Source of the DNA: Aquabacterium fontiphilum
GTDB lineage: Bacteria; Pseudomonadota; Gammaproteobacteria; Burkholderiales; Burkholderiaceae_C
Length of the DNA stretch: 64,000 nucleotides
NCBI RefSeq assembly: GCF_009909205.1
Contig: NZ_JAAAPN010000005.1
Coordinates: forward strand, 1 to 64,000
Reading direction: 5' to 3'
Part shown: piece by piece, positions 1-64,000 of the stretch
Position numbering within the stretch: the first letter of the stretch is position 1
Layout: every line of letters begins with the position of its first letter
Position numbers and translations under genes: made by a program
The notes under the pieces: generated by a model
Told to the model about the DNA's origin: nothing
Database searches by the model: none
Seen by the model: the letters and a program-made list of their open reading frames with translations, nothing else

Positions 1-99
1 AACGCCGTGCGGCCTCACAGCAGCCTGGGCTACTTGACGCCTCACGAGTTCAAACTGCAGTATCTGTCCCTTCCACAACCCGCCGTCTTCCAGGAATGA
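1..99 (+). CDS. IS3-family transposase (OrfB type), 3' end only
   Basis: The first 32 codons read in frame 1 to a TGA at 97-99 and contain RPHSSLGYLTPHEF. This matches the conserved C-terminal signature of IS3-family transposases (DDE integrase core), where R-P-H-x-x-L-G-Y-x-T-P-x-E-F follows the catalytic glutamate. The rest of the gene lies upstream of the window, so it cannot be judged intact or broken. The right end of the insertion sequence should lie shortly downstream. A GC-rich stretch around 170-193 with a run of six G residues is a candidate for the terminal inverted repeat, but the left end is needed to confirm it. Confidence 0.8.
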   Translation, partial: NAVRPHSSLGYLTPHEFKLQYLSLPQPAVFQE

Positions 100-472
100 T
101 TGGCGTGAAAAAGCCGAGCAGGTCAGCTTGGCTGAGTACGTTTTGTGATTGGGCTGATACAAAGGTTAACCCATCCGCTTAGCGGGGGGACCCGATGATT
201 TGCCCAGTCCCGTGTTCGATGGGTGTTCGTTGGCTCAAGCCAGACGGGTGCGATTTGATGCCTGTGCACCCACTTCGAGCGGTCACGCTTCTATAGCTAG
301 ATCTTGGATTCGACACAGCGCATGAGCGTAGGAGCGAAAGCCCTTTCGTCCTGAACGCTGAGCCCCGTAGCTGGTTGTCCAGTTGACGCTGTGAGGGTCG
401 GTTTGTTTACATGTCTTGAAAAGTAGCTTGTAGCCCGGAGATCACCCCAAACCCCAAGAACCACGTCAACAA
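100..472. other. Gene-free stretch next to the IS end
   Basis: About 370 bases between the transposase stop and the ssb terminator. The minus strand can be read as a short open frame over part of it, but no recognisable protein family, signal peptide or ribosome site was found. It probably holds the insertion sequence right end (candidate G-run at 176-186) and flanking chromosomal spacer. No tRNA or small RNA structure was recognised. Confidence 0.5.
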
Positions 473-504
473 GAAAAAAGCCCCAAGTGACAAGCACTTA
501 GGGC
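473..504 (-). terminator. Intrinsic terminator of ssb
   Basis: Read on the minus strand, a stem GCCCTAAGTG / CACTTGGGGC (10 bp with one mismatch, loop of 5) is followed directly by a run of six T residues. It lies about 30 bases after the ssb stop codon, which fits a Rho-independent terminator for that gene. Confidence 0.8.
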
Positions 505-535
505 CTCTTGTTTACCATCTAGGCAAAGGTAAATC

Positions 536-1048
536 CTAGAAGGGGATGTCGTCATCCATGTCGTCAAACCCGGTTGACGACTTCGGCGCGGGTGCCGGGG
601 CCGGACGCGGCGCGGCAGCCGGGCGAGCGGCCTGGCGAGCGGGTGCGGCCGGGGCGTCAAAGTCGTCGCCGCCGGCGGGCGCGCCGCCGTAGCTGCCACC
701 ACCGCCGCCACCTTCACGGCCGCCCAGCAGTTGCATCTGCTCGGCGACGATCTCGGTGGTGTAGGTATCCTTGCCGTCCTTGTCCTGCCACTTGCGGGTC
801 TTCAGGCGGCCCTCGACATAGACGGGACGGCCCTTCTTCAAGTACTCACCGGCGATTTCGGCCAGGCGGTCATAAAACACGACGCGGTGCCATTCCGTTT
901 CCTCGACCTTGTCGCCCGAGGACTTGTCTTTCCAGTTGCGGGTGGTGGCCACGGACACATTGCAGACAGCCGCGCCGTTGGGCGTGTAGCGCACTTCGGG
1001 GTCGCGACCGAGGTTGCCGATGAGGATGACTTTGTTGACGGAGGCCAT
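536..1048 (-). CDS. ssb: Single-stranded DNA-binding protein SSB
   Basis: Binds and protects single-stranded DNA in replication, recombination and repair, and recruits partner proteins through its C-terminal tip. The 170-residue product starts [18 protein letters not shown], the usual SSB N-terminus. The OB-fold fills about residues 1-110 (including the segment around [17 protein letters not shown] and [14 protein letters not shown]). A Gly/Ala/Pro-rich flexible linker follows (about 112-158), and the acidic tail ends in DDDIPF, the partner-docking tip. Length is normal for the family. The gene stands alone with its own terminator downstream. No LexA-type box was found in the 120 bases upstream, and uvrA, often next to ssb, is about 50 kb away here. 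Confidence 0.97.
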
Positions 1049-1171
1049 GGCCAGTTCCTGAAACGATGAGGTTGGTTGAAATGAGCGAACGTGTGTTAGC
1101 GCGGCTCATTATCGCTTCAAGTGGCCTGCCCGCCACCCCCTCCGAGGCGTGCACCGAGAGGGGGGAAGGGA

Positions 1172-3142
1172 TCACCCCAGGCGGAACTTCGAGGCCTGTT
1201 CGGCCAGTTTCAGGCTCTGGTGGCGCAGTTCGTGCGCAGCTTCGCTGACCTGCTCCACCAGTCGGCCGGTGCGGTCGTCGTTGCGCACCACATCTTCCAG
1301 TGTGCGGTTCATGCGCTCTGCCGTCTCCTGGCCAGCCAGGGTAACGGCGGCAAGCTGGCTCATCAACTCGCCGAGGGCGTCGGCATGGCGCTGGGTGGCG
1401 TGCACGGCGTCCAGGGTGGCCTGGGCCGTGGCCAGACCTTCTCGAATCTCGTGGGTCGAGCGCCCCACGACCGCGTTGATCTGCTGGGCGGCGTCCCCCA
1501 CCCGCAATGCCAGGTTGCGCACCTCGCTTGCCACCACGGCGAAGCCCTTGCCCGCTGTGCCGGCCTTGGCGGCCTCCACCGAGGCGTTGAGGGCCAGCAG
1601 GTTGGTCTGGAAGGCGATGCCATCGATGATGCTGACGATCTTGCCGATTTCATGGCCCCGGTGTTGGAGCTGGCTCATGACGTCGGCCAGGTGCCCCATG
1701 GCGCGTCGGCTGCGCTGGGCGTCGTGCGTGACGTCGCGAGCGCGCTCGACCGCCTGCACGACATGGTGCTGGTGGTGATCGAGATGGGCCACGGTGGCTT
1801 TGACGCCATCGTGCAGTTCGTGCATGGCCACACCGGCGCGTTGGATCTCGTCGGCCAGAGTCGCGCTTGCCTGAGAGATGTCGCCCGAGGCATGAGACAC
1901 CGACGAGACGCCACGCCGCACCACGGTGAACAGCTCGGCGAGGCGGCGCAGCGAGTCGCGCAGGCCCAGCAGGGTGTGGGCGATCTCGTCATCGCCGTGT
2001 GGCATGGCCTTGCCGCTGAGGTCACCGCGGGCCATGCGCCCGACTTCGGATTGCAGCAGCTGCATGCCGCCTTGCATGACGCGCGAGAACGCCAGCGTCG
2101 CATACAGGCCAGCGCCCGCACCGAGCAGCACGATTACGCACAGGCCCAGAAAGGCGTGGCGCTGAGCTGCCTGAACCGACTCCAGCGCCGTCGTGAGGTC
2201 TGCGAGGCAGCTCGATTGCGTCTCGTTGAGCTGCGTCAGCAAGGTCCGGCTTCGGGCGCTCAGGGCCGGCGCGTCCCCGGGGGGGGGCCCTTGCAGTGCG
2301 CTTGCCCACACGGCCTCGTGAAGCGCGGCGGCGTTGTGATGGAAGGTGGTGGCCGCGCGCAGGCAAGCCAGCGTGGTGGTCGACGTGTCCTGCGCGTGCT
2401 GGATCTGAGCGGAGGCCGCTTTCAGTTGCGTGGCGGCCGCCACGAGCATGGCGTGTGACGCTGACGCGGTCGGGTGCGCTGGCTGATCCAGGGCGTGGAC
2501 CAGCTGGCTGAGCGCCAGCTGGCTCAAGGGAAGTGCGTGGCTGGCGTTTTCGGCGATGCGATGCAGGTCGTCGGCTCCGACATGGTCGATCCGGGTGTGA
2601 ATGGCCATGCGCTCACGCAGGGTCTGGAGCTGCGTCAGCGCCACCAGACTGGTGGTGTCGTGATCGGTACCGTGTGCGCCATGCAAACGAACCATGATGG
2701 CGTTGAAGGCCGGCCAGTCTTTACGGGTCCCAAGGTGCTCGCCCAGCCGGTCCTCCACTGCGGACAGGGCGGCAAAGCCCCGTTCGAGCTGGGTGTGTGC
2801 GGGGCTGCGTGGTTCCCCGGGCGGGTGGGTGGGGGTCAAGGCGGCGGCCAGCCTGTGGCTGGCCTGAAGGAAGACCGCAGCGTCCACATGGTGCTGGGTC
2901 GCGCGCCAGTCCTGCCATTGCTGCACCACCTGCAGCGTCACCACGTGGGCCGCCGGCACGCCGAACGCAGCCGCCACCAGCAGCACCTTGTACCGGAACC
3001 GCAACTGGCGCATCAGGCGGACGGCGGGTGCGAGCGCGCCGTGATAGCGAAAGTAATCCCGCAGGGCCTGCCAGATGCGGCCAGCGGGCCCGTCAGGGGT
3101 GTGGCGCGATGTGCGCATCCGGAGCCACGCGGGATAGGACAT
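1172..3142 (-). CDS. Methyl-accepting chemotaxis protein with periplasmic sensor domain
   Basis: Transmembrane chemoreceptor. With the ATG at 3142 it has 656 residues: TM1 at about 53-74, a large periplasmic helical input region, TM2 at about 329-352, a HAMP domain, and the cytoplasmic MCP signalling hairpin with its tip near residue 520 ([20 protein letters not shown]). Earlier in-frame ATGs at 3196 and 3175 lie inside or just after a sigma-28-type promoter, so they are unlikely starts; 3142 is preferred although no clear ribosome site precedes it. The tip is odd: positions that are R and E in the standard ARAGE sequence are K and T here. The gene is divergent from the chemosensory operon. 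The ligand is unknown. Confidence 0.88.
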
Positions 3143-3173
3143 GAGATCGGTCGGGTCGAGGTCTTGTCGTCCC

Positions 3174-3200
3174 ATATCGGTGCAGTCTCTTTTCACTTGA
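3174..3200 (-). promoter_or_regulatory. Sigma-28 (FliA)-type promoter of the receptor gene
   Basis: On the minus strand TCAAGTGA, an 11-base spacer and ACCGATAT closely follow the flagellar sigma-28 consensus TAAAGTTT-N11-GCCGATAA. It lies 32 bases before the ATG at 3142. This suggests that the receptor is expressed with late flagellar genes, and it rules out the upstream start codons that overlap it. Confidence 0.75.
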
Positions 3201-3390
3201 GCGCAGCTCGGGTTCCAGGCTTGAGGCGCATCAAGTACTCGCGGCAGACGTGAAAAGTGTCCGATTTTGCTTGCCTTATCGCACTTACCCCCGCCGCTGC
3301 CGGGGTCAATATCCGTTTCGATTCGGTCGAAATGGCAGTACCGATCTTTCGATCGATGTGCAGTTGTTCTTGCCCTTCACGTACTTGTCC

Positions 3391-4521
3391 ATGTCGCCAT
3401 CTGCCTCTTCAACTGCTGCGATCGAAAGGCCATCCGTGCGGACGGTGGTGGTCTTGGCCGCCGTGGCAGGTGCGGTGGCGGGGTGGTTGCTACACGATCT
3501 GGGCCTGCATGGATGGCTGGATGCGGCGCTGTGTGGCGGCCTGTGCGCCGCGCTGGTGCTGTGGGCGGCACGGCTGTCGCCGCAGGCTTGTGCCCCTTCT
3601 TCGGCGTCATCTGCCCCGCTGGTGCAGGAGGTGCTGCCCGTCTGGCAGCGACACATTGATAACGCGCGCCGCCACTCTGAAGACAGCATGGGCGGCTTGT
3701 TGGCGTCCTTTGGCAGCATTTCAGAGCGCCTGGACGAGGCCGTGCGTGTGACGCAGGGCCAGTCAGGCCTTTCGCGTAGTCAGTCCGTCGATGAGTTGCT
3801 GCGCAATCACGATGGTGCGGTCCAGGCCATGCTGGCGCCGATGCGTGAGACATTGCGCACGCGTGACGAGGTGCTTCAGCGCATGCACGAGATCGGCGCG
3901 GCCATGGGCGAGCTTCGCCAGGCCGCAATGCAGATCAAGCAGTTGGCGCGCCGCACCACGATGGTGGCGCTCAACGCGTCGGTCGAGGCCAGTCGCGCCG
4001 GCGAGCGGGGCAGCGGTTTCGCTGTGGTGGCCAGTGAGGTTCAACAACTGGCCACGCAGTCCGGGCAGGTGGCCCAGACCATGATGTCGCGTACCACCGC
4101 CGTGGAAGATGAGCTGGCCGCGCTGCGAGTGCGCCATGCGGCGATGGACAGTGGCGATGATGCGCTGCAGGCCGACGCCGAGGCCGCCGCGCGGGTGGTG
4201 GTCAGCGAGCTGCTGGGCGACTTGACGCAACTCAGCCGCACCTCGCGCGAGTTGCAGGCCGCTGGCGTCGCGGTACAGGACGAGGTAGAGCGGGTGCTGA
4301 TGAACTTCCAGTCTCAGGACCGCTTGAGTCAGATGCTGAACTGCGTGACGGATGACATGTCACGCATGCATGACTGGATGGCACAACAAGGTGATCTGGG
4401 GCCGGCCCAGATCGACGGGTGGCTCGAGCGTCTGGACGCCAGCTACACGATGGAGGAGCAGCGCTCCGAACACCACGGCAACACCGCCATTCAGCGCGAA
4501 ACCGCCGTCGAATTTTTCTGA
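3391..4521 (+). CDS. Short methyl-accepting chemotaxis protein with CheZ-like motif
   Basis: A 376-residue receptor-like protein that opens the chemosensory operon. Two closely spaced membrane segments (about 18-34 and 42-61) leave almost no periplasmic domain, and no HAMP is obvious. The MCP tip is at about 193-210 ([19 protein letters not shown]). After the descending helix comes FQSQDRLSQML (about 307-316), whose D310-x3-Q314 spacing matches the catalytic DxxxQ of the CheY phosphatase CheZ. The protein ends VEFF, as does the 508-residue receptor at the end of the operon. The frame is open from 3250, but the ATG at 3391 gives a hydrophobic N-terminus typical of receptors and is preferred. 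CheY follows 10 bases after the stop. Confidence 0.85.
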   Translation: MSPSASSTAAIERPSVRTVVVLAAVAGAVAGWLLHDLGLHGWLDAALCGGLCAALVLWAARLSPQACAPSSASSAPLVQEVLPVWQRHIDNARRHSEDSMGGLLASFGSISERLDEAVRVTQGQSGLSRSQSVDELLRNHDGAVQAMLAPMRETLRTRDEVLQRMHEIGAAMGELRQAAMQIKQLARRTTMVALNASVEASRAGERGSGFAVVASEVQQLATQSGQVAQTMMSRTTAVEDELAALRVRHAAMDSGDDALQADAEAAARVVVSELLGDLTQLSRTSRELQAAGVAVQDEVERVLMNFQSQDRLSQMLNCVTDDMSRMHDWMAQQGDLGPAQIDGWLERLDASYTMEEQRSEHHGNTAIQRETAVEFF

Positions 4522-4531
4522 GGTGAGACAC

Positions 4532-4897
4532 ATGGCCAAAACCATTCTGATCGTGGACGACTCGGGCAGCTTCCGCCAGGTTGTCAAGATGGCCTTGCAG
4601 AAAGCCAGCTATGAGGTTGTGGAAGCCGTGGACGGGCAGGATGCCTGCGCCAAGCTCGATGGCCGCAAGATCAACCTGATCGTCTGCGACGTGAACATGC
4701 CGCGCATGGACGGGCTGACGTTCGTGCGCCATCTGAAGACGACGAACTACAAGTTCACGCCGGTGATCATGCTGACCACCGAGTCGCAGGAAGCCAAGAA
4801 GGCCGAGGGCCGCGCCGCAGGCGTGCGTGCCTGGGTGACCAAGCCCTTCCAGCCGTCGCAGCTGGTGGATGCGGTGGCCAAGCTCTGCGCGGCCTGA
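4532..4897 (+). CDS. cheY: Chemotaxis response regulator CheY
   Basis: Single receiver domain of 121 residues that accepts phosphate from CheA and signals to the motor or another output. It starts MAKTILIVDDSGSFRQ. The acidic pair D9/D10, the phospho-acceptor D53 (IVCDVNMPRMDG), the switch residues T82/T83 and the invariant K104 (VTKPF) are all visible. A ribosome site (GAGGTGAG) precedes the ATG. It lies between the first receptor gene and the STAS gene in the same operon. The output is not shown by the sequence. Confidence 0.95.
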   Translation: MAKTILIVDDSGSFRQVVKMALQKASYEVVEAVDGQDACAKLDGRKINLIVCDVNMPRMDGLTFVRHLKTTNYKFTPVIMLTTESQEAKKAEGRAAGVRAWVTKPFQPSQLVDAVAKLCAA

Positions 4898-4929
4898 GCC
4901 GGACACAACAAGGCAAGAGGGAGGCCGGC

Positions 4930-5211
4930 ATGAGTGACACCATCGAGCACCTGTCAGGCGAGTGGACCATTCACCAGATCGTTGAGCACCACCGTGGGCT
5001 GTTGTCAGCCATCCAGGCTGGCGCCTCGACGCTGGATGCCAGTGGCATCACCGAGGTCGACAGTGCGGGTCTGCAACTGCTGGTGGCGGCACGCCAGTCA
5101 CTGCTGCGGCAAGGCCGTGAACTCCATCTGATTGCGACATCGCCCTGCGTGCGGGATGCGTTGGCCGCTTACGGACTGGATGCCAACCTGCATCCGGTTC
5201 ACCAGGAGTGA
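4930..5211 (+). CDS. STAS-domain protein of the chemosensory operon
   Basis: A 93-residue single STAS domain, the fold of anti-sigma-factor antagonists such as SpoIIAA. The core DASGITEVDSAGLQLLVAA carries the conserved serine (S45, in DSAGLQLL) that is phosphorylated in SpoIIAA-like proteins. No kinase or other partner is encoded in the gene. It sits between cheY and cheA, its stop lies only 5 bases before the cheA GTG, and its ribosome site is AGAGGGAGG before 4930. STAS proteins in chemosensory operons are known, but their partner is generally unclear; an adaptor or antagonist role is inference. Confidence 0.9.
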   Translation: MSDTIEHLSGEWTIHQIVEHHRGLLSAIQAGASTLDASGITEVDSAGLQLLVAARQSLLRQGRELHLIATSPCVRDALAAYGLDANLHPVHQE

Positions 5212-5216
5212 CAGCC

Positions 5217-7364
5217 GTGAGCAACAGCCATCCCAGTGACGACGAAATCCTTGCGGCCGCCCGTGAGGGCTTTCTCGATGAGGCCCGCGACATGCTGCGG
5301 CAGTTCGAGGCGGCGCTGCTGACGCTCGACGACGCACCGGACGACGCCGAGGCGCTGAACTGTGCCTTCCGGGCGGCCCACACCATCAAAGGAACGGCAG
5401 GCCTGTTTGGCTGCGAGCGGGTCGTCGCGTTCACCCATAACGTGGAAACGCTGCTGGAAGAGCTGCGTTCTGGCGCGTTCGCGCTCAACGACGAAGCCAT
5501 GGCGCTGCTGCTGCAGGGGCGCGACCAGATGGAGGCCTTGCTGGACGACGTGGCCTCACCGGAAGGGGACCCCGATCTGGCGGCCCAGAGCCAGGCGCTG
5601 TCGGCCAACATCGTGGCCTTGCTCGGTGGGGCGTCGGGCGGTGGTGTCGAACGGCATGCCGCCATGCCCGCAGTGGCCGAGGCGGCCAACGGTGGCGAGG
5701 GTGCGGGCGTGTGGCGGGTGCGTGCCCGCTTCGGGCAGGACGCTTTGCGCAGCGGTCTGGATCCCTTGTCTTTCCTGCGTTACATGAATGGGCAGGGGCG
5801 CATCGTTTGGGTGCGCCCGCTGACCGAGGCCATGCCGCTGCTGGAGGATCTGGACCCGGAGTCGTGCTTCATGGGCTTCGAGTTGGCCTACGAGACCGCG
5901 GGTGATCGCGCGAGCATCGAGGCGATCTTCGAGTTTGCGGTCGATGACTGCGAGCTGGAGATCGAGGCGCCATCAGCCGGCCTGCCGGCACAGGTGAGCG
6001 AGACCCGGTCGGATGAAGCGGGCGCGCTGGTGGCTGCTGTGACGGCCGAGGCGGCCGTGGCGCAGCCGGTGGAGCGGCGAGGGGCGCAAGGCGACCGGCG
6101 CAAGGGGCAGCCCGACCGCCGAGGCGAGGAGACCCGATTCGTGCGGGTTCAGGCCGACAAGCTTGATCACCTGATCGACTTGGTAGGGGAACTCGTCATC
6201 GCCAGCTCCGGTGCCTTGCTGGTCGCCCATCAGGAGGGCTCTGCGTCTTTTGCCGAGGCGGCCCAGCGCATTCAGTCGCTGGTCGAATCGGCGCGTGATG
6301 GCGCCCTGGCCTTGCGCATGGTCCCGATTGGTGAGACTTTCGCGCGTTTCCATCGGGTGGTGCGCGATGTCAGCAAAACGCTGGGCAAGCAGGTGGAGCT
6401 GCAGATCACCGGGGCCGACACGGAGCTCGACAAGTCGATGGTCGAGGTGATCGCCGATCCGCTGATGCACCTGGTGCGCAACAGTCTGGATCATGGGCTC
6501 GAATCGACCGAGGAGCGACGGGCTGCCGGCAAGGCCGAACGGGGTACGCTGGCGCTGCACGCCTACCATGAGGGCGGACAGGTGGTGATCGAGGTCAGCG
6601 ATGATGGTCGCGGGCTGAACCGCGAACGCATCCTGCGCAAGGCACGTGAGCGTGGTCTGGTGACAGCGGATCAGGTGCTCAGCGACCACGAGGTCGACCA
6701 GCTCATCTGCGCGCCAGGCTTCTCGACCGCCGATCAGGTCACCGACATCTCGGGCCGGGGCGTAGGCATGGACGTGGTCAAGCGCAGCATCGAATCGCTG
6801 CGGGGGCAGATGCAGCTTGTCAGCGAATGGGGGCGCGGCACGACCACCCAGATCCGTCTGCCCTTGACACTGGCCATCATCGACGGCTTCCTCACAAGCG
6901 TGGGCGGAACCTACTATGTGCTGCCCATGGAGATCGTGGCCGAGTGCATCGATGTGCCGCCGGAGTGCAGGGCCAATCCGCAGGCTGGGGTGGGTTACTT
7001 CAATCTGCGTGGCGAGGTTTTGCCTTACTTCGACGTGGCCTTGCTGCACAAGGTCAAGCCGGCCGCTTGCGGGCGGCGCAGCCTGGTGGTGGTGCGCGAC
7101 GCGCAGACCACCGTGGGCCTGATCGTGGACCGCCTGCATGGCGAGCACCAGACCGTCATCAAACCGCTGAGCAGCCTCTTTCGCCATCTGCGCGCCATTG
7201 CCGGGTCCACGATCCTGGGCTCGGGCGATGTCGCGCTGGTGGTCGATGTGCCCGCGCTGGTCAGTTACGCGGTCGAGGCCACGCGCCCCGGTCGTGCCGG
7301 GCACAACCCCAGGCCGCTGGCGGGCGCCGGCGACATCTCTCCTTCCCTTCCAACGGCCAGCTGA
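5217..7364 (+). CDS. cheA: Chemotaxis histidine kinase CheA
   Basis: Central kinase of the chemosensory array: it autophosphorylates under receptor control and passes phosphate to CheY and CheB. With GTG at 5217 it has 715 residues. The order is an Hpt domain with phospho-accepting His (about 55, AAHTIKGTAG), a P2-like region around 175-265, a charged linker, a dimerisation helix pair (DKLDHLIDLVGELVIA), an HATPase domain (N box HLVRNSLDHGLE, DDGRGLN, GRGVGMDVV) and a C-terminal CheW-like domain from about 560. A GTG at 5208 is also in frame but overlaps the STAS stop; AGGAG at 5204-5208 is correctly spaced for 5217. Length is normal. Confidence 0.96.
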   Translation: MSNSHPSDDEILAAAREGFLDEARDMLRQFEAALLTLDDAPDDAEALNCAFRAAHTIKGTAGLFGCERVVAFTHNVETLLEELRSGAFALNDEAMALLLQGRDQMEALLDDVASPEGDPDLAAQSQALSANIVALLGGASGGGVERHAAMPAVAEAANGGEGAGVWRVRARFGQDALRSGLDPLSFLRYMNGQGRIVWVRPLTEAMPLLEDLDPESCFMGFELAYETAGDRASIEAIFEFAVDDCELEIEAPSAGLPAQVSETRSDEAGALVAAVTAEAAVAQPVERRGAQGDRRKGQPDRRGEETRFVRVQADKLDHLIDLVGELVIASSGALLVAHQEGSASFAEAAQRIQSLVESARDGALALRMVPIGETFARFHRVVRDVSKTLGKQVELQITGADTELDKSMVEVIADPLMHLVRNSLDHGLESTEERRAAGKAERGTLALHAYHEGGQVVIEVSDDGRGLNRERILRKARERGLVTADQVLSDHEVDQLICAPGFSTADQVTDISGRGVGMDVVKRSIESLRGQMQLVSEWGRGTTTQIRLPLTLAIIDGFLTSVGGTYYVLPMEIVAECIDVPPECRANPQAGVGYFNLRGEVLPYFDVALLHKVKPAACGRRSLVVVRDAQTTVGLIVDRLHGEHQTVIKPLSSLFRHLRAIAGSTILGSGDVALVVDVPALVSYAVEATRPGRAGHNPRPLAGAGDISPSLPTAS

Positions 7365-7388
7365 GCCTCTTCTCTCAGGGACACCACC

Positions 7389-10025
7389 ATGCGCACCAAC
7401 CTTCCCGTTACCCAGCAGGAATATGTGCTCCCCGACGGGGCGACCATTGTGTCGCGCACCGATCTCAAGGGGCGCATCACCTACGTCAACGACGACTTCA
7501 TCGTGGCCAGTGGCTACACCGAGTCGGAGCTGATTGGCCAACCCCATAACATCCTGCGCCATCCCGACATGCCAGAGGAGGCCTTCGCCGACATGTGGCG
7601 TACGCTGCAGGCCGGACGCCCCTGGACGGGCATGGTCAAGAATCGGCGCAAGAGTGGTGACCATTACTGGGTGGTGGCCAACGCGACACCGCTTCGCGAA
7701 GGCAACTCGGTGGTGGGCTACATGTCCGTTCGCACACGTGCTTCGCGCGAGCAGGTCGAGGCGGCCGAGACGCTGTACCGCCGTTTCCGTGAAGGCCGGG
7801 CTGACGGCTGGCGCATCGTCGAAGGGCAGGGGGTTCGCCTCGGTTTGGCGGCGCGAGCCAACGTGCTGGGTCCGGTGTGGTCGCGCATGTCGATTCCTGC
7901 GAAGTTTGCCGGCTTGGGCGGGCTGGCCGCGCTGACGGCGGTGGGCAGTGCCGTGGCGGCACTCGAAGGCGGCGGCGCGTGGCTGGCCTGGCCGGCTGTG
8001 GCCGGCCTGCTGACGGTCACGGCCGGCATGCAGTTGGCGCGTCGCGTGGGCGGCAGCCTGCGGGCAGCCGAATCCCATCTGGAACGTTATGGCCAGGGCA
8101 GTTTCGACGGCGTTGTCGCGGCCAAGGGCCATGACGAACTGGCGGGCATGCTGTTGGCACTCAAGCGTGTGCAGACCCGGCTGGGCTTCGAGTTTGCTGA
8201 CACCCGCAAGCGCGCCGATGCCGCCAGCCGCATCCGACAGGCGCTGGACGTGGCGGCCACCAACATGATGGTGGCTGATGCCGACTACAACATTGTCTAC
8301 ATGAATGACTCGCTGGCAGCCATGCTGCGCTCTGCCGAGTCCGATATCCGCAAGGACCTGCCGCAGTTCGAGGCGGCCAAGGTACTGGGCTCGAACATCG
8401 ATGTCTTCCACAAGAGCCCGGCACACCAACGCGGTGTGCTCGATCGGCTGCATGGCGAGCACAAGACACGCCTGAACGTTGGCGGCCGCAAGTTCGACCT
8501 CATCCTCAACCCCATCCGCAACGACGATGGCAAACGCCTGGGCATTGTGGTGGAGTGGAAGGACATGACGGCCGAGTTGGCAGCGCAGGAGCGCGAAGCG
8601 AAGCTTGCCGCTGAGAACGCCCGCGTCAAGCAGGCGCTGGACAGTTGCTCGACCAATGTGATGATTGCTGACGCAGATGGCAACATCGTCTACGCCAATG
8701 AGTCGGTGGTGGCCATGCTGCGCCGCAACGAATACGAGTTGCGCAAGTCGCTGCCGCAGTTCGACGCCAGCCGCGTGGTGGGCGCCAACTTCGACATGTT
8801 CCACAAGAACCCCGCCCACCAGCGCAACCTGCTGGGGGCGCTGCAAGGCGAGCACAAGGCACAGATTCGAGTGGGCATCCTGCACTTCTCGCTGACGGCC
8901 AACCCGATCACCGATGAGCAGGGCCGCCGTCTGGGCACGGTGGTCGAGTGGAAGGATCGCACCGCCGAAGTGGCGGCCGAGGCGGAGATCTCGGCACTGG
9001 TGGATGGCGCCACACAGGGTGACTTCTCGCGCCGCATGGAACTGGAAGGCAAGGAGCCTTTCTTCCAGATGATGGGCGGCAAGTTCAACGACCTGATCGA
9101 CACCGTCAGCAAGACGATTGTCGAAGTGCGTGTGGCGGCCGAGCAGTTGACCTCCGCCGCAGCCCAGGTGTCCGACACCTCGCAATCGTTGTCGCAGGCT
9201 GCGGCTTCGCAGGCAGCCAGCGTTGAGCAGACGACCGCATCGCTGCAGGAGATGGCCGCCTCGGTGCGCCAGAATGCCGACAACGCCAATGTGACGGATG
9301 GCATGGCGACCAAGGCAGCGCAAGAGGCCATGGAGGGCGGTGAGGCCGTCAACCGTACGGTCGAAGCCATGCAGTCGATCGCCCAGAAGATTTCGATCAT
9401 CGATGACATCGCTTATCAGACCAACCTGTTGGCGCTGAATGCGGCCATTGAGGCGGCGCGTGCCGGCGAGCATGGCCGTGGCTTTGCCGTCGTGGCGGCC
9501 GAGGTGCGCAAGCTGGCCGAGCGCAGCCAGGTGGCGGCTCAGGAGATTGGACAGGTCGCCAGCTCGAGCGTGGTGCTGGCCGAGAAGGCCGGCCATGTGC
9601 TCAAGCAGATGGTGCCTTCTATCCACAAGACCAGCGAGCTGGTTCAGGAGATTGCAGCGGCCTCGGGCGAGCAATCTGATGGCGTCGTGCAGATCAACGG
9701 TGCGATGGAACACCTCAACAGCGTGACGCAGCAGAACGCATCGGCTGCCGAGGAGCTGTCCGCCACGTCGGAAGAACTGTCTGCTCAGGCGACCCAGTTG
9801 CAGGGGCTGATGGCGTACTTCCAGCTCAAGGATGACGACCGCAACCAGGCAGGATCGGCCATGAACGCATCGACTCGGCCTGCGGCACCGCGCACAGCGC
9901 CAGCCCGTGCTGCAGCCGCTGCGGCTCGCCCCACGCCGCGCGGCATGCCGCATCGGCAGACCACCGCCATGGCACAGCCGCTGCCCAACGGCGAAGTGGA
10001 CGAGTCGCATTTCGCTCATTTTTGA
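7389..10025 (+). CDS. Aer-like chemoreceptor with three PAS domains
   Basis: An 878-residue receptor. Residues 1-130 closely match the FAD-binding PAS of the E. coli aerotaxis receptor Aer, including R57, H58, D60 and W70 at the same numbering (LRHPDMPEEAFADMW). Two membrane segments follow (about 172-215) with almost no periplasmic loop, then a HAMP-like region. Two similar PAS-like repeats come next (about 281-396 and 411-526; both contain HK-x-PAHQR and VEWKD-x-TAE). The MCP hairpin has its tip near [20 protein letters not shown]. Redox or oxygen sensing by the N-terminal PAS is inferred from Aer; the input to the repeats is unknown. The protein ends FAHF rather than a standard CheR-docking pentapeptide. 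Confidence 0.93.
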   Translation: MRTNLPVTQQEYVLPDGATIVSRTDLKGRITYVNDDFIVASGYTESELIGQPHNILRHPDMPEEAFADMWRTLQAGRPWTGMVKNRRKSGDHYWVVANATPLREGNSVVGYMSVRTRASREQVEAAETLYRRFREGRADGWRIVEGQGVRLGLAARANVLGPVWSRMSIPAKFAGLGGLAALTAVGSAVAALEGGGAWLAWPAVAGLLTVTAGMQLARRVGGSLRAAESHLERYGQGSFDGVVAAKGHDELAGMLLALKRVQTRLGFEFADTRKRADAASRIRQALDVAATNMMVADADYNIVYMNDSLAAMLRSAESDIRKDLPQFEAAKVLGSNIDVFHKSPAHQRGVLDRLHGEHKTRLNVGGRKFDLILNPIRNDDGKRLGIVVEWKDMTAELAAQEREAKLAAENARVKQALDSCSTNVMIADADGNIVYANESVVAMLRRNEYELRKSLPQFDASRVVGANFDMFHKNPAHQRNLLGALQGEHKAQIRVGILHFSLTANPITDEQGRRLGTVVEWKDRTAEVAAEAEISALVDGATQGDFSRRMELEGKEPFFQMMGGKFNDLIDTVSKTIVEVRVAAEQLTSAAAQVSDTSQSLSQAAASQAASVEQTTASLQEMAASVRQNADNANVTDGMATKAAQEAMEGGEAVNRTVEAMQSIAQKISIIDDIAYQTNLLALNAAIEAARAGEHGRGFAVVAAEVRKLAERSQVAAQEIGQVASSSVVLAEKAGHVLKQMVPSIHKTSELVQEIAAASGEQSDGVVQINGAMEHLNSVTQQNASAAEELSATSEELSAQATQLQGLMAYFQLKDDDRNQAGSAMNASTRPAAPRTAPARAAAAAARPTPRGMPHRQTTAMAQPLPNGEVDESHFAHF

Positions 10026-10040
10026 TCGGGGTGGCGCAGC

Positions 10041-10589
10041 ATGAGCACCATGGTGGCCACATCCCCTGCACTGCAGGGGCACGTCAGCCCGGACGATGGC
10101 ACATCGGGCATGGCCCCACGTCAGCACCTGTGCCTGACGGTGGCCCGTGACACCTACGCCGTGCCGATCGATGCGGTGCGCGAGATCCTGGAGGTGGGGC
10201 GTCTGACGCCTCTTCCGCTCACGCCGGACTTCGTGACGGGTGTCATGAACCTGCGCGGTGCAGTGGTGCCGGTGATCGACCTGCAGGCAAGGTGTTTCGG
10301 GCAAGTCGCCACGATCGCTCGCCGCAGCAGCATCGTCATCGTCGAGGTTGCCCGAGGTGACCCGGACGGCGCGCTGGTGGTCGGCGTGCTGGTCGACGGT
10401 GTGTCGGAGGTGCTGGAGATTGCCGACGACGACATCGATCCGCCGCCGTTGCTGGGTACCCGGATCGCACGCGAGTTCCTGGCTGGCATGGCCAAGGTAC
10501 GCGACACACTGGTTCCGGTGCTCGATCTGGACCGTGTGCTCTCGCGCGAAGCGCTGGCCAGCCTGATGGCTGCCCATCTGACGCATTGA
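10041..10589 (+). CDS. cheW: Chemotaxis coupling protein CheW
   Basis: A 182-residue CheW that links receptors to CheA in the array. After an N-terminal tail of about 27 residues comes the CheW fold: QHLCLTVARDTYAVPIDAVREIL, then GVMNLRGAVVPVIDLQARC and a second half ending VLDLDRVLS. The NLRG-x-x-x-PVIDL motif is the hallmark. It lies 15 bases after the PAS receptor gene, whose signalling domain it presumably couples, and 11 bases before the chosen cheR ATG. The length is slightly above the usual 150-170 because of the N-terminal tail. Confidence 0.95.
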   Translation: MSTMVATSPALQGHVSPDDGTSGMAPRQHLCLTVARDTYAVPIDAVREILEVGRLTPLPLTPDFVTGVMNLRGAVVPVIDLQARCFGQVATIARRSSIVIVEVARGDPDGALVVGVLVDGVSEVLEIADDDIDPPPLLGTRIAREFLAGMAKVRDTLVPVLDLDRVLSREALASLMAAHLTH

Positions 10590-10600
10590 CGGAGCGCTGC

Positions 10601-11398
10601 ATGCGATTGTCCGAGCCTGCGTTCGATGCGGTGGTTGACATGTTCCACCGAGTTTCGGGCATTCGTCTGGCGCCCAGCAAGCGCCAGCTGGTGATCGGGC
10701 GGTTGCAGAAGCTGGCCACGGAGAAGGGCTATGCCAGCCTGGATGACTACGTGGCTGGGGTGGTGCGTGGCAGCGGCGATCGCGAAGAGCTCATCAAGGT
10801 GGTAGACCGCCTGACCACCAACGAAACCTACTTCTTCCGCGAGCCACAACATTTCGATTTCCTGTCGGAATGGTTGGGCAGCCGGCCTGCCGGTCGGAAT
10901 CTTCGTATCTGGAGCGCTGCAAGTTCTTCCGGCGAGGAGGCCTACAGCATTGCGATGCTGCTGGCCGATCACCTGGGCTTGCAGGGATGGGAGGTGGTGG
11001 GTACGGATCTGTCGACCGCCATGGTGGATGCCGCGCGCCGAGCCCTCTATCCCTTGGAGCGGGCCCGCCAGATGCCCAAAGACTACCTTCGCCGGTTCTG
11101 TCTCAAGGGGCAGGGCCCTTATGAGGGCCAACTGCTGGTGTCGCGCGCGTTGCGCGAGCACGTGCGCTTTCTGTCTGGGAACCTGATGCAGCCTTTGCCA
11201 GAGATCGGGCAGTTCGATGTCGTGTTTCTGCGCAACGTGCTGATCTACTTTGATCCACCGGCCAAGCGCGAGATCGTGCAGCGCGTGAGCGCCCTCATCA
11301 AGCCGGGTGGTTACTTGTTCACTGGTCACTCCGAGTCGCTCAGCAACCTGCAGGTCGGCCTGACGGCTGTGCGCCCCGCCATCTATGCTCGAGCTTGA
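10601..11398 (+). CDS. cheR: Chemoreceptor methyltransferase CheR
   Basis: Transfers methyl groups from S-adenosylmethionine to receptor glutamates during adaptation. The 265-residue product has the N-terminal helical CheR domain and then the methyltransferase fold: TTNETYFFREPQHF, the SAM-binding loop WSAASSSGEEAYSIAM, and VFLRNVLIYFD. The ATG at 10601 follows GGAG with a 6-base gap; a TTG at 10586 overlapping the cheW stop is in frame but less likely. The end overlaps cheD by 14 bases, pointing to translational coupling. Confidence 0.96.
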   Translation: MRLSEPAFDAVVDMFHRVSGIRLAPSKRQLVIGRLQKLATEKGYASLDDYVAGVVRGSGDREELIKVVDRLTTNETYFFREPQHFDFLSEWLGSRPAGRNLRIWSAASSSGEEAYSIAMLLADHLGLQGWEVVGTDLSTAMVDAARRALYPLERARQMPKDYLRRFCLKGQGPYEGQLLVSRALREHVRFLSGNLMQPLPEIGQFDVVFLRNVLIYFDPPAKREIVQRVSALIKPGGYLFTGHSESLSNLQVGLTAVRPAIYARA

Positions 11399-11915
11399 CT
11401 CTCCCGCCCGCCAGATACCGCGTCCGCATGTGCGGGAGCGCGTGTTCCTGTTGCCCGGGCAGTGGTACTTCGGCCGGCAGAGCGCAGTCATCAAGACCTT
11501 GCTCGGCTCGTGTGTGGCCATTACCTTGTGGCACCCGACGCGCCGCATGGGCGGCATGTGTCATTTTCTTTTGCCGGCCAGGGCCAGGGGCGCGGCCCAT
11601 GCCTTCGATGGTCGCTTTGGCGAAGAGGCTGTGCACCTCTTGCTTCGTGAGATCGACAAGACCGGCACAGTGCCCTCCGAGTACGAGGCCCAGCTCTATG
11701 GCGGGGCCGACACCATGCCCGACCAGGCGCGCATCAAGTTCAACATCGGTGAGCGCAATGTCGAGAAGGCCTGGGAACTGATCGACCGCAACGGCTTTCA
11801 GCTGCAGGCCGTGGACGTCGGGGGCAACGATCCCCGCAGCATCTCGCTGGATCTCTATTGCGGCAGCGTCGTGCTCAGGCGCGGCCCGCCCGTTGCGGGA
11901 AGGGGGGCGTCATGA
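11385..11915 (+). CDS. cheD: Chemoreceptor glutamine deamidase CheD
   Basis: Deamidates specific receptor glutamines to methylatable glutamates, and in some bacteria interacts with CheY-P phosphatases. The 176-residue product shows [12 protein letters not shown] with the catalytic Cys43 and GGMCHFLLP with His60. The 17-residue Cys-His spacing equals that of Thermotoga CheD (C27/H44). The conserved segment KFNIGERN is also present. It overlaps cheR at its start by 14 bases and cheB at its end by 4 bases (ATGA). The R-D-B gene order is typical of Che2/F7-like clusters. Confidence 0.95.
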
Positions 11916-12994
11916 GCGCCATCAAGGTCATGCTGGTCGATGACTCGGCCATTGTTCGCAAGCATCTCACCGAACTGCTGACAGCGGGGGGCATCGAGGT
12001 GATCGGGGCGGCCGCCGATCCTGTGTTCGCCATGCAGCGTATGAAGGTGCAATGGCCCGACGTGCTGGTGCTGGATGTGGAGATGCCCCGGATGGATGGC
12101 ATCACCTTCCTCAAGCAGATCATGGCCGAGCGTCCGACGCCGGTTGTCATGTGCTCGACGCTGACCGAGAAGGGTGGGCAAACGACGATGCAGGCCCTCG
12201 CAGCCGGGGCAGTCGGCTTCATCACCAAGCCCAAGCTGGGGCTGCGCAGTTTTCTCGAGGATGGCAGCAATGGCATCGTGGCGGCGGTGAAGGCTGCCGC
12301 GCGGGCCAACCTGAACGCCTTGCGACGCACCCTGCCTGGTGGCGCGGCACCGCGTCCGCTGCAGGTTCAGGCAGCGCCTGTGGCTTCAGGCGCGATGACC
12401 GAGACGACTGACCGTGTCGTCGCGGTGGGCATCTCAACTGGAGGCGTGCAGACGATCGAGTCGGTGCTCACGCGACTGCCGCGTACAGCGCCAGGCATGG
12501 TGATCGTGCAGCACATGCCGCCCAACTTCACTGCGAGCCTGGCTGCGCGTCTCAACGGCCTGTGCGCGCTGGAAGTGCTGGAGGCAAAGGATGGCGACCG
12601 CGTGATCAACGGACGCGTTTTGTTTGCGCCAGGCGGGCGTCACATGCGGCTCAAGCGCAGCGGCGCCCAGTACGTGGTCGAGGTGTTCGACGGACCCTTG
12701 GTCAACCACCACCGGCCCTGTGTGGACGTGCTTTTCAAGTCGGTGGCAGCCTGCGCGGGGCGAAATGCCATCGGCGTGGTCATGACCGGCATGGGCGATG
12801 ACGGTGCGCGTGGCTTGCGCGAGATGCGTGAGGCTGGCGGCCGCACGGCGGCGCAGGACGAGGCGAGCTGTGTGGTGTATGGCATGCCAAAGGAGGCCGT
12901 TCGGCAGGGCGGTGCGCAAGAGGTCGTGTCGCTGGACGATCTGCCCGGGTGGCTATTGGCTGCGGCAGGCGAACGTGTGAAGGAACAAGGATGA
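11912..12994 (+). CDS. cheB: Chemotaxis methylesterase/response regulator CheB
   Basis: Removes methyl groups from receptors once phosphorylated by CheA. The 360 residues form a receiver domain with D10, D11 and phospho-acceptor D55 ([10 protein letters not shown]), a linker, and the CheB methylesterase domain with the catalytic triad S175 (GISTGGVQ), H201 (VQHMPPNFT) and D296 or D297 ([10 protein letters not shown]). The first triad motif reads GISTGG where GASTGG is usual, a mild change. The ATG at 11912 overlaps the cheD stop by 4 bases, and the cheB stop overlaps the next receptor ATG by 4 bases. An upstream in-frame ATG at 11858 would add a meaningless tail. Confidence 0.96.
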
Positions 12995-15408
12995 CGTCGT
13001 CTCGTGCGCTACTTCGTCGCGTGCTGGCACCTGGCATGCGACTGATGCGGCATTGGCGCCTGTCAACAAAGTTCATGACGCTCAGCGTGCTCGCCTTCCT
13101 GACCACGCTCATCATCGCCATGCACGGTGCAGCAGTGCTGTTGGATCAGTGGCAGCGCACTGCGCAGGAGCGCGCCGGTGTGGACGCCGCCCGCGTGGTG
13201 TTGCACATGGCAAGGGAGGTGAAGATCCACCGTGATCTTTTGCTGGCCGCGAACGGCGATTCAAGCCAGGCATCGACGCTGGCCGATCACCGACGGGCGA
13301 TGCGCGAGACGGCGCAACAGCTCTCGGTCGTTTTGTCTGCGTTGCCGGATCCGTATCGTGCACGTGCCTGGCCGAATCGGGAAGCGTCGCTGAATGCGAT
13401 GGTCGGTGCACTTCCGGCCACGGCGGATCAGCTGCAGGTGCAGCGGTTGCACGCTGAGTCGCTTGCTGCGTTGCGACAAGCGGGGCTGCTTGTGGGGGAG
13501 TCCTCCACGCTCTTGCTGGATCCTGAGGCGTCGAGCTACTTTCTCATGAGCCTGGCGCTTGATCGACTGCCCATGTTGCTGGAGCTGGCATCGCAGTGGC
13601 GTGTTCAGGCCTGGCACGCAGTGGTGCGGGGCGACGAGGTGGATCCTGCGCTGGCGGCACGAGGAGAGGCGGTCATGCAGCAGGTCGCCGAGGTTCACTT
13701 TCAGTTTGAGGCGCTCTCTCGTGCGGGAGGGCGAGTGCCGTCCACGTGGGAGACCGTGCGTGCCACTGTGCGTGGGGACGTGCAGGAGGCTTTATTCCGC
13801 GCCGGATCCCAAGCGGCCTTGCTGGAGCAGGGCATGAGGCTGCACCACGTCAGCGCTGCGCTGCACGACAGCCTGCTGGATCAGCTCGACGAGCGTCTGC
13901 TTCATCGCAGCCGCGCGCTGTTGGGCGCCATCACGCTGTCCATGCTTGTTCTGGCGTTGAATCTGACCGTGCTGGGCTACTTCGTGACCGCGCTGCATTC
14001 CGCCTTGATGGGCACGATGAAGGTGATCACACGCACGATGGACGACATGGGGGAGGGCGATCTGACGCGGCGTCGCCCGGTGGCGGGTGACGACGAGCTG
14101 GCCGGTGTGGCGCGGGGCCTGCAGGCCGTGGGCGACCGTCTGTCTCGCATCGTGGCCAGCATTCGCAGCAATGCCGTGCTGCTTGCCATGTCCGGCAAAG
14201 ACATGGGCGAAAGCACGATGGCGCTGGCGACGCGCACAGAACAGCAGTCCGGACGGCTCAAGGAGCTGGCCGAGCGCGTGCGTCAGGTGCATGTGGCGGC
14301 GGATGAAGGCGCCCGGCAGGCCCAGGTGCTGATGTCGCACGTCCAGACCGTGCGCAGCTCGGCACAATCTGGTCAGGCCTTGATGCCTGCGGCCACCGGC
14401 ACCATGCACGCCATCGAACAGGGCGCCCGCCGCATGACGGAGATTGTCGGATTGATCGAGGACATCGCCTTCCAGACCAACATGCTGGCGTTGAACGCGG
14501 CCGTCGAAGCCGCGCGGGCTGGTGAAGCCGGCAGCGGCTTTGCGGTGGTCGCGGCTCAAGTACGGCAGCTGGCGACGCGCTGCGCGCAGGCTGTCGGTGA
14601 GATTTCCGAACTCATTGCTGCATCCACGTTGCAGGTGGGCGACGGCGTGCGACACATGGCCGCCATGCACACAGCTTTCGACGAGCTGGCAGCGGGTCTG
14701 GAGCAGATTGGCGCGGGGGTAGCCGATGTGGCGCAGACGGTTTCCCAGCAGAACGCCAGCCTCAGCGAGATGAGCGAGTCGTTGGACAGCCTCGACAACA
14801 TCACGCGAGAGAACTCGGCGGCCGTGAGCCGCTCGTATGCGGCCAGCGAGCAGCTCATCGCCCGTGCCAGTAGCCTGGCGCAGGCCGTGCGCGGCATTCG
14901 CCTGGCTCAGGGCAGCCCTGACGAGGCGCAGGCGCTGGCCGAACGTGCTGCTGCCCTGATCCGAGAGCGGGGCCTCGAAGCGGCGCTGCCCGTGTTGCAC
15001 GCGGAAGGCAACGCGTTCACCGACCGAGACCTGTGTGTGTTCGGTGTCGATCGCCAAGGCCACTTCCGCTTCATGACACTCGACCCGGGGCGCACGGGGG
15101 ACCCCATCCCGATGTTGACGTCCACTGATGGCCATCTGCTGCAAGAGGCGCTGTGGCGCGCTGCGGAAACCGGCCAGCCCTGGGTGGAGTATGAATCCTG
15201 TGACCCGGAAACCCTCCAAATGTCCATCAAGATGGCTCATGTGATCCCGATTGACGACGATCTGATCGTTGTCTCACCTGTCTACAAGGATCCGATGGGA
15301 TCGGCTGTGCCGCGAGCGCATGCGGACGCGTCGCCCTTGCCTTCGACGCGCCGCAGCATGGCCGCGAAGCAGCCTGCGGGTGATGTGGCGGTATGGGAGG
15401 CCGTATGA
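12991..15408 (+). CDS. Chemoreceptor with C-terminal Cache-like domain
   Basis: An 805-residue methyl-accepting protein. TM1 is at about 29-50, a helical periplasmic region with few charged pockets follows, then TM2 near 305-330 ([20 protein letters not shown]), HAMP ([20 protein letters not shown]) and the MCP hairpin with tip [20 protein letters not shown]. The oddity is residues 644-767 after the signalling domain: the pattern of acidic DRDL, VDRQGHF, DGHLL, PWVEY, K[14 protein letters not shown] and a final VYKD resembles a single Cache (sCache_2-type) domain. Such domains normally face the periplasm, but here it must be cytoplasmic. Start ATG 12991 overlaps the cheB stop by 4 bases. Confidence 0.88.
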
Positions 15409-16931
15409 GTTTGTCACCCAGTGCACCCGACACGTTGCCGCCCTCGGCGCGCGCGCGCCAGATCGATCGCGTCTTATTGGCTGTGGTGGGTGTCAACGCC
15501 CTGTTGCTCGTCGGGCTGGAGCGCGCGTTGAGCCCCGGAGGCCTGTGGTGGACGGCCGCTGTGGCCGCCGTCGGGCTCTCCGCTGTGCTGTACAGCCAGT
15601 GTCGCGAGGCGGCGTGGGCGCGCTGGCTGACGACGTTGATGGTGGTGGGGCTGGTGGTCTTGCAGATGCGCGCGGCTCAAGGCCGCCCTGAAGTTGCCTT
15701 GAGTGCCCTTGTCAATCTGTCGCTGCTGCCGCAATGCCGCCAGTGGCGACTGGTGCTCACTGCAGGCGTCGTGCTTCTGGCGGCAGTCAGCGTCGAGTGG
15801 GCTGTGCAGGCCGACGACCGCATGCGCTGGGCGCTGTTGATTGCACTGATGGGGCAGACTGGCTACCTGACGTGGGTCACCCACCGGCAGCAGCGCCTGG
15901 ACAACGAGCGATTCGAGGTCGACTTTCTGATTCGTGCCATGGGCATGGACGGTCCGATTCGCCTGAATCTCGATGTGTTGCGCGCCGATTCCGGCGTGGG
16001 CAGGCGCCTCAAGCTTGTGCAGCAGCGCATGGCCGATGTGCTCAACGAAATGGGCTCGTCTATTCATGGGGTGAAGGAGGCATCAGATGTGCTGCGCGCA
16101 GGCAGCGACGAGCTGCGCCAACGGACGGACTCGACCGCCGCGGGACTGCGTGACGCAGCCATGTGCCTGGAGCAGATCAACCTGATCGTTCAAACCAGCG
16201 CGCAGGCCTCCCAGGAGGCTCGCAGCCTCGCCGGGCAGGCCACCGAGCTGGCCAACCGGGGCGGTGAGCAGGTTCGCGAGGTGGTTCAGACCATGCACGG
16301 CATCAACCAGTCAGCGCGGCAGATCACCGACATCATCAGCGTGATCGATGGCATTGCATTCCAGACCAACATCCTGGCCCTGAACGCGGCCGTGGAGGCT
16401 GCGCGGGCGGGCGACCAGGGGCGCGGGTTCGCCGTGGTGGCCGCGGAGGTCCGGCAGCTCGCGCTGCGCTCGTCCGAGGCGGCGCGGGAGATCAAATCGC
16501 TCATCACCGCCTCGGTTCAGACGATCGAAGGCGGCGTGAACCAGGTGGAACAGACAGGCGCCACGATGGAACACATCGTGGTGGCCGTGCGCCGGGTCGG
16601 CGAGGTGTTCGAGCAGCTGTCGGCAGATTCGCACGAGCACGCGGGGGGCATCGGCGTGGTCACACAATCGGTCAAGGAACTCGACGCGGTGACGCAGCAG
16701 AACATCTGCGTGGCGCAGCGCTCCACCCACATTGCGGCCGAGCTGCAGGCGCACGCCGAGCGCATGGCGGAGGTGTTATCCGGATTCCGACTACAAGCGA
16801 CGGCGCCCGCACAGACCCGTGCCGAGGCGGCTCTGGGCACCAAGGCGGCCCAGCCTGATCGTGCGGGCGAGGCTGCCATGGCTGCCAACGCCACCAGGGG
16901 GGCGCGGGCGATCGGAGTGGAGTTCTTCTGA
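15405..16931 (+). CDS. Chemoreceptor with multi-pass membrane N-terminus
   Basis: A 508-residue methyl-accepting protein that closes the operon. The N-terminal 160 residues contain five or six hydrophobic segments (about 22-38, 47-63, 74-90, 97-108, 115-133, 140-158) joined by short loops, so sensing would occur inside the membrane or via another protein; no HAMP or periplasmic domain is seen. The signalling hairpin has its tip at [20 protein letters not shown]. The protein ends GVEFF, the same VEFF ending as the 376-residue receptor at the start of the operon. ATG 15405 overlaps the previous stop by 4 bases; an earlier in-frame ATG at 15393 is possible. Confidence 0.88.
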
Positions 16932-16976
16932 CGGAGAGCGGTGCCGTAATACGATGCGGTTTTCGGGAGTCTCACC

Positions 16977-17732
16977 ATGTGCCAGCTGCTGGGCATGAAC
17001 GGCCACACGCCGACCGACATCGTCTTCAGCTTTTCCGGTTTCGCCACGCGCGCCTGCGAGCATGCGGACGGCTTCGGCATCGCCTTCTTCGAGGGGCCGG
17101 GTGTGCGCCTGTTTGTCGACCATCAGGCCGCCAGCGCCTCGCCCGTGGCCGAGCTGGTCAAGCGTTACCCGATCAAGAGCCGTCACGTCATCGCCCACAT
17201 CCGCAAGGCCACACAGGGCCGTGTGGCGCTCGAGAACTGCCACCCTTTCGTGCGCGAGCTATGGGGCCGCTACTGGGTGTTTGCCCATAACGGCAACCTG
17301 GTCGACTTTCATCCCAAGCTTCACGCCGGCTTTCGCCCAGTGGGCGACACCGACAGCGAGCGGGCCTTCTGCTGGCTGATGCAGGAGCTGGCCAAGTCCC
17401 ATGCCTGCATGCCCGATCTCGACGAGCTCACGCTGACGCTCAAGGAGCTGGTGCCGCCGATTGCGGCGCACGGGACCTTCAACTTCATGCTCAGTCAGGG
17501 CGATGCCTTGTGGGCCCACTGCAGCACCAAGCTGCACTACCTGGTGCGTCAGCACCCGTTTGGCGAGGCGCGGCTGCAGGATCAGGACATGTCGGTGAAC
17601 TTTGCCGAGCTGACCCAGCCCGATGACCGGGTGGCCGTGATTGCCACCGAACCATTGACGGTCAACGAAGCCTGGGTGCCGATGCAGCCGGGTCAGCTCT
17701 TGACCTTTCGCGGCGGCTTGCCTCGGGCCTGA
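16977..17732 (+). CDS. Class II glutamine amidotransferase (YafJ-like)
   Basis: A 251-residue stand-alone N-terminal-nucleophile glutaminase domain. The initiator Met is followed by Cys2, the nucleophile once Met is removed (MCQLLGMN). Further family landmarks are ADGFGIAFFEG, VIAHIRKATQG with the substrate-binding Arg, FAHNGNL and the GDTDSERAF motif. Such proteins resemble E. coli YafJ; the partner that would use the released ammonia is not known and none is encoded next to it. The gene follows the chemosensory operon by 45 bases but has no functional tie to it. Its 3' end overlaps the end of the convergent TetR gene by 40 bases. Confidence 0.92.
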   Translation: MCQLLGMNGHTPTDIVFSFSGFATRACEHADGFGIAFFEGPGVRLFVDHQAASASPVAELVKRYPIKSRHVIAHIRKATQGRVALENCHPFVRELWGRYWVFAHNGNLVDFHPKLHAGFRPVGDTDSERAFCWLMQELAKSHACMPDLDELTLTLKELVPPIAAHGTFNFMLSQGDALWAHCSTKLHYLVRQHPFGEARLQDQDMSVNFAELTQPDDRVAVIATEPLTVNEAWVPMQPGQLLTFRGGLPRA

Positions 17733-18364
17733 TCGTCTGCCTGCGGGCCTGACGCGACACCAGACGCCACACCGGACGCCATCAACACCGCCTGCACCAG
17801 CGCCTCGGGCCGGGCGCCGAACAGCCCTAACTGCCCCTCCAGCAGCAGGTGGCTCAGCCCGTGCACCAGACTCCACTTGGACAGCGCCCGCATCAGCGTG
17901 GCTTCATCAGGCGGGTCAGCCCGGCTGCCTGCCGGGCGACTCTGTGCCAACAACTGCTGAAACGCCCCCATCGCCGCGGCCTGCAACTCGGGGTCCTGGC
18001 TGGCATGCAGGAATCGGCCGAACATCAGCCGGAACAAGCCCGGGTGGCGTTGGGCGAACTGCACGTAGCGTAAGCCCGATGCCAGCTCGTTACCCGGTGC
18101 GTCGACACAGCCGGCAGCGTTCTGGGCCTGCTCCTGCTCGGCCGCGAAGCGTCGAAACCCCTCGGCAGCCAGCGCGCTGAGCAGCGCATCCTTGTCAGCG
18201 AAGTGCCGGTACACCGCGTTGGCCGAGACACCCAACGCACGAGCCAGCGAGCGCATGCTCAAGTCCGCCGCGTCTTGTGTCGCCAGGGCGGCCAGGCCGG
18301 CTTCGATGAGGGCATTGCGCAAATCGCCGTGGTGATAGCTGCGCTCGGTTCTGGGGATCGCCAT
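17693..18364 (-). CDS. TetR-family regulator beside carotenoid oxygenase
   Basis: A 223-residue repressor-type protein. The N-terminal DNA-binding domain begins MAIPRTERSYHHGDLRNALI and contains the helix-turn-helix around LSMRSLARALGVSANAVYRHFADKDALL. The C-terminal part would bind an unknown ligand. The frame extends upstream of 18364, but the ATG there gives the standard TetR N-terminus, and the longer form would run through the operators and into the divergent gene. Two imperfect palindromes in the 79-base divergent region are likely binding sites. The tail overlaps the amidotransferase gene by 40 bases. Confidence 0.9.
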   Translation of the reverse strand: MAIPRTERSYHHGDLRNALIEAGLAALATQDAADLSMRSLARALGVSANAVYRHFADKDALLSALAAEGFRRFAAEQEQAQNAAGCVDAPGNELASGLRYVQFAQRHPGLFRLMFGRFLHASQDPELQAAAMGAFQQLLAQSRPAGSRADPPDEATLMRALSKWSLVHGLSHLLLEGQLGLFGARPEALVQAVLMASGVASGVASGPQADDQARGKPPRKVKS

Positions 18365-18367
18365 GAC

Positions 18368-18382
18368 GTTGACATTGTCCAC
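18368..18382. promoter_or_regulatory. TetR operator 1 overlapping a -35 box
   Basis: GTTGACATTGTCCAC is an imperfect palindrome (GTTGAC-N3-GTCCAC). It contains a perfect TTGACA (18369-18374). With a 17-base spacer and TGTCAT at 18392-18397, this makes a plausible sigma-70 promoter for the carotenoid oxygenase gene, so a bound regulator would block RNA polymerase. Confidence 0.6.
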
Positions 18383-18400
18383 ATTCCGTGGTGTCATGCG

Positions 18401-18421
18401 CATGTTCACGCTGTCAACATG
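18401..18421. promoter_or_regulatory. TetR operator 2 near the predicted transcription start
   Basis: A 21-base near-perfect palindrome with arms CATGTTCAC and GTCAACATG (8 of 9 pairs) around a 3-base centre. It shares the GTTCAC/GTCAAC core with operator 1, 36 bases away, and lies just after the predicted -10 box of the plus-strand gene. The repeated core and the position beside a divergent TetR gene support autoregulation and control of the neighbour. Confidence 0.65.
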
Positions 18422-18443
18422 TCGACCGACCAAGGAGCCTGCC

Positions 18444-19835
18444 ATGTCTCTGACCCTGCCCTGGGCGACCGCCCGCGCAGCAAGCCCTGCGATGCCCACG
18501 TTCCTGGATGACGTGTTTGCGCCGGTGGCCAGCGAAACCGAAACCACGGCGCTGCGGGTGGAGGGGGCATTGCCGCCTGACCTCAGCGGCCTGTATGCCC
18601 GCATCGGCCCCAATCCGCTCAAGCCTCAGCCGTCGCGCTACCACTGGTTCATCGGCGACGGCATGGTGCACGGCCTTCGCCTGCACGCAGGGCAGGCCCA
18701 GTGGTACCGCAGCCGCTACATCGGCAGCAACTCGGTTCACAAGGCGCTGGGGCGCCCTGTGTTGCCGGGGCCACGCCACGGCGTGGGCGACGTGGTGAAC
18801 ACCAATGTGTACGCGCACGCAGGGCGCGTGTGGGCCTCGGTCGAGGCCGGCATGCTGCCCGTGCAGCTCGACGCCCGGCTGGCGAGCGTGCGCCACGGCA
18901 CGTTTGACAGTCCGCACAAGCAGCCTTTCAGCGCCCACCCGCATCGCGACCCGCACACGGGCGCGCTGCATGCCATCTGCTACAACGCGCTGGTGCGCCA
19001 CAAGGTGCAGTATGTGCGGGTGTCGCCGCAAGGCCAGGTCGATCGCGTGGTCGACATCCCGGTGCAGCACGGCCCCATGATCCATGACTGCGCGATCACG
19101 CGCCGCTACGTGGTGGTCCTGGATCTGCCGGTGACCTTTTCCTTCCGTCGCCTGCTGGGTCGTGCGCCCTTCCCGTATGCGTGGAACCCGCGTCATCCGG
19201 CCCGCGTGGGCTTGTTGCCCAAGGAGGGCGATGCGCGCGACATCCGCTGGTTCGATGTCGATCCCTGTTTTGTCTTCCACCCATGCAACGCATTCGAGCG
19301 CGAGGATGGCAGCGTGGTGCTGGATGTGGTGGCCCACCGGCGCATGTTCGACCGTGCCCGTCACGGCCCGGAGCTGGATTCTGGCGCGCGCTTCGAGCGC
19401 TGGGTGCTGCCGGCCGACGGCGGTCGGGTGGTGCGCACCGTGCTGCACGATGCACCGCAAGAGTTTCCCCGCCTGGACGAGCGCCTGACGGGCGAGCCCT
19501 ATCGCTACGCCTATGCGGTGGGCTTCCAGCCCGATCAACCGGGGGGCCAGCCGCTGTACCGGCATGACCTGCAGATGAGCAGCACCGTGGTCCACGGTTT
19601 CGGGCCGCACGCTGTGCCCGGCGAGTTCGTGTTCGTGCCGCGCCAGCCCACGGGTGCGGAAGATGACGGCTGGCTGGTCGGCCTGGTGCACAACCGTCAG
19701 AGCGGGTGTGCTGAGTTTCACGTGCTCAATGCGGACGACTTCACCGGCCCGCCGCAGGCCGTGGTCCACATCCCGGTGCGCATTCCGGCGGGCTTCCATG
19801 GCAACTGGATGGCCGAGGCCGACCTGCAGGCATGA
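18444..19835 (+). CDS. Carotenoid cleavage oxygenase family protein
   Basis: A 463-residue iron-dependent oxygenase that would cleave a carotenoid, apocarotenoid or stilbene double bond. Family landmarks appear in order: RIGPNP, WFIGDGMVHGL, and the four iron-ligand histidines in SAHPHRDP, PMIHDCAIT, FVFHPCNAFE and GFHGNW. Length is normal. An AAGGAG ribosome site lies 6 bases before the ATG. The gene is divergent from a TetR gene and probably repressed by it. No carotenoid biosynthesis gene is in the window, so the substrate may be imported or made elsewhere; it cannot be predicted from the sequence. Confidence 0.93.
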   Translation: MSLTLPWATARAASPAMPTFLDDVFAPVASETETTALRVEGALPPDLSGLYARIGPNPLKPQPSRYHWFIGDGMVHGLRLHAGQAQWYRSRYIGSNSVHKALGRPVLPGPRHGVGDVVNTNVYAHAGRVWASVEAGMLPVQLDARLASVRHGTFDSPHKQPFSAHPHRDPHTGALHAICYNALVRHKVQYVRVSPQGQVDRVVDIPVQHGPMIHDCAITRRYVVVLDLPVTFSFRRLLGRAPFPYAWNPRHPARVGLLPKEGDARDIRWFDVDPCFVFHPCNAFEREDGSVVLDVVAHRRMFDRARHGPELDSGARFERWVLPADGGRVVRTVLHDAPQEFPRLDERLTGEPYRYAYAVGFQPDQPGGQPLYRHDLQMSSTVVHGFGPHAVPGEFVFVPRQPTGAEDDGWLVGLVHNRQSGCAEFHVLNADDFTGPPQAVVHIPVRIPAGFHGNWMAEADLQA

Positions 19836-19856
19836 AAAAAGCGCCCCGAGGGGCGC
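19834..19856 (-). terminator. Terminator of the ferritin-like protein gene
   Basis: Stem GCGCCCC/GGGGCGC (7 bp, loop of 2) at 19841-19856. On the minus strand it is followed by six T residues, so it stops transcription coming from the gene at 19886-20767. It touches the stop codon of the plus-strand oxygenase gene, for which it lacks a T run. Confidence 0.8.
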
Positions 19857-19885
19857 TTGCGCGTGGCGTCTGCCCGACGCCGTTT

Positions 19886-20767
19886 TCAATAAGCCGCGCG
19901 GTACAGCGCGTCGCCCGCGGCAATGGGGTCACCTGTGCGCTCATAGGTCTGCAGCCAGGCGTCGTAATTGTGGATGGCGGCCTGCTGCCAGGGGTGGAAG
20001 CCGGGCTTGAAGTAAGAAAACAGCGAGCCAAAGCGGCTGGAGATGATGCCCTTGGGGCCATACAGCCACCACTGGCACTTCACCGTCATCCACATGCGCT
20101 GGCCGAACGAGAAGCCGTCGCCCTTGAGCAGGGTGTTGGTAAAGCGCAGGCTCAGGTAGGTCAGGAACAGGATGACGTGCACCATGGCCGCGTTGCGCTT
20201 GAAGTAGCCGACCTTGGCCACTTTCTGCATCACGTCATAGGCCACGGCCTTGTGCTCCATCTCCTCGACCGCATGCCAGGCGAGCATGGCGCGGAAGTTG
20301 GGGTCGGCGCCGGCCATGGTTTCCTTCTTCTCGAAGAAGGTTTCGGCGAGCATGGCGGTGAAGTGCTCGAATGCACAGGTCAGCGCCAGGTTGTATTCCT
20401 TGGAGAAGTTCTTCGTGTGGAAGCTGTCGATCCACTTTATGAAGCCGGTGATGGCGTCCACATCCAACCCGCGGTCGCGCAGCAGCTGGTTGTAGCGGGA
20501 GTGCACGATGCCGTGCTGGCCCTCTTGGCGGATGAAGGTCTTGACCTCTTCCTTCAGCACCGGGTCGGTGATCTGGTCGCGGAAGGGGCGTACGCTGGAG
20601 ATGAAGTAGCGCTCGCCATCCGGAAAGGCGGCCTGGATGGCGTCGATCAGGCGCGACTTGTAGGGATTGTTCTCGTACCACCAGCGCGGGGCGGTTTCGT
20701 CAATGCCGAACTCCAGCTTCTCGCGGGCCACCATCTCTTTGGCGTTGTGCAGGGCTTGTTGGCTCAT
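19886..20767 (-). CDS. Predicted metal-dependent hydrolase (ferritin-like motifs)
   Basis: A 293-residue protein of the family annotated as predicted metal-dependent hydrolase (PF10118). What is visible is an arrangement of E-x-x-H motifs: EGQH in RQEGQHGIVH, FEHFTAMLAE, and E-E-M-E-H in WHAVEEMEHKAVAYDV. This pattern looks more like a helical di-iron (ferritin-like) protein than a classical hydrolase, but no reaction can be assigned. A hydrophobic segment (VHVILFLTYLSLRF) may touch the membrane. It is the last gene downstream of the liu operon, 114 bases after liuA, and may be cotranscribed. It ends at a strong terminator. Confidence 0.8.
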   Translation of the reverse strand: MSQQALHNAKEMVAREKLEFGIDETAPRWWYENNPYKSRLIDAIQAAFPDGERYFISSVRPFRDQITDPVLKEEVKTFIRQEGQHGIVHSRYNQLLRDRGLDVDAITGFIKWIDSFHTKNFSKEYNLALTCAFEHFTAMLAETFFEKKETMAGADPNFRAMLAWHAVEEMEHKAVAYDVMQKVAKVGYFKRNAAMVHVILFLTYLSLRFTNTLLKGDGFSFGQRMWMTVKCQWWLYGPKGIISSRFGSLFSYFKPGFHPWQQAAIHNYDAWLQTYERTGDPIAAGDALYRAAY

Positions 20768-20881
20768 GTCGTGTCTCCGTAACGGTCTCTGCCGGATGGG
20801 TCAGATTTGATCTGGATCGCATCGTAGGCAGTGAGGGCCCGGAATCAGGGCCGCCAACGCGACAAGAGGGCAGGCCGTGCG

Positions 20882-22060
20882 TCATGACGTCTCATTGAAC
20901 AGCTCTCGGCCGATCAGCATGCGTCGGATTTCGCTGGTGCCGGCGCCAATCTCATACAGTTTGGCGTCACGCCAGAGGCGGCCCAGGGGGTAGTCGTTGA
21001 TGTAGCCGTTGCCCCCGAAAATCTGGATGCCTTCGCCGGCCATCCAGGTGGCTTTTTCGGCCGTCCAGAGGATGAGGGCGGCACAGTCCTTGCGCACATG
21101 GCGGGCGTGCTGGCTGCCCAGCGCGTCGAGGTTCTTGGCCACGGTGTAGGCGAACGAGCGCGCCGCCTGTTGCACCGTGTACATGTCGGCGATCTTGCCT
21201 TGCAGCAGCTGGAACTCGCCGATGGCCTGGCCGAACTGCTTGCGCTCGTGGATGTAGGGGATCACGTGGTCCATCACGGATTGCATGATGCCCAGCGGGC
21301 CGCCCGAGAGCACAGCGCGCTCGTAGTCCAGCCCACTCATGAGCACCTTGGCGCCGTTGCCCTCGCCGCCCAGCACGTTCTCGGCCGGCACCTCGCAGTC
21401 CTCGAAGAACAGGGGGAAGGTGTTGGAGCCGCGCATGCCCAGCTTGTCGAGGTGCTGGCCCTTGCTGAAGCCCTTCATGCCCTTTTCGATGAGGAAGGCG
21501 GTCATGCCCTTGGCGCCAGCTTCGGGCTCGGTCTTGGCGTAGACGACAAGCACGTCGGCGTCGCCGCCGTTGGTGATCCACATCTTGCTGCCGTTGAGGA
21601 TGTAGCGGTCCCCCTTTTTGTCAGCGCGCAGCTTCATGCTCACCACGTCGGAGCCGGCGTTGGGCTCGCTCATGGCGAGCGCCCCGACGAAGTCGCCGCT
21701 GATGAGCTTGGGCAGGTACTTGCGCTTTTGCGCCTCGGTGCCGTTGCGGTGGATCTGGTTGACGCACAGGTTGGAGTGCGCGCCGTAGCTCAGGCCTACC
21801 GAGGCGCTGCCGCGGCTGACTTCTTCCATGGCCACCATGTGGGCCAGGTAGCCCAGGTTGGTGCCGCCGTATTCCTCCGACACCGTGAGGCCATGCAAGC
21901 CCAGGTCGCCCAGCTTCTTCCACATGTCCGCGGGGAAGAGGTTGTCGCGGTCGATGTCGGCGGCGCGGGGTGCGAGCTCCTTGTCGACGAAGGCGCGCAC
22001 GGCGTCGCGCAGGGCCTCGATGTCGTCGCCGAGCTGGTGGTTCAGGCCGGGCAGGGTCAT
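20882..22060 (-). CDS. liuA: Isovaleryl-CoA dehydrogenase
   Basis: FAD-dependent acyl-CoA dehydrogenase that turns isovaleryl-CoA into 3-methylcrotonyl-CoA in leucine breakdown. The 392 residues include [12 protein letters not shown] and MWITNGG (FAD and substrate contacts) and a C-terminal [19 protein letters not shown]. The catalytic base appears as E247 in [12 protein letters not shown], the position used by isovaleryl-CoA dehydrogenases rather than the later Glu of most acyl-CoA dehydrogenases. That and the neighbouring 3-methylcrotonyl-CoA carboxylase genes make the assignment firm. It follows liuE by 51 bases. Confidence 0.95.
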
Positions 22061-22111
22061 GGTGGGTCTCCTCGGTGTCTTCGAACGGTGATCAGGCTGC
22101 GGTGGGTGGGG

Positions 22112-23029
22112 TCAGGCCGCGCGCGCGCGCTTGGCCAGGGTGGCGCGGGCCACGCGCGAGGCCGTGGGCCGGCCCAGCGTCTGCGAGATGAAGGCACCCG
22201 CGTCGACCAGCGCGTCCAGGTCGATGCCGGTGTGGATGCCCAGCCCGTGCAGCAGGTAGACCACGTCTTCGGTGGCCACGTTGCCGGTGGCGCCCTTGGC
22301 GTAAGGACAGCCGCCCAGGCCGGCCACGCTGGCGTCAAACGTGTGCACGCCCAGCTGAAGGCACGCATGGATGTTGGTCAGCGCCTGGCCGTAGGTGTCG
22401 TGGAAGTGGCCGCTGAGCTCGGCCAGGGGCACGCGTTTCATGGCGGCTTCCATCACGCGCTGCACCTGGCCGGCCGTGCCCACGCCGATGGTGTCGGCGA
22501 TGCCGATGTGGTGGCTGCCAATGTCGAGCAGGCGCTGCACCACGTCGTCGACGGCCGCGATGCTCACGCCGCCTTGGTAGGGGCAGCCCAGTGCGCACGA
22601 CACGGCAGCGCGCACCTTCATGCCGTGGGCGCGCGCGGCCTCGGCCACAGGGCGAAAGCGCTCGATGGATTCGGCAATCGTGCAGTTGATGTTGCGCTGG
22701 CTGAAGGCCTCGCTGGCGGCCGCGAAGATGACCACCTCATCGGCCTTGGCGGCCAGCGCGCCCTCAAAGCCCTTCATGTTGGGCGTGAGCACGCTGTAAC
22801 GGACGCCCGCCTGACGTGTGAGGCCCGCCATGACCTCGGCGTTGTCGGCCATCTGCGGCACCCACTTGGGGCTGACAAAGCTGGTGACCTCGATCTCGCG
22901 CAGGCCGGCTGCTTGCAGGCGGTGCACCAGCTCGATCTTGGTGGCCGCGGGCACGGGCTGGGCCTCGTTTTGCAGGCCGTCGCGGGGGCCGACGTCGACG
23001 AGGGTGACGTGGGTGGGCAGGGTGCTCAT
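22112..23029 (-). CDS. liuE: Hydroxymethylglutaryl-CoA lyase
   Basis: Cleaves HMG-CoA to acetyl-CoA and acetoacetate, the last step of leucine breakdown. The 305-residue TIM-barrel protein shows VDVGPRDGLQNE at the N-terminus (metal and substrate binding), the metal ligands in SGHFHDTYG, and the active-site loop GLGGCPYAKGATGNVATED with the catalytic Cys. Length is normal for bacterial enzymes. It lies 10 bases after liuD in the same operon. No acetoacetate CoA-transferase gene is in the window, so acetoacetate must be handled elsewhere. Confidence 0.96.
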   Translation of the reverse strand: MSTLPTHVTLVDVGPRDGLQNEAQPVPAATKIELVHRLQAAGLREIEVTSFVSPKWVPQMADNAEVMAGLTRQAGVRYSVLTPNMKGFEGALAAKADEVVIFAAASEAFSQRNINCTIAESIERFRPVAEAARAHGMKVRAAVSCALGCPYQGGVSIAAVDDVVQRLLDIGSHHIGIADTIGVGTAGQVQRVMEAAMKRVPLAELSGHFHDTYGQALTNIHACLQLGVHTFDASVAGLGGCPYAKGATGNVATEDVVYLLHGLGIHTGIDLDALVDAGAFISQTLGRPTASRVARATLAKRARAA

Positions 23030-23039
23030 GGTCTTGTCT

Positions 23040-25094
23040 TCACTCCGATTCGATGCGCAGCAGCTCGGCGCCTTCGGGCACCTGATCGCCGACGCGGCAC
23101 AGCAACTCGGCCACGCGGCCGTCGCGCGGGGCGGTCAGGGTGTGTTCCATCTTCATGGCCTCGGTCACGACCACGGGCTGGCCGGCTTTGACGGCGTCGC
23201 CCGCGTTGACCAGCAGGGCCACCACCTTGCCGGGCATGGGCGCGCTGACCTGACCGGTGTACGCGGGGCCTTCATCGGCCTGCTGCAAGGGGTTGAGCCA
23301 GCGCAGGGCCAGGTGGCCGGCCGCGGTGAAGGCGTCGAAGGTGTCGGCGCCGTCGGTGTGGCGGTCGACGCGGGCGTCAAAGCCTGCGTCGGTGCGCACG
23401 CGATGGGGCAGGGTGGCATCGGGCTGAAGTCGGCCGAGTGGCACCTCGCCGAAGGGGCCCTGCAGCGTGAGCAGGCCGTCGCGGTCTTGCGCCAGCGTGA
23501 CGGTGTGCACCTCGGGCGTCGCGCCCGCCGGAGCGTGGGCCCGCTGCCAGCGCAGCACGTGGCGCTGGGCGCCGTGCAGGGCCCAGCCATCGCGGCGTGA
23601 CCACGGGTCATGGGCGTTGCCGCCACCCGCCTGGTCCTGCCACCAGCGCAGGCTGGCGGCGCTCAGCGCGGCCTCGGTGAGCGCCGGGTCGTCGGTGGCC
23701 GGGAACAGCGCAGCCTGCTCGCGCTCGATCAGCGCGGTGTCGAGCCGGGCCTGCGAGAACGAATCCGTGCGTACCAGCTTGCGCAGGAAGGCCACGTTGT
23801 GATGCAGCCCGGTGACCTGCAACTCGGCCAGGGCCGCGTCCATGCGAGCGAGGGCCTGAGCCCGATCGGCGCCGTGCACGATCAGCTTGGCGATCATCGA
23901 GTCGTAATGCGGCGAGATGGCGTCGCCCGCGGCCACGCCGCTGTCGACGCGCACCGGCGCGACGCAAAAGGTGCTGGCCTCGGGCGTGCGCAGCGAGCGC
24001 AGGGTGCCGATGGCGGGCAGGAAGCCGGCCTCGGGCTGCTCGGCGCAGATGCGGGCCTCGATGGCGTGGCCGCTGAAGCGCACCTGGTCTTGGGTGAGCG
24101 GCAGCGCCTCGCCCGCTGCCACGCGCAGCTGCCACTCGACCAGGTCCAGGCCGGTGATGGCTTCGGTCACCGGGTGCTCGACCTGCAGGCGGGTGTTCAT
24201 CTCCATGAAGTAGAAGGCCGAGATGCCCGCGCCCCCCAACCCCGCACCGCCGGCTTGCTCGCAGATGAACTCCACCGTGCCCGCGCCCACGTAGCCCACG
24301 CTCCGGGCGGCGGCCACGGCGGCGGCGCCCATCTGCGCGCGCAGCTCGGCCGTCATGCCGGGGGCCGGGGCCTCTTCCAGCACCTTCTGGTGGCGGCGCT
24401 GCACCGAGCAGTCGCGCTCGCCCAGGTGGATCACGCGGCCGTGCGCGTCGGCAAACACCTGGATCTCGACGTGCCGGGGCTGGGTGACGTAGCGCTCGAC
24501 CAGCACGTGCTGGTCGCCAAAGCTGGCTTGCGCCTCGCGCTGACAGGAGGCGAGCGCGGCGATGAATTCGTCGGCCTGCCGCACGATGCGCATGCCCTTG
24601 CCACCGCCGCCTGCGCTGGCCTTGATCAGCACCGGGAAGCCGATGGACTCGGCCTGCGCCAGCAGGAAGTCGCTCTCTTGCCGGTCGCCGTGATAGCCGG
24701 GCACCAGGGGCACGCCAGCCTGCGCCATCAGGGCCTTGGCGGCCGACTTGCTGCCCATGGCTGCGATGGCCGAAGGCGGCGGGCCAATGAAGGCGATGCC
24801 GGCATCGACGCAGGCTTGCGCGAAGCCCTCGTTCTCGGACAGGAAGCCATAGCCGGGGTGCACGGCCTGCGCCCCCGTGGCCTTCGCGACCTCCAGGATG
24901 CGCTCGGCGCGCAGGTAGCTCTCGCGCGGGCTGGCGGGGCCGATGCAGACGGCTTCGTCGCAGGCCTGCACGTGGCGCGCGTGGGCGTCGGCCTCGGAGT
25001 AGACCGCAACGGTGCGGATGCCGAGGCGCTTGGCCGTGGCTGCGACCCGGCAGGCGATCTCTCCGCGGTTCGCAATCAGGATCTTGGTGAACAT
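23040..25094 (-). CDS. liuD: Methylcrotonoyl-CoA carboxylase, biotin-carrying subunit
   Basis: The alpha subunit carboxylates its own biotin and feeds the beta subunit (liuB), which makes 3-methylglutaconyl-CoA. The 684 residues comprise a biotin carboxylase with an ATP-grasp core (KASAGGGGKGMR, EMNTRLQVEHPVTE, about 1-450), a middle linking domain, and a C-terminal biotinyl domain with EAMKMEH, biotin lysine K648. The order and length match MccA/LiuD. liuC lies 8 bases upstream in the operon. The same fold occurs in propionyl- and acetyl-CoA carboxylases; the gene context decides the substrate. Confidence 0.95.
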   Translation of the reverse strand: MFTKILIANRGEIACRVAATAKRLGIRTVAVYSEADAHARHVQACDEAVCIGPASPRESYLRAERILEVAKATGAQAVHPGYGFLSENEGFAQACVDAGIAFIGPPPSAIAAMGSKSAAKALMAQAGVPLVPGYHGDRQESDFLLAQAESIGFPVLIKASAGGGGKGMRIVRQADEFIAALASCQREAQASFGDQHVLVERYVTQPRHVEIQVFADAHGRVIHLGERDCSVQRRHQKVLEEAPAPGMTAELRAQMGAAAVAAARSVGYVGAGTVEFICEQAGGAGLGGAGISAFYFMEMNTRLQVEHPVTEAITGLDLVEWQLRVAAGEALPLTQDQVRFSGHAIEARICAEQPEAGFLPAIGTLRSLRTPEASTFCVAPVRVDSGVAAGDAISPHYDSMIAKLIVHGADRAQALARMDAALAELQVTGLHHNVAFLRKLVRTDSFSQARLDTALIEREQAALFPATDDPALTEAALSAASLRWWQDQAGGGNAHDPWSRRDGWALHGAQRHVLRWQRAHAPAGATPEVHTVTLAQDRDGLLTLQGPFGEVPLGRLQPDATLPHRVRTDAGFDARVDRHTDGADTFDAFTAAGHLALRWLNPLQQADEGPAYTGQVSAPMPGKVVALLVNAGDAVKAGQPVVVTEAMKMEHTLTAPRDGRVAELLCRVGDQVPEGAELLRIESE

Positions 25095-25102
25095 GGTGGA
25101 CC

Positions 25103-25927
25103 TCAGCTCCCGGTCACCCAGGGCGGTGTACTGCGGGTCAGGAAGGCGTTCAGGCCGGCCTTGCCCTCATCGCTGGCCCGCACGTCGGCGATGCGCCGTG
25201 CGGTCACGTCGCGCAGTTCGTGGGTGATCGGCCGACTGCCGATCTCGCGCACCAGGGTCTTGCATTCGCGCACGGCGTTCGGGCCGTTGCGCAGGATGGC
25301 GTCGACAATGCCTTGCGTGGTCGTGGCGAGCTGGTCAGCTGTCACCACCTCGTGCACCAGGCCCATCACCTGCGCGCGCTCGGCCGAGAAGCGTTCGGCC
25401 GTCACGAAGTAGCGCCGCGCGGCCCGCTCGCCGATGGCGTGGATCACATACGGGCTGATCGTGGCCGGGATCAGGCCGAGCCGGGCCTCCGACAGGCAGA
25501 ACTGCGCCGCATCGGCTGCCACCACCACATCGCAGCACGACACCAGGCCCACCCCGCCGCCATAGCAGTCACCTTGTACCTCGGCGATCACGGGCACCGG
25601 GCAGCAGGTCAGCGTCCACAGCATGTTGGCCAGCCGCGAGGCGTCGCGGTGGTTGTCCACCCAGGTGTAGTCGGCCGTCTGGCGCATCCAGTTCAGATCG
25701 GCGCCAGAGCAGAACGCGGTGCCGGTGGAGCCCAGCACCACGGCGCGCAATGCCGCGTCATCCTGAAAGGATGCGAAGACACGCGTCAGCTCGGCCACCG
25801 TGTCGGCATGGAAGGCGTTGCGCACGTCGGGGCGGTTCAGGCGCACGGTGGCCACGGCGCCTTGACGTTGCACGTCCAGGTGCTGCAGCGTGGCGAGGTC
25901 CAGCACAGGATCAGAAGATTGGGTCAT
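25103..25927 (-). CDS. liuC: Methylglutaconyl-CoA hydratase (crotonase family)
   Basis: Hydrates 3-methylglutaconyl-CoA to HMG-CoA. The 274-residue crotonase-fold protein has the oxyanion-hole region AFCSGADLNWMR and GDCYGGGVGLVSCCDVVVAA, followed by FCLSEARLGLIPATISPYV, with both acidic catalytic positions seen in enoyl-CoA hydratases. ATG 25927 follows GAGGAG with good spacing; in-frame ATGs at 25933 and 25957 are less well placed. It lies between liuB (10 bases) and liuD (8 bases). The substrate is inferred from the operon, since crotonases cannot be told apart by motif alone. Confidence 0.92.
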   Translation of the reverse strand: MTQSSDPVLDLATLQHLDVQRQGAVATVRLNRPDVRNAFHADTVAELTRVFASFQDDAALRAVVLGSTGTAFCSGADLNWMRQTADYTWVDNHRDASRLANMLWTLTCCPVPVIAEVQGDCYGGGVGLVSCCDVVVAADAAQFCLSEARLGLIPATISPYVIHAIGERAARRYFVTAERFSAERAQVMGLVHEVVTADQLATTTQGIVDAILRNGPNAVRECKTLVREIGSRPITHELRDVTARRIADVRASDEGKAGLNAFLTRSTPPWVTGS

Positions 25928-25937
25928 GCGCATCTCC

Positions 25938-27560
25938 TCACATGCGGAAGACGCCAAAGCGCGTCTCGGGGATAGGGGCGTTCAGGCTGGCGCTCAAGGC
26001 CAGGGCCAGCACGCGGCGGGTGTCGGTGGGGCGGATCAGGCCATCGTCCCACAGGCGGGCCGTGGCGTAATAGGGGTGACCTTGCGCCTCGTACTGCGCG
26101 CGGATGGGGGCCTTGAAGGCGGCTTCCTCATCGGCGCTCCACGCGGCCGCGCCCTTGAGCCCCGTCTTGGCCTCGATGCCATCGCGCTTGACGGTGGCCA
26201 GCACGCTGGCCGCCTGCTCGCCGCCCATCACGCTGATGCGGGCGTTCGGCCACATCCACATGAAGCGCGGATTGAAGGCGCGGCCACACATGCCATAGTT
26301 GCCCGCGCCAAAGCTGCCGCCGATGACGACGGTGAACTTGGGCACCTGCGCGCACGACACGGCCGTCACCATCTTGGCGCCCGCCCGTGCAATGCCTTCG
26401 TTCTCGACCTTGCGACCCACCATGAAGCCGGTGATGTTCTGCAAGAAAACGAGCGGCACCTTGCGCTGGCAGCACAGTTCGATGAAGTGCGCACCCTTGT
26501 TGGCCGATTCCGAGAACAGGATGCCATTGTTGGCCACGATGCCCACGGGCATGCCCTCGATGTGCGCGAAGCCACACACCAGGGTCGAGCCGTAGCGCGC
26601 CTTGAACTCGTCGAACTCGGAGCCGTCCACCAAGCGGCCGATCACCTCGCGCACGTCAAAGGGTTTGCGCGTGTCGGTCGGGATCACGCCCATCAACTCG
26701 GCCGGGTCGAGCAGCGGCGGGCGGGGTGCCAACAGGGCCAGATCGGGCAGCTTGCGCCAGTTGAGTCGTGCCACGCACTGCCGCGCAATGGCCAGTGCGT
26801 GCTCGTCGTTGCGCGCCAGGTGGTCGGCCACCCCCGACAGGCGCGTGTGCACGTCGCCGCCGCCCAACTCTTCGGCGCTTACCTCTTCGCCGGTCGCAGC
26901 TTTGACCAATGGCGGCCCGCCCAGAAAGATGGTGGCCTGGTTGGCCACGATGATGGTCTCGTCGCTCATGGCTGGCACATAGGCGCCACCGGCGGTGCAT
27001 GAGCCCATCACCACGGCGATCTGCGGGATACCGGCGGCGCTCATGTTGGCCTGGTTGTAGAAGATGCGCCCGAAATGATCGCGGTCAGGAAAGACCTCGT
27101 CCTGATTGGGCAGGTTGGCACCGCCCGAGTCGACCAGGTAGATGCAAGGCAGACGGTTCTGCTGCGCGATTTCCTGCGCGCGCAGGTGTTTCTTGACGGT
27201 GAGCGGGTAGTAGGTGCCGCCTTTGACGGTGGCGTCGTTGCACACCACCATGCACTCCACGCCAGCGACCCGCCCGATGCCAGCCACCACACCTGCGCAA
27301 GGGGCAGCGTTGTCGTACACATTGAGGGCGGCGAGCGGGGCGATCTCCAGGAATGGAGAGCCGGCATCCAGCAATTGCGCCACGCGATCACGCGGCAGCA
27401 ACTTGCCGCGGGCCAGGTGCTTGGCGCGTGCGGCTTCGCCACCGCCCAGGGCCACGGTGGCCAGCTTGTCGTCCAGGTCTGCCACCAGGGCCTGCATGGC
27501 GGCGGCATTGGCCTGATACGCCTCGCTGCGCGGGTTCAACTGGGTGCTCAGCACGGGCAT
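25938..27560 (-). CDS. liuB: Methylcrotonoyl-CoA carboxylase, carboxyltransferase subunit
   Basis: The beta subunit transfers the carboxyl group from biotin to 3-methylcrotonyl-CoA. The 540 residues contain two crotonase-like carboxyltransferase domains: [38 protein letters not shown] and [17 protein letters not shown] in the first, and [31 protein letters not shown] and [20 protein letters not shown] in the second. These match MccB closely. First structural gene of the operon, 27 bases after the TetR gene. Confidence 0.96.
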
Positions 27561-27587
27561 GGGGTGGTCTCCGGAATCAGCATGGGA

Positions 27588-28292
27588 TCAGCACGAGGTA
27601 TGGGCACGCCGCAGGGCGGCCGCCACCTCGTCACGAAAGCGCTGCAGTTGCGCCTTGTCGGCATCGGGCGGCATCAGGGCGCTCCAGATCAGCGTGGTCA
27701 GTTGCTCGGCCGTGGTGTCGATGGCGGGGCGGCGAGCCTTGGTGATGGCGTCCCACAGCACATGCTCCATGGCGCCATAGATCAGGTCGCGCAGCAGGCC
27801 CAGCGGCATGTCCTGCCGGATCTCGCCAGCGGCCTGTGCCTCGGCCAAGCAGCGCATCAGCGGGGCGGTGTAGCGGCGCTTGCAGTCGGTCAGCACCCGG
27901 GCCAGCTCCGGCTCGGCCGGCGCGGCAGCACGGCCTTCGCTCAGCACCAGGGCGCACATGCCCGAGCCATCCGCCAGCAGGGTGACGAGGTGGGCGCGGA
28001 TCACATGGGCCAGACGCGCATGGGTGCCTTGCAGGCGCGGCACGGCGTCTTCCACCTCACGCGTGATCTCGTCGTACCAGTCCTTCACCACCTGGATGCA
28101 CAACTCGCGCTTGCCAGGAAAGTAGGTGAAGACGGTGGCCTCAGAGACGCCTGCCTCTTGCGCGATCATGGCCATCGTTGCCCGCTGGTAGCCGTGCGCA
28201 GAGAACACCCGACGCGCAGCGGCCAGCAGGTCTTGCTGCCGCAACTGGGATTTGGTGCGCCGGGGTGTGGTGCGGGTGAGGACGGATGACAT
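27588..28292 (-). CDS. TetR-family regulator of the liu operon (LiuQ-like)
   Basis: A 234-residue TetR-type regulator. The DNA-binding domain (about 15-65) includes RRVFSAHGYQRATMAMIAQE and the recognition region AGVSEATVFTYFPGKREL; the remainder is an all-helical ligand-binding part. It is the first gene of the leucine degradation operon, and a 13-base palindrome overlaps its 5' leader. Betaproteobacteria are reported to use either the MerR-type LiuR or the TetR-type LiuQ for this pathway. The family and position suggest a LiuQ role, with an acyl-CoA intermediate as possible effector; this is inferred. Confidence 0.85.
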   Translation of the reverse strand: MSSVLTRTTPRRTKSQLRQQDLLAAARRVFSAHGYQRATMAMIAQEAGVSEATVFTYFPGKRELCIQVVKDWYDEITREVEDAVPRLQGTHARLAHVIRAHLVTLLADGSGMCALVLSEGRAAAPAEPELARVLTDCKRRYTAPLMRCLAEAQAAGEIRQDMPLGLLRDLIYGAMEHVLWDAITKARRPAIDTTAEQLTTLIWSALMPPDADKAQLQRFRDEVAAALRRAHTSC

Positions 28293-28294
28293 GT

Positions 28295-28307
28295 TGAGTC
28301 ACACTCA
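28295..28307. promoter_or_regulatory. Palindrome, candidate operator of the liu TetR regulator
   Basis: TGAGTCACACTCA is a perfect inverted repeat (TGAGT-N3-ACTCA) three bases upstream of the TetR start codon. Autoregulation of the regulator-liu operon is the natural reading, but only one copy was seen. Confidence 0.5.
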
Positions 28308-28452
28308 GAAAGTGGGGTCATCATGCCATTTCTGCCAATCGACCGCTCGCCTTGTGGTCTAGGGAAGACCCTATAAAAAGGTGAGTGTCTGCCAGAGAGA
28401 GAGAAATGAGCAAGGCTCAGAAAGCGCCAATCCTCGCCCTGCTTTTGCCCAC

Positions 28453-29244
28453 TCAGCGCGGCGCCATTCGCAGTGCGCCGTCCAACCGGATCACCTCGCC
28501 ATTGAGGTAATCGTTCTCGACGATGTGCCGAACCAGGGCCGCGTACTCGGCAGGCTGGCCCAGGCGCGCCGGATGGGGCACGCTGGCGCCCAAGGCATCC
28601 TGGACATCCTGGGGCAGGCTGGCCATCATCGGGGTGGCGAAGATGCCGGGAGCGATGGTCACGACGCGGATGCGGTCGCGGGCCAGATCTCGCGCAGCCG
28701 GCAGCGTCATGGCTACCACCCCGCCCTTGGAGGCCGCATAGGCCACCTGGCCGATCTGGCCGTCGAATGCCGCCACCGAGGCGGTGTTGATGATCACGCC
28801 GCGAGAGCCCTGGGCGCTGTCTTCGCCTGCGCGGGGTGGCGAGGTCAGCATGGCCGCCACCGCCAGGCGCATCATGTTGAAGCTGCCGACCAGGTTCACG
28901 CGGATCACCCGTTCGAAGCTCGCCAGGCCGTGCGGGCCCTGCTTGCCGTGCAACTTTTCGCCTGCGCCGATCCCGGCGGCGTTGACCAGCACATCCAGCC
29001 GGCCGAAGCGCGTCGTGGCCGCCTGCACGGCCGCCTGGGCTTGCCCCTCATCGGCCACGTCGGTGGCCACCCACAGCCAGCGTTGCTTCTGTGGGTCGAG
29101 CGTGGCGAGCGGGTGGGTGTCGGCCGGCGGCTGTCGGTCGGCCACCACCACCTTCGCGCCAGCTTCCCAGGCCATCTTGCAGGCGGCGGCCCCCAGGCCG
29201 GAACTGCCGCCTGTGATCAGGGCTACGGTGTCTTGCCATTGCAT
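28453..29244 (-). CDS. Short-chain dehydrogenase, 3-hydroxyacyl-CoA dehydrogenase type 2-like
   Basis: A 263-residue NAD(P)-dependent oxidoreductase of the SDR family. The cofactor glycine motif is TGGSSGLG near residue 10, NAAG lies after the central strands, and the catalytic Tyr and Lys are in YAASKGG. Segments such as GVIINTASVAAFDGQIGQVAYAA and the end NGEVIRLDGALRM resemble the type 2 3-hydroxyacyl-CoA dehydrogenase branch (HSD17B10-like), which acts on short branched acyl-CoAs. It lies upstream of the liu regulator on the same strand and may serve branched-chain acid catabolism. ATG 29244 follows AAGGAG; the frame continues upstream, but that part has no SDR similarity. Confidence 0.88.
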   Translation of the reverse strand: MQWQDTVALITGGSSGLGAAACKMAWEAGAKVVVADRQPPADTHPLATLDPQKQRWLWVATDVADEGQAQAAVQAATTRFGRLDVLVNAAGIGAGEKLHGKQGPHGLASFERVIRVNLVGSFNMMRLAVAAMLTSPPRAGEDSAQGSRGVIINTASVAAFDGQIGQVAYAASKGGVVAMTLPAARDLARDRIRVVTIAPGIFATPMMASLPQDVQDALGASVPHPARLGQPAEYAALVRHIVENDYLNGEVIRLDGALRMAPR

Positions 29245-29342
29245 GTGCGTCTCCTTGTTGTGGTCTGTGGTTTTTAGCATTGGCTCGCGCGCTTGGAAGC
29301 GTCGCAGCGCGACAGCCGTGTCGCATGGCATGATCGACCGCC

Positions 29343-29810
29343 ATGAGCCTTGAGACTTCCCTCCCGTCCTGGGACCGACCTGCGCCCTTCACCTTGGCGG
29401 TCGAGGTCCAGCCGCCCCACATCGACCTCATGCGCCACACCAACAACGTGGTCTACCTGCAGTGGATGGAAGACGTGGCCTGGGCCCACTCGGCGCATCT
29501 GGGGTTGGGGCCGGCGGAGTACGAAGCGCTGGGGCACGGCATGGTGGTGCGCGAGCATGCGCTCACTTACGTTCAGGCCACCCGGTTGGGTGAGCGCTTG
29601 CTGTTGGGCACCTGGCTGACGGCGATTGACCGGCTCAACCTGCATCGCCATTACCAGTTCATTCGCCTGGAAGACGGTGCAACCGTGTTCCGGGGGCACA
29701 CGCACTTCGTCTGTGTCGACATTGCAGAGGGCCGGGTCCGGCGCATGCCGCAGGCTTTTCTTAATGTGTATGGTGCGGCCGTCGCGCCGGGAGGCGTGCC
29801 CGTACCCTGA
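29343..29810 (+). CDS. Acyl-CoA thioesterase of the 4HBT hot-dog family
   Basis: A 155-residue hot-dog fold protein predicted to hydrolyse an acyl-CoA thioester. The 4HBT active-site region appears as HIDLMRHTNNVVYLQWMED (family pattern D-x-x-x-H-x-N-N-x-x-Y-x-x-W-x-E). The rest (VVREHALTYVQATRLGERL, GHTHFVCVD) fits the YbgC/FadM-like group. The gene is divergent from the SDR gene (98 bases between start codons) and precedes recQ. The true substrate is unknown; a role with neighbouring acyl-CoA enzymes is only suggested by position. Confidence 0.88.
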   Translation: MSLETSLPSWDRPAPFTLAVEVQPPHIDLMRHTNNVVYLQWMEDVAWAHSAHLGLGPAEYEALGHGMVVREHALTYVQATRLGERLLLGTWLTAIDRLNLHRHYQFIRLEDGATVFRGHTHFVCVDIAEGRVRRMPQAFLNVYGAAVAPGGVPVP

Positions 29811-29852
29811 GCGGCGACAATACGCGCTTTGGCCCTTAACCAGCGCCCGCCC

Positions 29853-31757
29853 GTGTCCCTTTCTGCCAGCCCAACCGCCGACAGCGCCTCGCCCCAAGCC
29901 ATCCTCCAGGAAGTCTTTGGCTACGCCGCCTTCCGCGGTCAGCAACAGGCCATCGTCGAGCAGGTCGCCGGCGGCGGCGACGCCCTGGTGCTCATGCCCA
30001 CCGGCGGCGGCAAGAGCCTGTGCTACCAGGTGCCGGCCATCGCGCGTCACCGTCAGGGCCACGGTGTGGCCATCGTCGTCTCGCCGCTGATTGCCCTGAT
30101 GCACGACCAGGTGGGCGCGTTGGAAGAAGCCGGGGTGCACGCGGCTTATCTCAATAGCAGCCTCAGCTCCGACGAGGCCCAGCACGTCGAGCGCGAAATG
30201 ATGTCGGGCCGGCTGGTGCTGCTGTACGCCGCGCCCGAGCGGGTCACCACCCTGCGCTTTCAGGCGCAACTGGCCAGCCTGCACGAGCGCGGTTTGCTTA
30301 GCCTGTTCGCCATCGACGAGGCGCATTGCGTCAGCCAGTGGGGTCACGATTTCCGTGAAGAGTACCTGCAGCTCAGCCTGCTGCACGAGCGCTTCCCGGA
30401 TGTGCCCCGCATTGCACTGACCGCCACGGCCGACGACCACACCCGGGCCGACATGATCGAGCGGCTGAGCCTGCACGATGCCCGCGTCTTCATCAGCAGC
30501 TTCGACCGGCCCAACATTCGCTACACCCTCGTCGAGAAGGACAACCCCCGCCAGCAGTTGCTGCGCTTCATTCGCGACGAGCACGCGGGCGAGGCGGGGG
30601 TGGTGTACTGTCAGAGTCGCCGCAAGGTCGAGGAAACCGCCGAGTGGCTGGCTGGGCAGGGCATTCCTGCGCTGCCGTATCACGCCGGTCTGGACGCGGG
30701 CGTGCGCCAGCGCCACCAGGACCGCTTTCTGCGGGAAGACGGGCTGGTGATGGTGGCCACCATCGCGTTTGGCATGGGCATCGACAAGCCGGACGTGCGC
30801 TTTGTGGCCCACCTGGATTTGCCCAAGAACATCGAAAGCTATTACCAGGAGACGGGCCGCGCGGGCCGCGATGGCGAGCCGGCCGACGCCTGGTTGACCT
30901 ATGGCCTGGCCGATGTGGTGAACCAGCGCCGCATGATTGACGAAAGCCCGGCCACCGACGAGTTCAAGCGCGTGCAGCGCGGCAAGCTCGACGCACTGCT
31001 GGCGCTGGCCGAGGCGCATGACTGCCGACGCGTGCGCCTGCTTGCCTATTTTGGCGAGGCCAGCGGCCCTTGTGGCAACTGCGACAACTGCCTGACCCCG
31101 CCGCGCACCTGGGACGGCACCGAGGCCGCCCGCAAGTTGCTCAGCGGCATCTACCGCTTCTGGCAGCACGGCCAACAGCGCTTTGGCGCGGGCCACCTGA
31201 TCGACGTGCTGCGCGGCCGCCAGACGGACAAGGTGGCCCAGTATGGCCACCAGTCCCTCACCACGTTTGGCATCGGCGCTGACTTGAGCGAGACCCAGTG
31301 GCGGGCGGTGCTGCGCCAGTTGATCGCCCTGGGTCATGTTGTGGCCGAAGGGGAGTACGGCACGCTGGGGCTGACCGATTCGGCGCGCGCGGTGCTCAAG
31401 GGCGAGGTGCCCATCGTGCTCAAGGAGGCGAGCGAGCCTCCTGCAGCCAGGGGACGCACAGCGCGTGTTGGTCGTTCAGCCGCCAAAACCGGGGCGCACG
31501 AAGCCGACATGGATACCGCCAGCCTGGCGCGTTTCCAGGCCCTCAAGCGCTGGCGTGCCGAGGTGGCGCGCGAGCACAACCTGCCGGCTTATGTCGTGTT
31601 CCACGACGCCACCCTGGCCGAACTGGCGCGTCGGGCGCCTGCCAGCCCGGGCGACCTGGAAGGCATCAGCGGGGTGGGGATGAAGAAGCGGGATGCGTAT
31701 GGCGAGGCGATTCTGAGTGTGCTCGCGGGCGCCGATGTGTCCGATAAGCCGAACTGA
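29853..31757 (+). CDS. recQ: ATP-dependent DNA helicase RecQ
   Basis: A 3'-5' superfamily 2 helicase that works in recombination and replication-fork repair. The 634 residues show Walker A (PTGGGKSL), the DEAH box ([16 protein letters not shown]), motifs V and VI ([31 protein letters not shown]), the RecQ zinc-binding cysteines ([12 protein letters not shown] then CGNCDNC), the winged-helix RQC region and a C-terminal HRDC domain from about 545. The start is uncertain: a GTG at 29853 gives an N-terminus comparable to E. coli RecQ, while a TTG at 29829 is the alternative; neither has a good ribosome site. Confidence 0.94.
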
Positions 31758-31815
31758 TTTGGTGCACAAGTTGGGATTCTGTTGCCGGAAGAACACACAA
31801 ATGGTGCAAAAACTC

Positions 31816-31827
31816 CCTCTGCAGAGG
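31816..31827. repeat. Short perfect palindrome after recQ
   Basis: CCTCTGCAGAGG is a perfect 12-base inverted repeat (extendable with one bulge to CTCCC...GGGAG) in the recQ-porin spacer. No T run follows on either strand, so it is not a clear terminator; it could be a protein site or a hairpin. Confidence 0.35.
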
Positions 31828-31877
31828 GGAGGTCGCCTGTTTCTGGTGCGTAAAGATTGAGGGCGGCCGCAAGTCGT

Positions 31878-31908
31878 GGTGAAAATAAACCTGTTTCGGG
31901 TTTTCACC
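31878..31908 (+). other. Hairpin in the leader of the first porin gene
   Basis: GGTGAAAA and TTTTCACC form a perfect 8-bp stem around a 15-base loop, ending 56 bases before the porin start codon. An alternative inner pairing AAACC/GGTTT is mutually exclusive with the outer stem. It may stabilise the mRNA leader or be a regulator site. No T run follows. Confidence 0.4.
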
Positions 31909-31964
31909 TGACGCACTTTTCGGCGCCCTACCTCCCCCGGGCGCGCACCTAGCAAGGAGAACTC

Positions 31965-32972
31965 ATGTTCAAGAAGAATCTGATCGCTGCCGCTGGCCTG
32001 ACCATGCTGGCTGCTGCCGCTCACGCTCAAGTGACCCTGTACGGCAATCTGGACGTCGGCGTGGCTCATTCCCGCGTGAAGGTTGCTGGCGATAGCGAGT
32101 CGGTGAACTCGGTGGATTCGTCGCTGCTGACCGAAAGCTATTTCGGCCTGAAAGGCTCGGAAGACCTGGGCGGTGGCCTGAAGGCGCTGTTCGTGCTGGA
32201 AAGCCCCATTGATGTTGACACCGGCACCGCTTCTGGCAACACCTTCTGGGGCCGCAACGCCTACGTCGGTCTGGCCGGCGGCTTCGGCGCCGTGAAGCTG
32301 GGTAACCAGGAAAGCCTGTTCAAGACCGAAGGCGCCGCCTTCAACCCGTTCGGCTCGTCGCCCCTGTTCTCCACCACCAACCTGCTGACCGATGTGACCG
32401 GTCTGGGTGGCAGCTGGCAGCACGCTGTCGGCTACACATCGACCAACATGAGCGGCCTGACCGTGTCGGCTCAGTACAGCGCCAAGGAAGGCGCCAAGGG
32501 TGGTAACACTGCTGCTTACAGTGGCGGTGCTTACGCGTTGGCAGCCAACTATGCAGCTGGCCCGCTGGCCCTGTCTGCTGTGTATGGCAACGTGAAGTCG
32601 ACCGACGCAACGGAAGCGAACGTGAAGCAACGCGCTTACCTGCTGGGCGCATCGTACGACTTCGGCGTGGCCAAGGCCTTTGCCCAGTACGGCCGCGACA
32701 AGTTCACCGACGTGGGCGGCAGCGACACCGCCAAGTTCTACCAGATCGGTGCGATCGTCCCCGTGTCGGCTGAAGGCGCCGTGCACACGTCGTATGCCCG
32801 TACCAAGTTCGACGGCGAGCGTGAGTACCAGTTCTCGCTGGCTTACAACCATGCTCTGAGCAAGCGCACGGGTGCGTATGTTGGTGTGACGCGTATCAAG
32901 GGTGAAATCGAAGAAGCGGAAGCCACTGGCCGCGCCACCGTGTTCGGTGTGGGCGTTCGTCACGCCTTCTGA
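31965..32972 (+). CDS. Outer-membrane trimeric porin (Burkholderiales type)
   Basis: A 335-residue general diffusion porin. A cleavable signal peptide (MFKKNLIAAAGLTMLAAAAHA) precedes mature QVTLYGNLDVGV, and the protein ends with Phe in GVGVRHAF, the C-terminal beta-signal for outer-membrane assembly. Alternating short hydrophobic strands and the segments SYFGLKGSEDLGGGLKALF and FWGRNAYVGLAG are typical of the Burkholderiales porin family. AAGGAG precedes the start. It is the first of three porin genes in a row, each transcribed rightward, and has its own terminator. Confidence 0.95.
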   Translation: MFKKNLIAAAGLTMLAAAAHAQVTLYGNLDVGVAHSRVKVAGDSESVNSVDSSLLTESYFGLKGSEDLGGGLKALFVLESPIDVDTGTASGNTFWGRNAYVGLAGGFGAVKLGNQESLFKTEGAAFNPFGSSPLFSTTNLLTDVTGLGGSWQHAVGYTSTNMSGLTVSAQYSAKEGAKGGNTAAYSGGAYALAANYAAGPLALSAVYGNVKSTDATEANVKQRAYLLGASYDFGVAKAFAQYGRDKFTDVGGSDTAKFYQIGAIVPVSAEGAVHTSYARTKFDGEREYQFSLAYNHALSKRTGAYVGVTRIKGEIEEAEATGRATVFGVGVRHAF

Positions 32973-33000
32973 TCGACGGCTTGCTAGCTCGATTGCAAAA

Positions 33001-33023
33001 GCGCCCTTCGGGGCGCTTTTTTT
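33001..33023 (+). terminator. Terminator of the first porin gene
   Basis: GCGCCC, loop TTCG, GGGCGC, then seven T residues; a textbook Rho-independent terminator 28 bases after the stop. The identical stem-loop ends the second porin gene. Confidence 0.92.
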
Positions 33024-33232
33024 ATCGCCGTTGTCCGAATAGGTTGGTTTTTTTCTGCAAAGTGTTGTGTGGGCCCTACGCAAAACCTGTGTTTTGCAGG
33101 CTTTCTCTGGCTTGTTTCTTGCTTATTTCAGCCGCGGGGGGCGTTTCCGTCCCACAATCAAACCGAGGTCGATGCCCGCTCCCCGGCATCTCCCCAGTTC
33201 GAGTCTGTTCAACCGATTGCTAGGAGAACTCA

Positions 33233-34315
33233 ATGTTTGCAAAGAAGAAGCTGGTTGCTGCTGCCGCCCTGCTGGCCCTGGCTGGCGCCGCCCAGGCTGA
33301 AGTGAAGCTGTACGGCATGGTCGATATGTCCGTGGGCTCGTTCGAGAACGCGCACGCGAAAGGCGCGTCCGATCGCGTGACGGCCATCGAAAGCGGCAAG
33401 ATGATGACCAGCTACTTTGGCATCGCCGGGTCGGAAGATCTGGGTGGCGGCCTGAAGGCTGAGTTCGTGCTGGAGTCCTTTATTGGTGCTGACGCTGGCA
33501 AAACCTTGGGTAACAACGCTGGTGGTTTCTGGGGCCGCGGTTCGTTCGTCGCCCTGAGCGGTGGCTTTGGTAAGGTGGCCGTGGGTCAGTACGACAACGC
33601 CCTGTTCATCTCGGGGCTGTCTTACAACCCGTTCGGCAGCTCGATGACCTTCTCGCCCACGATGCGTCACTACTACGGTCTGGCCGGCAACTATGGCGCC
33701 GCACTGGGCATCGACACCGGCTGGGTTAACTCGGTGACGTATGAAACGCCGACCGTGGGTGGCTTCATGGCCAGCGCCCAGTACTCGCCCAAGGAGTCCA
33801 AGAACGTTGATGGTTCGTCGAACAGCTACACGCTCGCCGCCTCGTACAACGCTGGCCCGCTCAGCGCGATGCTGACCTATGCCAACATCGGCTACACCGA
33901 TGCAGCTTACGCAGCGTATGTCGCCGACCAGAAAGTGTGGGCCCTTGGTGCCAGCTACGATTTTGGTGTAGCTAAGGCCTTCTTGCAGTACACCGACATC
34001 AAGTCCGATGCGTCCCTCTCCATCAGTGGCACGCCGCCTGTCGCCAGTGTTACCGACGAGGACGGCGCCAAGGCCAAGATCTACCAAGTTGGCGTCAGTG
34101 TCCCCCTGTCCGACAAAGCTTCTGTGATGGCTTCGTATGGTCGCCTGAAGGACAAGGAAGACAACTCTTCCGACAAGGTGCTTTCGATCGGCTACAACTA
34201 CGTGCTGAGCAAGCGTACCGACGTCTACGGTGTCTTCACCAACAACAGCCAGTCGGGTACGGGCAACACCAAGTCCGGCCAGACCTTCGCTGTGGGTCTT
34301 CGCCACAACTTCTGA
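33233..34315 (+). CDS. Outer-membrane porin, second of three
   Basis: A 360-residue porin of the same family. The signal peptide is MFAKKKLVAAAALLALAGAAQA, mature EVKLYGMVDMSV. The conserved strands MMTSYFGIAGSEDLGGGLKAEF and FWGRGSFVALSG are present, and the end is TFAVGLRHNF with terminal Phe. AGGAGA precedes the ATG by 6 bases. It differs from the first porin in the extracellular loops (for example the region near residues 175-200 and 260-285), so a different selectivity is possible. It is separated from the first porin by a terminator and a 210-base gap, so it probably has its own promoter. Confidence 0.95.
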   Translation: MFAKKKLVAAAALLALAGAAQAEVKLYGMVDMSVGSFENAHAKGASDRVTAIESGKMMTSYFGIAGSEDLGGGLKAEFVLESFIGADAGKTLGNNAGGFWGRGSFVALSGGFGKVAVGQYDNALFISGLSYNPFGSSMTFSPTMRHYYGLAGNYGAALGIDTGWVNSVTYETPTVGGFMASAQYSPKESKNVDGSSNSYTLAASYNAGPLSAMLTYANIGYTDAAYAAYVADQKVWALGASYDFGVAKAFLQYTDIKSDASLSISGTPPVASVTDEDGAKAKIYQVGVSVPLSDKASVMASYGRLKDKEDNSSDKVLSIGYNYVLSKRTDVYGVFTNNSQSGTGNTKSGQTFAVGLRHNF

Positions 34316-34348
34316 TTGATACGGCTCTGGCCGTCATCTTCAGAAAGA

Positions 34349-34369
34349 GCGCCCTTCGGGGCGCTTTTT
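34349..34369 (+). terminator. Terminator of the second porin gene
   Basis: Same GCGCCC-TTCG-GGGCGC stem-loop as after the first porin, followed by five T residues, 33 bases after the stop codon. Confidence 0.9.
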
Positions 34370-34561
34370 GTTTTGAAGTAAGCAACTGAGTGGCAGAACG
34401 ACGGGAGGCGACGCACCAGAGTGGGGGCAGGAACCCACAGCGCATCGCTCTTCTCGGAGCTCGCACCGCATTCCTCCCCATTCCTGGGCGGCACGGTTTC
34501 TGCATTTTTGTATACCGTTCCCGCATTTGGGGAACGCATTCAACCGTGTCCAGGAGTGTTC

Positions 34562-35632
34562 ATGTCCCTTCAGAAAATACTTGCCCCCGCTGCCTTCGCC
34601 GCTTTGGGCATCACGTCGGGCGCGCATGCCCAGTCTTCGTTGCAGCTCTACGGTGTCATCGACATCGCAGCGGGCTCATTTCAGAACAGCTATCTGAGCA
34701 CCGATGACAACCCCCGTGCCACCAAGGTGGACGGCAACGCCATGATCACCAGCTACTTCGGTATGAGGGGCACGGAAGATCTGGGCGGCGGGCTGAAGGC
34801 CGGTTTTGTGCTCGAATCGTTTCTGCGTCCTGACGTGGGTGCATCCGGCCGCTCGGGAGCAGACGTGTTCTGGGGCCGCAACGCCCATGTCTGGCTGCAG
34901 AGCGATCTGGGCAAGCTGACGGTCGGCCGCCAGGGCACGCTGCTGTTCACCAACACGCTGAGCTATAACCCGCTGGGCAGCGCCTTCGGCCTGTCGCCGG
35001 CCATCCGTCTGACTTTTGGCGCGTTCGGCAACGACAAGACGGACTCCGGCTTCAGCAACACCATCAGCTACAACACGCCGAATCTCGGCGGTTTCACCGG
35101 CGCCGTGCAGGTGCAGTTCGGCGAGGATGCCACCAAAGCCGAGGGCACCACGTACGCACTGAGCGCGGCTTACACGGCCGGACCCTTCTCGATCGGCGGC
35201 GCTTGGCAGAGCGCCAAATCGGCCGAGGCGCCGAAGGCCAACTTCAACGAGGGCGAAAAGCAGACCTTCGGCATGCTGGGCGTGAGCTATGACGCTGGTT
35301 TTGCCAAGCTGTTCGCGCAGTATGGTGAGTTCGGAAACCGTGGTTTCTCGGGCGCCTCGCGCATTGACACCAAGCTGTACACGCTGGGCGCTTCGGTGCC
35401 GGTCACCAAATCGGGTTCGGTGCTCGTGGCCTATGGCGAAAGCCAGGAAGAGGCTGTCGAAGGCGGTGTGACGCCTGACACCGACCACAGCATCTTCACG
35501 CTGGCCTACACCCACAGCCTGTCCAAGCGCACCACGCTGTACGCCGCCTACATGATGGACAAGGAAGATCCGGACGGCGTGAAGTACAAGACGGGCCACA
35601 CCTACATGGTGGGCGTGCGCCACGCGTTCTGA
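34562..35632 (+). CDS. Outer-membrane porin, third of three
   Basis: A 356-residue porin. The ATG at 34562 yields a signal peptide MSLQKILAPAAFAALG... ending AHA before QSSLQLYGVIDIA; the frame is open further upstream, but that part lacks signal features. Conserved strands MITSYFGMRGTEDLGGGLKAGF and FWGRNAHVWLQ are seen, and the end is YMVGVRHAF. It is more divergent from the other two than they are from each other. No clear terminator was found before the convergent metW gene, which ends 16 bases beyond the porin stop. Confidence 0.94.
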   Translation: MSLQKILAPAAFAALGITSGAHAQSSLQLYGVIDIAAGSFQNSYLSTDDNPRATKVDGNAMITSYFGMRGTEDLGGGLKAGFVLESFLRPDVGASGRSGADVFWGRNAHVWLQSDLGKLTVGRQGTLLFTNTLSYNPLGSAFGLSPAIRLTFGAFGNDKTDSGFSNTISYNTPNLGGFTGAVQVQFGEDATKAEGTTYALSAAYTAGPFSIGGAWQSAKSAEAPKANFNEGEKQTFGMLGVSYDAGFAKLFAQYGEFGNRGFSGASRIDTKLYTLGASVPVTKSGSVLVAYGESQEEAVEGGVTPDTDHSIFTLAYTHSLSKRTTLYAAYMMDKEDPDGVKYKTGHTYMVGVRHAF

Positions 35633-35648
35633 TCGCGGCGACCGAGGC

Positions 35649-36233
35649 TCAGCTTCGGTCGAACTGGAAGACGGCGGTGCTGGCCAGCAGGTTGGGCCAG
35701 CGCCGCACCACCTGCCCCTGGTGGGTGCCGAACGACGAGCGGATGCGCAGCCCGTTGCGGCGGGCCAGCACCTCGAAGTCGGCAAAGGTGGCCACGCGGA
35801 TGTTGGGCGTGTCATACCACTGGTAAGGCAGGCTGCGGCTCACGGGCATGCGTCCGCGCAGCACGCTCAGCCGATGCGGCCAGTGGGCAAAGTTGGGGAA
35901 GCTGACGATGCCCATGCGGCCAACGCGGGCCGTCTCGCGCAACATGGCTTCGGTGTTGCGCAGGTGCTGGAGCGTGTCGAGCTGCAGCACCACATCGAAG
36001 CTGTTGTCGTCGAAGATGCTCAGGCCTTCTTCAAGGTTGCGCTGGATGACGTTGACGCCGCGCTCGACGCAGGCGAGCACCTTGCTGTCGTCGATCTCGA
36101 TGCCGTAGCCCGTGCAGCCCCGGTGGTCGCGTAGGTAGGCCAGCAGAGCACCGTTGCCGCAGCCGAGGTCGAGCACGTGCGAGCCGGTGGGCACCAGCTC
36201 GGCGATCACCTGATGCAAGTCGCGGTCGGTCAT
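35649..36233 (-). CDS. metW: Methionine biosynthesis protein MetW
   Basis: A 194-residue SAM-dependent methyltransferase-fold protein that partners MetX in methionine synthesis in many proteobacteria; its exact activity is less certain than its link to MetX. Visible are the SAM-binding [15 protein letters not shown], the acidic residue at the end of strand 2 in GYGIEIDDS, and the family segment [13 protein letters not shown] and [12 protein letters not shown]. The start overlaps the metX stop by 4 bases (ATGA), so the two are translationally coupled and share the upstream riboswitch. Confidence 0.94.
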
Positions 36234-37390
36234 GCGCGCAGCTCCTGTGCGATCCGCTTGAAGTAGGCGCGCACCACGCCGTGGTAGCGGGCGTCATCAA
36301 GCAGGAAGGCGTCGTGCCCGTGGGGCGCGTCGATCTCGGCGTAGCTGACGTCGCGCCGGTTGTCGAGCAGGGCCTTGACGATCTCGCGCGAGCGCGCGGG
36401 CGAGAAGCGCCAGTCGGTGGTGAAGCTCACCACCAGGAAACGGGCCTTGGCCACCGCCAGCGCGGCAGTGAGGTCGCCCCCATGCTCACGTGCGGGGTCG
36501 AAGTAATCCAGCGCTCGGGTGATCAGCAGGTAGGTGTTGGCGTCGAAGTAGTCGCTGAACTTGTCGCCCTGATAGCGCAGGTAGCTCTCCACCTGAAACT
36601 CGATGTCTTGGGTGCTGAAGCCCGGCATGTCGGCCAGTTGCCGGCCCACGCGCTCGCGGCCGAACTTCTCGTCCATCACGTCGTCCGAGAGGTACGTGAT
36701 GTGGCCGATCATGCGCGCCACGCGCAGGCCGCGACGGGGCACCACGCCGTGTTCGTAGAAGTGGCCGTGGTGGAAGTCGGGGTCGGTGACGATGGCGCGG
36801 CGGGCCACTTCGTTGAAGGCGATGTTCTGCGCCGAGAGGTTGGGCGCAGAGGCCGCCACGATGCAGTGGCGCACTCGCTCGGGGTAGAGCAGGGCCCAGG
36901 CCTGGGCCTGCATGCCGCCGAGGCTGCCACCCATGACGGCGGCCAGCGTGTCGATGCCCAGGCGATCGAGCACGCGCGCCTGGGCGTGCACCCAGTCTTC
37001 CACCGTCACCACGGGGAAATCTGCTCCGTAGATGCGGCCGGTGTCCGGGTTGGTGTGCATCGGGCCGGTCGAGCCAAAGCAGGAGCCGGGGTTGTTGATG
37101 CAGATGACGAAGAAGCGATCGGTGTCCAACGGCTTGCCGGGGCCGATCATGTTGTCCCACCAGCCCTGGCTGCGGGGCAGCGGCTCGCCGTCGTCGCCCG
37201 CGTGCAGGCCCGCGGCATGGTGCGAGGCGTTGAGCGCGTGGCACACCAGCACGGCATTGCTGCGGTCGGCATTGAGCCGGCCATAGGTCTCGTACATGAG
37301 GGTGTAGTCGCGCAGCACCGCACCGCTTTGCAGCGACAGCGGCGTGCCGAAGTGCATGGAGGCTGGGGTGACAACCCCGAGGGAGGACAT
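36230..37390 (-). CDS. metX: Homoserine O-acyltransferase MetX
   Basis: Activates homoserine with an acyl group from CoA in the first committed step of methionine synthesis. The 386-residue alpha/beta hydrolase-fold enzyme has the nucleophile elbow GGSLGGMQ and a late His-containing triad segment (DAPHGHDAF). Motifs [24 protein letters not shown] and [12 protein letters not shown] are typical of MetX; whether it uses acetyl- or succinyl-CoA is not safely told from the sequence. ATG 37390 is chosen because the earlier in-frame ATG at 37426 lies inside the leader terminator hairpin. No clear ribosome site is seen. Confidence 0.93.
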
Positions 37391-37410
37391 GACGCGACTG
37401 ATCAACCAAA

Positions 37411-37445
37411 TAAAAACGCCGGCCACTGTGACAGGGGGCCGGCGT
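37411..37445 (-). terminator. Leader terminator between riboswitch and metX
   Basis: On the minus strand a perfect 9-bp GC-rich stem ACGCCGGCC/GGCCGGCGT with a 12-base loop is followed by TTTTTATTT. It lies 6 bases after the SAM-II aptamer and 25 bases before the metX ATG. No other minus-strand gene lies upstream, so it must act within the metX leader. Confidence 0.85.
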
Positions 37446-37451
37446 GCAGCG

Positions 37452-37501
37452 CCCTTTTAGCAGCATTTCTTGAGCGCCCGCAAGCCGGACAAATCGGCGC
37501 T
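37452..37501 (-). promoter_or_regulatory. SAM-II riboswitch of metXW
   Basis: The minus-strand leader of metX carries a compact SAM-II aptamer. P1 is formed by AGCGCC and GGCGCT. The loop between them reads GATTTGTCCGGCTTGCG, which agrees with the known SAM-II loop pattern GAUUU-N2-CCG-N2-UUGC. The 3' part AAATGCTGCTAAAAGGG contains the hallmark GCUAAAA used to bind S-adenosylmethionine. One pair of the second pseudoknot helix appears to be a U-U mismatch by my alignment. A terminator follows at once, so transcriptional control by SAM is likely; this reading is inferred, the class assignment rests on sequence pattern and position. Confidence 0.9.
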
Positions 37502-37645
37502 ATGGGCGAAGTGTAGCGCCAAACCGCAGGCTCAGCCACCTGTCTCGAATGTCACGATGTAGCGGATCTTTCCCGCCTTGCTGTCTTGACCGAGGCCCGC
37601 GCCCTGTCGCTACGATCGTCTGGCGCATAACAAGGAGGCGGTCGC

Positions 37646-39301
37646 ATGCCCCGCTGGTTGATCCGACTCAATGAGCACGTGCCGATCCGGTACGGTATCT
37701 GGTTCTTTGCCTGGCTGGGCTTTGTGGGCTGCGCCGGGCTCGCATTGGTCTCGGGCGGGGGAGGGGCGAGCATTGCCGCTGTGTTGCTTGGCGGCCTGGT
37801 GTTGCTCGGCTACAGCGACATGCGACAGCGCAGCCGCTCGGTCTTGCGCAACTACCCGGTGATCGGCCACCTGCGTTACCTGCTGGAGTTCATCCGGCCG
37901 GAGTTGCGCCAGTACTTCATCGAAAGCGATTCCGAGGCGGCGCCGTTCTCGCGGCAACAGCGCTCGCTGGTCTACCAGCGCGCCAAGGGTGAGCCGGATA
38001 AGCGCCCCTTCGGCACGCACAAGGATGTCTCGGCTTCCGGCTATGAGTGGATCAGCCACTCGGTGGCGCCGACCGTGCTGCCCAGTCATGACTTCCGCAT
38101 CCTGATCGGCGGCGGTGGCACCAGTTGCGCGCAGCCGTATGACGCGAGCCTGTTCAACATTTCGGCCATGAGCTTCGGTGCACTGAGCGCCCACGCCGTG
38201 CTGGCGCTCAATGGCGGCGCGCGCAAGGGCCGTTTTGCGCACGACACGGGTGAGGGCTCGATCAGCCGCTACCACCGCGAGCCTGGAGGCGATCTGATCT
38301 GGGAGATCGGCTCAGGCTACTTCGGCTGCCGCACGGCGGAGGGCGGGTTCGATCCGGATTGCTTTGCCGCGAACGCCCGTCTGCCTCAGGTGAAGATGAT
38401 CGAGCTCAAGCTCAGTCAGGGTGCCAAGCCCGGGCACGGCGGGGTGCTGCCGGGGCCGAAGGTGACGCCCGAGATCGCCGAGGCGCGCGGCGTGATGGTG
38501 GGGCAGGATTGCGTGTCTCCGGCGACGCACAGCGCGTTTCAGACGCCGCTGGAGATGATGGCCTTCATCGAGCGGCTTCGCGCGCTGTCAGGTGGCAAGC
38601 CGGTGGGCTTCAAGTTTTGCGTGGGCCACGTGTGGGAGTGGTTCGCCATGGCCAAGGCCATGCGTGAAACCGGCATCTGGCCGGATTTCATCGTGGTCGA
38701 CGGAGCGGAAGGCGGCACGGGCGCAGCACCGGTGGAGTTCATCGACCACGTAGGCGCACCGTTGCAGGAAGGGCTCCTGCTGGTGCACAACACGCTGGTG
38801 GGCCTGGGTGAGCGCCATCGCGTGAAACTGGGTTGCGCGGGCAAGGTGGTCAGTGCCTTCGACATCGCTCGCATGATGGCGTTGGGGGCCGACTGGTGCA
38901 ATTCGGCGCGCGGTTTCATGTTTGCGCTGGGCTGCATCCAGGCGCAGAGTTGCCACACCGGACATTGCCCCACAGGCGTGGCCACGCAGGATCCGCTGCG
39001 CCAGCGGGCGCTGGTGGTGCCGGACAAGGCCGAGCGGGTGTACCGGTTCCACCAGAACACGCTGCATGCGCTCAAGGAGCTGGTTCAGGCGGCGGGGCTG
39101 ACCCATCCCAACCAGATCACAGGGGATCACATCCTGCGGCGCGTGTCGGATTTCGAGGTGCGCCGGCTGTCGAACTTGCTGCCTTACCTGCAGCACGGCG
39201 AACTGTTGGCGGCCGAGCGCGGCGAGGTGCCGTGGCGGCAACTTGGTTTCGAGCAGTACTGGATGCGCGCTCGAGCCGACTCGTTCGCGCTGCGCGACTG
39301 A
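37646..39301 (+). CDS. FMN-binding glutamate synthase-like protein, membrane-anchored
   Basis: A 551-residue protein built on the FMN/Fe-S domain of glutamate synthase, without the glutaminase half. Two hydrophobic segments at the N-terminus (about 19-37 and 41-56) suggest an inner-membrane anchor. The FMN-domain landmarks are FNISAMSFGALSAHAV, GAKPGHGGVLPG, VVDGAEGGTGAAPVEF and ADWCNSARGFMFALGC. The cysteine cluster C-x-x-x-x-x-C-x-x-x-x-C (GCIQAQSCHTGHCPTG) binds an iron-sulfur cluster. The natural substrate of this stand-alone family is not established. A GGAGG site precedes the ATG. It is divergent from metX. Confidence 0.9.
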   Translation: MPRWLIRLNEHVPIRYGIWFFAWLGFVGCAGLALVSGGGGASIAAVLLGGLVLLGYSDMRQRSRSVLRNYPVIGHLRYLLEFIRPELRQYFIESDSEAAPFSRQQRSLVYQRAKGEPDKRPFGTHKDVSASGYEWISHSVAPTVLPSHDFRILIGGGGTSCAQPYDASLFNISAMSFGALSAHAVLALNGGARKGRFAHDTGEGSISRYHREPGGDLIWEIGSGYFGCRTAEGGFDPDCFAANARLPQVKMIELKLSQGAKPGHGGVLPGPKVTPEIAEARGVMVGQDCVSPATHSAFQTPLEMMAFIERLRALSGGKPVGFKFCVGHVWEWFAMAKAMRETGIWPDFIVVDGAEGGTGAAPVEFIDHVGAPLQEGLLLVHNTLVGLGERHRVKLGCAGKVVSAFDIARMMALGADWCNSARGFMFALGCIQAQSCHTGHCPTGVATQDPLRQRALVVPDKAERVYRFHQNTLHALKELVQAAGLTHPNQITGDHILRRVSDFEVRRLSNLLPYLQHGELLAAERGEVPWRQLGFEQYWMRARADSFALRD

Positions 39302-39320
39302 GCGTTGCGGTGGCCCAGGC

Positions 39321-39941
39321 TCAGGCCTGCGGCGGCGCCGTGTCGGCGAAGCTTGGGCGCTGTGCGAGCTTGTCGGCCAGCTTGACCAGGTTGGGGTGGT
39401 CGTTGCGCCAGGTGACCTGCGGGAAACGGAAATCCAGGTAGCCCAGTGCGCACCCGACGGCGATGTCGGCCAGACTGTAATGGTTGCCGGCGCACCAGGG
39501 GCGGTCGCCCAGGCCCTGGCTCATGGCCTTGACGCTCGCGTTCACCTTCTCCAACTGGCGGTCGATCCATGCCTGGCTGCGCTGGGCGTCGGTGCGCCCA
39601 CTCCAGGTGGATTCCATGCGCGCGAGCACGGCGGCGTCCAGCAGACCGTCGGCCAGGGCTTCCCAGGTGCGCACCTCGACACGCTCGCGGCCGCTCAACG
39701 GGATGAGCTTGCCCACGGGCGAGAGGGTGTCCACGTATTCCACGATCACGCGTGAGTCGAAGATGGCCTCGCCGGCTTCCATCACGAGGCAGGGCACCTT
39801 GCCCAGCGGGTTGGACTGGGCGATCCGGGTATCGGTCGCCCACACGTCCTCGACCTCGAACTTGTAGTCGAGCTTTTTCTCGGCCAGCACGATACGGACC
39901 TTGCGCACGAAGGGGCTGGTGAGGGATCCGATCAGTTTCAT
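39321..39941 (-). CDS. Glutathione S-transferase family protein
   Basis: A 206-residue protein with an N-terminal thioredoxin-like GST domain (MKLIGSLTSPFVRKVRIVL; the glutathione-binding PCLVMEAGEAIFDSRVIVEY with Pro-Cys and Asp-Ser) and an all-helical C-terminal domain (SLADIAVGCALGYLDFRF). It resembles the YibF-type bacterial GSTs. The catalytic residue near the N-terminus is probably Ser in the S-P-F-V-R motif. Substrate unknown. It stands between two plus-strand genes and convergent with the one at 37646; no operon partner is seen. Confidence 0.9.
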   Translation of the reverse strand: MKLIGSLTSPFVRKVRIVLAEKKLDYKFEVEDVWATDTRIAQSNPLGKVPCLVMEAGEAIFDSRVIVEYVDTLSPVGKLIPLSGRERVEVRTWEALADGLLDAAVLARMESTWSGRTDAQRSQAWIDRQLEKVNASVKAMSQGLGDRPWCAGNHYSLADIAVGCALGYLDFRFPQVTWRNDHPNLVKLADKLAQRPSFADTAPPQA

Positions 39942-40011
39942 TCTGTGTCGTGATGTGTGAATGCGCTGATTCTAGCGATCACGGCTTCGCCCCACCCATC
40001 AGGGGGGAGGT

Positions 40012-42803
<2,792 letters not shown>

Positions 42804-42821
42804 ACCGGGACAGGCGTCGAC

Positions 42822-43661
42822 ATGATCTTCACCGAACAGCTGCTGCGCGCGCAGCAACAGCACCAGTCGCTGCTGTGCGTGGGCCTGGACCCGGAGCCGT
42901 CGAAGTTCCCGGGCGCGTGGAAGGGCCAGCCGGACCGCATCTACGACTTCTGTGCCGCCATCGTCGACGCCACCAAAGACTTGGTGTGCGCGTTCAAGCC
43001 GCAGATCGCCTACTTTGCCGCCCACCGGGCCGAAGACCAGCTCGAGAAGCTGATGGCGCACATGCGCCGCGTGGCGCCCAGCGTGCCGGTCATCCTCGAT
43101 GCCAAGCGCGGGGACATCGGTTCGACTGCCGAGCAGTATGCGCACGAGGCGTTCTCTCGCTACCAGGCCGATGCGGTCACGCTGTCGCCCTTCATGGGCT
43201 TCGACACCATGGAGCCCTTTCTGCGTTACCCGGGCAAGGGCGTGATCCTGCTGTGCCGCACCTCCAATCCCGGTGGCTCCGATCTGCAGAACCTGCGTCT
43301 GGCTGACATCGAAGGCCAGCCGCGCGTGTACGAGCACATCGCCAAGCAGGCGCAAGGCCCCTGGAACACCAACGGCCAGATGGGCTTGGTGGTGGGCGCG
43401 ACCTTCCCCGAAGAGATCGCCCGCGTGCGCGAACTGGCGCCCACCTTGCCACTGCTGATTCCGGGGGTTGGTGCGCAAGGCGGCGATGCGGTGGCCACGG
43501 TCAAGGCCGGCCTGCGCACGGATGCCACCGGCGCCGTCACCGGGACCATCGTCGTCAACAGTTCGCGCGCGGTCTTGTATGCGAGCAGCGGCGATGATTT
43601 TGCGAGCGCAGCGCGCCGTGTCGCGCTGCAGACCCGCGACGCGCTCAACGCTGCCCGCTGA
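42822..43661 (+). CDS. pyrF: Orotidine 5'-phosphate decarboxylase
   Basis: Last step of UMP synthesis: decarboxylates OMP. The 279-residue product is of the larger type 2 group: [14 protein letters not shown] near the N-terminus, [11 protein letters not shown], and the catalytic D-x-K-x-x-D array in [29 protein letters not shown] binds phosphate near the end. It is 18 bases after purB and so likely cotranscribed with it, pairing a purine and a pyrimidine step. Confidence 0.96.
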
Positions 43662-43707
43662 CATGGCCCACAATCACCGGGCGCGTTGTGTCGCGAACCG
43701 GTGAGCC

Positions 43708-44958
43708 ATGTCCGATACCCCTTCTTCGTCTTCGTTGAACACCCTGCGGATAGACCGCAGCGCGCCTGCGGCGCGTCGTCGTAGGCCCTGGGGCTGGCTG
43801 GCCCTGGGCGGCGCGGTCGCAGTGGGTGTGCTCGCCTGGCTGCTGTCGCCCAAGGTGACGCCGGTGCAGACCACAGCTGTGGTTACCGCCGCAGCCTCCC
43901 AGCAGCATGTGCTGCTGACCGCCTCGGGCTATGTGGTGGCGCAACGCCGGGCTGCGGTGGCGTCCAAGGCCACCGGGCGGCTGGTCGAGCTGCATGTGCG
44001 CGAAGGCTCGGCGGTGCGCCAGGGCGAGCTGATCGCCCGCATCGACGCCAGCGACGTGCAGGCGGCCATCGTGGCTGCCGAGGCAGCCGTGCGCCAAGCT
44101 GAGGCGGGCGTGCGTCAGGCCGAGGTGGAGCTGGCCAACGCGCAGGCCGAGGTGGTGCGCAGCAAAGGCTTGCAGGCACAGGGTTTCGTTTCGCCTCAGG
44201 CGGTCGATGCCGTGCAGACACGCGCCAACGCGGCCCAGGCCGCTGTGGCCTCGGCCCAGGCGGGGTTGGCGGCGGCCCGCGCGCAGGTCAAGGTGCAGCA
44301 GGTGGCGCGTGATTTCACCGAGATTCGCGCGCCGTTCGACGGGGTGGTGCTGGTCAAGAACGCCAATGTGGGCGATGTGATCACGCCGCTGTCGAGCGCA
44401 GCGGGCACCCAGGGCGCGGTGGTCACCATGGCCGACATGACCACGCTCGAAGTCGAAGCCGATGTGTCGGAAGGCAGCCTCTCGCAGGCGCGAATCGGCC
44501 AGCCGGTCGAGATCACGCTGGACGCGCTGCCGGGCGTGCGCTTCATTGGCCAGGTGGGCAGCATCGTGCCCACGGTCGACCGGGCCAAGGCCACCGTCAC
44601 GACCAAGGTGCGTTTCAACCAGCTTGACCCCCGCGTGCTGCCAGAGATGAGCGCCAAGGTGGCCTTTCTCGCTCAGCCCATCACCGCGGCGGATCAGCAG
44701 CCGCTGCTGGCGGTGCCGCCCGGTGCGCTGGCGCAGCATGCCGGCCAGCCCGTGGTCTGGCGCATTGTCACAGAAGGCGCGGGCGACGCCGCGCGCATGA
44801 CGGTGCAGCCCGTGCGCGTGAAGCCGGGGCGCAAGCTCGGCGAGGTACAGGAGGTGACGCCCGAGCCGGCTGACGCATTGAAGTCGGGCGACAAGGTCGT
44901 GCTGCAGCCCGGTGCCGCGCTTGAGCCGGGCAGCCGCGTGCGGCCTGCGCAGCCCTGA
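43708..44958 (+). CDS. MacA-like periplasmic adaptor (RND/HlyD family)
   Basis: A 416-residue membrane-fusion protein. One N-terminal membrane anchor (about 28-46, GWLALGGAVAVGVLAWLL) is followed by a biotinyl-lipoyl-like half-motif (VASKATGRLVELHVREGSAVRQGELIARID), a long alpha-helical hairpin rich in Ala, Gln and Val (about 113-185), the second half-motif (IRAPFDGVVLVKNANVGDVI), and beta-barrel and membrane-proximal domains. It would connect the ABC transporter encoded next to an outer-membrane channel; no TolC-like gene is in the window. It is the first gene of a four-gene export operon. Confidence 0.9.
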   Translation: MSDTPSSSSLNTLRIDRSAPAARRRRPWGWLALGGAVAVGVLAWLLSPKVTPVQTTAVVTAAASQQHVLLTASGYVVAQRRAAVASKATGRLVELHVREGSAVRQGELIARIDASDVQAAIVAAEAAVRQAEAGVRQAEVELANAQAEVVRSKGLQAQGFVSPQAVDAVQTRANAAQAAVASAQAGLAAARAQVKVQQVARDFTEIRAPFDGVVLVKNANVGDVITPLSSAAGTQGAVVTMADMTTLEVEADVSEGSLSQARIGQPVEITLDALPGVRFIGQVGSIVPTVDRAKATVTTKVRFNQLDPRVLPEMSAKVAFLAQPITAADQQPLLAVPPGALAQHAGQPVVWRIVTEGAGDAARMTVQPVRVKPGRKLGEVQEVTPEPADALKSGDKVVLQPGAALEPGSRVRPAQP

Positions 44959-44981
44959 CCGCGGCGAAGGGATGTGAGCGC

Positions 44982-45683
44982 ATGAGCGAGCCCTTGATCC
45001 GCATCCGTGGCCTGAGCAAGGCCTACCAGCGTGGTGGGCAGACCCTGCCCGTGCTGGTCAACATCGACCTGGATGTCCAGGCCGGCGAGTTCGTGGCGCT
45101 GATGGGGCCCAGCGGCTCGGGCAAAAGCACGCTGCTCAACCTGATTGCCGGCATCGACCAACCCACTACCGGGCGCATCGAGATCGGCGGCATCGACATC
45201 GCCACGCTGAGTGAGACGCAGCTGGCAGACTGGCGAGCGGCCCACGTTGGCTTTATTTTTCAGTTCTACAACCTGATGCCCGTGCTGACGGCGTTCGAGA
45301 ACGTCGAGCTGCCCCTGCTGCTGACGGGCCTGAGCCGTCGCCAGAGGCACGAACACGTGAGTGCGGCCCTGGCCATGGTGCAGCTCAGCGACCGGGCCGA
45401 TCACCACCCCAACGAGCTTTCAGGCGGCCAGCAGCAGCGCGTGGCCATTGCCCGCGCCCTGGTGACCGACCCGCAACTGATCGTGGCCGACGAGCCCACA
45501 GGCGACCTCGACCGCGCCACCGGTGAAGAGGTGCTCAACCTGATGCAAACGCTGCAGCGCGAGCTGGGCAAGACCATCGTGATGGTGACGCACGACCCCA
45601 AGGCCGCTGCGCGGGCCGGGCGCTTGGTGCATCTGGAGAAGGGCGTGCTGGTGCCCGATGAGGACATGGCCGCAGGCCATTGA
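44982..45683 (+). CDS. ABC exporter ATP-binding protein (MacB/LolD type)
   Basis: A 233-residue ATPase. Walker [13 protein letters not shown], the Q-loop around [19 protein letters not shown], signature [15 protein letters not shown], Walker [13 protein letters not shown] and the H-loop VTHD are all intact. The [18 protein letters not shown] segment is typical of LolD/MacB/FtsE-like ATPases that drive mechanotransmission rather than substrate channels. It lies 23 bases after the adaptor gene and 9 bases before the first permease gene. Substrate unknown. Confidence 0.94.
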
Positions 45684-45692
45684 AGGCGCACG

Positions 45693-46853
45693 ATGTTCGT
45701 CTTGCGCTTGCTGCTCAAAAACGCTTTTCGCCACCGCCTGCGCACGCTGTTGACCATGGTGGGCCTGGTAGTGGCCATTTCGGCGTTCGGGCTGCTGCGC
45801 ACCATCGTGGACGCCTGGTATGCCGGCGTGGACGCCACCTCCAGCACCCGCCTGATCACCCGCAACGCGATCTCGCTGACCTTCCCGCTGCCGCTGCACT
45901 ATGCGGAGCGCATCAAGGGGCTCGACGGTGTGAGTGGCATCTCGTGGGCCAACTGGTTTGGCGGGATCTACATCACCGAGCGCAACTTTTTCGCGCAGTT
46001 CGCGGTCGACCCGCCCAGCTATCTGGCGCTGTATCCCGAGTTTGTGCTCGATGAGGCCGAGAAACAGGCCTTCTTTCGGGATCAGCAGGGCGCGGTCGTG
46101 GGCCGCAAGCTGGCGCGCCAGTTCGGCTGGAAGGTCGGCGACACCATCGCCCTGCGCGGCACGCTCTACCCAGGCACGTGGACGTTTACCATCCGCGGCA
46201 TTTACGAAGGCAAGGACGCCAAGACGGATGAACAGCAGATGTTCATCCACTGGAAGCGGGTGTCCGAGAACATCCGAACCCGGCACGCGGGCGGCAAGGC
46301 GGATTTCGTCGGTGTGTTCATCGTGGGTATCACGAACCCGGACGAGGCGCCGCAGCTCTCACAAGCCATCGATACCCTGTTCCGGAACTCGCTGGCCGAG
46401 ACGCTGACCGAAACCGAGAAGGCGTTTCAGCTCGGTTTCGTGTCCATGAGCGAGACCATCCTGATCGCCGTGCAGGCCGTCAGCCTGATCATCATCCTCA
46501 TCATCATGGCGGTGATGGCCAACACGATGACGATGACGGCGCGCGAGCGCCTGGCCGAGTACGCCACACTCAAGGCGCTGGGCTTTCCGCCGCGCTTTGT
46601 CGTGCAATTGCTGTTCGGCGAGAGCCTGATGATTGCACTCATCGGCGGGGCCATCGGCATCGCCATCACCTTTCCGCTGGCGCAGGCCTTTGTGTCCGCC
46701 GTGGGCACGCTGTTTCCGATCTTCAAGGTCTCGGCCCTGACGGTCGGCTTGCAGCTGCTGGCCTGTCTGACGGTGGGTGTGGTTGCGGCGGCCTGGCCGG
46801 CCTGGAAGATGTCGCGCATCGACATCGTGCAAGGGTTGCGCCATGTGGCGTGA
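45693..46853 (+). CDS. ABC exporter permease, FtsX/MacB type (first)
   Basis: A 386-residue permease. An N-terminal membrane helix ([21 protein letters not shown]) is followed by a large periplasmic domain (about 45-260) and three C-terminal membrane helices typical of the FtsX/MacB fold ([19 protein letters not shown], then two more). It probably forms the membrane part together with the second permease, driven by the ATPase encoded just upstream. Substrate unknown. Confidence 0.9.
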
Positions 46854-46874
46854 ACATCAGTGGGGCGAACCGAT

Positions 46875-48050
46875 ATGAGCCTGCGCACCGTCCCCCTGAG
46901 CTACATCGCCCGCAACCTCTGGGTGCGGCGCGTGACCACTGCACTGACGGCCGGCGGCATGGCCCTGGTGGTGTATGTCTTTGCCACCGTGCTGATGATG
47001 AGCGAGGGCATCCGCGCGACGCTGGTGGCCACCGGCCAGCCGGACAACGTCATCGTGCTGCGCAAGGGGGCGGGGGCCGAGATCAACTCCGGCATTGGGC
47101 GTGACCAGGCGGCGGTCATTGCCAGCCTGCCGCAGATCGCCACCGATGGGCAGGGCCGCAAGCTGGTCAGCCGCGAGCCGGTGGTGCTCAACACGCTGCC
47201 CAAGCGCGACACCGGCAAGCCCAGCAACGTCACGGTGCGCGGCACCTCCGAGCTGGGCCTGGCCTTGCGGCCGCAGGTGCGGTTGGTTCAGGGCAGGATA
47301 TTTCGGCCTGGCACGAGTGAGATCGTGACCGGCCAGGCCGTGGCCCGTGGCTTCGCCGGTGCGGGGCTGGGCGAGACGTTGCGCTTTGCCGGTCGCGACT
47401 GGACGGTGGTCGGGGTGTTCGATGCGGGGCGCAGCGGTTTTGACTCCGAGATCTGGGGCGACAGCGAGCAGATGATGCAGGCCTTTCGGCGCCAGGCGTT
47501 TTCGACCGTGGTGCTGCGGCTGACCGAGCCGGCGCGCTTCGAGACGGTCAAGGCCCAGTTGGAGAGCGACCCACGCCTGACGCTGGAGGCGAAGCCAGAG
47601 GTGCAGTTCTATGCCGAGCAGTCCGAAGCGCTGGCCACCTTCATTCGCATCCTCGGACTTGCTCTGTCCATCATCTTTTCGATCGGCGCGGTGGTGGGTG
47701 CCATGATCACGATGTTTGCCGCCGTGGCCTCGCGCATCGGCGAGATCGGCACGCTGCGTGCGCTCGGCTTCAGGCGGTCGGCCGTGCTGTCGGCTTTTCT
47801 TGGCGAGTCGCTGTTGCTGTCGCTGGTGGGGGGGCTGGTTGGCCTTGGGGGCGCAGCCTTCATGCAGACGGTCAACATCTCGACCGTCAACTTCCAGACC
47901 TTCTCCGAACTGGCGTTTCGCTTCCAGCTGACGCCGGCCATTGCCGTGCAGTCGCTTGTGTTTGCCTTGATCATGGGTGTGCTGGGGGGCTTCATCCCCG
48001 CCTGGCGCGCCGCTCGGCTCAAAATTGTCGACTGTCTGCGCGAAGCGTAG
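46875..48050 (+). CDS. ABC exporter permease, FtsX/MacB type (second)
   Basis: A 391-residue permease of the same fold as its neighbour: an N-terminal helix (TTALTAGGMALVVYVFATVLMM), a periplasmic domain of about 220 residues, and three C-terminal helices (LGLALSIIFSIGAVVGAMITMF and following). The overall layout suggests a heterodimeric MacB-like exporter (one ATPase gene, two permease genes). An upstream in-frame GTG at 46860 is possible; ATG 46875 is preferred and lies 21 bases after the first permease stop. The FAH-family gene follows 11 bases later and may be in the same transcript. Confidence 0.9.
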   Translation: MSLRTVPLSYIARNLWVRRVTTALTAGGMALVVYVFATVLMMSEGIRATLVATGQPDNVIVLRKGAGAEINSGIGRDQAAVIASLPQIATDGQGRKLVSREPVVLNTLPKRDTGKPSNVTVRGTSELGLALRPQVRLVQGRIFRPGTSEIVTGQAVARGFAGAGLGETLRFAGRDWTVVGVFDAGRSGFDSEIWGDSEQMMQAFRRQAFSTVVLRLTEPARFETVKAQLESDPRLTLEAKPEVQFYAEQSEALATFIRILGLALSIIFSIGAVVGAMITMFAAVASRIGEIGTLRALGFRRSAVLSAFLGESLLLSLVGGLVGLGGAAFMQTVNISTVNFQTFSELAFRFQLTPAIAVQSLVFALIMGVLGGFIPAWRAARLKIVDCLREA

Positions 48051-48061
48051 AAAGGACTGTC

Positions 48062-48955
48062 ATGCAACTGTGTACCTTCCGATACCTTGAGCGCACCGCC
48101 GTCGGCCTGGTGCAGGGCGATCAGGTGATCGATCTGAGTGCGGCGCTGGGCGGGGGCTTGTCGGCCCACCAGCCCATGATCGACCTGATCGCGCAGTGGT
48201 CGACGCTTGCCTCACGTGTGGCGGCCCTCGCCTCAGCGCCCGTTCAGCCGCGGCTGCCACTGGCGGCGGTGACGTTGCTGGCGCCCATCCCGCGGCCGGG
48301 CAAGACGCTGGCCATTGGCCTGAACTACCTGGAGCATGTGCAGGAGCGCATCGTCGGCGAAAGCCGCACCGTGCCCGAGCACCAGATCTGGTTTCCCAAG
48401 CTGGCTAATGCGATTCATGCGCCTTACGCGCCCATCGTGCTGCCCCGCATCTCGCAGATGACCGACTACGAAGCCGAGATGGTCGCCGTGATCGGCCGGC
48501 GCTGTCGCCATGTGCCGGCCGAGCGGGCGCACGAGGTGGTGTTCGGCTATGCCGTGGGCAACGATGTGTCGGTGCGCGACATCCAGAAGCGCACGTCGCA
48601 GTGGACGTTGGGCAAGAGCTTTGACACCCACGCACCTTTCGGCCCCTGGATCACCACGGCCGATGAGGTCGGCGATCCGCATGCGCTCGAGATGCGCGCC
48701 TGGGTCAATGGCGAACTACGTCAGCACAGCAACACCCGCTTGATGATCCACAACGTGTGGGCTCAGATCGCACAGCTCACGCAGGTGATGACGCTGGAGC
48801 CGGGCGACCTCGTCTTCACCGGTACCTGCAGCGGGGTGGGCGCGGCCTACGATCCGCCGAAGTACCTGCGTGCAGGCGATGTGGTGCGCATCGAGATCGA
48901 GCGCCTGGGCCGCATCGAAGCCACCTGTGTGGACGAAGCGGATACCGCGGCTTGA
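48062..48955 (+). CDS. Fumarylacetoacetate hydrolase family protein
   Basis: A 297-residue enzyme of the FAH superfamily, which cleaves or decarboxylates keto-acid substrates with a divalent metal. The metal-binding acidic triad is visible as DYEAEMVAVIGRR (E-x-E) and the later D of the GYAVGNDVSVRDIQ region. GKTLAIGLNYLEHVQE and TFGP-like APFGPWITTADEVGD also fit. Such proteins are commonly 2-hydroxyhepta-2,4-diene-1,7-dioate isomerase or acylpyruvase relatives; the exact substrate cannot be assigned. It follows the export operon closely and is convergent with a TetR gene. Confidence 0.9.
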   Translation: MQLCTFRYLERTAVGLVQGDQVIDLSAALGGGLSAHQPMIDLIAQWSTLASRVAALASAPVQPRLPLAAVTLLAPIPRPGKTLAIGLNYLEHVQERIVGESRTVPEHQIWFPKLANAIHAPYAPIVLPRISQMTDYEAEMVAVIGRRCRHVPAERAHEVVFGYAVGNDVSVRDIQKRTSQWTLGKSFDTHAPFGPWITTADEVGDPHALEMRAWVNGELRQHSNTRLMIHNVWAQIAQLTQVMTLEPGDLVFTGTCSGVGAAYDPPKYLRAGDVVRIEIERLGRIEATCVDEADTAA

Positions 48956-48979
48956 GGCCCCCGGCACGGGCCGGCCTGC

Positions 48980-49591
48980 TCACGCGGCAGCCGGCGGCTC
49001 CAGCGAGGTCAGCACCGCCTGCATGAACTCGCTGACGGTGGGCGCCAGCTCGCTCAGGCGGTCGGCGCGGCCTTCCTCGATGGCCTGGAGGATCAGTTCA
49101 TTGACGCCCCCCACGACGGCGGTGGCCAGTGCCGGGCTCAGCGGGCGCTTGCCTGGCTCGCGCAGGCGTGACAGTTCGACCTGCATGATCAGGAACATTG
49201 CAAACCGCTGGCCGATGCGCCGGCGCATCGCCAGGCCGGGCGCCCCGAGTTGCATGAGCTCGATGTAGAGCGTGCGCACCAGTGCGGGCTGCGCCTGCAG
49301 CGCCTGCAGGTACAGGTCGGTGACCCGACTGAGCTGCGCCACCCAATCGGCCTCCGGGTCGTAGCCTGCAGCAATCAGGCCCAGGATGGTTTCGCTCAGG
49401 CGCTCGCACAGCGCCAACAAGCAGGCATCCTTGTTCTCGAACTGCTCGTAGAACGTCCGCCGTGAGACGTGTGCCCCCGCGACGATGTCGGCAATCGTCA
49501 GCTCGGCATACGGGCGCTCGATCAGTGCCAGCGTGAGCGCATCCAGCAGGCGAGTGCGGTGGTCGACAGGGGCGGTGGCGGAATCAGACAT
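48980..49591 (-). CDS. TetR-family regulator beside alpha/beta hydrolase
   Basis: A 203-residue regulator. The DNA-binding domain (about 12-60) contains LIERPYAELTIADIVAGA and HVSRRTFYEQFENKDACLLA, and the C-terminal domain is all-helical. ATG 49591 gives the usual TetR N-terminus; the frame continues upstream into the operator region. It is divergent from the hydrolase gene at 49735 with a 143-base gap holding two matching palindromes, so it probably represses that gene and perhaps itself. Effector unknown. Confidence 0.9.
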   Translation of the reverse strand: MSDSATAPVDHRTRLLDALTLALIERPYAELTIADIVAGAHVSRRTFYEQFENKDACLLALCERLSETILGLIAAGYDPEADWVAQLSRVTDLYLQALQAQPALVRTLYIELMQLGAPGLAMRRRIGQRFAMFLIMQVELSRLREPGKRPLSPALATAVVGGVNELILQAIEEGRADRLSELAPTVSEFMQAVLTSLEPPAAA

Positions 49592-49648
49592 GGCGGGGTG
49601 GGGCGGGGAGCGCAGGGTGACACGACAAGGCCCCTGACTGCGGGGTCT

Positions 49649-49664
49649 GGTACTTGACAGTACC
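49649..49664. promoter_or_regulatory. TetR operator 1 containing the hydrolase -35 box
   Basis: GGTACTTGACAGTACC is an inverted repeat GGTAC-N6-GTACC with a perfect TTGACA at 49654-49659 in its centre. Seventeen bases later TAAGGT (49677-49682) can serve as -10 box for the plus-strand hydrolase gene. A bound repressor would cover the -35 element. Confidence 0.75.
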
Positions 49665-49691
49665 ACTGTCGGGGCCTAAGGTGCGCGGCGT

Positions 49692-49707
49692 GGTACGTGA
49701 TCGTACC
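49692..49707. promoter_or_regulatory. TetR operator 2 downstream of the promoter
   Basis: GGTACGTGATCGTACC repeats exactly the GGTAC-N6-GTACC arms of operator 1, starting 43 bases further on (about four helical turns), just after the predicted transcription start. Two identical palindromes flanking one promoter strongly suggest a repressor site pair. Confidence 0.75.
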
Positions 49708-49734
49708 GATTTTCGCCGTACACGAGGAGACCCC

Positions 49735-50742
49735 ATGAACGCCCATTTTGCCCGTCCCTGGTTGAGCGCCCTGGCGCTGGTGGCTGCCACCGCATCGGCG
49801 CAGCCGGCGCAGCTCGCCGCACAGCCCGCCGCTGCGCACAAGGTGGTGGATGCCAGCTTCCCCTGCCAGCAGGTGACCTGCGATGCCGAGATGTGGCTGC
49901 CTGCTCAGACGCCAGCAGGACAGAAGCCGCCGGTCATCCTGATCGCCCATGGCTTTGGCGGCCTGAAAGACTGGGGGCTGCCGGCTTTTGCCGAGCGCTT
50001 CGTGCAGGCGGGCTTTGCCGTGGTGCGCTTCGACTACCGGGGCTTCGGCAAGAGCGGGGGACAGCCGCGCCGCGTGGTCGACGGCAAGGCCCACGTGCAG
50101 GACTGGTTGTCGGCCATTGACGCCATCAGCAAGCGCCCCGAGGTGGACGGCCAGCGCCTGGGCATCTGGGGCACCTCCTACAGCGGCGGTCAGGTGCTGG
50201 TGGCCGGGGCCGAGCGCCCGAACGTGGTCAAGGCGGTCAGCGCCCAGGTGCCGTTTGTCAGCGGCCTGTCCAGCGGGCTCAGGTACCCGATCAAGTACCA
50301 GCCGATGGCCACCTGGTACGCCCTGCGCGACCTGATGCGCGGTGAGGATGAAGAGCCGGTCTATGTGCCCGTGATCGACAAGGATGGCGGCTTCGCCGCG
50401 CTGATCTGCGACGAGTGCTACGAGGGCTACAAGAAGCTGGTGCCGGCGGCGGCTCAGCAAGACCCGATGCAGAACCGCGTGGCCGCCCGCGTGTTCCTGA
50501 GTCTGCCCTTCTGGTTCCCCGGCAACCGCGCCAAGGACGTGATTGCGCCTACGCTGATCGTGGCTGCAGAGAACGATGGCCTCATTCCGGTCGCCAAAGT
50601 GCGCGACGTGGCCAAGAGCCTGCCCAAGGGCGAGTACCTGGAGCTCAAGGGCGCGGATCACTTCTCGCCTTACACCGGCCCCTTCTTCGAGCAGACCGTG
50701 GCGCGCCAGACAACGTTCTTCAAGCAGCACCTGATGCGCTGA
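49735..50742 (+). CDS. Secreted alpha/beta hydrolase
   Basis: A 335-residue alpha/beta hydrolase with an N-terminal signal peptide (about 1-22, ending ASA before QPAQ). The oxyanion region is [10 protein letters not shown], the nucleophile elbow GTSYSGGQ with the Ser, and late Asp and His are in AAENDGLIP and KGADHFSPY. The Y-R-G-F-G-x-S-x-G motif after strand 4 links it to dienelactone-hydrolase/peptidase-like groups; the substrate is unknown. GAGGAG lies 5 bases before the ATG. Expression is probably controlled by the divergent TetR protein through the two GGTAC palindromes. Confidence 0.9.
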
Positions 50743-50804
50743 ACAGATCGGCGGGGCATTCGCAGTCGGACGTATCATGTCCGGTTGACCTCTGATCGCC
50801 GCCG

Positions 50805-53705
50805 ATGTCCCGCTCTGCTGCTCCTGCCGTTCCTACCGTTGCCGACGCCCTGCGCCCCCAGATGCACATTCGCGGGGCGCGCACGCACAACCTCAAGAAC
50901 ATCGACCTGGACCTGCCCCGCAACCAGCTGGTGGTGATCACCGGGCTGTCGGGCTCGGGCAAGTCCAGCCTGGCCTTCGACACGCTGTATGCAGAAGGGC
51001 AGCGCCGTTACGTCGAGAGCCTGAGCGCCTACGCGCGTCAGTTTCTGCAGTTGATGGACAAGCCCGATGTCGACGTGATCGAGGGCCTGTCGCCGGCCAT
51101 CAGCATCGAACAGAAGGCCACCAGCCATAACCCGCGATCCACCGTGGGTACGGTCACCGAGATTCACGACTACCTGCGTCTGCTGTACGCGCGCGCCGGC
51201 ACGCCCTTCTGCCCCGACCACGGTCTGGCGCTGCAGGCCCAGAGCGTCAGCCAGATGGTGGACGCGGTGCTGGCCCTGCCCGAGGACACCAAGCTCATGA
51301 TCCTCGCGCCGGTGGTACGCGACCGCAAGGGTGAGTTCGCCGAGCTGTTTGCCGACATGCAGGCCCAGGGCTATGTGCGTTTTCGCGTCAATGGCCGGGT
51401 TGTCGAGGTGGCCGATCTTCAGCCTCTGGTCAAGAACGAGAAGCACGACATCGATGTCGTGGTCGACCGTCTCAAGGTGCGCGCCGACATGGCGCAGCGT
51501 CTCGCGGAGAGCTTCGAAACGGCACTGCGCCTGGCTGAGGGCCGCGCTCTGGCCATCGAAATGGACACCGGGGCCGAACACCTTTTCTCGGCCAAATTCG
51601 GCTGCCCGGTGTGCAGCTATTCGCTGGCCGAATTGGAGCCGCGCCTCTTCTCATTCAACTCGCCCGTGGGCGCCTGCCCTACCTGTGATGGCCTGGGCCA
51701 CGTGATCGCCTTCGATCCCCACCGTGTGGTGGCCTTTCCGTCCCTGAGCCTGGGCAGCGGGGCAGTCAAGGGCTGGGATCGCCGCAACCCCTACACCTAC
51801 AGCCTGATCGAATCGGTGGGCCAGCATTACGGCGTCGACATCGAGCAGCCGTTCGAAGACCTGCCGACGGCCGTGCAGCAGGTGCTGCTTTATGGCTCGG
51901 GCACAGAAGAGATCACCTTTGTTTACGAGGCCGATGGGCCGTCGGGCAAGAAGCGCAAGGTCAAGCGCTCCCACCCCTTCGAGGGCATCATCCCCAACTT
52001 CGAGCGCCGCTTCAAGGAGACCGATTCGGCCGCGGTGCGCGAAGAGCTCGGCCGCTATCAGCAGCCCAAAGCCTGCCCGGATTGCCACGGCACGCGCCTG
52101 CGCCGGGAAGCCCGCCATGTGAAGCTGTTGGATGCCGTCACCGGCGATACCCGCGCCATCTACGAGATCGGCCACGCCACCCTGGCCGAGGCCCACCGCT
52201 ACTTTGAGGCCCTGCAGCTGCAGGGGGCCAAGGCGGAGATCGCCACCAAGGTGGTCAACGAGGTGCGCTCACGTCTGCGCTTTTTGAACGACGTGGGCTT
52301 GAATTACCTCAGCTTGGACCGCAGCGCCGACACGCTGTCTGGTGGCGAGGCGCAGCGCATCCGCCTGGCCTCGCAGATCGGGTCGGGCCTGACCGGTGTG
52401 ATGTACGTGCTGGACGAGCCCAGCATCGGCCTGCACCAGCGCGACAACGACCGTCTGATCGGCACCTTGCAGCATTTGCGAGACCTGGGCAACAGTGTCA
52501 TCGTCGTCGAACATGATGAGGACATGATCCGCGCCGCTGACCATGTGGTCGACATGGGGCCCGGCGCGGGCGTGCACGGCGGCCGCGTGCTCGCTCAGGG
52601 TACGCCCGAGCAAGTGGCGGCCCACCCGGACAGCCTGACGGGCCAGTATCTGGCCCGGCGACTGGGCATTCCACTGCCCTCCCAGCGGCGTGCCTTTTCA
52701 GCCGACACCCCGCGCCTGCGGGTGGTCAACGCGCGCGGCCACAACCTCAAGGGCGTGACCGCCGAGATCCCGGTGGGCCTGCTCACCTGTGTGACCGGGG
52801 TGTCTGGCTCGGGCAAGTCCACACTGGTCAACGACACACTGTATGCGGCGGTGGCCAAGAAGCTGTACCAGGCGCACACCGAGCCCGAGCCGCACGATGA
52901 GATCGAGGGCTTGGCGCAGTTCGACAAGGTGATCAACGTCGACCAGTCGCCGATTGGCCGCACGCCACGCTCCAACCCCGCCACTTACACCGGCCTGTTC
53001 ACGCCCATCCGAGAGCTGTTTGCCGATGTGCCGGCTGCACGTGAGCGCGGCTATGGTGCGGGGCGCTTCAGCTTCAATGTGGCGGGTGGCCGCTGCGAGG
53101 CATGTCAGGGCGACGGCGTGCTCAAGGTCGAGATGCACTTCCTCCCGGATGTGTATGTGCCGTGCGATGTGTGTCAGGGCAAGCGCTACAACCGCGAGAC
53201 GCTGGACATTGCTTACAAGGGCAAGAACATCCACGAGGTGCTCGAGCTGACGGTGGAGGATGCGCTGAAGTTCTTTGCCGCTGTGCCCACCATCGCCCGC
53301 AAGCTGCAGACGCTGATGGACGTGGGCCTGGGCTACATTCGGCTGGGCCAGAGCGCCACCACCCTGTCAGGTGGGGAGGCACAGCGCGTCAAGCTGGCGC
53401 TGGAGCTCAGCAAGCGCGACACCGGCCGCACGCTCTACATCCTGGATGAGCCGACCACCGGACTGCACTTCCACGACATCGCGTTGCTGCTCAAGGTGCT
53501 GCACCAGCTGCGCGACGCGGGCAACACCATTGTGATCATCGAGCACAACCTGGACGTCATCAAGACCGCCGACTGGCTGATCGACATGGGCCCCGAGGGC
53601 GGTTCGGGCGGCGGACAGGTGCTGGTGGCGGGCACGCCCGAGGACGTGGCAGCCGCACCCCAGAGTCACACGGGCCGCTACCTCAAGCCGCTGCTGCGGC
53701 GTTGA
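50805..53705 (+). CDS. uvrA: UvrABC excision repair protein UvrA
   Basis: Damage-recognition ATPase of nucleotide excision repair; it loads UvrB at lesions. The 966 residues carry two ABC ATPase modules: Walker [13 protein letters not shown] with its signature and Walker B ([27 protein letters not shown]), and [12 protein letters not shown] with [14 protein letters not shown] and [12 protein letters not shown]. Zinc-binding cysteines appear as CPVCSYS with CPTC, and CEACQGDG with CDVCQGK. Length is slightly above E. coli UvrA (940). No LexA box was recognised in the 62 bases before the start. ssb is not adjacent. Confidence 0.97.
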
Positions 53706-53722
53706 CCGGGCTCGCACCGCGA

Positions 53723-55330
53723 TCAGATGCGCATGAAGCCCAGATCGTGGGTGCTGCTGTTGAAGTTGCCAATGTTCGGCAGCAGGGCGTAGGTGCTCAT
53801 GTCGCTGGCGGAGACGCCCATCCACCGGCCCAATGTGTAGGCCACTTGGTCGACCGAGGTCGTTGGTAACAGCGAGCCGTTGTCGATCTGGTCCGGGCTG
53901 CCAAACACCCGCTGGGCATTGGCCGTGCTGTATTGCGGGAAGGTGCCGTACACCTCGCCACCCTGTACAGCGCCACCCATGATCAGTTGATGCCCACCCC
54001 AGCCATGGTCGGTTCCATCGCCGTTGCTGGTGAACGTACGACCGAACTCGGATGCGGTGAAGGTCGTGACCGAACTGCGCATGTCGCCTCCGGGCATGGA
54101 GCCCAGTACGGTGTGAAAGTACTTCAGCGCATGGTCAAGCTGGGCCATGCGCTCGGCGTGATCGCGAACCTGCGAGTCATGCGTGTCGAAGCCGCCGAGC
54201 CCTACCATGAAGAACTGACGCTGCATCCCCAGGCCAGCCACCCGGTTGGTATCGATCAGCCTGGCCACCATCTGGAGTTGCACGGCCAGCGGATTGGTAC
54301 GTCGCGTCTGGGTTGTGGGACTCAGGTAGCGCAACAGGTCGTCGGTATTGGGGTCGTAGTTGTTCGCCGTGGGGGTCCCCCATGGTCCGAGGCCGCCGCT
54401 CGGCAGGTTCGGTGCCAGCAGACCGCTGGCCCGCAAGGCGCGTTGCACGACTTGCTCATGGTCCTGCGCCATCATGTCCTGGCGCCCTGTGGCCGACAGG
54501 AAGGCTTCTGCGGCCGCATACACACCGCGATTGCCATAGATCTGCGAACCATTGCCCAGCGTCAGGACGCGGCTGCTGCCACTCTGATAAGGCATGACCA
54601 TGTGCCCCGAAAGCCAGACGGCCGCATTGGTCGGCGTCATGCAGGTGAAGTAGCGCCGGATCAGGTGAACATCGTCACTGTTGCCCTGGCCGTTTCCGGC
54701 CATCAGCAGGTCGCCCATGCGACCGGCCCAACCGGCCTGCGTGCCCTCGGGGCCGAACGACTGCCACATCGACTGCTGGTCGTTGTGTGAGAAGAGCTTG
54801 CTCGGCTTGGCAATGCGCGCGTTGGCCCAGTCGGCCTTGGTCGTGGGGGCGAGCAGCGGGCCGACGTTGGCCAGCACGGCGGCGTGCCCGGTCTGGTACA
54901 GGTTCTGTGTTTCCTTGAGCGCCGGGTGGAGCGCAAAACTGCGGCCTGTGTGCACCGAGCGGCCGGCATGGCTGATGGGCAGGACGCCGCCCAAGCGATC
55001 GGGCGAGTCGGCGCTGGCCGCTGGATTGGGGTGGATTCCGGCCTCACGCAATGCGATGGGCGTGCTGCCATCGGCCGAGTTGCGGGCGCTGGGATCGCGG
55101 TGGTTCAGGTAGTGAGACCACGAATCCGAGTCTGTTGCCAGCACGGTGTTGAAGGCGTCGTTTCCGCCGTACAGGAAGATGCAGACCAGGGCCCGGTAGC
55201 CACTGTTGCCTGAGGACTGGGCCGCTGCCCGTGTCATGGTGCCCAAGGTCAGGCCAAGGGGCGCCGCGACGCCCAGCGAGGACAGCGCGGCGGCGTGGCG
55301 GAGAAAGGCGCGGCGTGCGTGTTGGGTCAT
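53723..55330 (-). CDS. Tat-exported DUF1501 protein
   Basis: A 535-residue protein of the DUF1501 family, distantly related to sulfatase/alkaline-phosphatase-like folds. A twin-arginine signal (RRAFLRHAA, then a hydrophobic stretch and AAAQ cleavage region, about 1-38) sends the folded protein across the inner membrane. Family segments include CIFLYGGNDAFNT, ALHPALKE, TFTASEFGRT and GTDHGWGGHQLIMGG. It is the second gene of a pair with the DUF1800 lipoprotein gene 6 bases upstream; these two families travel together in many bacteria. Function unknown. Confidence 0.9.
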   Translation of the reverse strand: MTQHARRAFLRHAAALSSLGVAAPLGLTLGTMTRAAAQSSGNSGYRALVCIFLYGGNDAFNTVLATDSDSWSHYLNHRDPSARNSADGSTPIALREAGIHPNPAASADSPDRLGGVLPISHAGRSVHTGRSFALHPALKETQNLYQTGHAAVLANVGPLLAPTTKADWANARIAKPSKLFSHNDQQSMWQSFGPEGTQAGWAGRMGDLLMAGNGQGNSDDVHLIRRYFTCMTPTNAAVWLSGHMVMPYQSGSSRVLTLGNGSQIYGNRGVYAAAEAFLSATGRQDMMAQDHEQVVQRALRASGLLAPNLPSGGLGPWGTPTANNYDPNTDDLLRYLSPTTQTRRTNPLAVQLQMVARLIDTNRVAGLGMQRQFFMVGLGGFDTHDSQVRDHAERMAQLDHALKYFHTVLGSMPGGDMRSSVTTFTASEFGRTFTSNGDGTDHGWGGHQLIMGGAVQGGEVYGTFPQYSTANAQRVFGSPDQIDNGSLLPTTSVDQVAYTLGRWMGVSASDMSTYALLPNIGNFNSSTHDLGFMRI

Positions 55331-55336
55331 GGTGCC

Positions 55337-57127
55337 TCAGCGCTGAATCAGGTACTCGGGCGACAGCGTGATCAACAGCACAGCCGAGCGCACACGGCTT
55401 AGCCGTTGGGCCTCGGTGAGGCTGCCGTCCTGGCCGATGGTGCCCAGTGCGGCCACAGCCTGATCGTGGCGCTCAGCAGGCAGCGGTTGGCCGAGCAGAC
55501 GGTTGGCCAGCGTGTTGACCAGGGCATCGCGTTGCCCGGCCTGGGGCAGGAACTCGTTGAACTGGAACTGCACATCCAGGCGGTTGAGGCTGCTGTGCCA
55601 TTGGCCCCAGCCGTTCTGCAGGGCCGACGCCATAAAGTTTGCGTAGCCCAGCGCCGAGGTCTCGCTGGTGATCTGCATTTCCGGTGCGACCAGACCCTTG
55701 CTCGCTGTCAGCGATTGGGGCGGCGTGTAGCCAGGGCGGAAAAAGTTGAACACGGAGGGTGATCGCAGTGGCGCCTGGCCCAGACCTGTCGCTGCGTTCT
55801 CAGTGTCGCCTGACAGGTAGTAGCCCATCTGCTGGTTGCCGCTTGTGGCAGACAGATTGACGCTCTGATGAGGCATGGCACGCAGAACATGGGTCAGCCG
55901 AAGCACGGGCTCGCGTAGTTTGCCGTAGGCGGTCTGATCCACATTGCGCTGCTCTGGTTGGCGTGCCTCCGCGTGAAGCAAAATGGCCTTGACGACGGCC
56001 CCAATGTTGCCGTTTGAACTGCGGAACACGCGCGTGATGTCAGCAACGTAAGCCGGGCTGGGATTGCTGCTTACCAGACGCTGGATCAGCTGACGGCTGA
56101 TGAATGGCGCCGTGTTGGGGTGGCTGGCCAGGCGGTCCAGCGCAATGCGCAAGCTTTCGGCAGGGTTGGCTGTGGGCTGTGCGGGGATCACCACGCCAAG
56201 GAAGCGCTTTTCTGACACCGAATGCTCGTTGTCATAAAAGCTCATGCTGCGCCAGTACTGCTCCTCCCGTGCACACTCGGGAGCCCGCCAGAAACAGCGC
56301 CACCAGGCAATACCCATCTGATCCGGCGCGCGGTACCACCCCAGACCCGTGAATACCTTGGCCATGCCGGAGACGTCGCTGGCCGTGTAAGTTTCGACTG
56401 GCCTGCCGTTGACCAGTTTGGGTTGACCACTGTCGTCCAACTCGTGCAGACCGATCGAGAACAGCTGCATCACCTCTCGGGCGAAGTTCTCGTCGGGCAC
56501 GCGACCGGTTTGCAGGTCTTCCTTGCGGTTGTAGAGGTGAGAAAGGTATGTGCCCATCGCCGGATGCAGCGCCACGGCTTCTAGTAGCTCTCTGTAGGAG
56601 CCCGTGCCACGTTGCGTCAGCGTGTCCATGTAGGTTGCAACGAGCCGTGTATCAACGGACAGGTTGGAGACCACGAAAATCTGTGAGAGAGCGAACGCCA
56701 CGCGGTGGCGGAGCTGGGCGCTATCCTGCACCGCGAATGTCCACCAGGCGTGGTTGAAATCGAGCCAGTACGGATCCGAAGCGTTACGGCGTGCCATTTC
56801 GCGCTTGACGACCGCGTAGTAGCTGCCGCCAGCAGGCCTGGCCAGCTGCTCATCAATCCACGCGCTGTAGCCCAGCGCCTTGACGCGTTGAATGTCGGAG
56901 GGGGTTGGGCCGAACGTGGCTTGAACCAGGAAGCGGTGTGCTTCTGCGTCGTTCTGCGGCACCGACAGGGCAGACGAGCGTGCCGGGGTGCTGCCTGATT
57001 CCTTGTCGCCGCCACCCCCGCCACATCCCGCCATCACCACGGTGATTGCCAGGGCGGCCAGCGCAAGCCCGTTGCGACAAGCGCGCAACAAGGGACTGGG
57101 GTGGGCGAGGTGTGAGGCGGCGTTCAT
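55337..57127 (-). CDS. DUF1800-family lipoprotein
   Basis: A 596-residue protein of the DUF1800 family. The N-terminus is a lipoprotein signal ending in the lipobox VMAGC followed by a run of Gly, so the mature protein starts at Cys and is probably anchored in a membrane facing the periplasm or cell surface. DUF1800 segments include FLVQATFGPTPSDI, WWTFAVQDSAQLRHRVAFALSQI and FSIGLHELDDSGQPK. ATG 57127 gives the proper signal; an upstream ATG at 57166 adds an unlikely tail. Paired with the DUF1501 gene; no enzyme activity is established for either. Confidence 0.88.
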   Translation of the reverse strand: MNAASHLAHPSPLLRACRNGLALAALAITVVMAGCGGGGGDKESGSTPARSSALSVPQNDAEAHRFLVQATFGPTPSDIQRVKALGYSAWIDEQLARPAGGSYYAVVKREMARRNASDPYWLDFNHAWWTFAVQDSAQLRHRVAFALSQIFVVSNLSVDTRLVATYMDTLTQRGTGSYRELLEAVALHPAMGTYLSHLYNRKEDLQTGRVPDENFAREVMQLFSIGLHELDDSGQPKLVNGRPVETYTASDVSGMAKVFTGLGWYRAPDQMGIAWWRCFWRAPECAREEQYWRSMSFYDNEHSVSEKRFLGVVIPAQPTANPAESLRIALDRLASHPNTAPFISRQLIQRLVSSNPSPAYVADITRVFRSSNGNIGAVVKAILLHAEARQPEQRNVDQTAYGKLREPVLRLTHVLRAMPHQSVNLSATSGNQQMGYYLSGDTENAATGLGQAPLRSPSVFNFFRPGYTPPQSLTASKGLVAPEMQITSETSALGYANFMASALQNGWGQWHSSLNRLDVQFQFNEFLPQAGQRDALVNTLANRLLGQPLPAERHDQAVAALGTIGQDGSLTEAQRLSRVRSAVLLITLSPEYLIQR

Positions 57128-57237
57128 GGCGGCGAGGGCAAGATGCGGGCGAAGGTTGCCACGCACTTGCGCCGCCGGGTGCTGTCAATCCGCCACAGCT
57201 GTAAGTGGTTGCAACAAAAGGGCGAGGAAGCGACGGC

Positions 57238-57253
57238 GAACGTTCAATCGTTC
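57238..57253. repeat. Inverted repeat between metH and the DUF1800 gene
   Basis: GAACG and CGTTC flank a 6-base centre. It lies about 40 bases past the metH stop and 111 bases before the DUF1800 start. It lacks a T run, so it is more likely an operator or chance palindrome than a terminator. Confidence 0.3.
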
Positions 57254-57292
57254 ACGTTTTCGTCCTGTCGTCCACGTGCGCCAGTGGCTTGC

Positions 57293-60088
<2,796 letters not shown>

Positions 60089-60122
60089 CTCGCCATTTTA
60101 AGTGGCCGCCTCTGCGCAGTCG

Positions 60123-60159
60123 AAAAGGAAAAGGGCCCGGCGCTTGTGGCGCGGGGCCC
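60123..60159 (-). terminator. Probable terminator of the YdcH-like gene
   Basis: Arms GGGCCCGGCGC and GCGCGGGGCCC (11 bp with one mismatch, loop of 5). On the minus strand the stem is followed by a T-rich stretch with interruptions (CTTTTCCTTTTC). It lies 70 bases after the YdcH-like stop and 34 bases before metH, so metH probably needs its own promoter or depends on read-through. Confidence 0.6.
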
Positions 60160-60229
60160 CGAGGCGCGGACGCCTTGCCCCGATCCGGGGCGAGTGCCGC
60201 AATGCCTTGCTCGGTGTGCTGAGGCCGGG

Positions 60230-60463
60230 TCAAGCCTTCAGCATGGCGTACAGCTCATCCTTCAAAGCCACACGGCGGAGCTTCTTTTGCTCCAATTCGG
60301 CCGAGGAGCTGTGCTCAATGCCGTTCTCGAGGCGAACCACCTCCTTGTCCACCTCTTCGTATTCACGCTCTAGCTTGACGAAATGGGCGCTGGACAACTT
60401 CAGTTCGTGGATCTTGTCGCGCAGTTCGGGGAAATCTTTGATCAGCGGATGGTGTTCTTGCAT
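60230..60463 (-). CDS. YdcH-like DUF465 protein
   Basis: A 77-residue, highly charged helical protein of the DUF465/YdcH family. It begins [21 protein letters not shown], and the C-terminal [14 protein letters not shown] is the family signature. A coiled-coil helical hairpin is likely throughout. Function unknown. GAGGAGCTC precedes the ATG. It is divergent from recA with 210 bases between starts, and upstream of metH on the same strand. Confidence 0.88.
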
Positions 60464-60598
60464 GAGCTCCTCTCAGGTTCGGGCCGTATCGCCGTTGAAA
60501 CCATCTTCGCGCCGGTCAGCCTCACGGGTCTTGCGGCAAATCAATTTCGACGGCGATACCGTGTGGCGATGTCACCCCACAGAGGGAATCACAGGGTA

Positions 60599-60614
60599 CT
60601 GTACAAACATCCAG
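60599..60614. promoter_or_regulatory. LexA (SOS) box upstream of recA
   Basis: CTGTACAAACATCCAG fits the LexA consensus CTG-N10-CAG. It overlaps the -35 position of a promoter whose -10 box is probably CATAAT at 60622-60627, so LexA would repress recA. Transcription would then start after the ATG at 60626, supporting the recA start at 60674. Confidence 0.8.
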
Positions 60615-60673
60615 CTTTTGTCATAATGGCGTCCAGTTTCAACGAACCCAACGCCGACATTCCGGAGCCACGC

Positions 60674-61738
60674 ATGGACGCCAACGCCAAATCCGCCCTC
60701 AGTACCGAAAAAGCCAAGGCCCTGCAGGCCGCGCTGGCGCAGATCGAAAAGCAGTTCGGCAAGGGCTCGATCATGCGCCTCGGTGAAGGCGAGGTCGCGG
60801 AAGACATCCAGGTCGTGTCCACCGGTTCGCTGGGGCTGGACATTGCGCTGGGCGTCGGCGGTCTGCCCCGCGGTCGCGTGATCGAAATCTACGGTCCCGA
60901 ATCCTCCGGCAAGACCACGCTGACCCTGCAGGTGGTGGCCGAGATGCAGAAGCTGAGCGGCGTGTGTGCTTTCATCGACGCAGAACACGCGCTCGACGTG
61001 CAGTACGCCCAGAAGCTGGGCGTCAACCTGCACGACCTGCTGATTTCCCAACCCGACACCGGTGAACAGGCGCTTGAGATCGTGGATGCCCTGGTGCGTT
61101 CCGGCTCGGTCGACCTGATCATCGTCGACTCGGTGGCCGCGCTGACCCCCAAAGCCGAACTCGAAGGCGAGATGGGTGACGCCCTGCCTGGCCTGCAGGC
61201 CCGCCTGATGAGCCAGGCGCTGCGCAAGCTGACCGCCACCATCAAGAAGACCAACTGCACCGTCATCTTCATCAACCAGATCCGCATGAAGATCGGTGTG
61301 ATGTTCGGCTCGCCTGAGACCACCACCGGTGGCAATGCGCTGAAGTTCTACGCCTCGGTGCGCCTGGATATTCGCCGCACCGGCTCGATCAAGAAGGGCG
61401 ATGACGTCATCGGCAACGAGACCAAGGTCAAGGTGGTCAAGAACAAGGTGTCGCCCCCGTTCAAGACGGCCGAGTTCGACATCCTGTACGGCGAAGGCAT
61501 CAGTCGCGAAGGCGAGATCATCGATCTGGGCGTCAACGCCAAGATCGTCGACAAGTCGGGGGCCTGGTATGCCTACAACGGCGAGAAGATCGGCCAGGGT
61601 AAGGACAACGCGCGTGAGTTCCTGCGCGAGAACCCCGATCTGGCCCACGAGATCGAGAACAAGATCCGTGAATCACTTGGTATCACCTTGCTGCCGGCTG
61701 TTGTGGGCGGTGGCGCGGCGGCCGACGCCGACGAGTGA
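60674..61738 (+). CDS. recA: Recombinase RecA
   Basis: Central recombinase and SOS co-protease. The 354-residue product begins [21 protein letters not shown]. Landmarks are Walker [11 protein letters not shown], the catalytic Glu region [13 protein letters not shown], Walker [11 protein letters not shown], the L1/L2 DNA loops (EGEMGD, and [22 protein letters not shown]) and KAEFEGE-like C-terminal core ending in an acidic tail. An in-frame ATG at 60626 overlaps the predicted -10 box, so 60674 is preferred. A LexA box lies upstream and recX follows 21 bases after the stop. Confidence 0.97.
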
Positions 61739-61759
61739 GGTGCTGGAGGGCTTTGAGGC

Positions 61760-62221
61760 GTGGCCCAGCTGTCCCTGAAAGGGCGCGCCCTCAAATACCT
61801 GGCGGCGCGCGAGCATTCCCGGGTGGAGTTGCGCCGCAAATTGGGCCCCCATGCCGAGTCGGCCGAGCAGGTCGACGCCCTGCTCGACGAACTGGAGTCG
61901 CTGGGCTTTCTGTCTGCCCAGCGCTTTGCCGATTCGGTTGTCCACCGCAAGGCTGCGCGCTTTGGCGCGGCACGGGTTCAAGCCGAGCTGGCGCAACACC
62001 GCTTGCCTGACGACATCGCCCGTGAGGCCATTCAGGCCTTGCGGGATACCGAATTCGCGCGGGCGCACGCCGTGTGGCTTCGGCGCTTCGGCGAGCCGGC
62101 GTCCGAGCCGACAGAGCGCGTACGCCAGAGCCGGTTTCTTGCGGGGCGCGGGTTTTCCCCAGAAGTGATCCGCCGCGTGGTGCGCGGTGACGGATTGCGT
62201 GACGAATCGGCCTCGTCGTAG
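61760..62221 (+). CDS. recX: RecA regulator RecX
   Basis: A small helical inhibitor of RecA filaments. The 153 residues form three-helix repeats with family motifs LKGRALKYLAAREHSRVELRRKL, LGFLSAQRFADSVV, RFGAARVQAELAQ and a final FLAGRGFSPEVIRRVV. The GTG start at 61760 follows GGAGGG. Its position directly after recA, 21 bases away, is the usual one, and read-through from recA should keep RecX levels low relative to RecA. Confidence 0.93.
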   Translation: MAQLSLKGRALKYLAAREHSRVELRRKLGPHAESAEQVDALLDELESLGFLSAQRFADSVVHRKAARFGAARVQAELAQHRLPDDIAREAIQALRDTEFARAHAVWLRRFGEPASEPTERVRQSRFLAGRGFSPEVIRRVVRGDGLRDESASS

Positions 62222-62254
62222 GGGCCCGGCAGTGCTATGCTGCATGACGCAGCG

Positions 62255-62273
62255 CAACAAGCGACCCTTGTTG
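62255..62273 (+). repeat. Hairpin between recX and sucC
   Basis: CAACAAG, loop CGACC, CTTGTTG: a perfect 7-bp stem 33 bases after recX. No T run follows, so it is at best a weak terminator or an mRNA end stabiliser. Confidence 0.35.
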
Positions 62274-62353
62274 TCCGATGCGCCCGGCGCAGCCCGATCG
62301 GCCGCGTCGCGCTTTGTCATGTTCGATGAGAACGCTCACACTGCGAGACCCCA

Positions 62354-63514
<1,161 letters not shown>

Positions 63515-63534
63515 TCGCCTGGGAAAGTACCATC

Positions 63535-64000
63535 ATGAGCATCCTCATCAACAAGGACACCAAGGTCATTACCCAGGGCATCACGGGCAAGACCGGTCAG
63601 TTCCACACCCTCGGTTGCCAGGCGTATGCCAATGGCAAGAACGCGTTCGTCGCTGGCGTGAACCCGAAGAAGGCGGGCGAGAAGTTCTCCGACATCCCCA
63701 TTTTTGCTTCCGTCAAGGACGCCGCCAAGGAAACGGGCGCCACTGTCTCCGTCATCTATGTGCCGCCAGCCGGCGCCGCTGACGCCATCTGGGAAGCCGT
63801 CGAGGCTGACCTCGACCTGGTCATTGCCATCACCGAAGGCATCCCCGTGCGCGACATGCTGATGGTGCGCAACAAGATGAAGGCCAAGGAAGCCGCTGGG
63901 GGCAAGAAGACCCTGCTGCTGGGCCCCAACTGCCCGGGCCTCATCACGCCTGAAGAAATCAAGATCGGCATCATGCCCGGCCACATCCATCGCAAGGGCC
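63535..64000 (+). CDS. sucD: Succinyl-CoA synthetase, alpha subunit (3' end outside window)
   Basis: The first 155 codons of the CoA-binding subunit. The start [21 protein letters not shown] and [11 protein letters not shown] are typical, with the CoA-binding Rossmann fold visible through [30 protein letters not shown] and [14 protein letters not shown]. The phospho-histidine region lies beyond the window edge. The gene pairs with sucC. Confidence 0.95.

Follow-up and report, generated by a model that had tools for sequence, protein, structure and literature searches.

The leader of metX and metW in Aquabacterium fontiphilum carries a SAM-II riboswitch, which we predict with considerable confidence to be a SAM-dependent OFF switch acting by transcription attenuation of metX-metW. 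The computational support consists of an aptamer match, conservation, partial covariation, a terminator and a mutually exclusive fold. The element lies in the window, that is, the whole stretch of 64,000 nucleotides analyzed here. A transcriptional SAM-OFF switch is the best reading because an antiterminator made from P1 and P2 strands is the predicted nascent fold until the 3' arm of the terminator hairpin has been transcribed.

Organization of the metX-metW leader

On the minus strand, the leader consists, in order, of the hexamer TACACT (37515 to 37510), the RF00521 match, a 9-bp hairpin with a U-tract (37445 to 37408), and the metX ATG at 37390 (Table 1). The letters of the P1 arms, loop and tail, which the earlier note had fitted to the SAM-II pattern, were confirmed. 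The tail reads AAATGCTGCTAAAAGGG, with its last base at 37452 on the minus strand, and six bases separate it from the hairpin. The two genes behind the hairpin were identified as metX and metW by their protein family models, as that note had proposed, and the MetX protein showed up to 88% identity with its closest named relatives, which belong to Aquabacterium (Burkholderiales). The note had also held that no upstream minus-strand gene would need the terminator. Indeed, the upstream neighbor is divergent and lies on the plus strand, and the terminator is thus not needed for it. By eye, no good Shine-Dalgarno sequence was found directly ahead of the metX start. As a separate observation, two adjacent plus-strand open reading frames (33233 to 34315 and 34421 to 35632), porin-like by eye, are directed towards metXW.

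Table 1. Features of the metX-metW leader and adjacent genes in the window
Feature	Positions	Strand	Evidence
-10-like hexamer TACACT	37510..37515	-	Sequence; TANNNT recurrence upstream of P1
RF00521 SAM_alpha (SAM-II aptamer) match, 75 bases	37436..37510	-	34.6 bits
P1 5' arm AGCGCC	37496..37501	-	Sequence; outermost pair covaries
Loop 1 conserved GATTTG	37490..37495	-	Sequence, alignment; TCCGG follows
Proposed P2b 5' strand GUCC (pseudoknot), partner 37454-37451	37487..37490	-	Counts for pairs 1 and 2; pairs 3 and 4 unsupported
Conserved CTTGC	37480..37484	-	Alignment A1
P1 3' arm GGCGCT	37473..37478	-	Sequence, pair counts
Tail GCTAAAAGGGC carrying P2 3' strand	37451..37461	-	One base below the length in most relatives
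Terminator hairpin ACGCCGGCC(12-nt loop)GGCCGGCGT, 9-bp stem	37416..37445	-	T-rich/U-tract to 37408; folding energy
Predicted antiterminator, 37488-37472 with 37454-37439	37439..37488	-	Minimum-free-energy nascent-RNA folds
metX, homoserine O-succinyltransferase type	36230..37390	-	MetX_succinyl NF047916, 658.8 bits (cut-off 560)
metW	35649..36233	-	TIGR02081, 244.8 bits (cut-off 189.5)
Divergent upstream neighbor, Glu_synthase-domain ORF	37646-39301	+	Domain match

The aptamer matches RF00521 and has a short tail

The SAM-II covariance-model search, set beforehand as the test, returned a match in a 301-base search (E = 2.1e-6), though its 34.6 bits were 1.4 bits short of the gathering cut-off of 36. 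Across the whole window there was no match at the gathering score, which is an operational threshold of Rfam and not a biological feature. In the 3,654,339-base genome, the metX leader was the sole match at an E value of 0.001 or better (E = 6.0e-6). The conserved SAM-II blocks GAUUU, CUUGC and GCUAAA were all present, together with a P1 helix of roughly 6 bp at the base of the conserved loop, and the aptamer lies ahead of the methionine genes metX and metW. The proposed P2a helix joins GC (37481-37480) to GC (37461-37460), and both are invariant across alignment A1. The leader thus resembles RF00521 members in P1, the GAUUUG, the CUUGC, the GCUAAA tail, the pseudoknot, the methionine gene, the promoter by P1 and the terminator past P2, but differs from typical members in its score just under the cut-off, its tail one base shorter and its beta-proteobacterial host. 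Other RNA families at the metX leader (Esr41, anti-hemB, mir-1994 and Bp2_287) all scored far below their own cut-offs.

The shortening lies in the spacer from GCTAAA to GGG, which is GCTAAAAGGG in the window and GCTAAAGAGGG in most relatives. Two of the 65 unique terminator-type aptamers, those of the window and of L070, have GCTAAAAGG; L071 carries GCTAAGAGG. The missing base of the usual GCUAAAGA spacer may weaken the predicted binding of SAM by the window RNA.

The element is conserved among relatives and partly covaries

RF00521 matched 38 of the 61 relatives at an E value of 0.001 or better, and in 25 of 61 the match was above its cut-off; none of 14 control genomes had a match. We also searched with R1, a model of 21 beta-proteobacterial aptamers taken from the genomes searched. 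Since the aptamer of the window was among the 21, its R1 score does not count as independent evidence, whereas its RF00521 score does. R1 matched 54 of 61 relatives and 36 of the 37 genus members, counts that include metK-type matches, and the comparison with RF00521 favors R1, which was trained on sequences from the same genomes and also catches the metK type. With this reservation, the Rfam model and its cut-off miss much of the beta-proteobacterial SAM-II (38/61 and 25/61 against 54/61). Eight members of the genus missed by RF00521 (L062-L069) have a metX aptamer with a 37- to 47-nt insertion in loop 1, located between GATTTG and the CUUGC-like block. Across the order, 217 of 300 genomes had R1 matches, metK-type matches again being counted in. 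At named metX loci, R1 matched upstream of metX in 71 of 80 cases, four of them weak (L202, L206, L215 and L216); no match was found at the other nine within the searched stretch of up to 1.5 kb upstream. Eight of these nine loci are from Massilia (L200, L203, L204, L207, L208, L213, L217 and L218).

Gene and terminator counts, as well as the duplex, base-pair, shuffle and nascent-pairing tests, drew on 99 matches from 96 sources, with L097 and L099 (weak and motif-unlike by eye) and L031, L032 and L053 (repeated places) left out. Because many loci come from one genus, these counts overstate the independent support. Base pairs were counted in the 65 unique non-metK matches with a terminator-like site and GATTT, and 70 leaders selected in the same way entered the nascent-pairing test. 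The outer P1 pair covaries, being paired in 59 of 65 aptamers against 33.2 expected (A-U 38, C-G 11, U-G 7, U-A 2 and G-C 1), and the inner P1 pairs are nearly invariant. In P2b, pair 1 was formed in 63 of 65 (63.0 expected) and pair 2 covaries, with 53 of 65 paired against 37.6 expected (C-G 28, U-A 20, U-G 2, A-U 2 and G-C 1). Pairs 3 and 4 had no covariation support (30 and 28 of 65, against 36.5 and 25.9 expected).

Of 135 unique leaders, both subtypes taken together, 105 have a TANNNT hexamer 5 to 11 nt ahead of P1, compared with 2 of 135 at a control distance of 25 to 31 nt; this count drew on further matches beyond the 99. The placement of the hexamer indicates that transcription very probably starts at P1. 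In the window, TACACT is contained in TTTGGCGCTACACT (37523 to 37510, minus strand), and conservation of this stretch extends beyond the -10 hexamer: it is exact in 14 of the 135 leaders, and GGCGCTACACT is found in 19. The stretch may be bound by a regulator or may extend the promoter.

Tandem SAM-II-like copies were seen at L021 (1501-1758), L037, L039, L050, L077, L103, L123, L125, L126 and L131-L133. The genes further down encode small unknown proteins, a MatE transporter (L077 and L126) and an AAA_5 ATPase (L133), and single copies at L110 and L134 likewise precede an AAA_5 ATPase. Tandem SAM-II arrangements have been published, with 44 examples given in the relevant part of PMC9481103, some of them with mixed platforms.

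The terminator and the predicted antiterminator

The perfect 9-bp hairpin and T run that the earlier note had read as a terminator has a folding energy of -20.3 kcal/mol (z = -3.43), and only 1 of 200 shuffles folds as well. A simple terminator scanner, which permits loops of 3 to 8 only, did not list this hairpin. In the 99 matches, a terminator-like site followed the aptamer in 47 of 48 metX, 18 of 18 metZ and 3 of 3 metH leaders, in 3 of 3 leaders of a small unknown gene, in 5 of 8 matches without gene assignment and in 2 of 19 metK leaders; L002 is without a gene or terminator in these counts because its contig ends. Of the non-metK leaders, 79 had 150 nt or more of downstream sequence, and 76 of these carried the site, compared with 97 of 395 shuffles, a pass rate that marks the detector as lax. 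Among the 71 named metX loci with an aptamer, 65 had a terminator-like site. Aquabacterium lacunae is among the six without one (L023, L181, L182, L184, L188 and L210), as are four loci whose titles name Burkholderiales or Rubrivivax; these leaders imply either another expression platform or a lost one.

Nascent RNA folds of the window leader were calculated by a procedure that ignores pseudoknots, SAM and kinetics. When the RNA ended at 37451, the fold included P1. At 37445, the best pseudoknot-free fold paired the P1 5' arm with the tail in place of P1, and the same pairing, again with P1 absent, returned with the completed terminator. For nascent ends from 37437 to 37425 (also given as 37440 to 37425), the minimum-free-energy fold was the antiterminator of Table 1, with energies of -20.6 to -25.1 kcal/mol, the latter at 37425, where most pair probabilities were 0.93 to 0.97. 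This structure is built from P1 and P2 strands and is incompatible with P1, with P2a and P2b, and with half of the terminator stem. When the RNA ended at 37416, the terminator fold won (-38.9 kcal/mol). The whole window leader was no more stable than its shuffles (z = -0.42).

Similar pairing was found in the group. Across 70 terminator-type leaders, upstream pairing of the terminator's 5' arm had a mean probability exceeding 0.5 in 26 of the 30 from the genus and in 25 of the 40 others, and against 20 shuffles each, 18 of 70 leaders were at or below 0.05. In a simple duplex test between tail and terminator, from which L086 was omitted for its weak-looking hairpin, 18 of 65 leaders were at or below 0.05. 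The window was unremarkable in both tests: its arm probability was 0.60 against a shuffle mean of 0.40, with 15% of 20 shuffles reaching it, and 32% of 100 shuffles did as well as its tail/terminator duplex. The antiterminator of the window and of L070 sets L1 and CUUGC against the terminator arm, while most others use the tail; this use of L1/CUUGC in the predicted fold suggests why the duplex test was unremarkable for the window. In these models, the attenuation mechanism is supported for the group and plausible for the window.

Under the proposed mechanism, transcription would start at about the first base of P1, and the aptamer, with P1 and the pseudoknot P2, would be complete once RNA polymerase reaches 37451. 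Binding of SAM would lock P1 and P2, so that no antiterminator would form, the terminator (37445-37416) would fold, and transcription would end. Without SAM, the segment comprising L1, CUUGC and the P1 3' strand would pair with the tail and the first half of the terminator, and with the antiterminator formed, metXW would be transcribed.

Alternative explanations

Control could instead act on translation or at both levels. The purine-rich P2 3' strand AAAAGGG would then act at a distance as the Shine-Dalgarno sequence of the metX AUG, which lies about 62 nt further on, and the sole role of the terminator would be to limit read-through at any SAM level. Such an arrangement would be close to metA of Sinorhizobium meliloti, where the relevant part of PMC9373788 places the Shine-Dalgarno sequence inside a SAM-II riboswitch that is accompanied by a terminator, and it would agree with the poor Shine-Dalgarno context ahead of 37390. 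A terminator is, however, found repeatedly in the order, with a 5' arm inclined to pair with the tail of the aptamer, and we regard translational or dual control as rather unlikely.

The lost base could also mark a decayed aptamer, with a constitutive terminator that keeps metXW expression low or yields a short RNA. Two findings point in this direction, the RF00521 score below the cut-off and the shorter GCUAAAAGGG tail that the window shares with L070, but the remaining conserved blocks are intact, L070 has the same shortening amid conserved surroundings and L071 a similar one, and by inspection the 7-nt spacer still permits four P2b pairs; decay is accordingly judged very improbable. To a coincidental match next to an ordinary terminator we attach hardly any weight. 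The window has no match at the curated cut-off, yet the only genome-wide RF00521 match sits ahead of metX, R1 matches nearly every genome of the genus, the upstream neighbor is divergent, and covariation contradicts coincidence as well; a chance RF00521 match was rejected on the conservation among relatives and across the order. The SAM-dependent transcription switch is therefore retained as the preferred reading.

Relation to known SAM-II systems

The earlier note had presented the coupling of a SAM-II aptamer to termination in Burkholderiales as unusual. The aptamer and terminator before metXW stood, given the model match, partial covariation, conservation and nascent folds; the claim of unusualness did not, since such coupling was reported or predicted for beta-proteobacteria in 2005, 2007 and 2014. 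The passages of PMC1273637 on SAM-II describe putative terminators in many members, with one Bordetella example, and those of PMC2258182 single out SAM-II as apparently mostly terminator-coupled in alpha- and beta-Proteobacteria. According to the corresponding part of Leyn 2014 (PMC4239095), a pseudoknotted RNA and a terminator precede metXW/metZ in beta-proteobacteria; it was named the metXZ element and presented as new, SAM_alpha being said there to occur only in Rhizobiales and Rhodobacterales. The metXZ element was reported in 10 of 11 Comamonadaceae, with regions 1-4 and 2-6 pairing as a pseudoknot. The window leader likewise combines a pseudoknotted RNA and a terminator before metXW in a beta-proteobacterium, and from description, genes and taxa as far as that part of the paper gives them, the metXZ element and SAM-II are apparently one RNA, which clarifies the naming and is, with the members that Rfam misses, the wider gain of the analysis. 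No paper besides Leyn 2014 was found in the open-access literature to bring the two names together. Terminator-coupled SAM-II in this group is thus not a new interpretation, and the window element is ordinary for the group.

The order of aptamer and terminator in the window is also that of S. meliloti metZ and metA in the passages of PMC9373788. For metZ, these describe a transcript of about 100 nt whose size fits termination and whose level rises under high SAM. In metA, the Shine-Dalgarno sequence lies within the riboswitch, an AUG 74 nt downstream is used, and the terminator lowers expression in both media. Unlike the host of the window, S. meliloti is an alphaproteobacterium, and its metA control was reported there as translational at a distance.

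A second SAM-II-like element before metK

The genome of the window holds, outside the window, a SAM-II-like element before metK (contig C1:125849-125923; L061:1850-1924, L101) with a GAGUUA core, no terminator-like site and no Rfam match. Two or more R1 matches were found in 34 of 37 genus genomes, and in the 13 of these in which the weaker match was examined, it always lay before metK; G004 has three R1 matches, one further match (L075) being before metZ. A model of 16 metK leaders, R2, had matches in 213 of the 300 order genomes, a figure in which cross-matching to metX-type elements is counted, and 23 of its best 30 places were before metK. The metK leaders examined span seven Burkholderiales families, including that of the window. 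Across the class, R2 matched 101 of 229 genomes; of eight new loci at this level (L131-L138), one lay before metK, in the window's own family, and two before metZ.

In 37 unique metK leaders, the core was GAGUUA in 31, GAUUUA in 3, GUGUUA in 2 and GAUUUG in 1 (L055, of the terminator type). A terminator-like site between tail and start codon was present in 4 of 37 (L055, L086 (weak), L116 and L120). In L116 and L120, from one family, a U-run comes directly after the hairpin that pairs with the P2 tail, so that this hairpin could be a terminator competing with P2 and giving the opposite logic. Positions 1 to 4 of P2b were paired in 37, 36, 35 and 20 of 37 leaders, compared with 37.0, 34.1, 28.6 and 16.5 after partner shuffling, and the pairing total was reached by 1 of 10,000 shuffles in a test that relatedness inflates. 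With L055 omitted, 19 of 36 metK leaders had a tail able to pair with a downstream stretch at or below 0.05 against shuffles, 7 of them among the 24 leaders from outside the genus. Pairing of the sequence that follows P2 with the Shine-Dalgarno region reached this level in 10 of 36, namely in 8 of the 24 leaders from other genera and in 2 of the 12 from the genus itself.

The Rfam SAM-II model gave no match in 20 metK loci at E values up to 1 or in L061 and L072 at E values up to 0.1, and no Rfam SAM-riboswitch family matched the tested metK leaders. No description of the metK variant was found in the open-access literature, preprints, supplementary files and alignments apart; it is absent from the metK passages of PMC2864571, PMC9481103, PMC7736828, PMC10853860, PMC12121620 and PMC4239095. 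The SAM/SAH riboswitch of Rhodobacterales, which the relevant passage of PMC2864571 places immediately upstream of metK, shares this position with the metK variant but belongs to a different RNA family. RF01057 SAH riboswitches were observed downstream of metK on the metK strand at L128 (2838-2925, plus) and L129 (194-276, minus).

This genome and many Burkholderiales thus probably have two SAM-II subtypes with differing expression platforms: the known terminator-coupled form at metX/metZ and, at metK, a form that is undescribed. The latter shares the architecture of SAM-II and in most leaders has a GAGUUA core; its pseudoknot covaries, its tail is GCUAAAGCGUUC or GCGUC, and a terminator is usually absent. 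Its sequences show signs of translation control, in which a downstream hairpin would be in competition with the P2 3' strand and the Shine-Dalgarno region could be masked; in a bolder version, the changed core may alter ligand preference. The metK variant is an interesting by-product, and the window element, of a known kind, adds one more SAM-II leader with a concrete and testable antiterminator model. If the two-subtype reading is true, entry into the pathway would be under transcriptional control and SAM synthetase under translational control.
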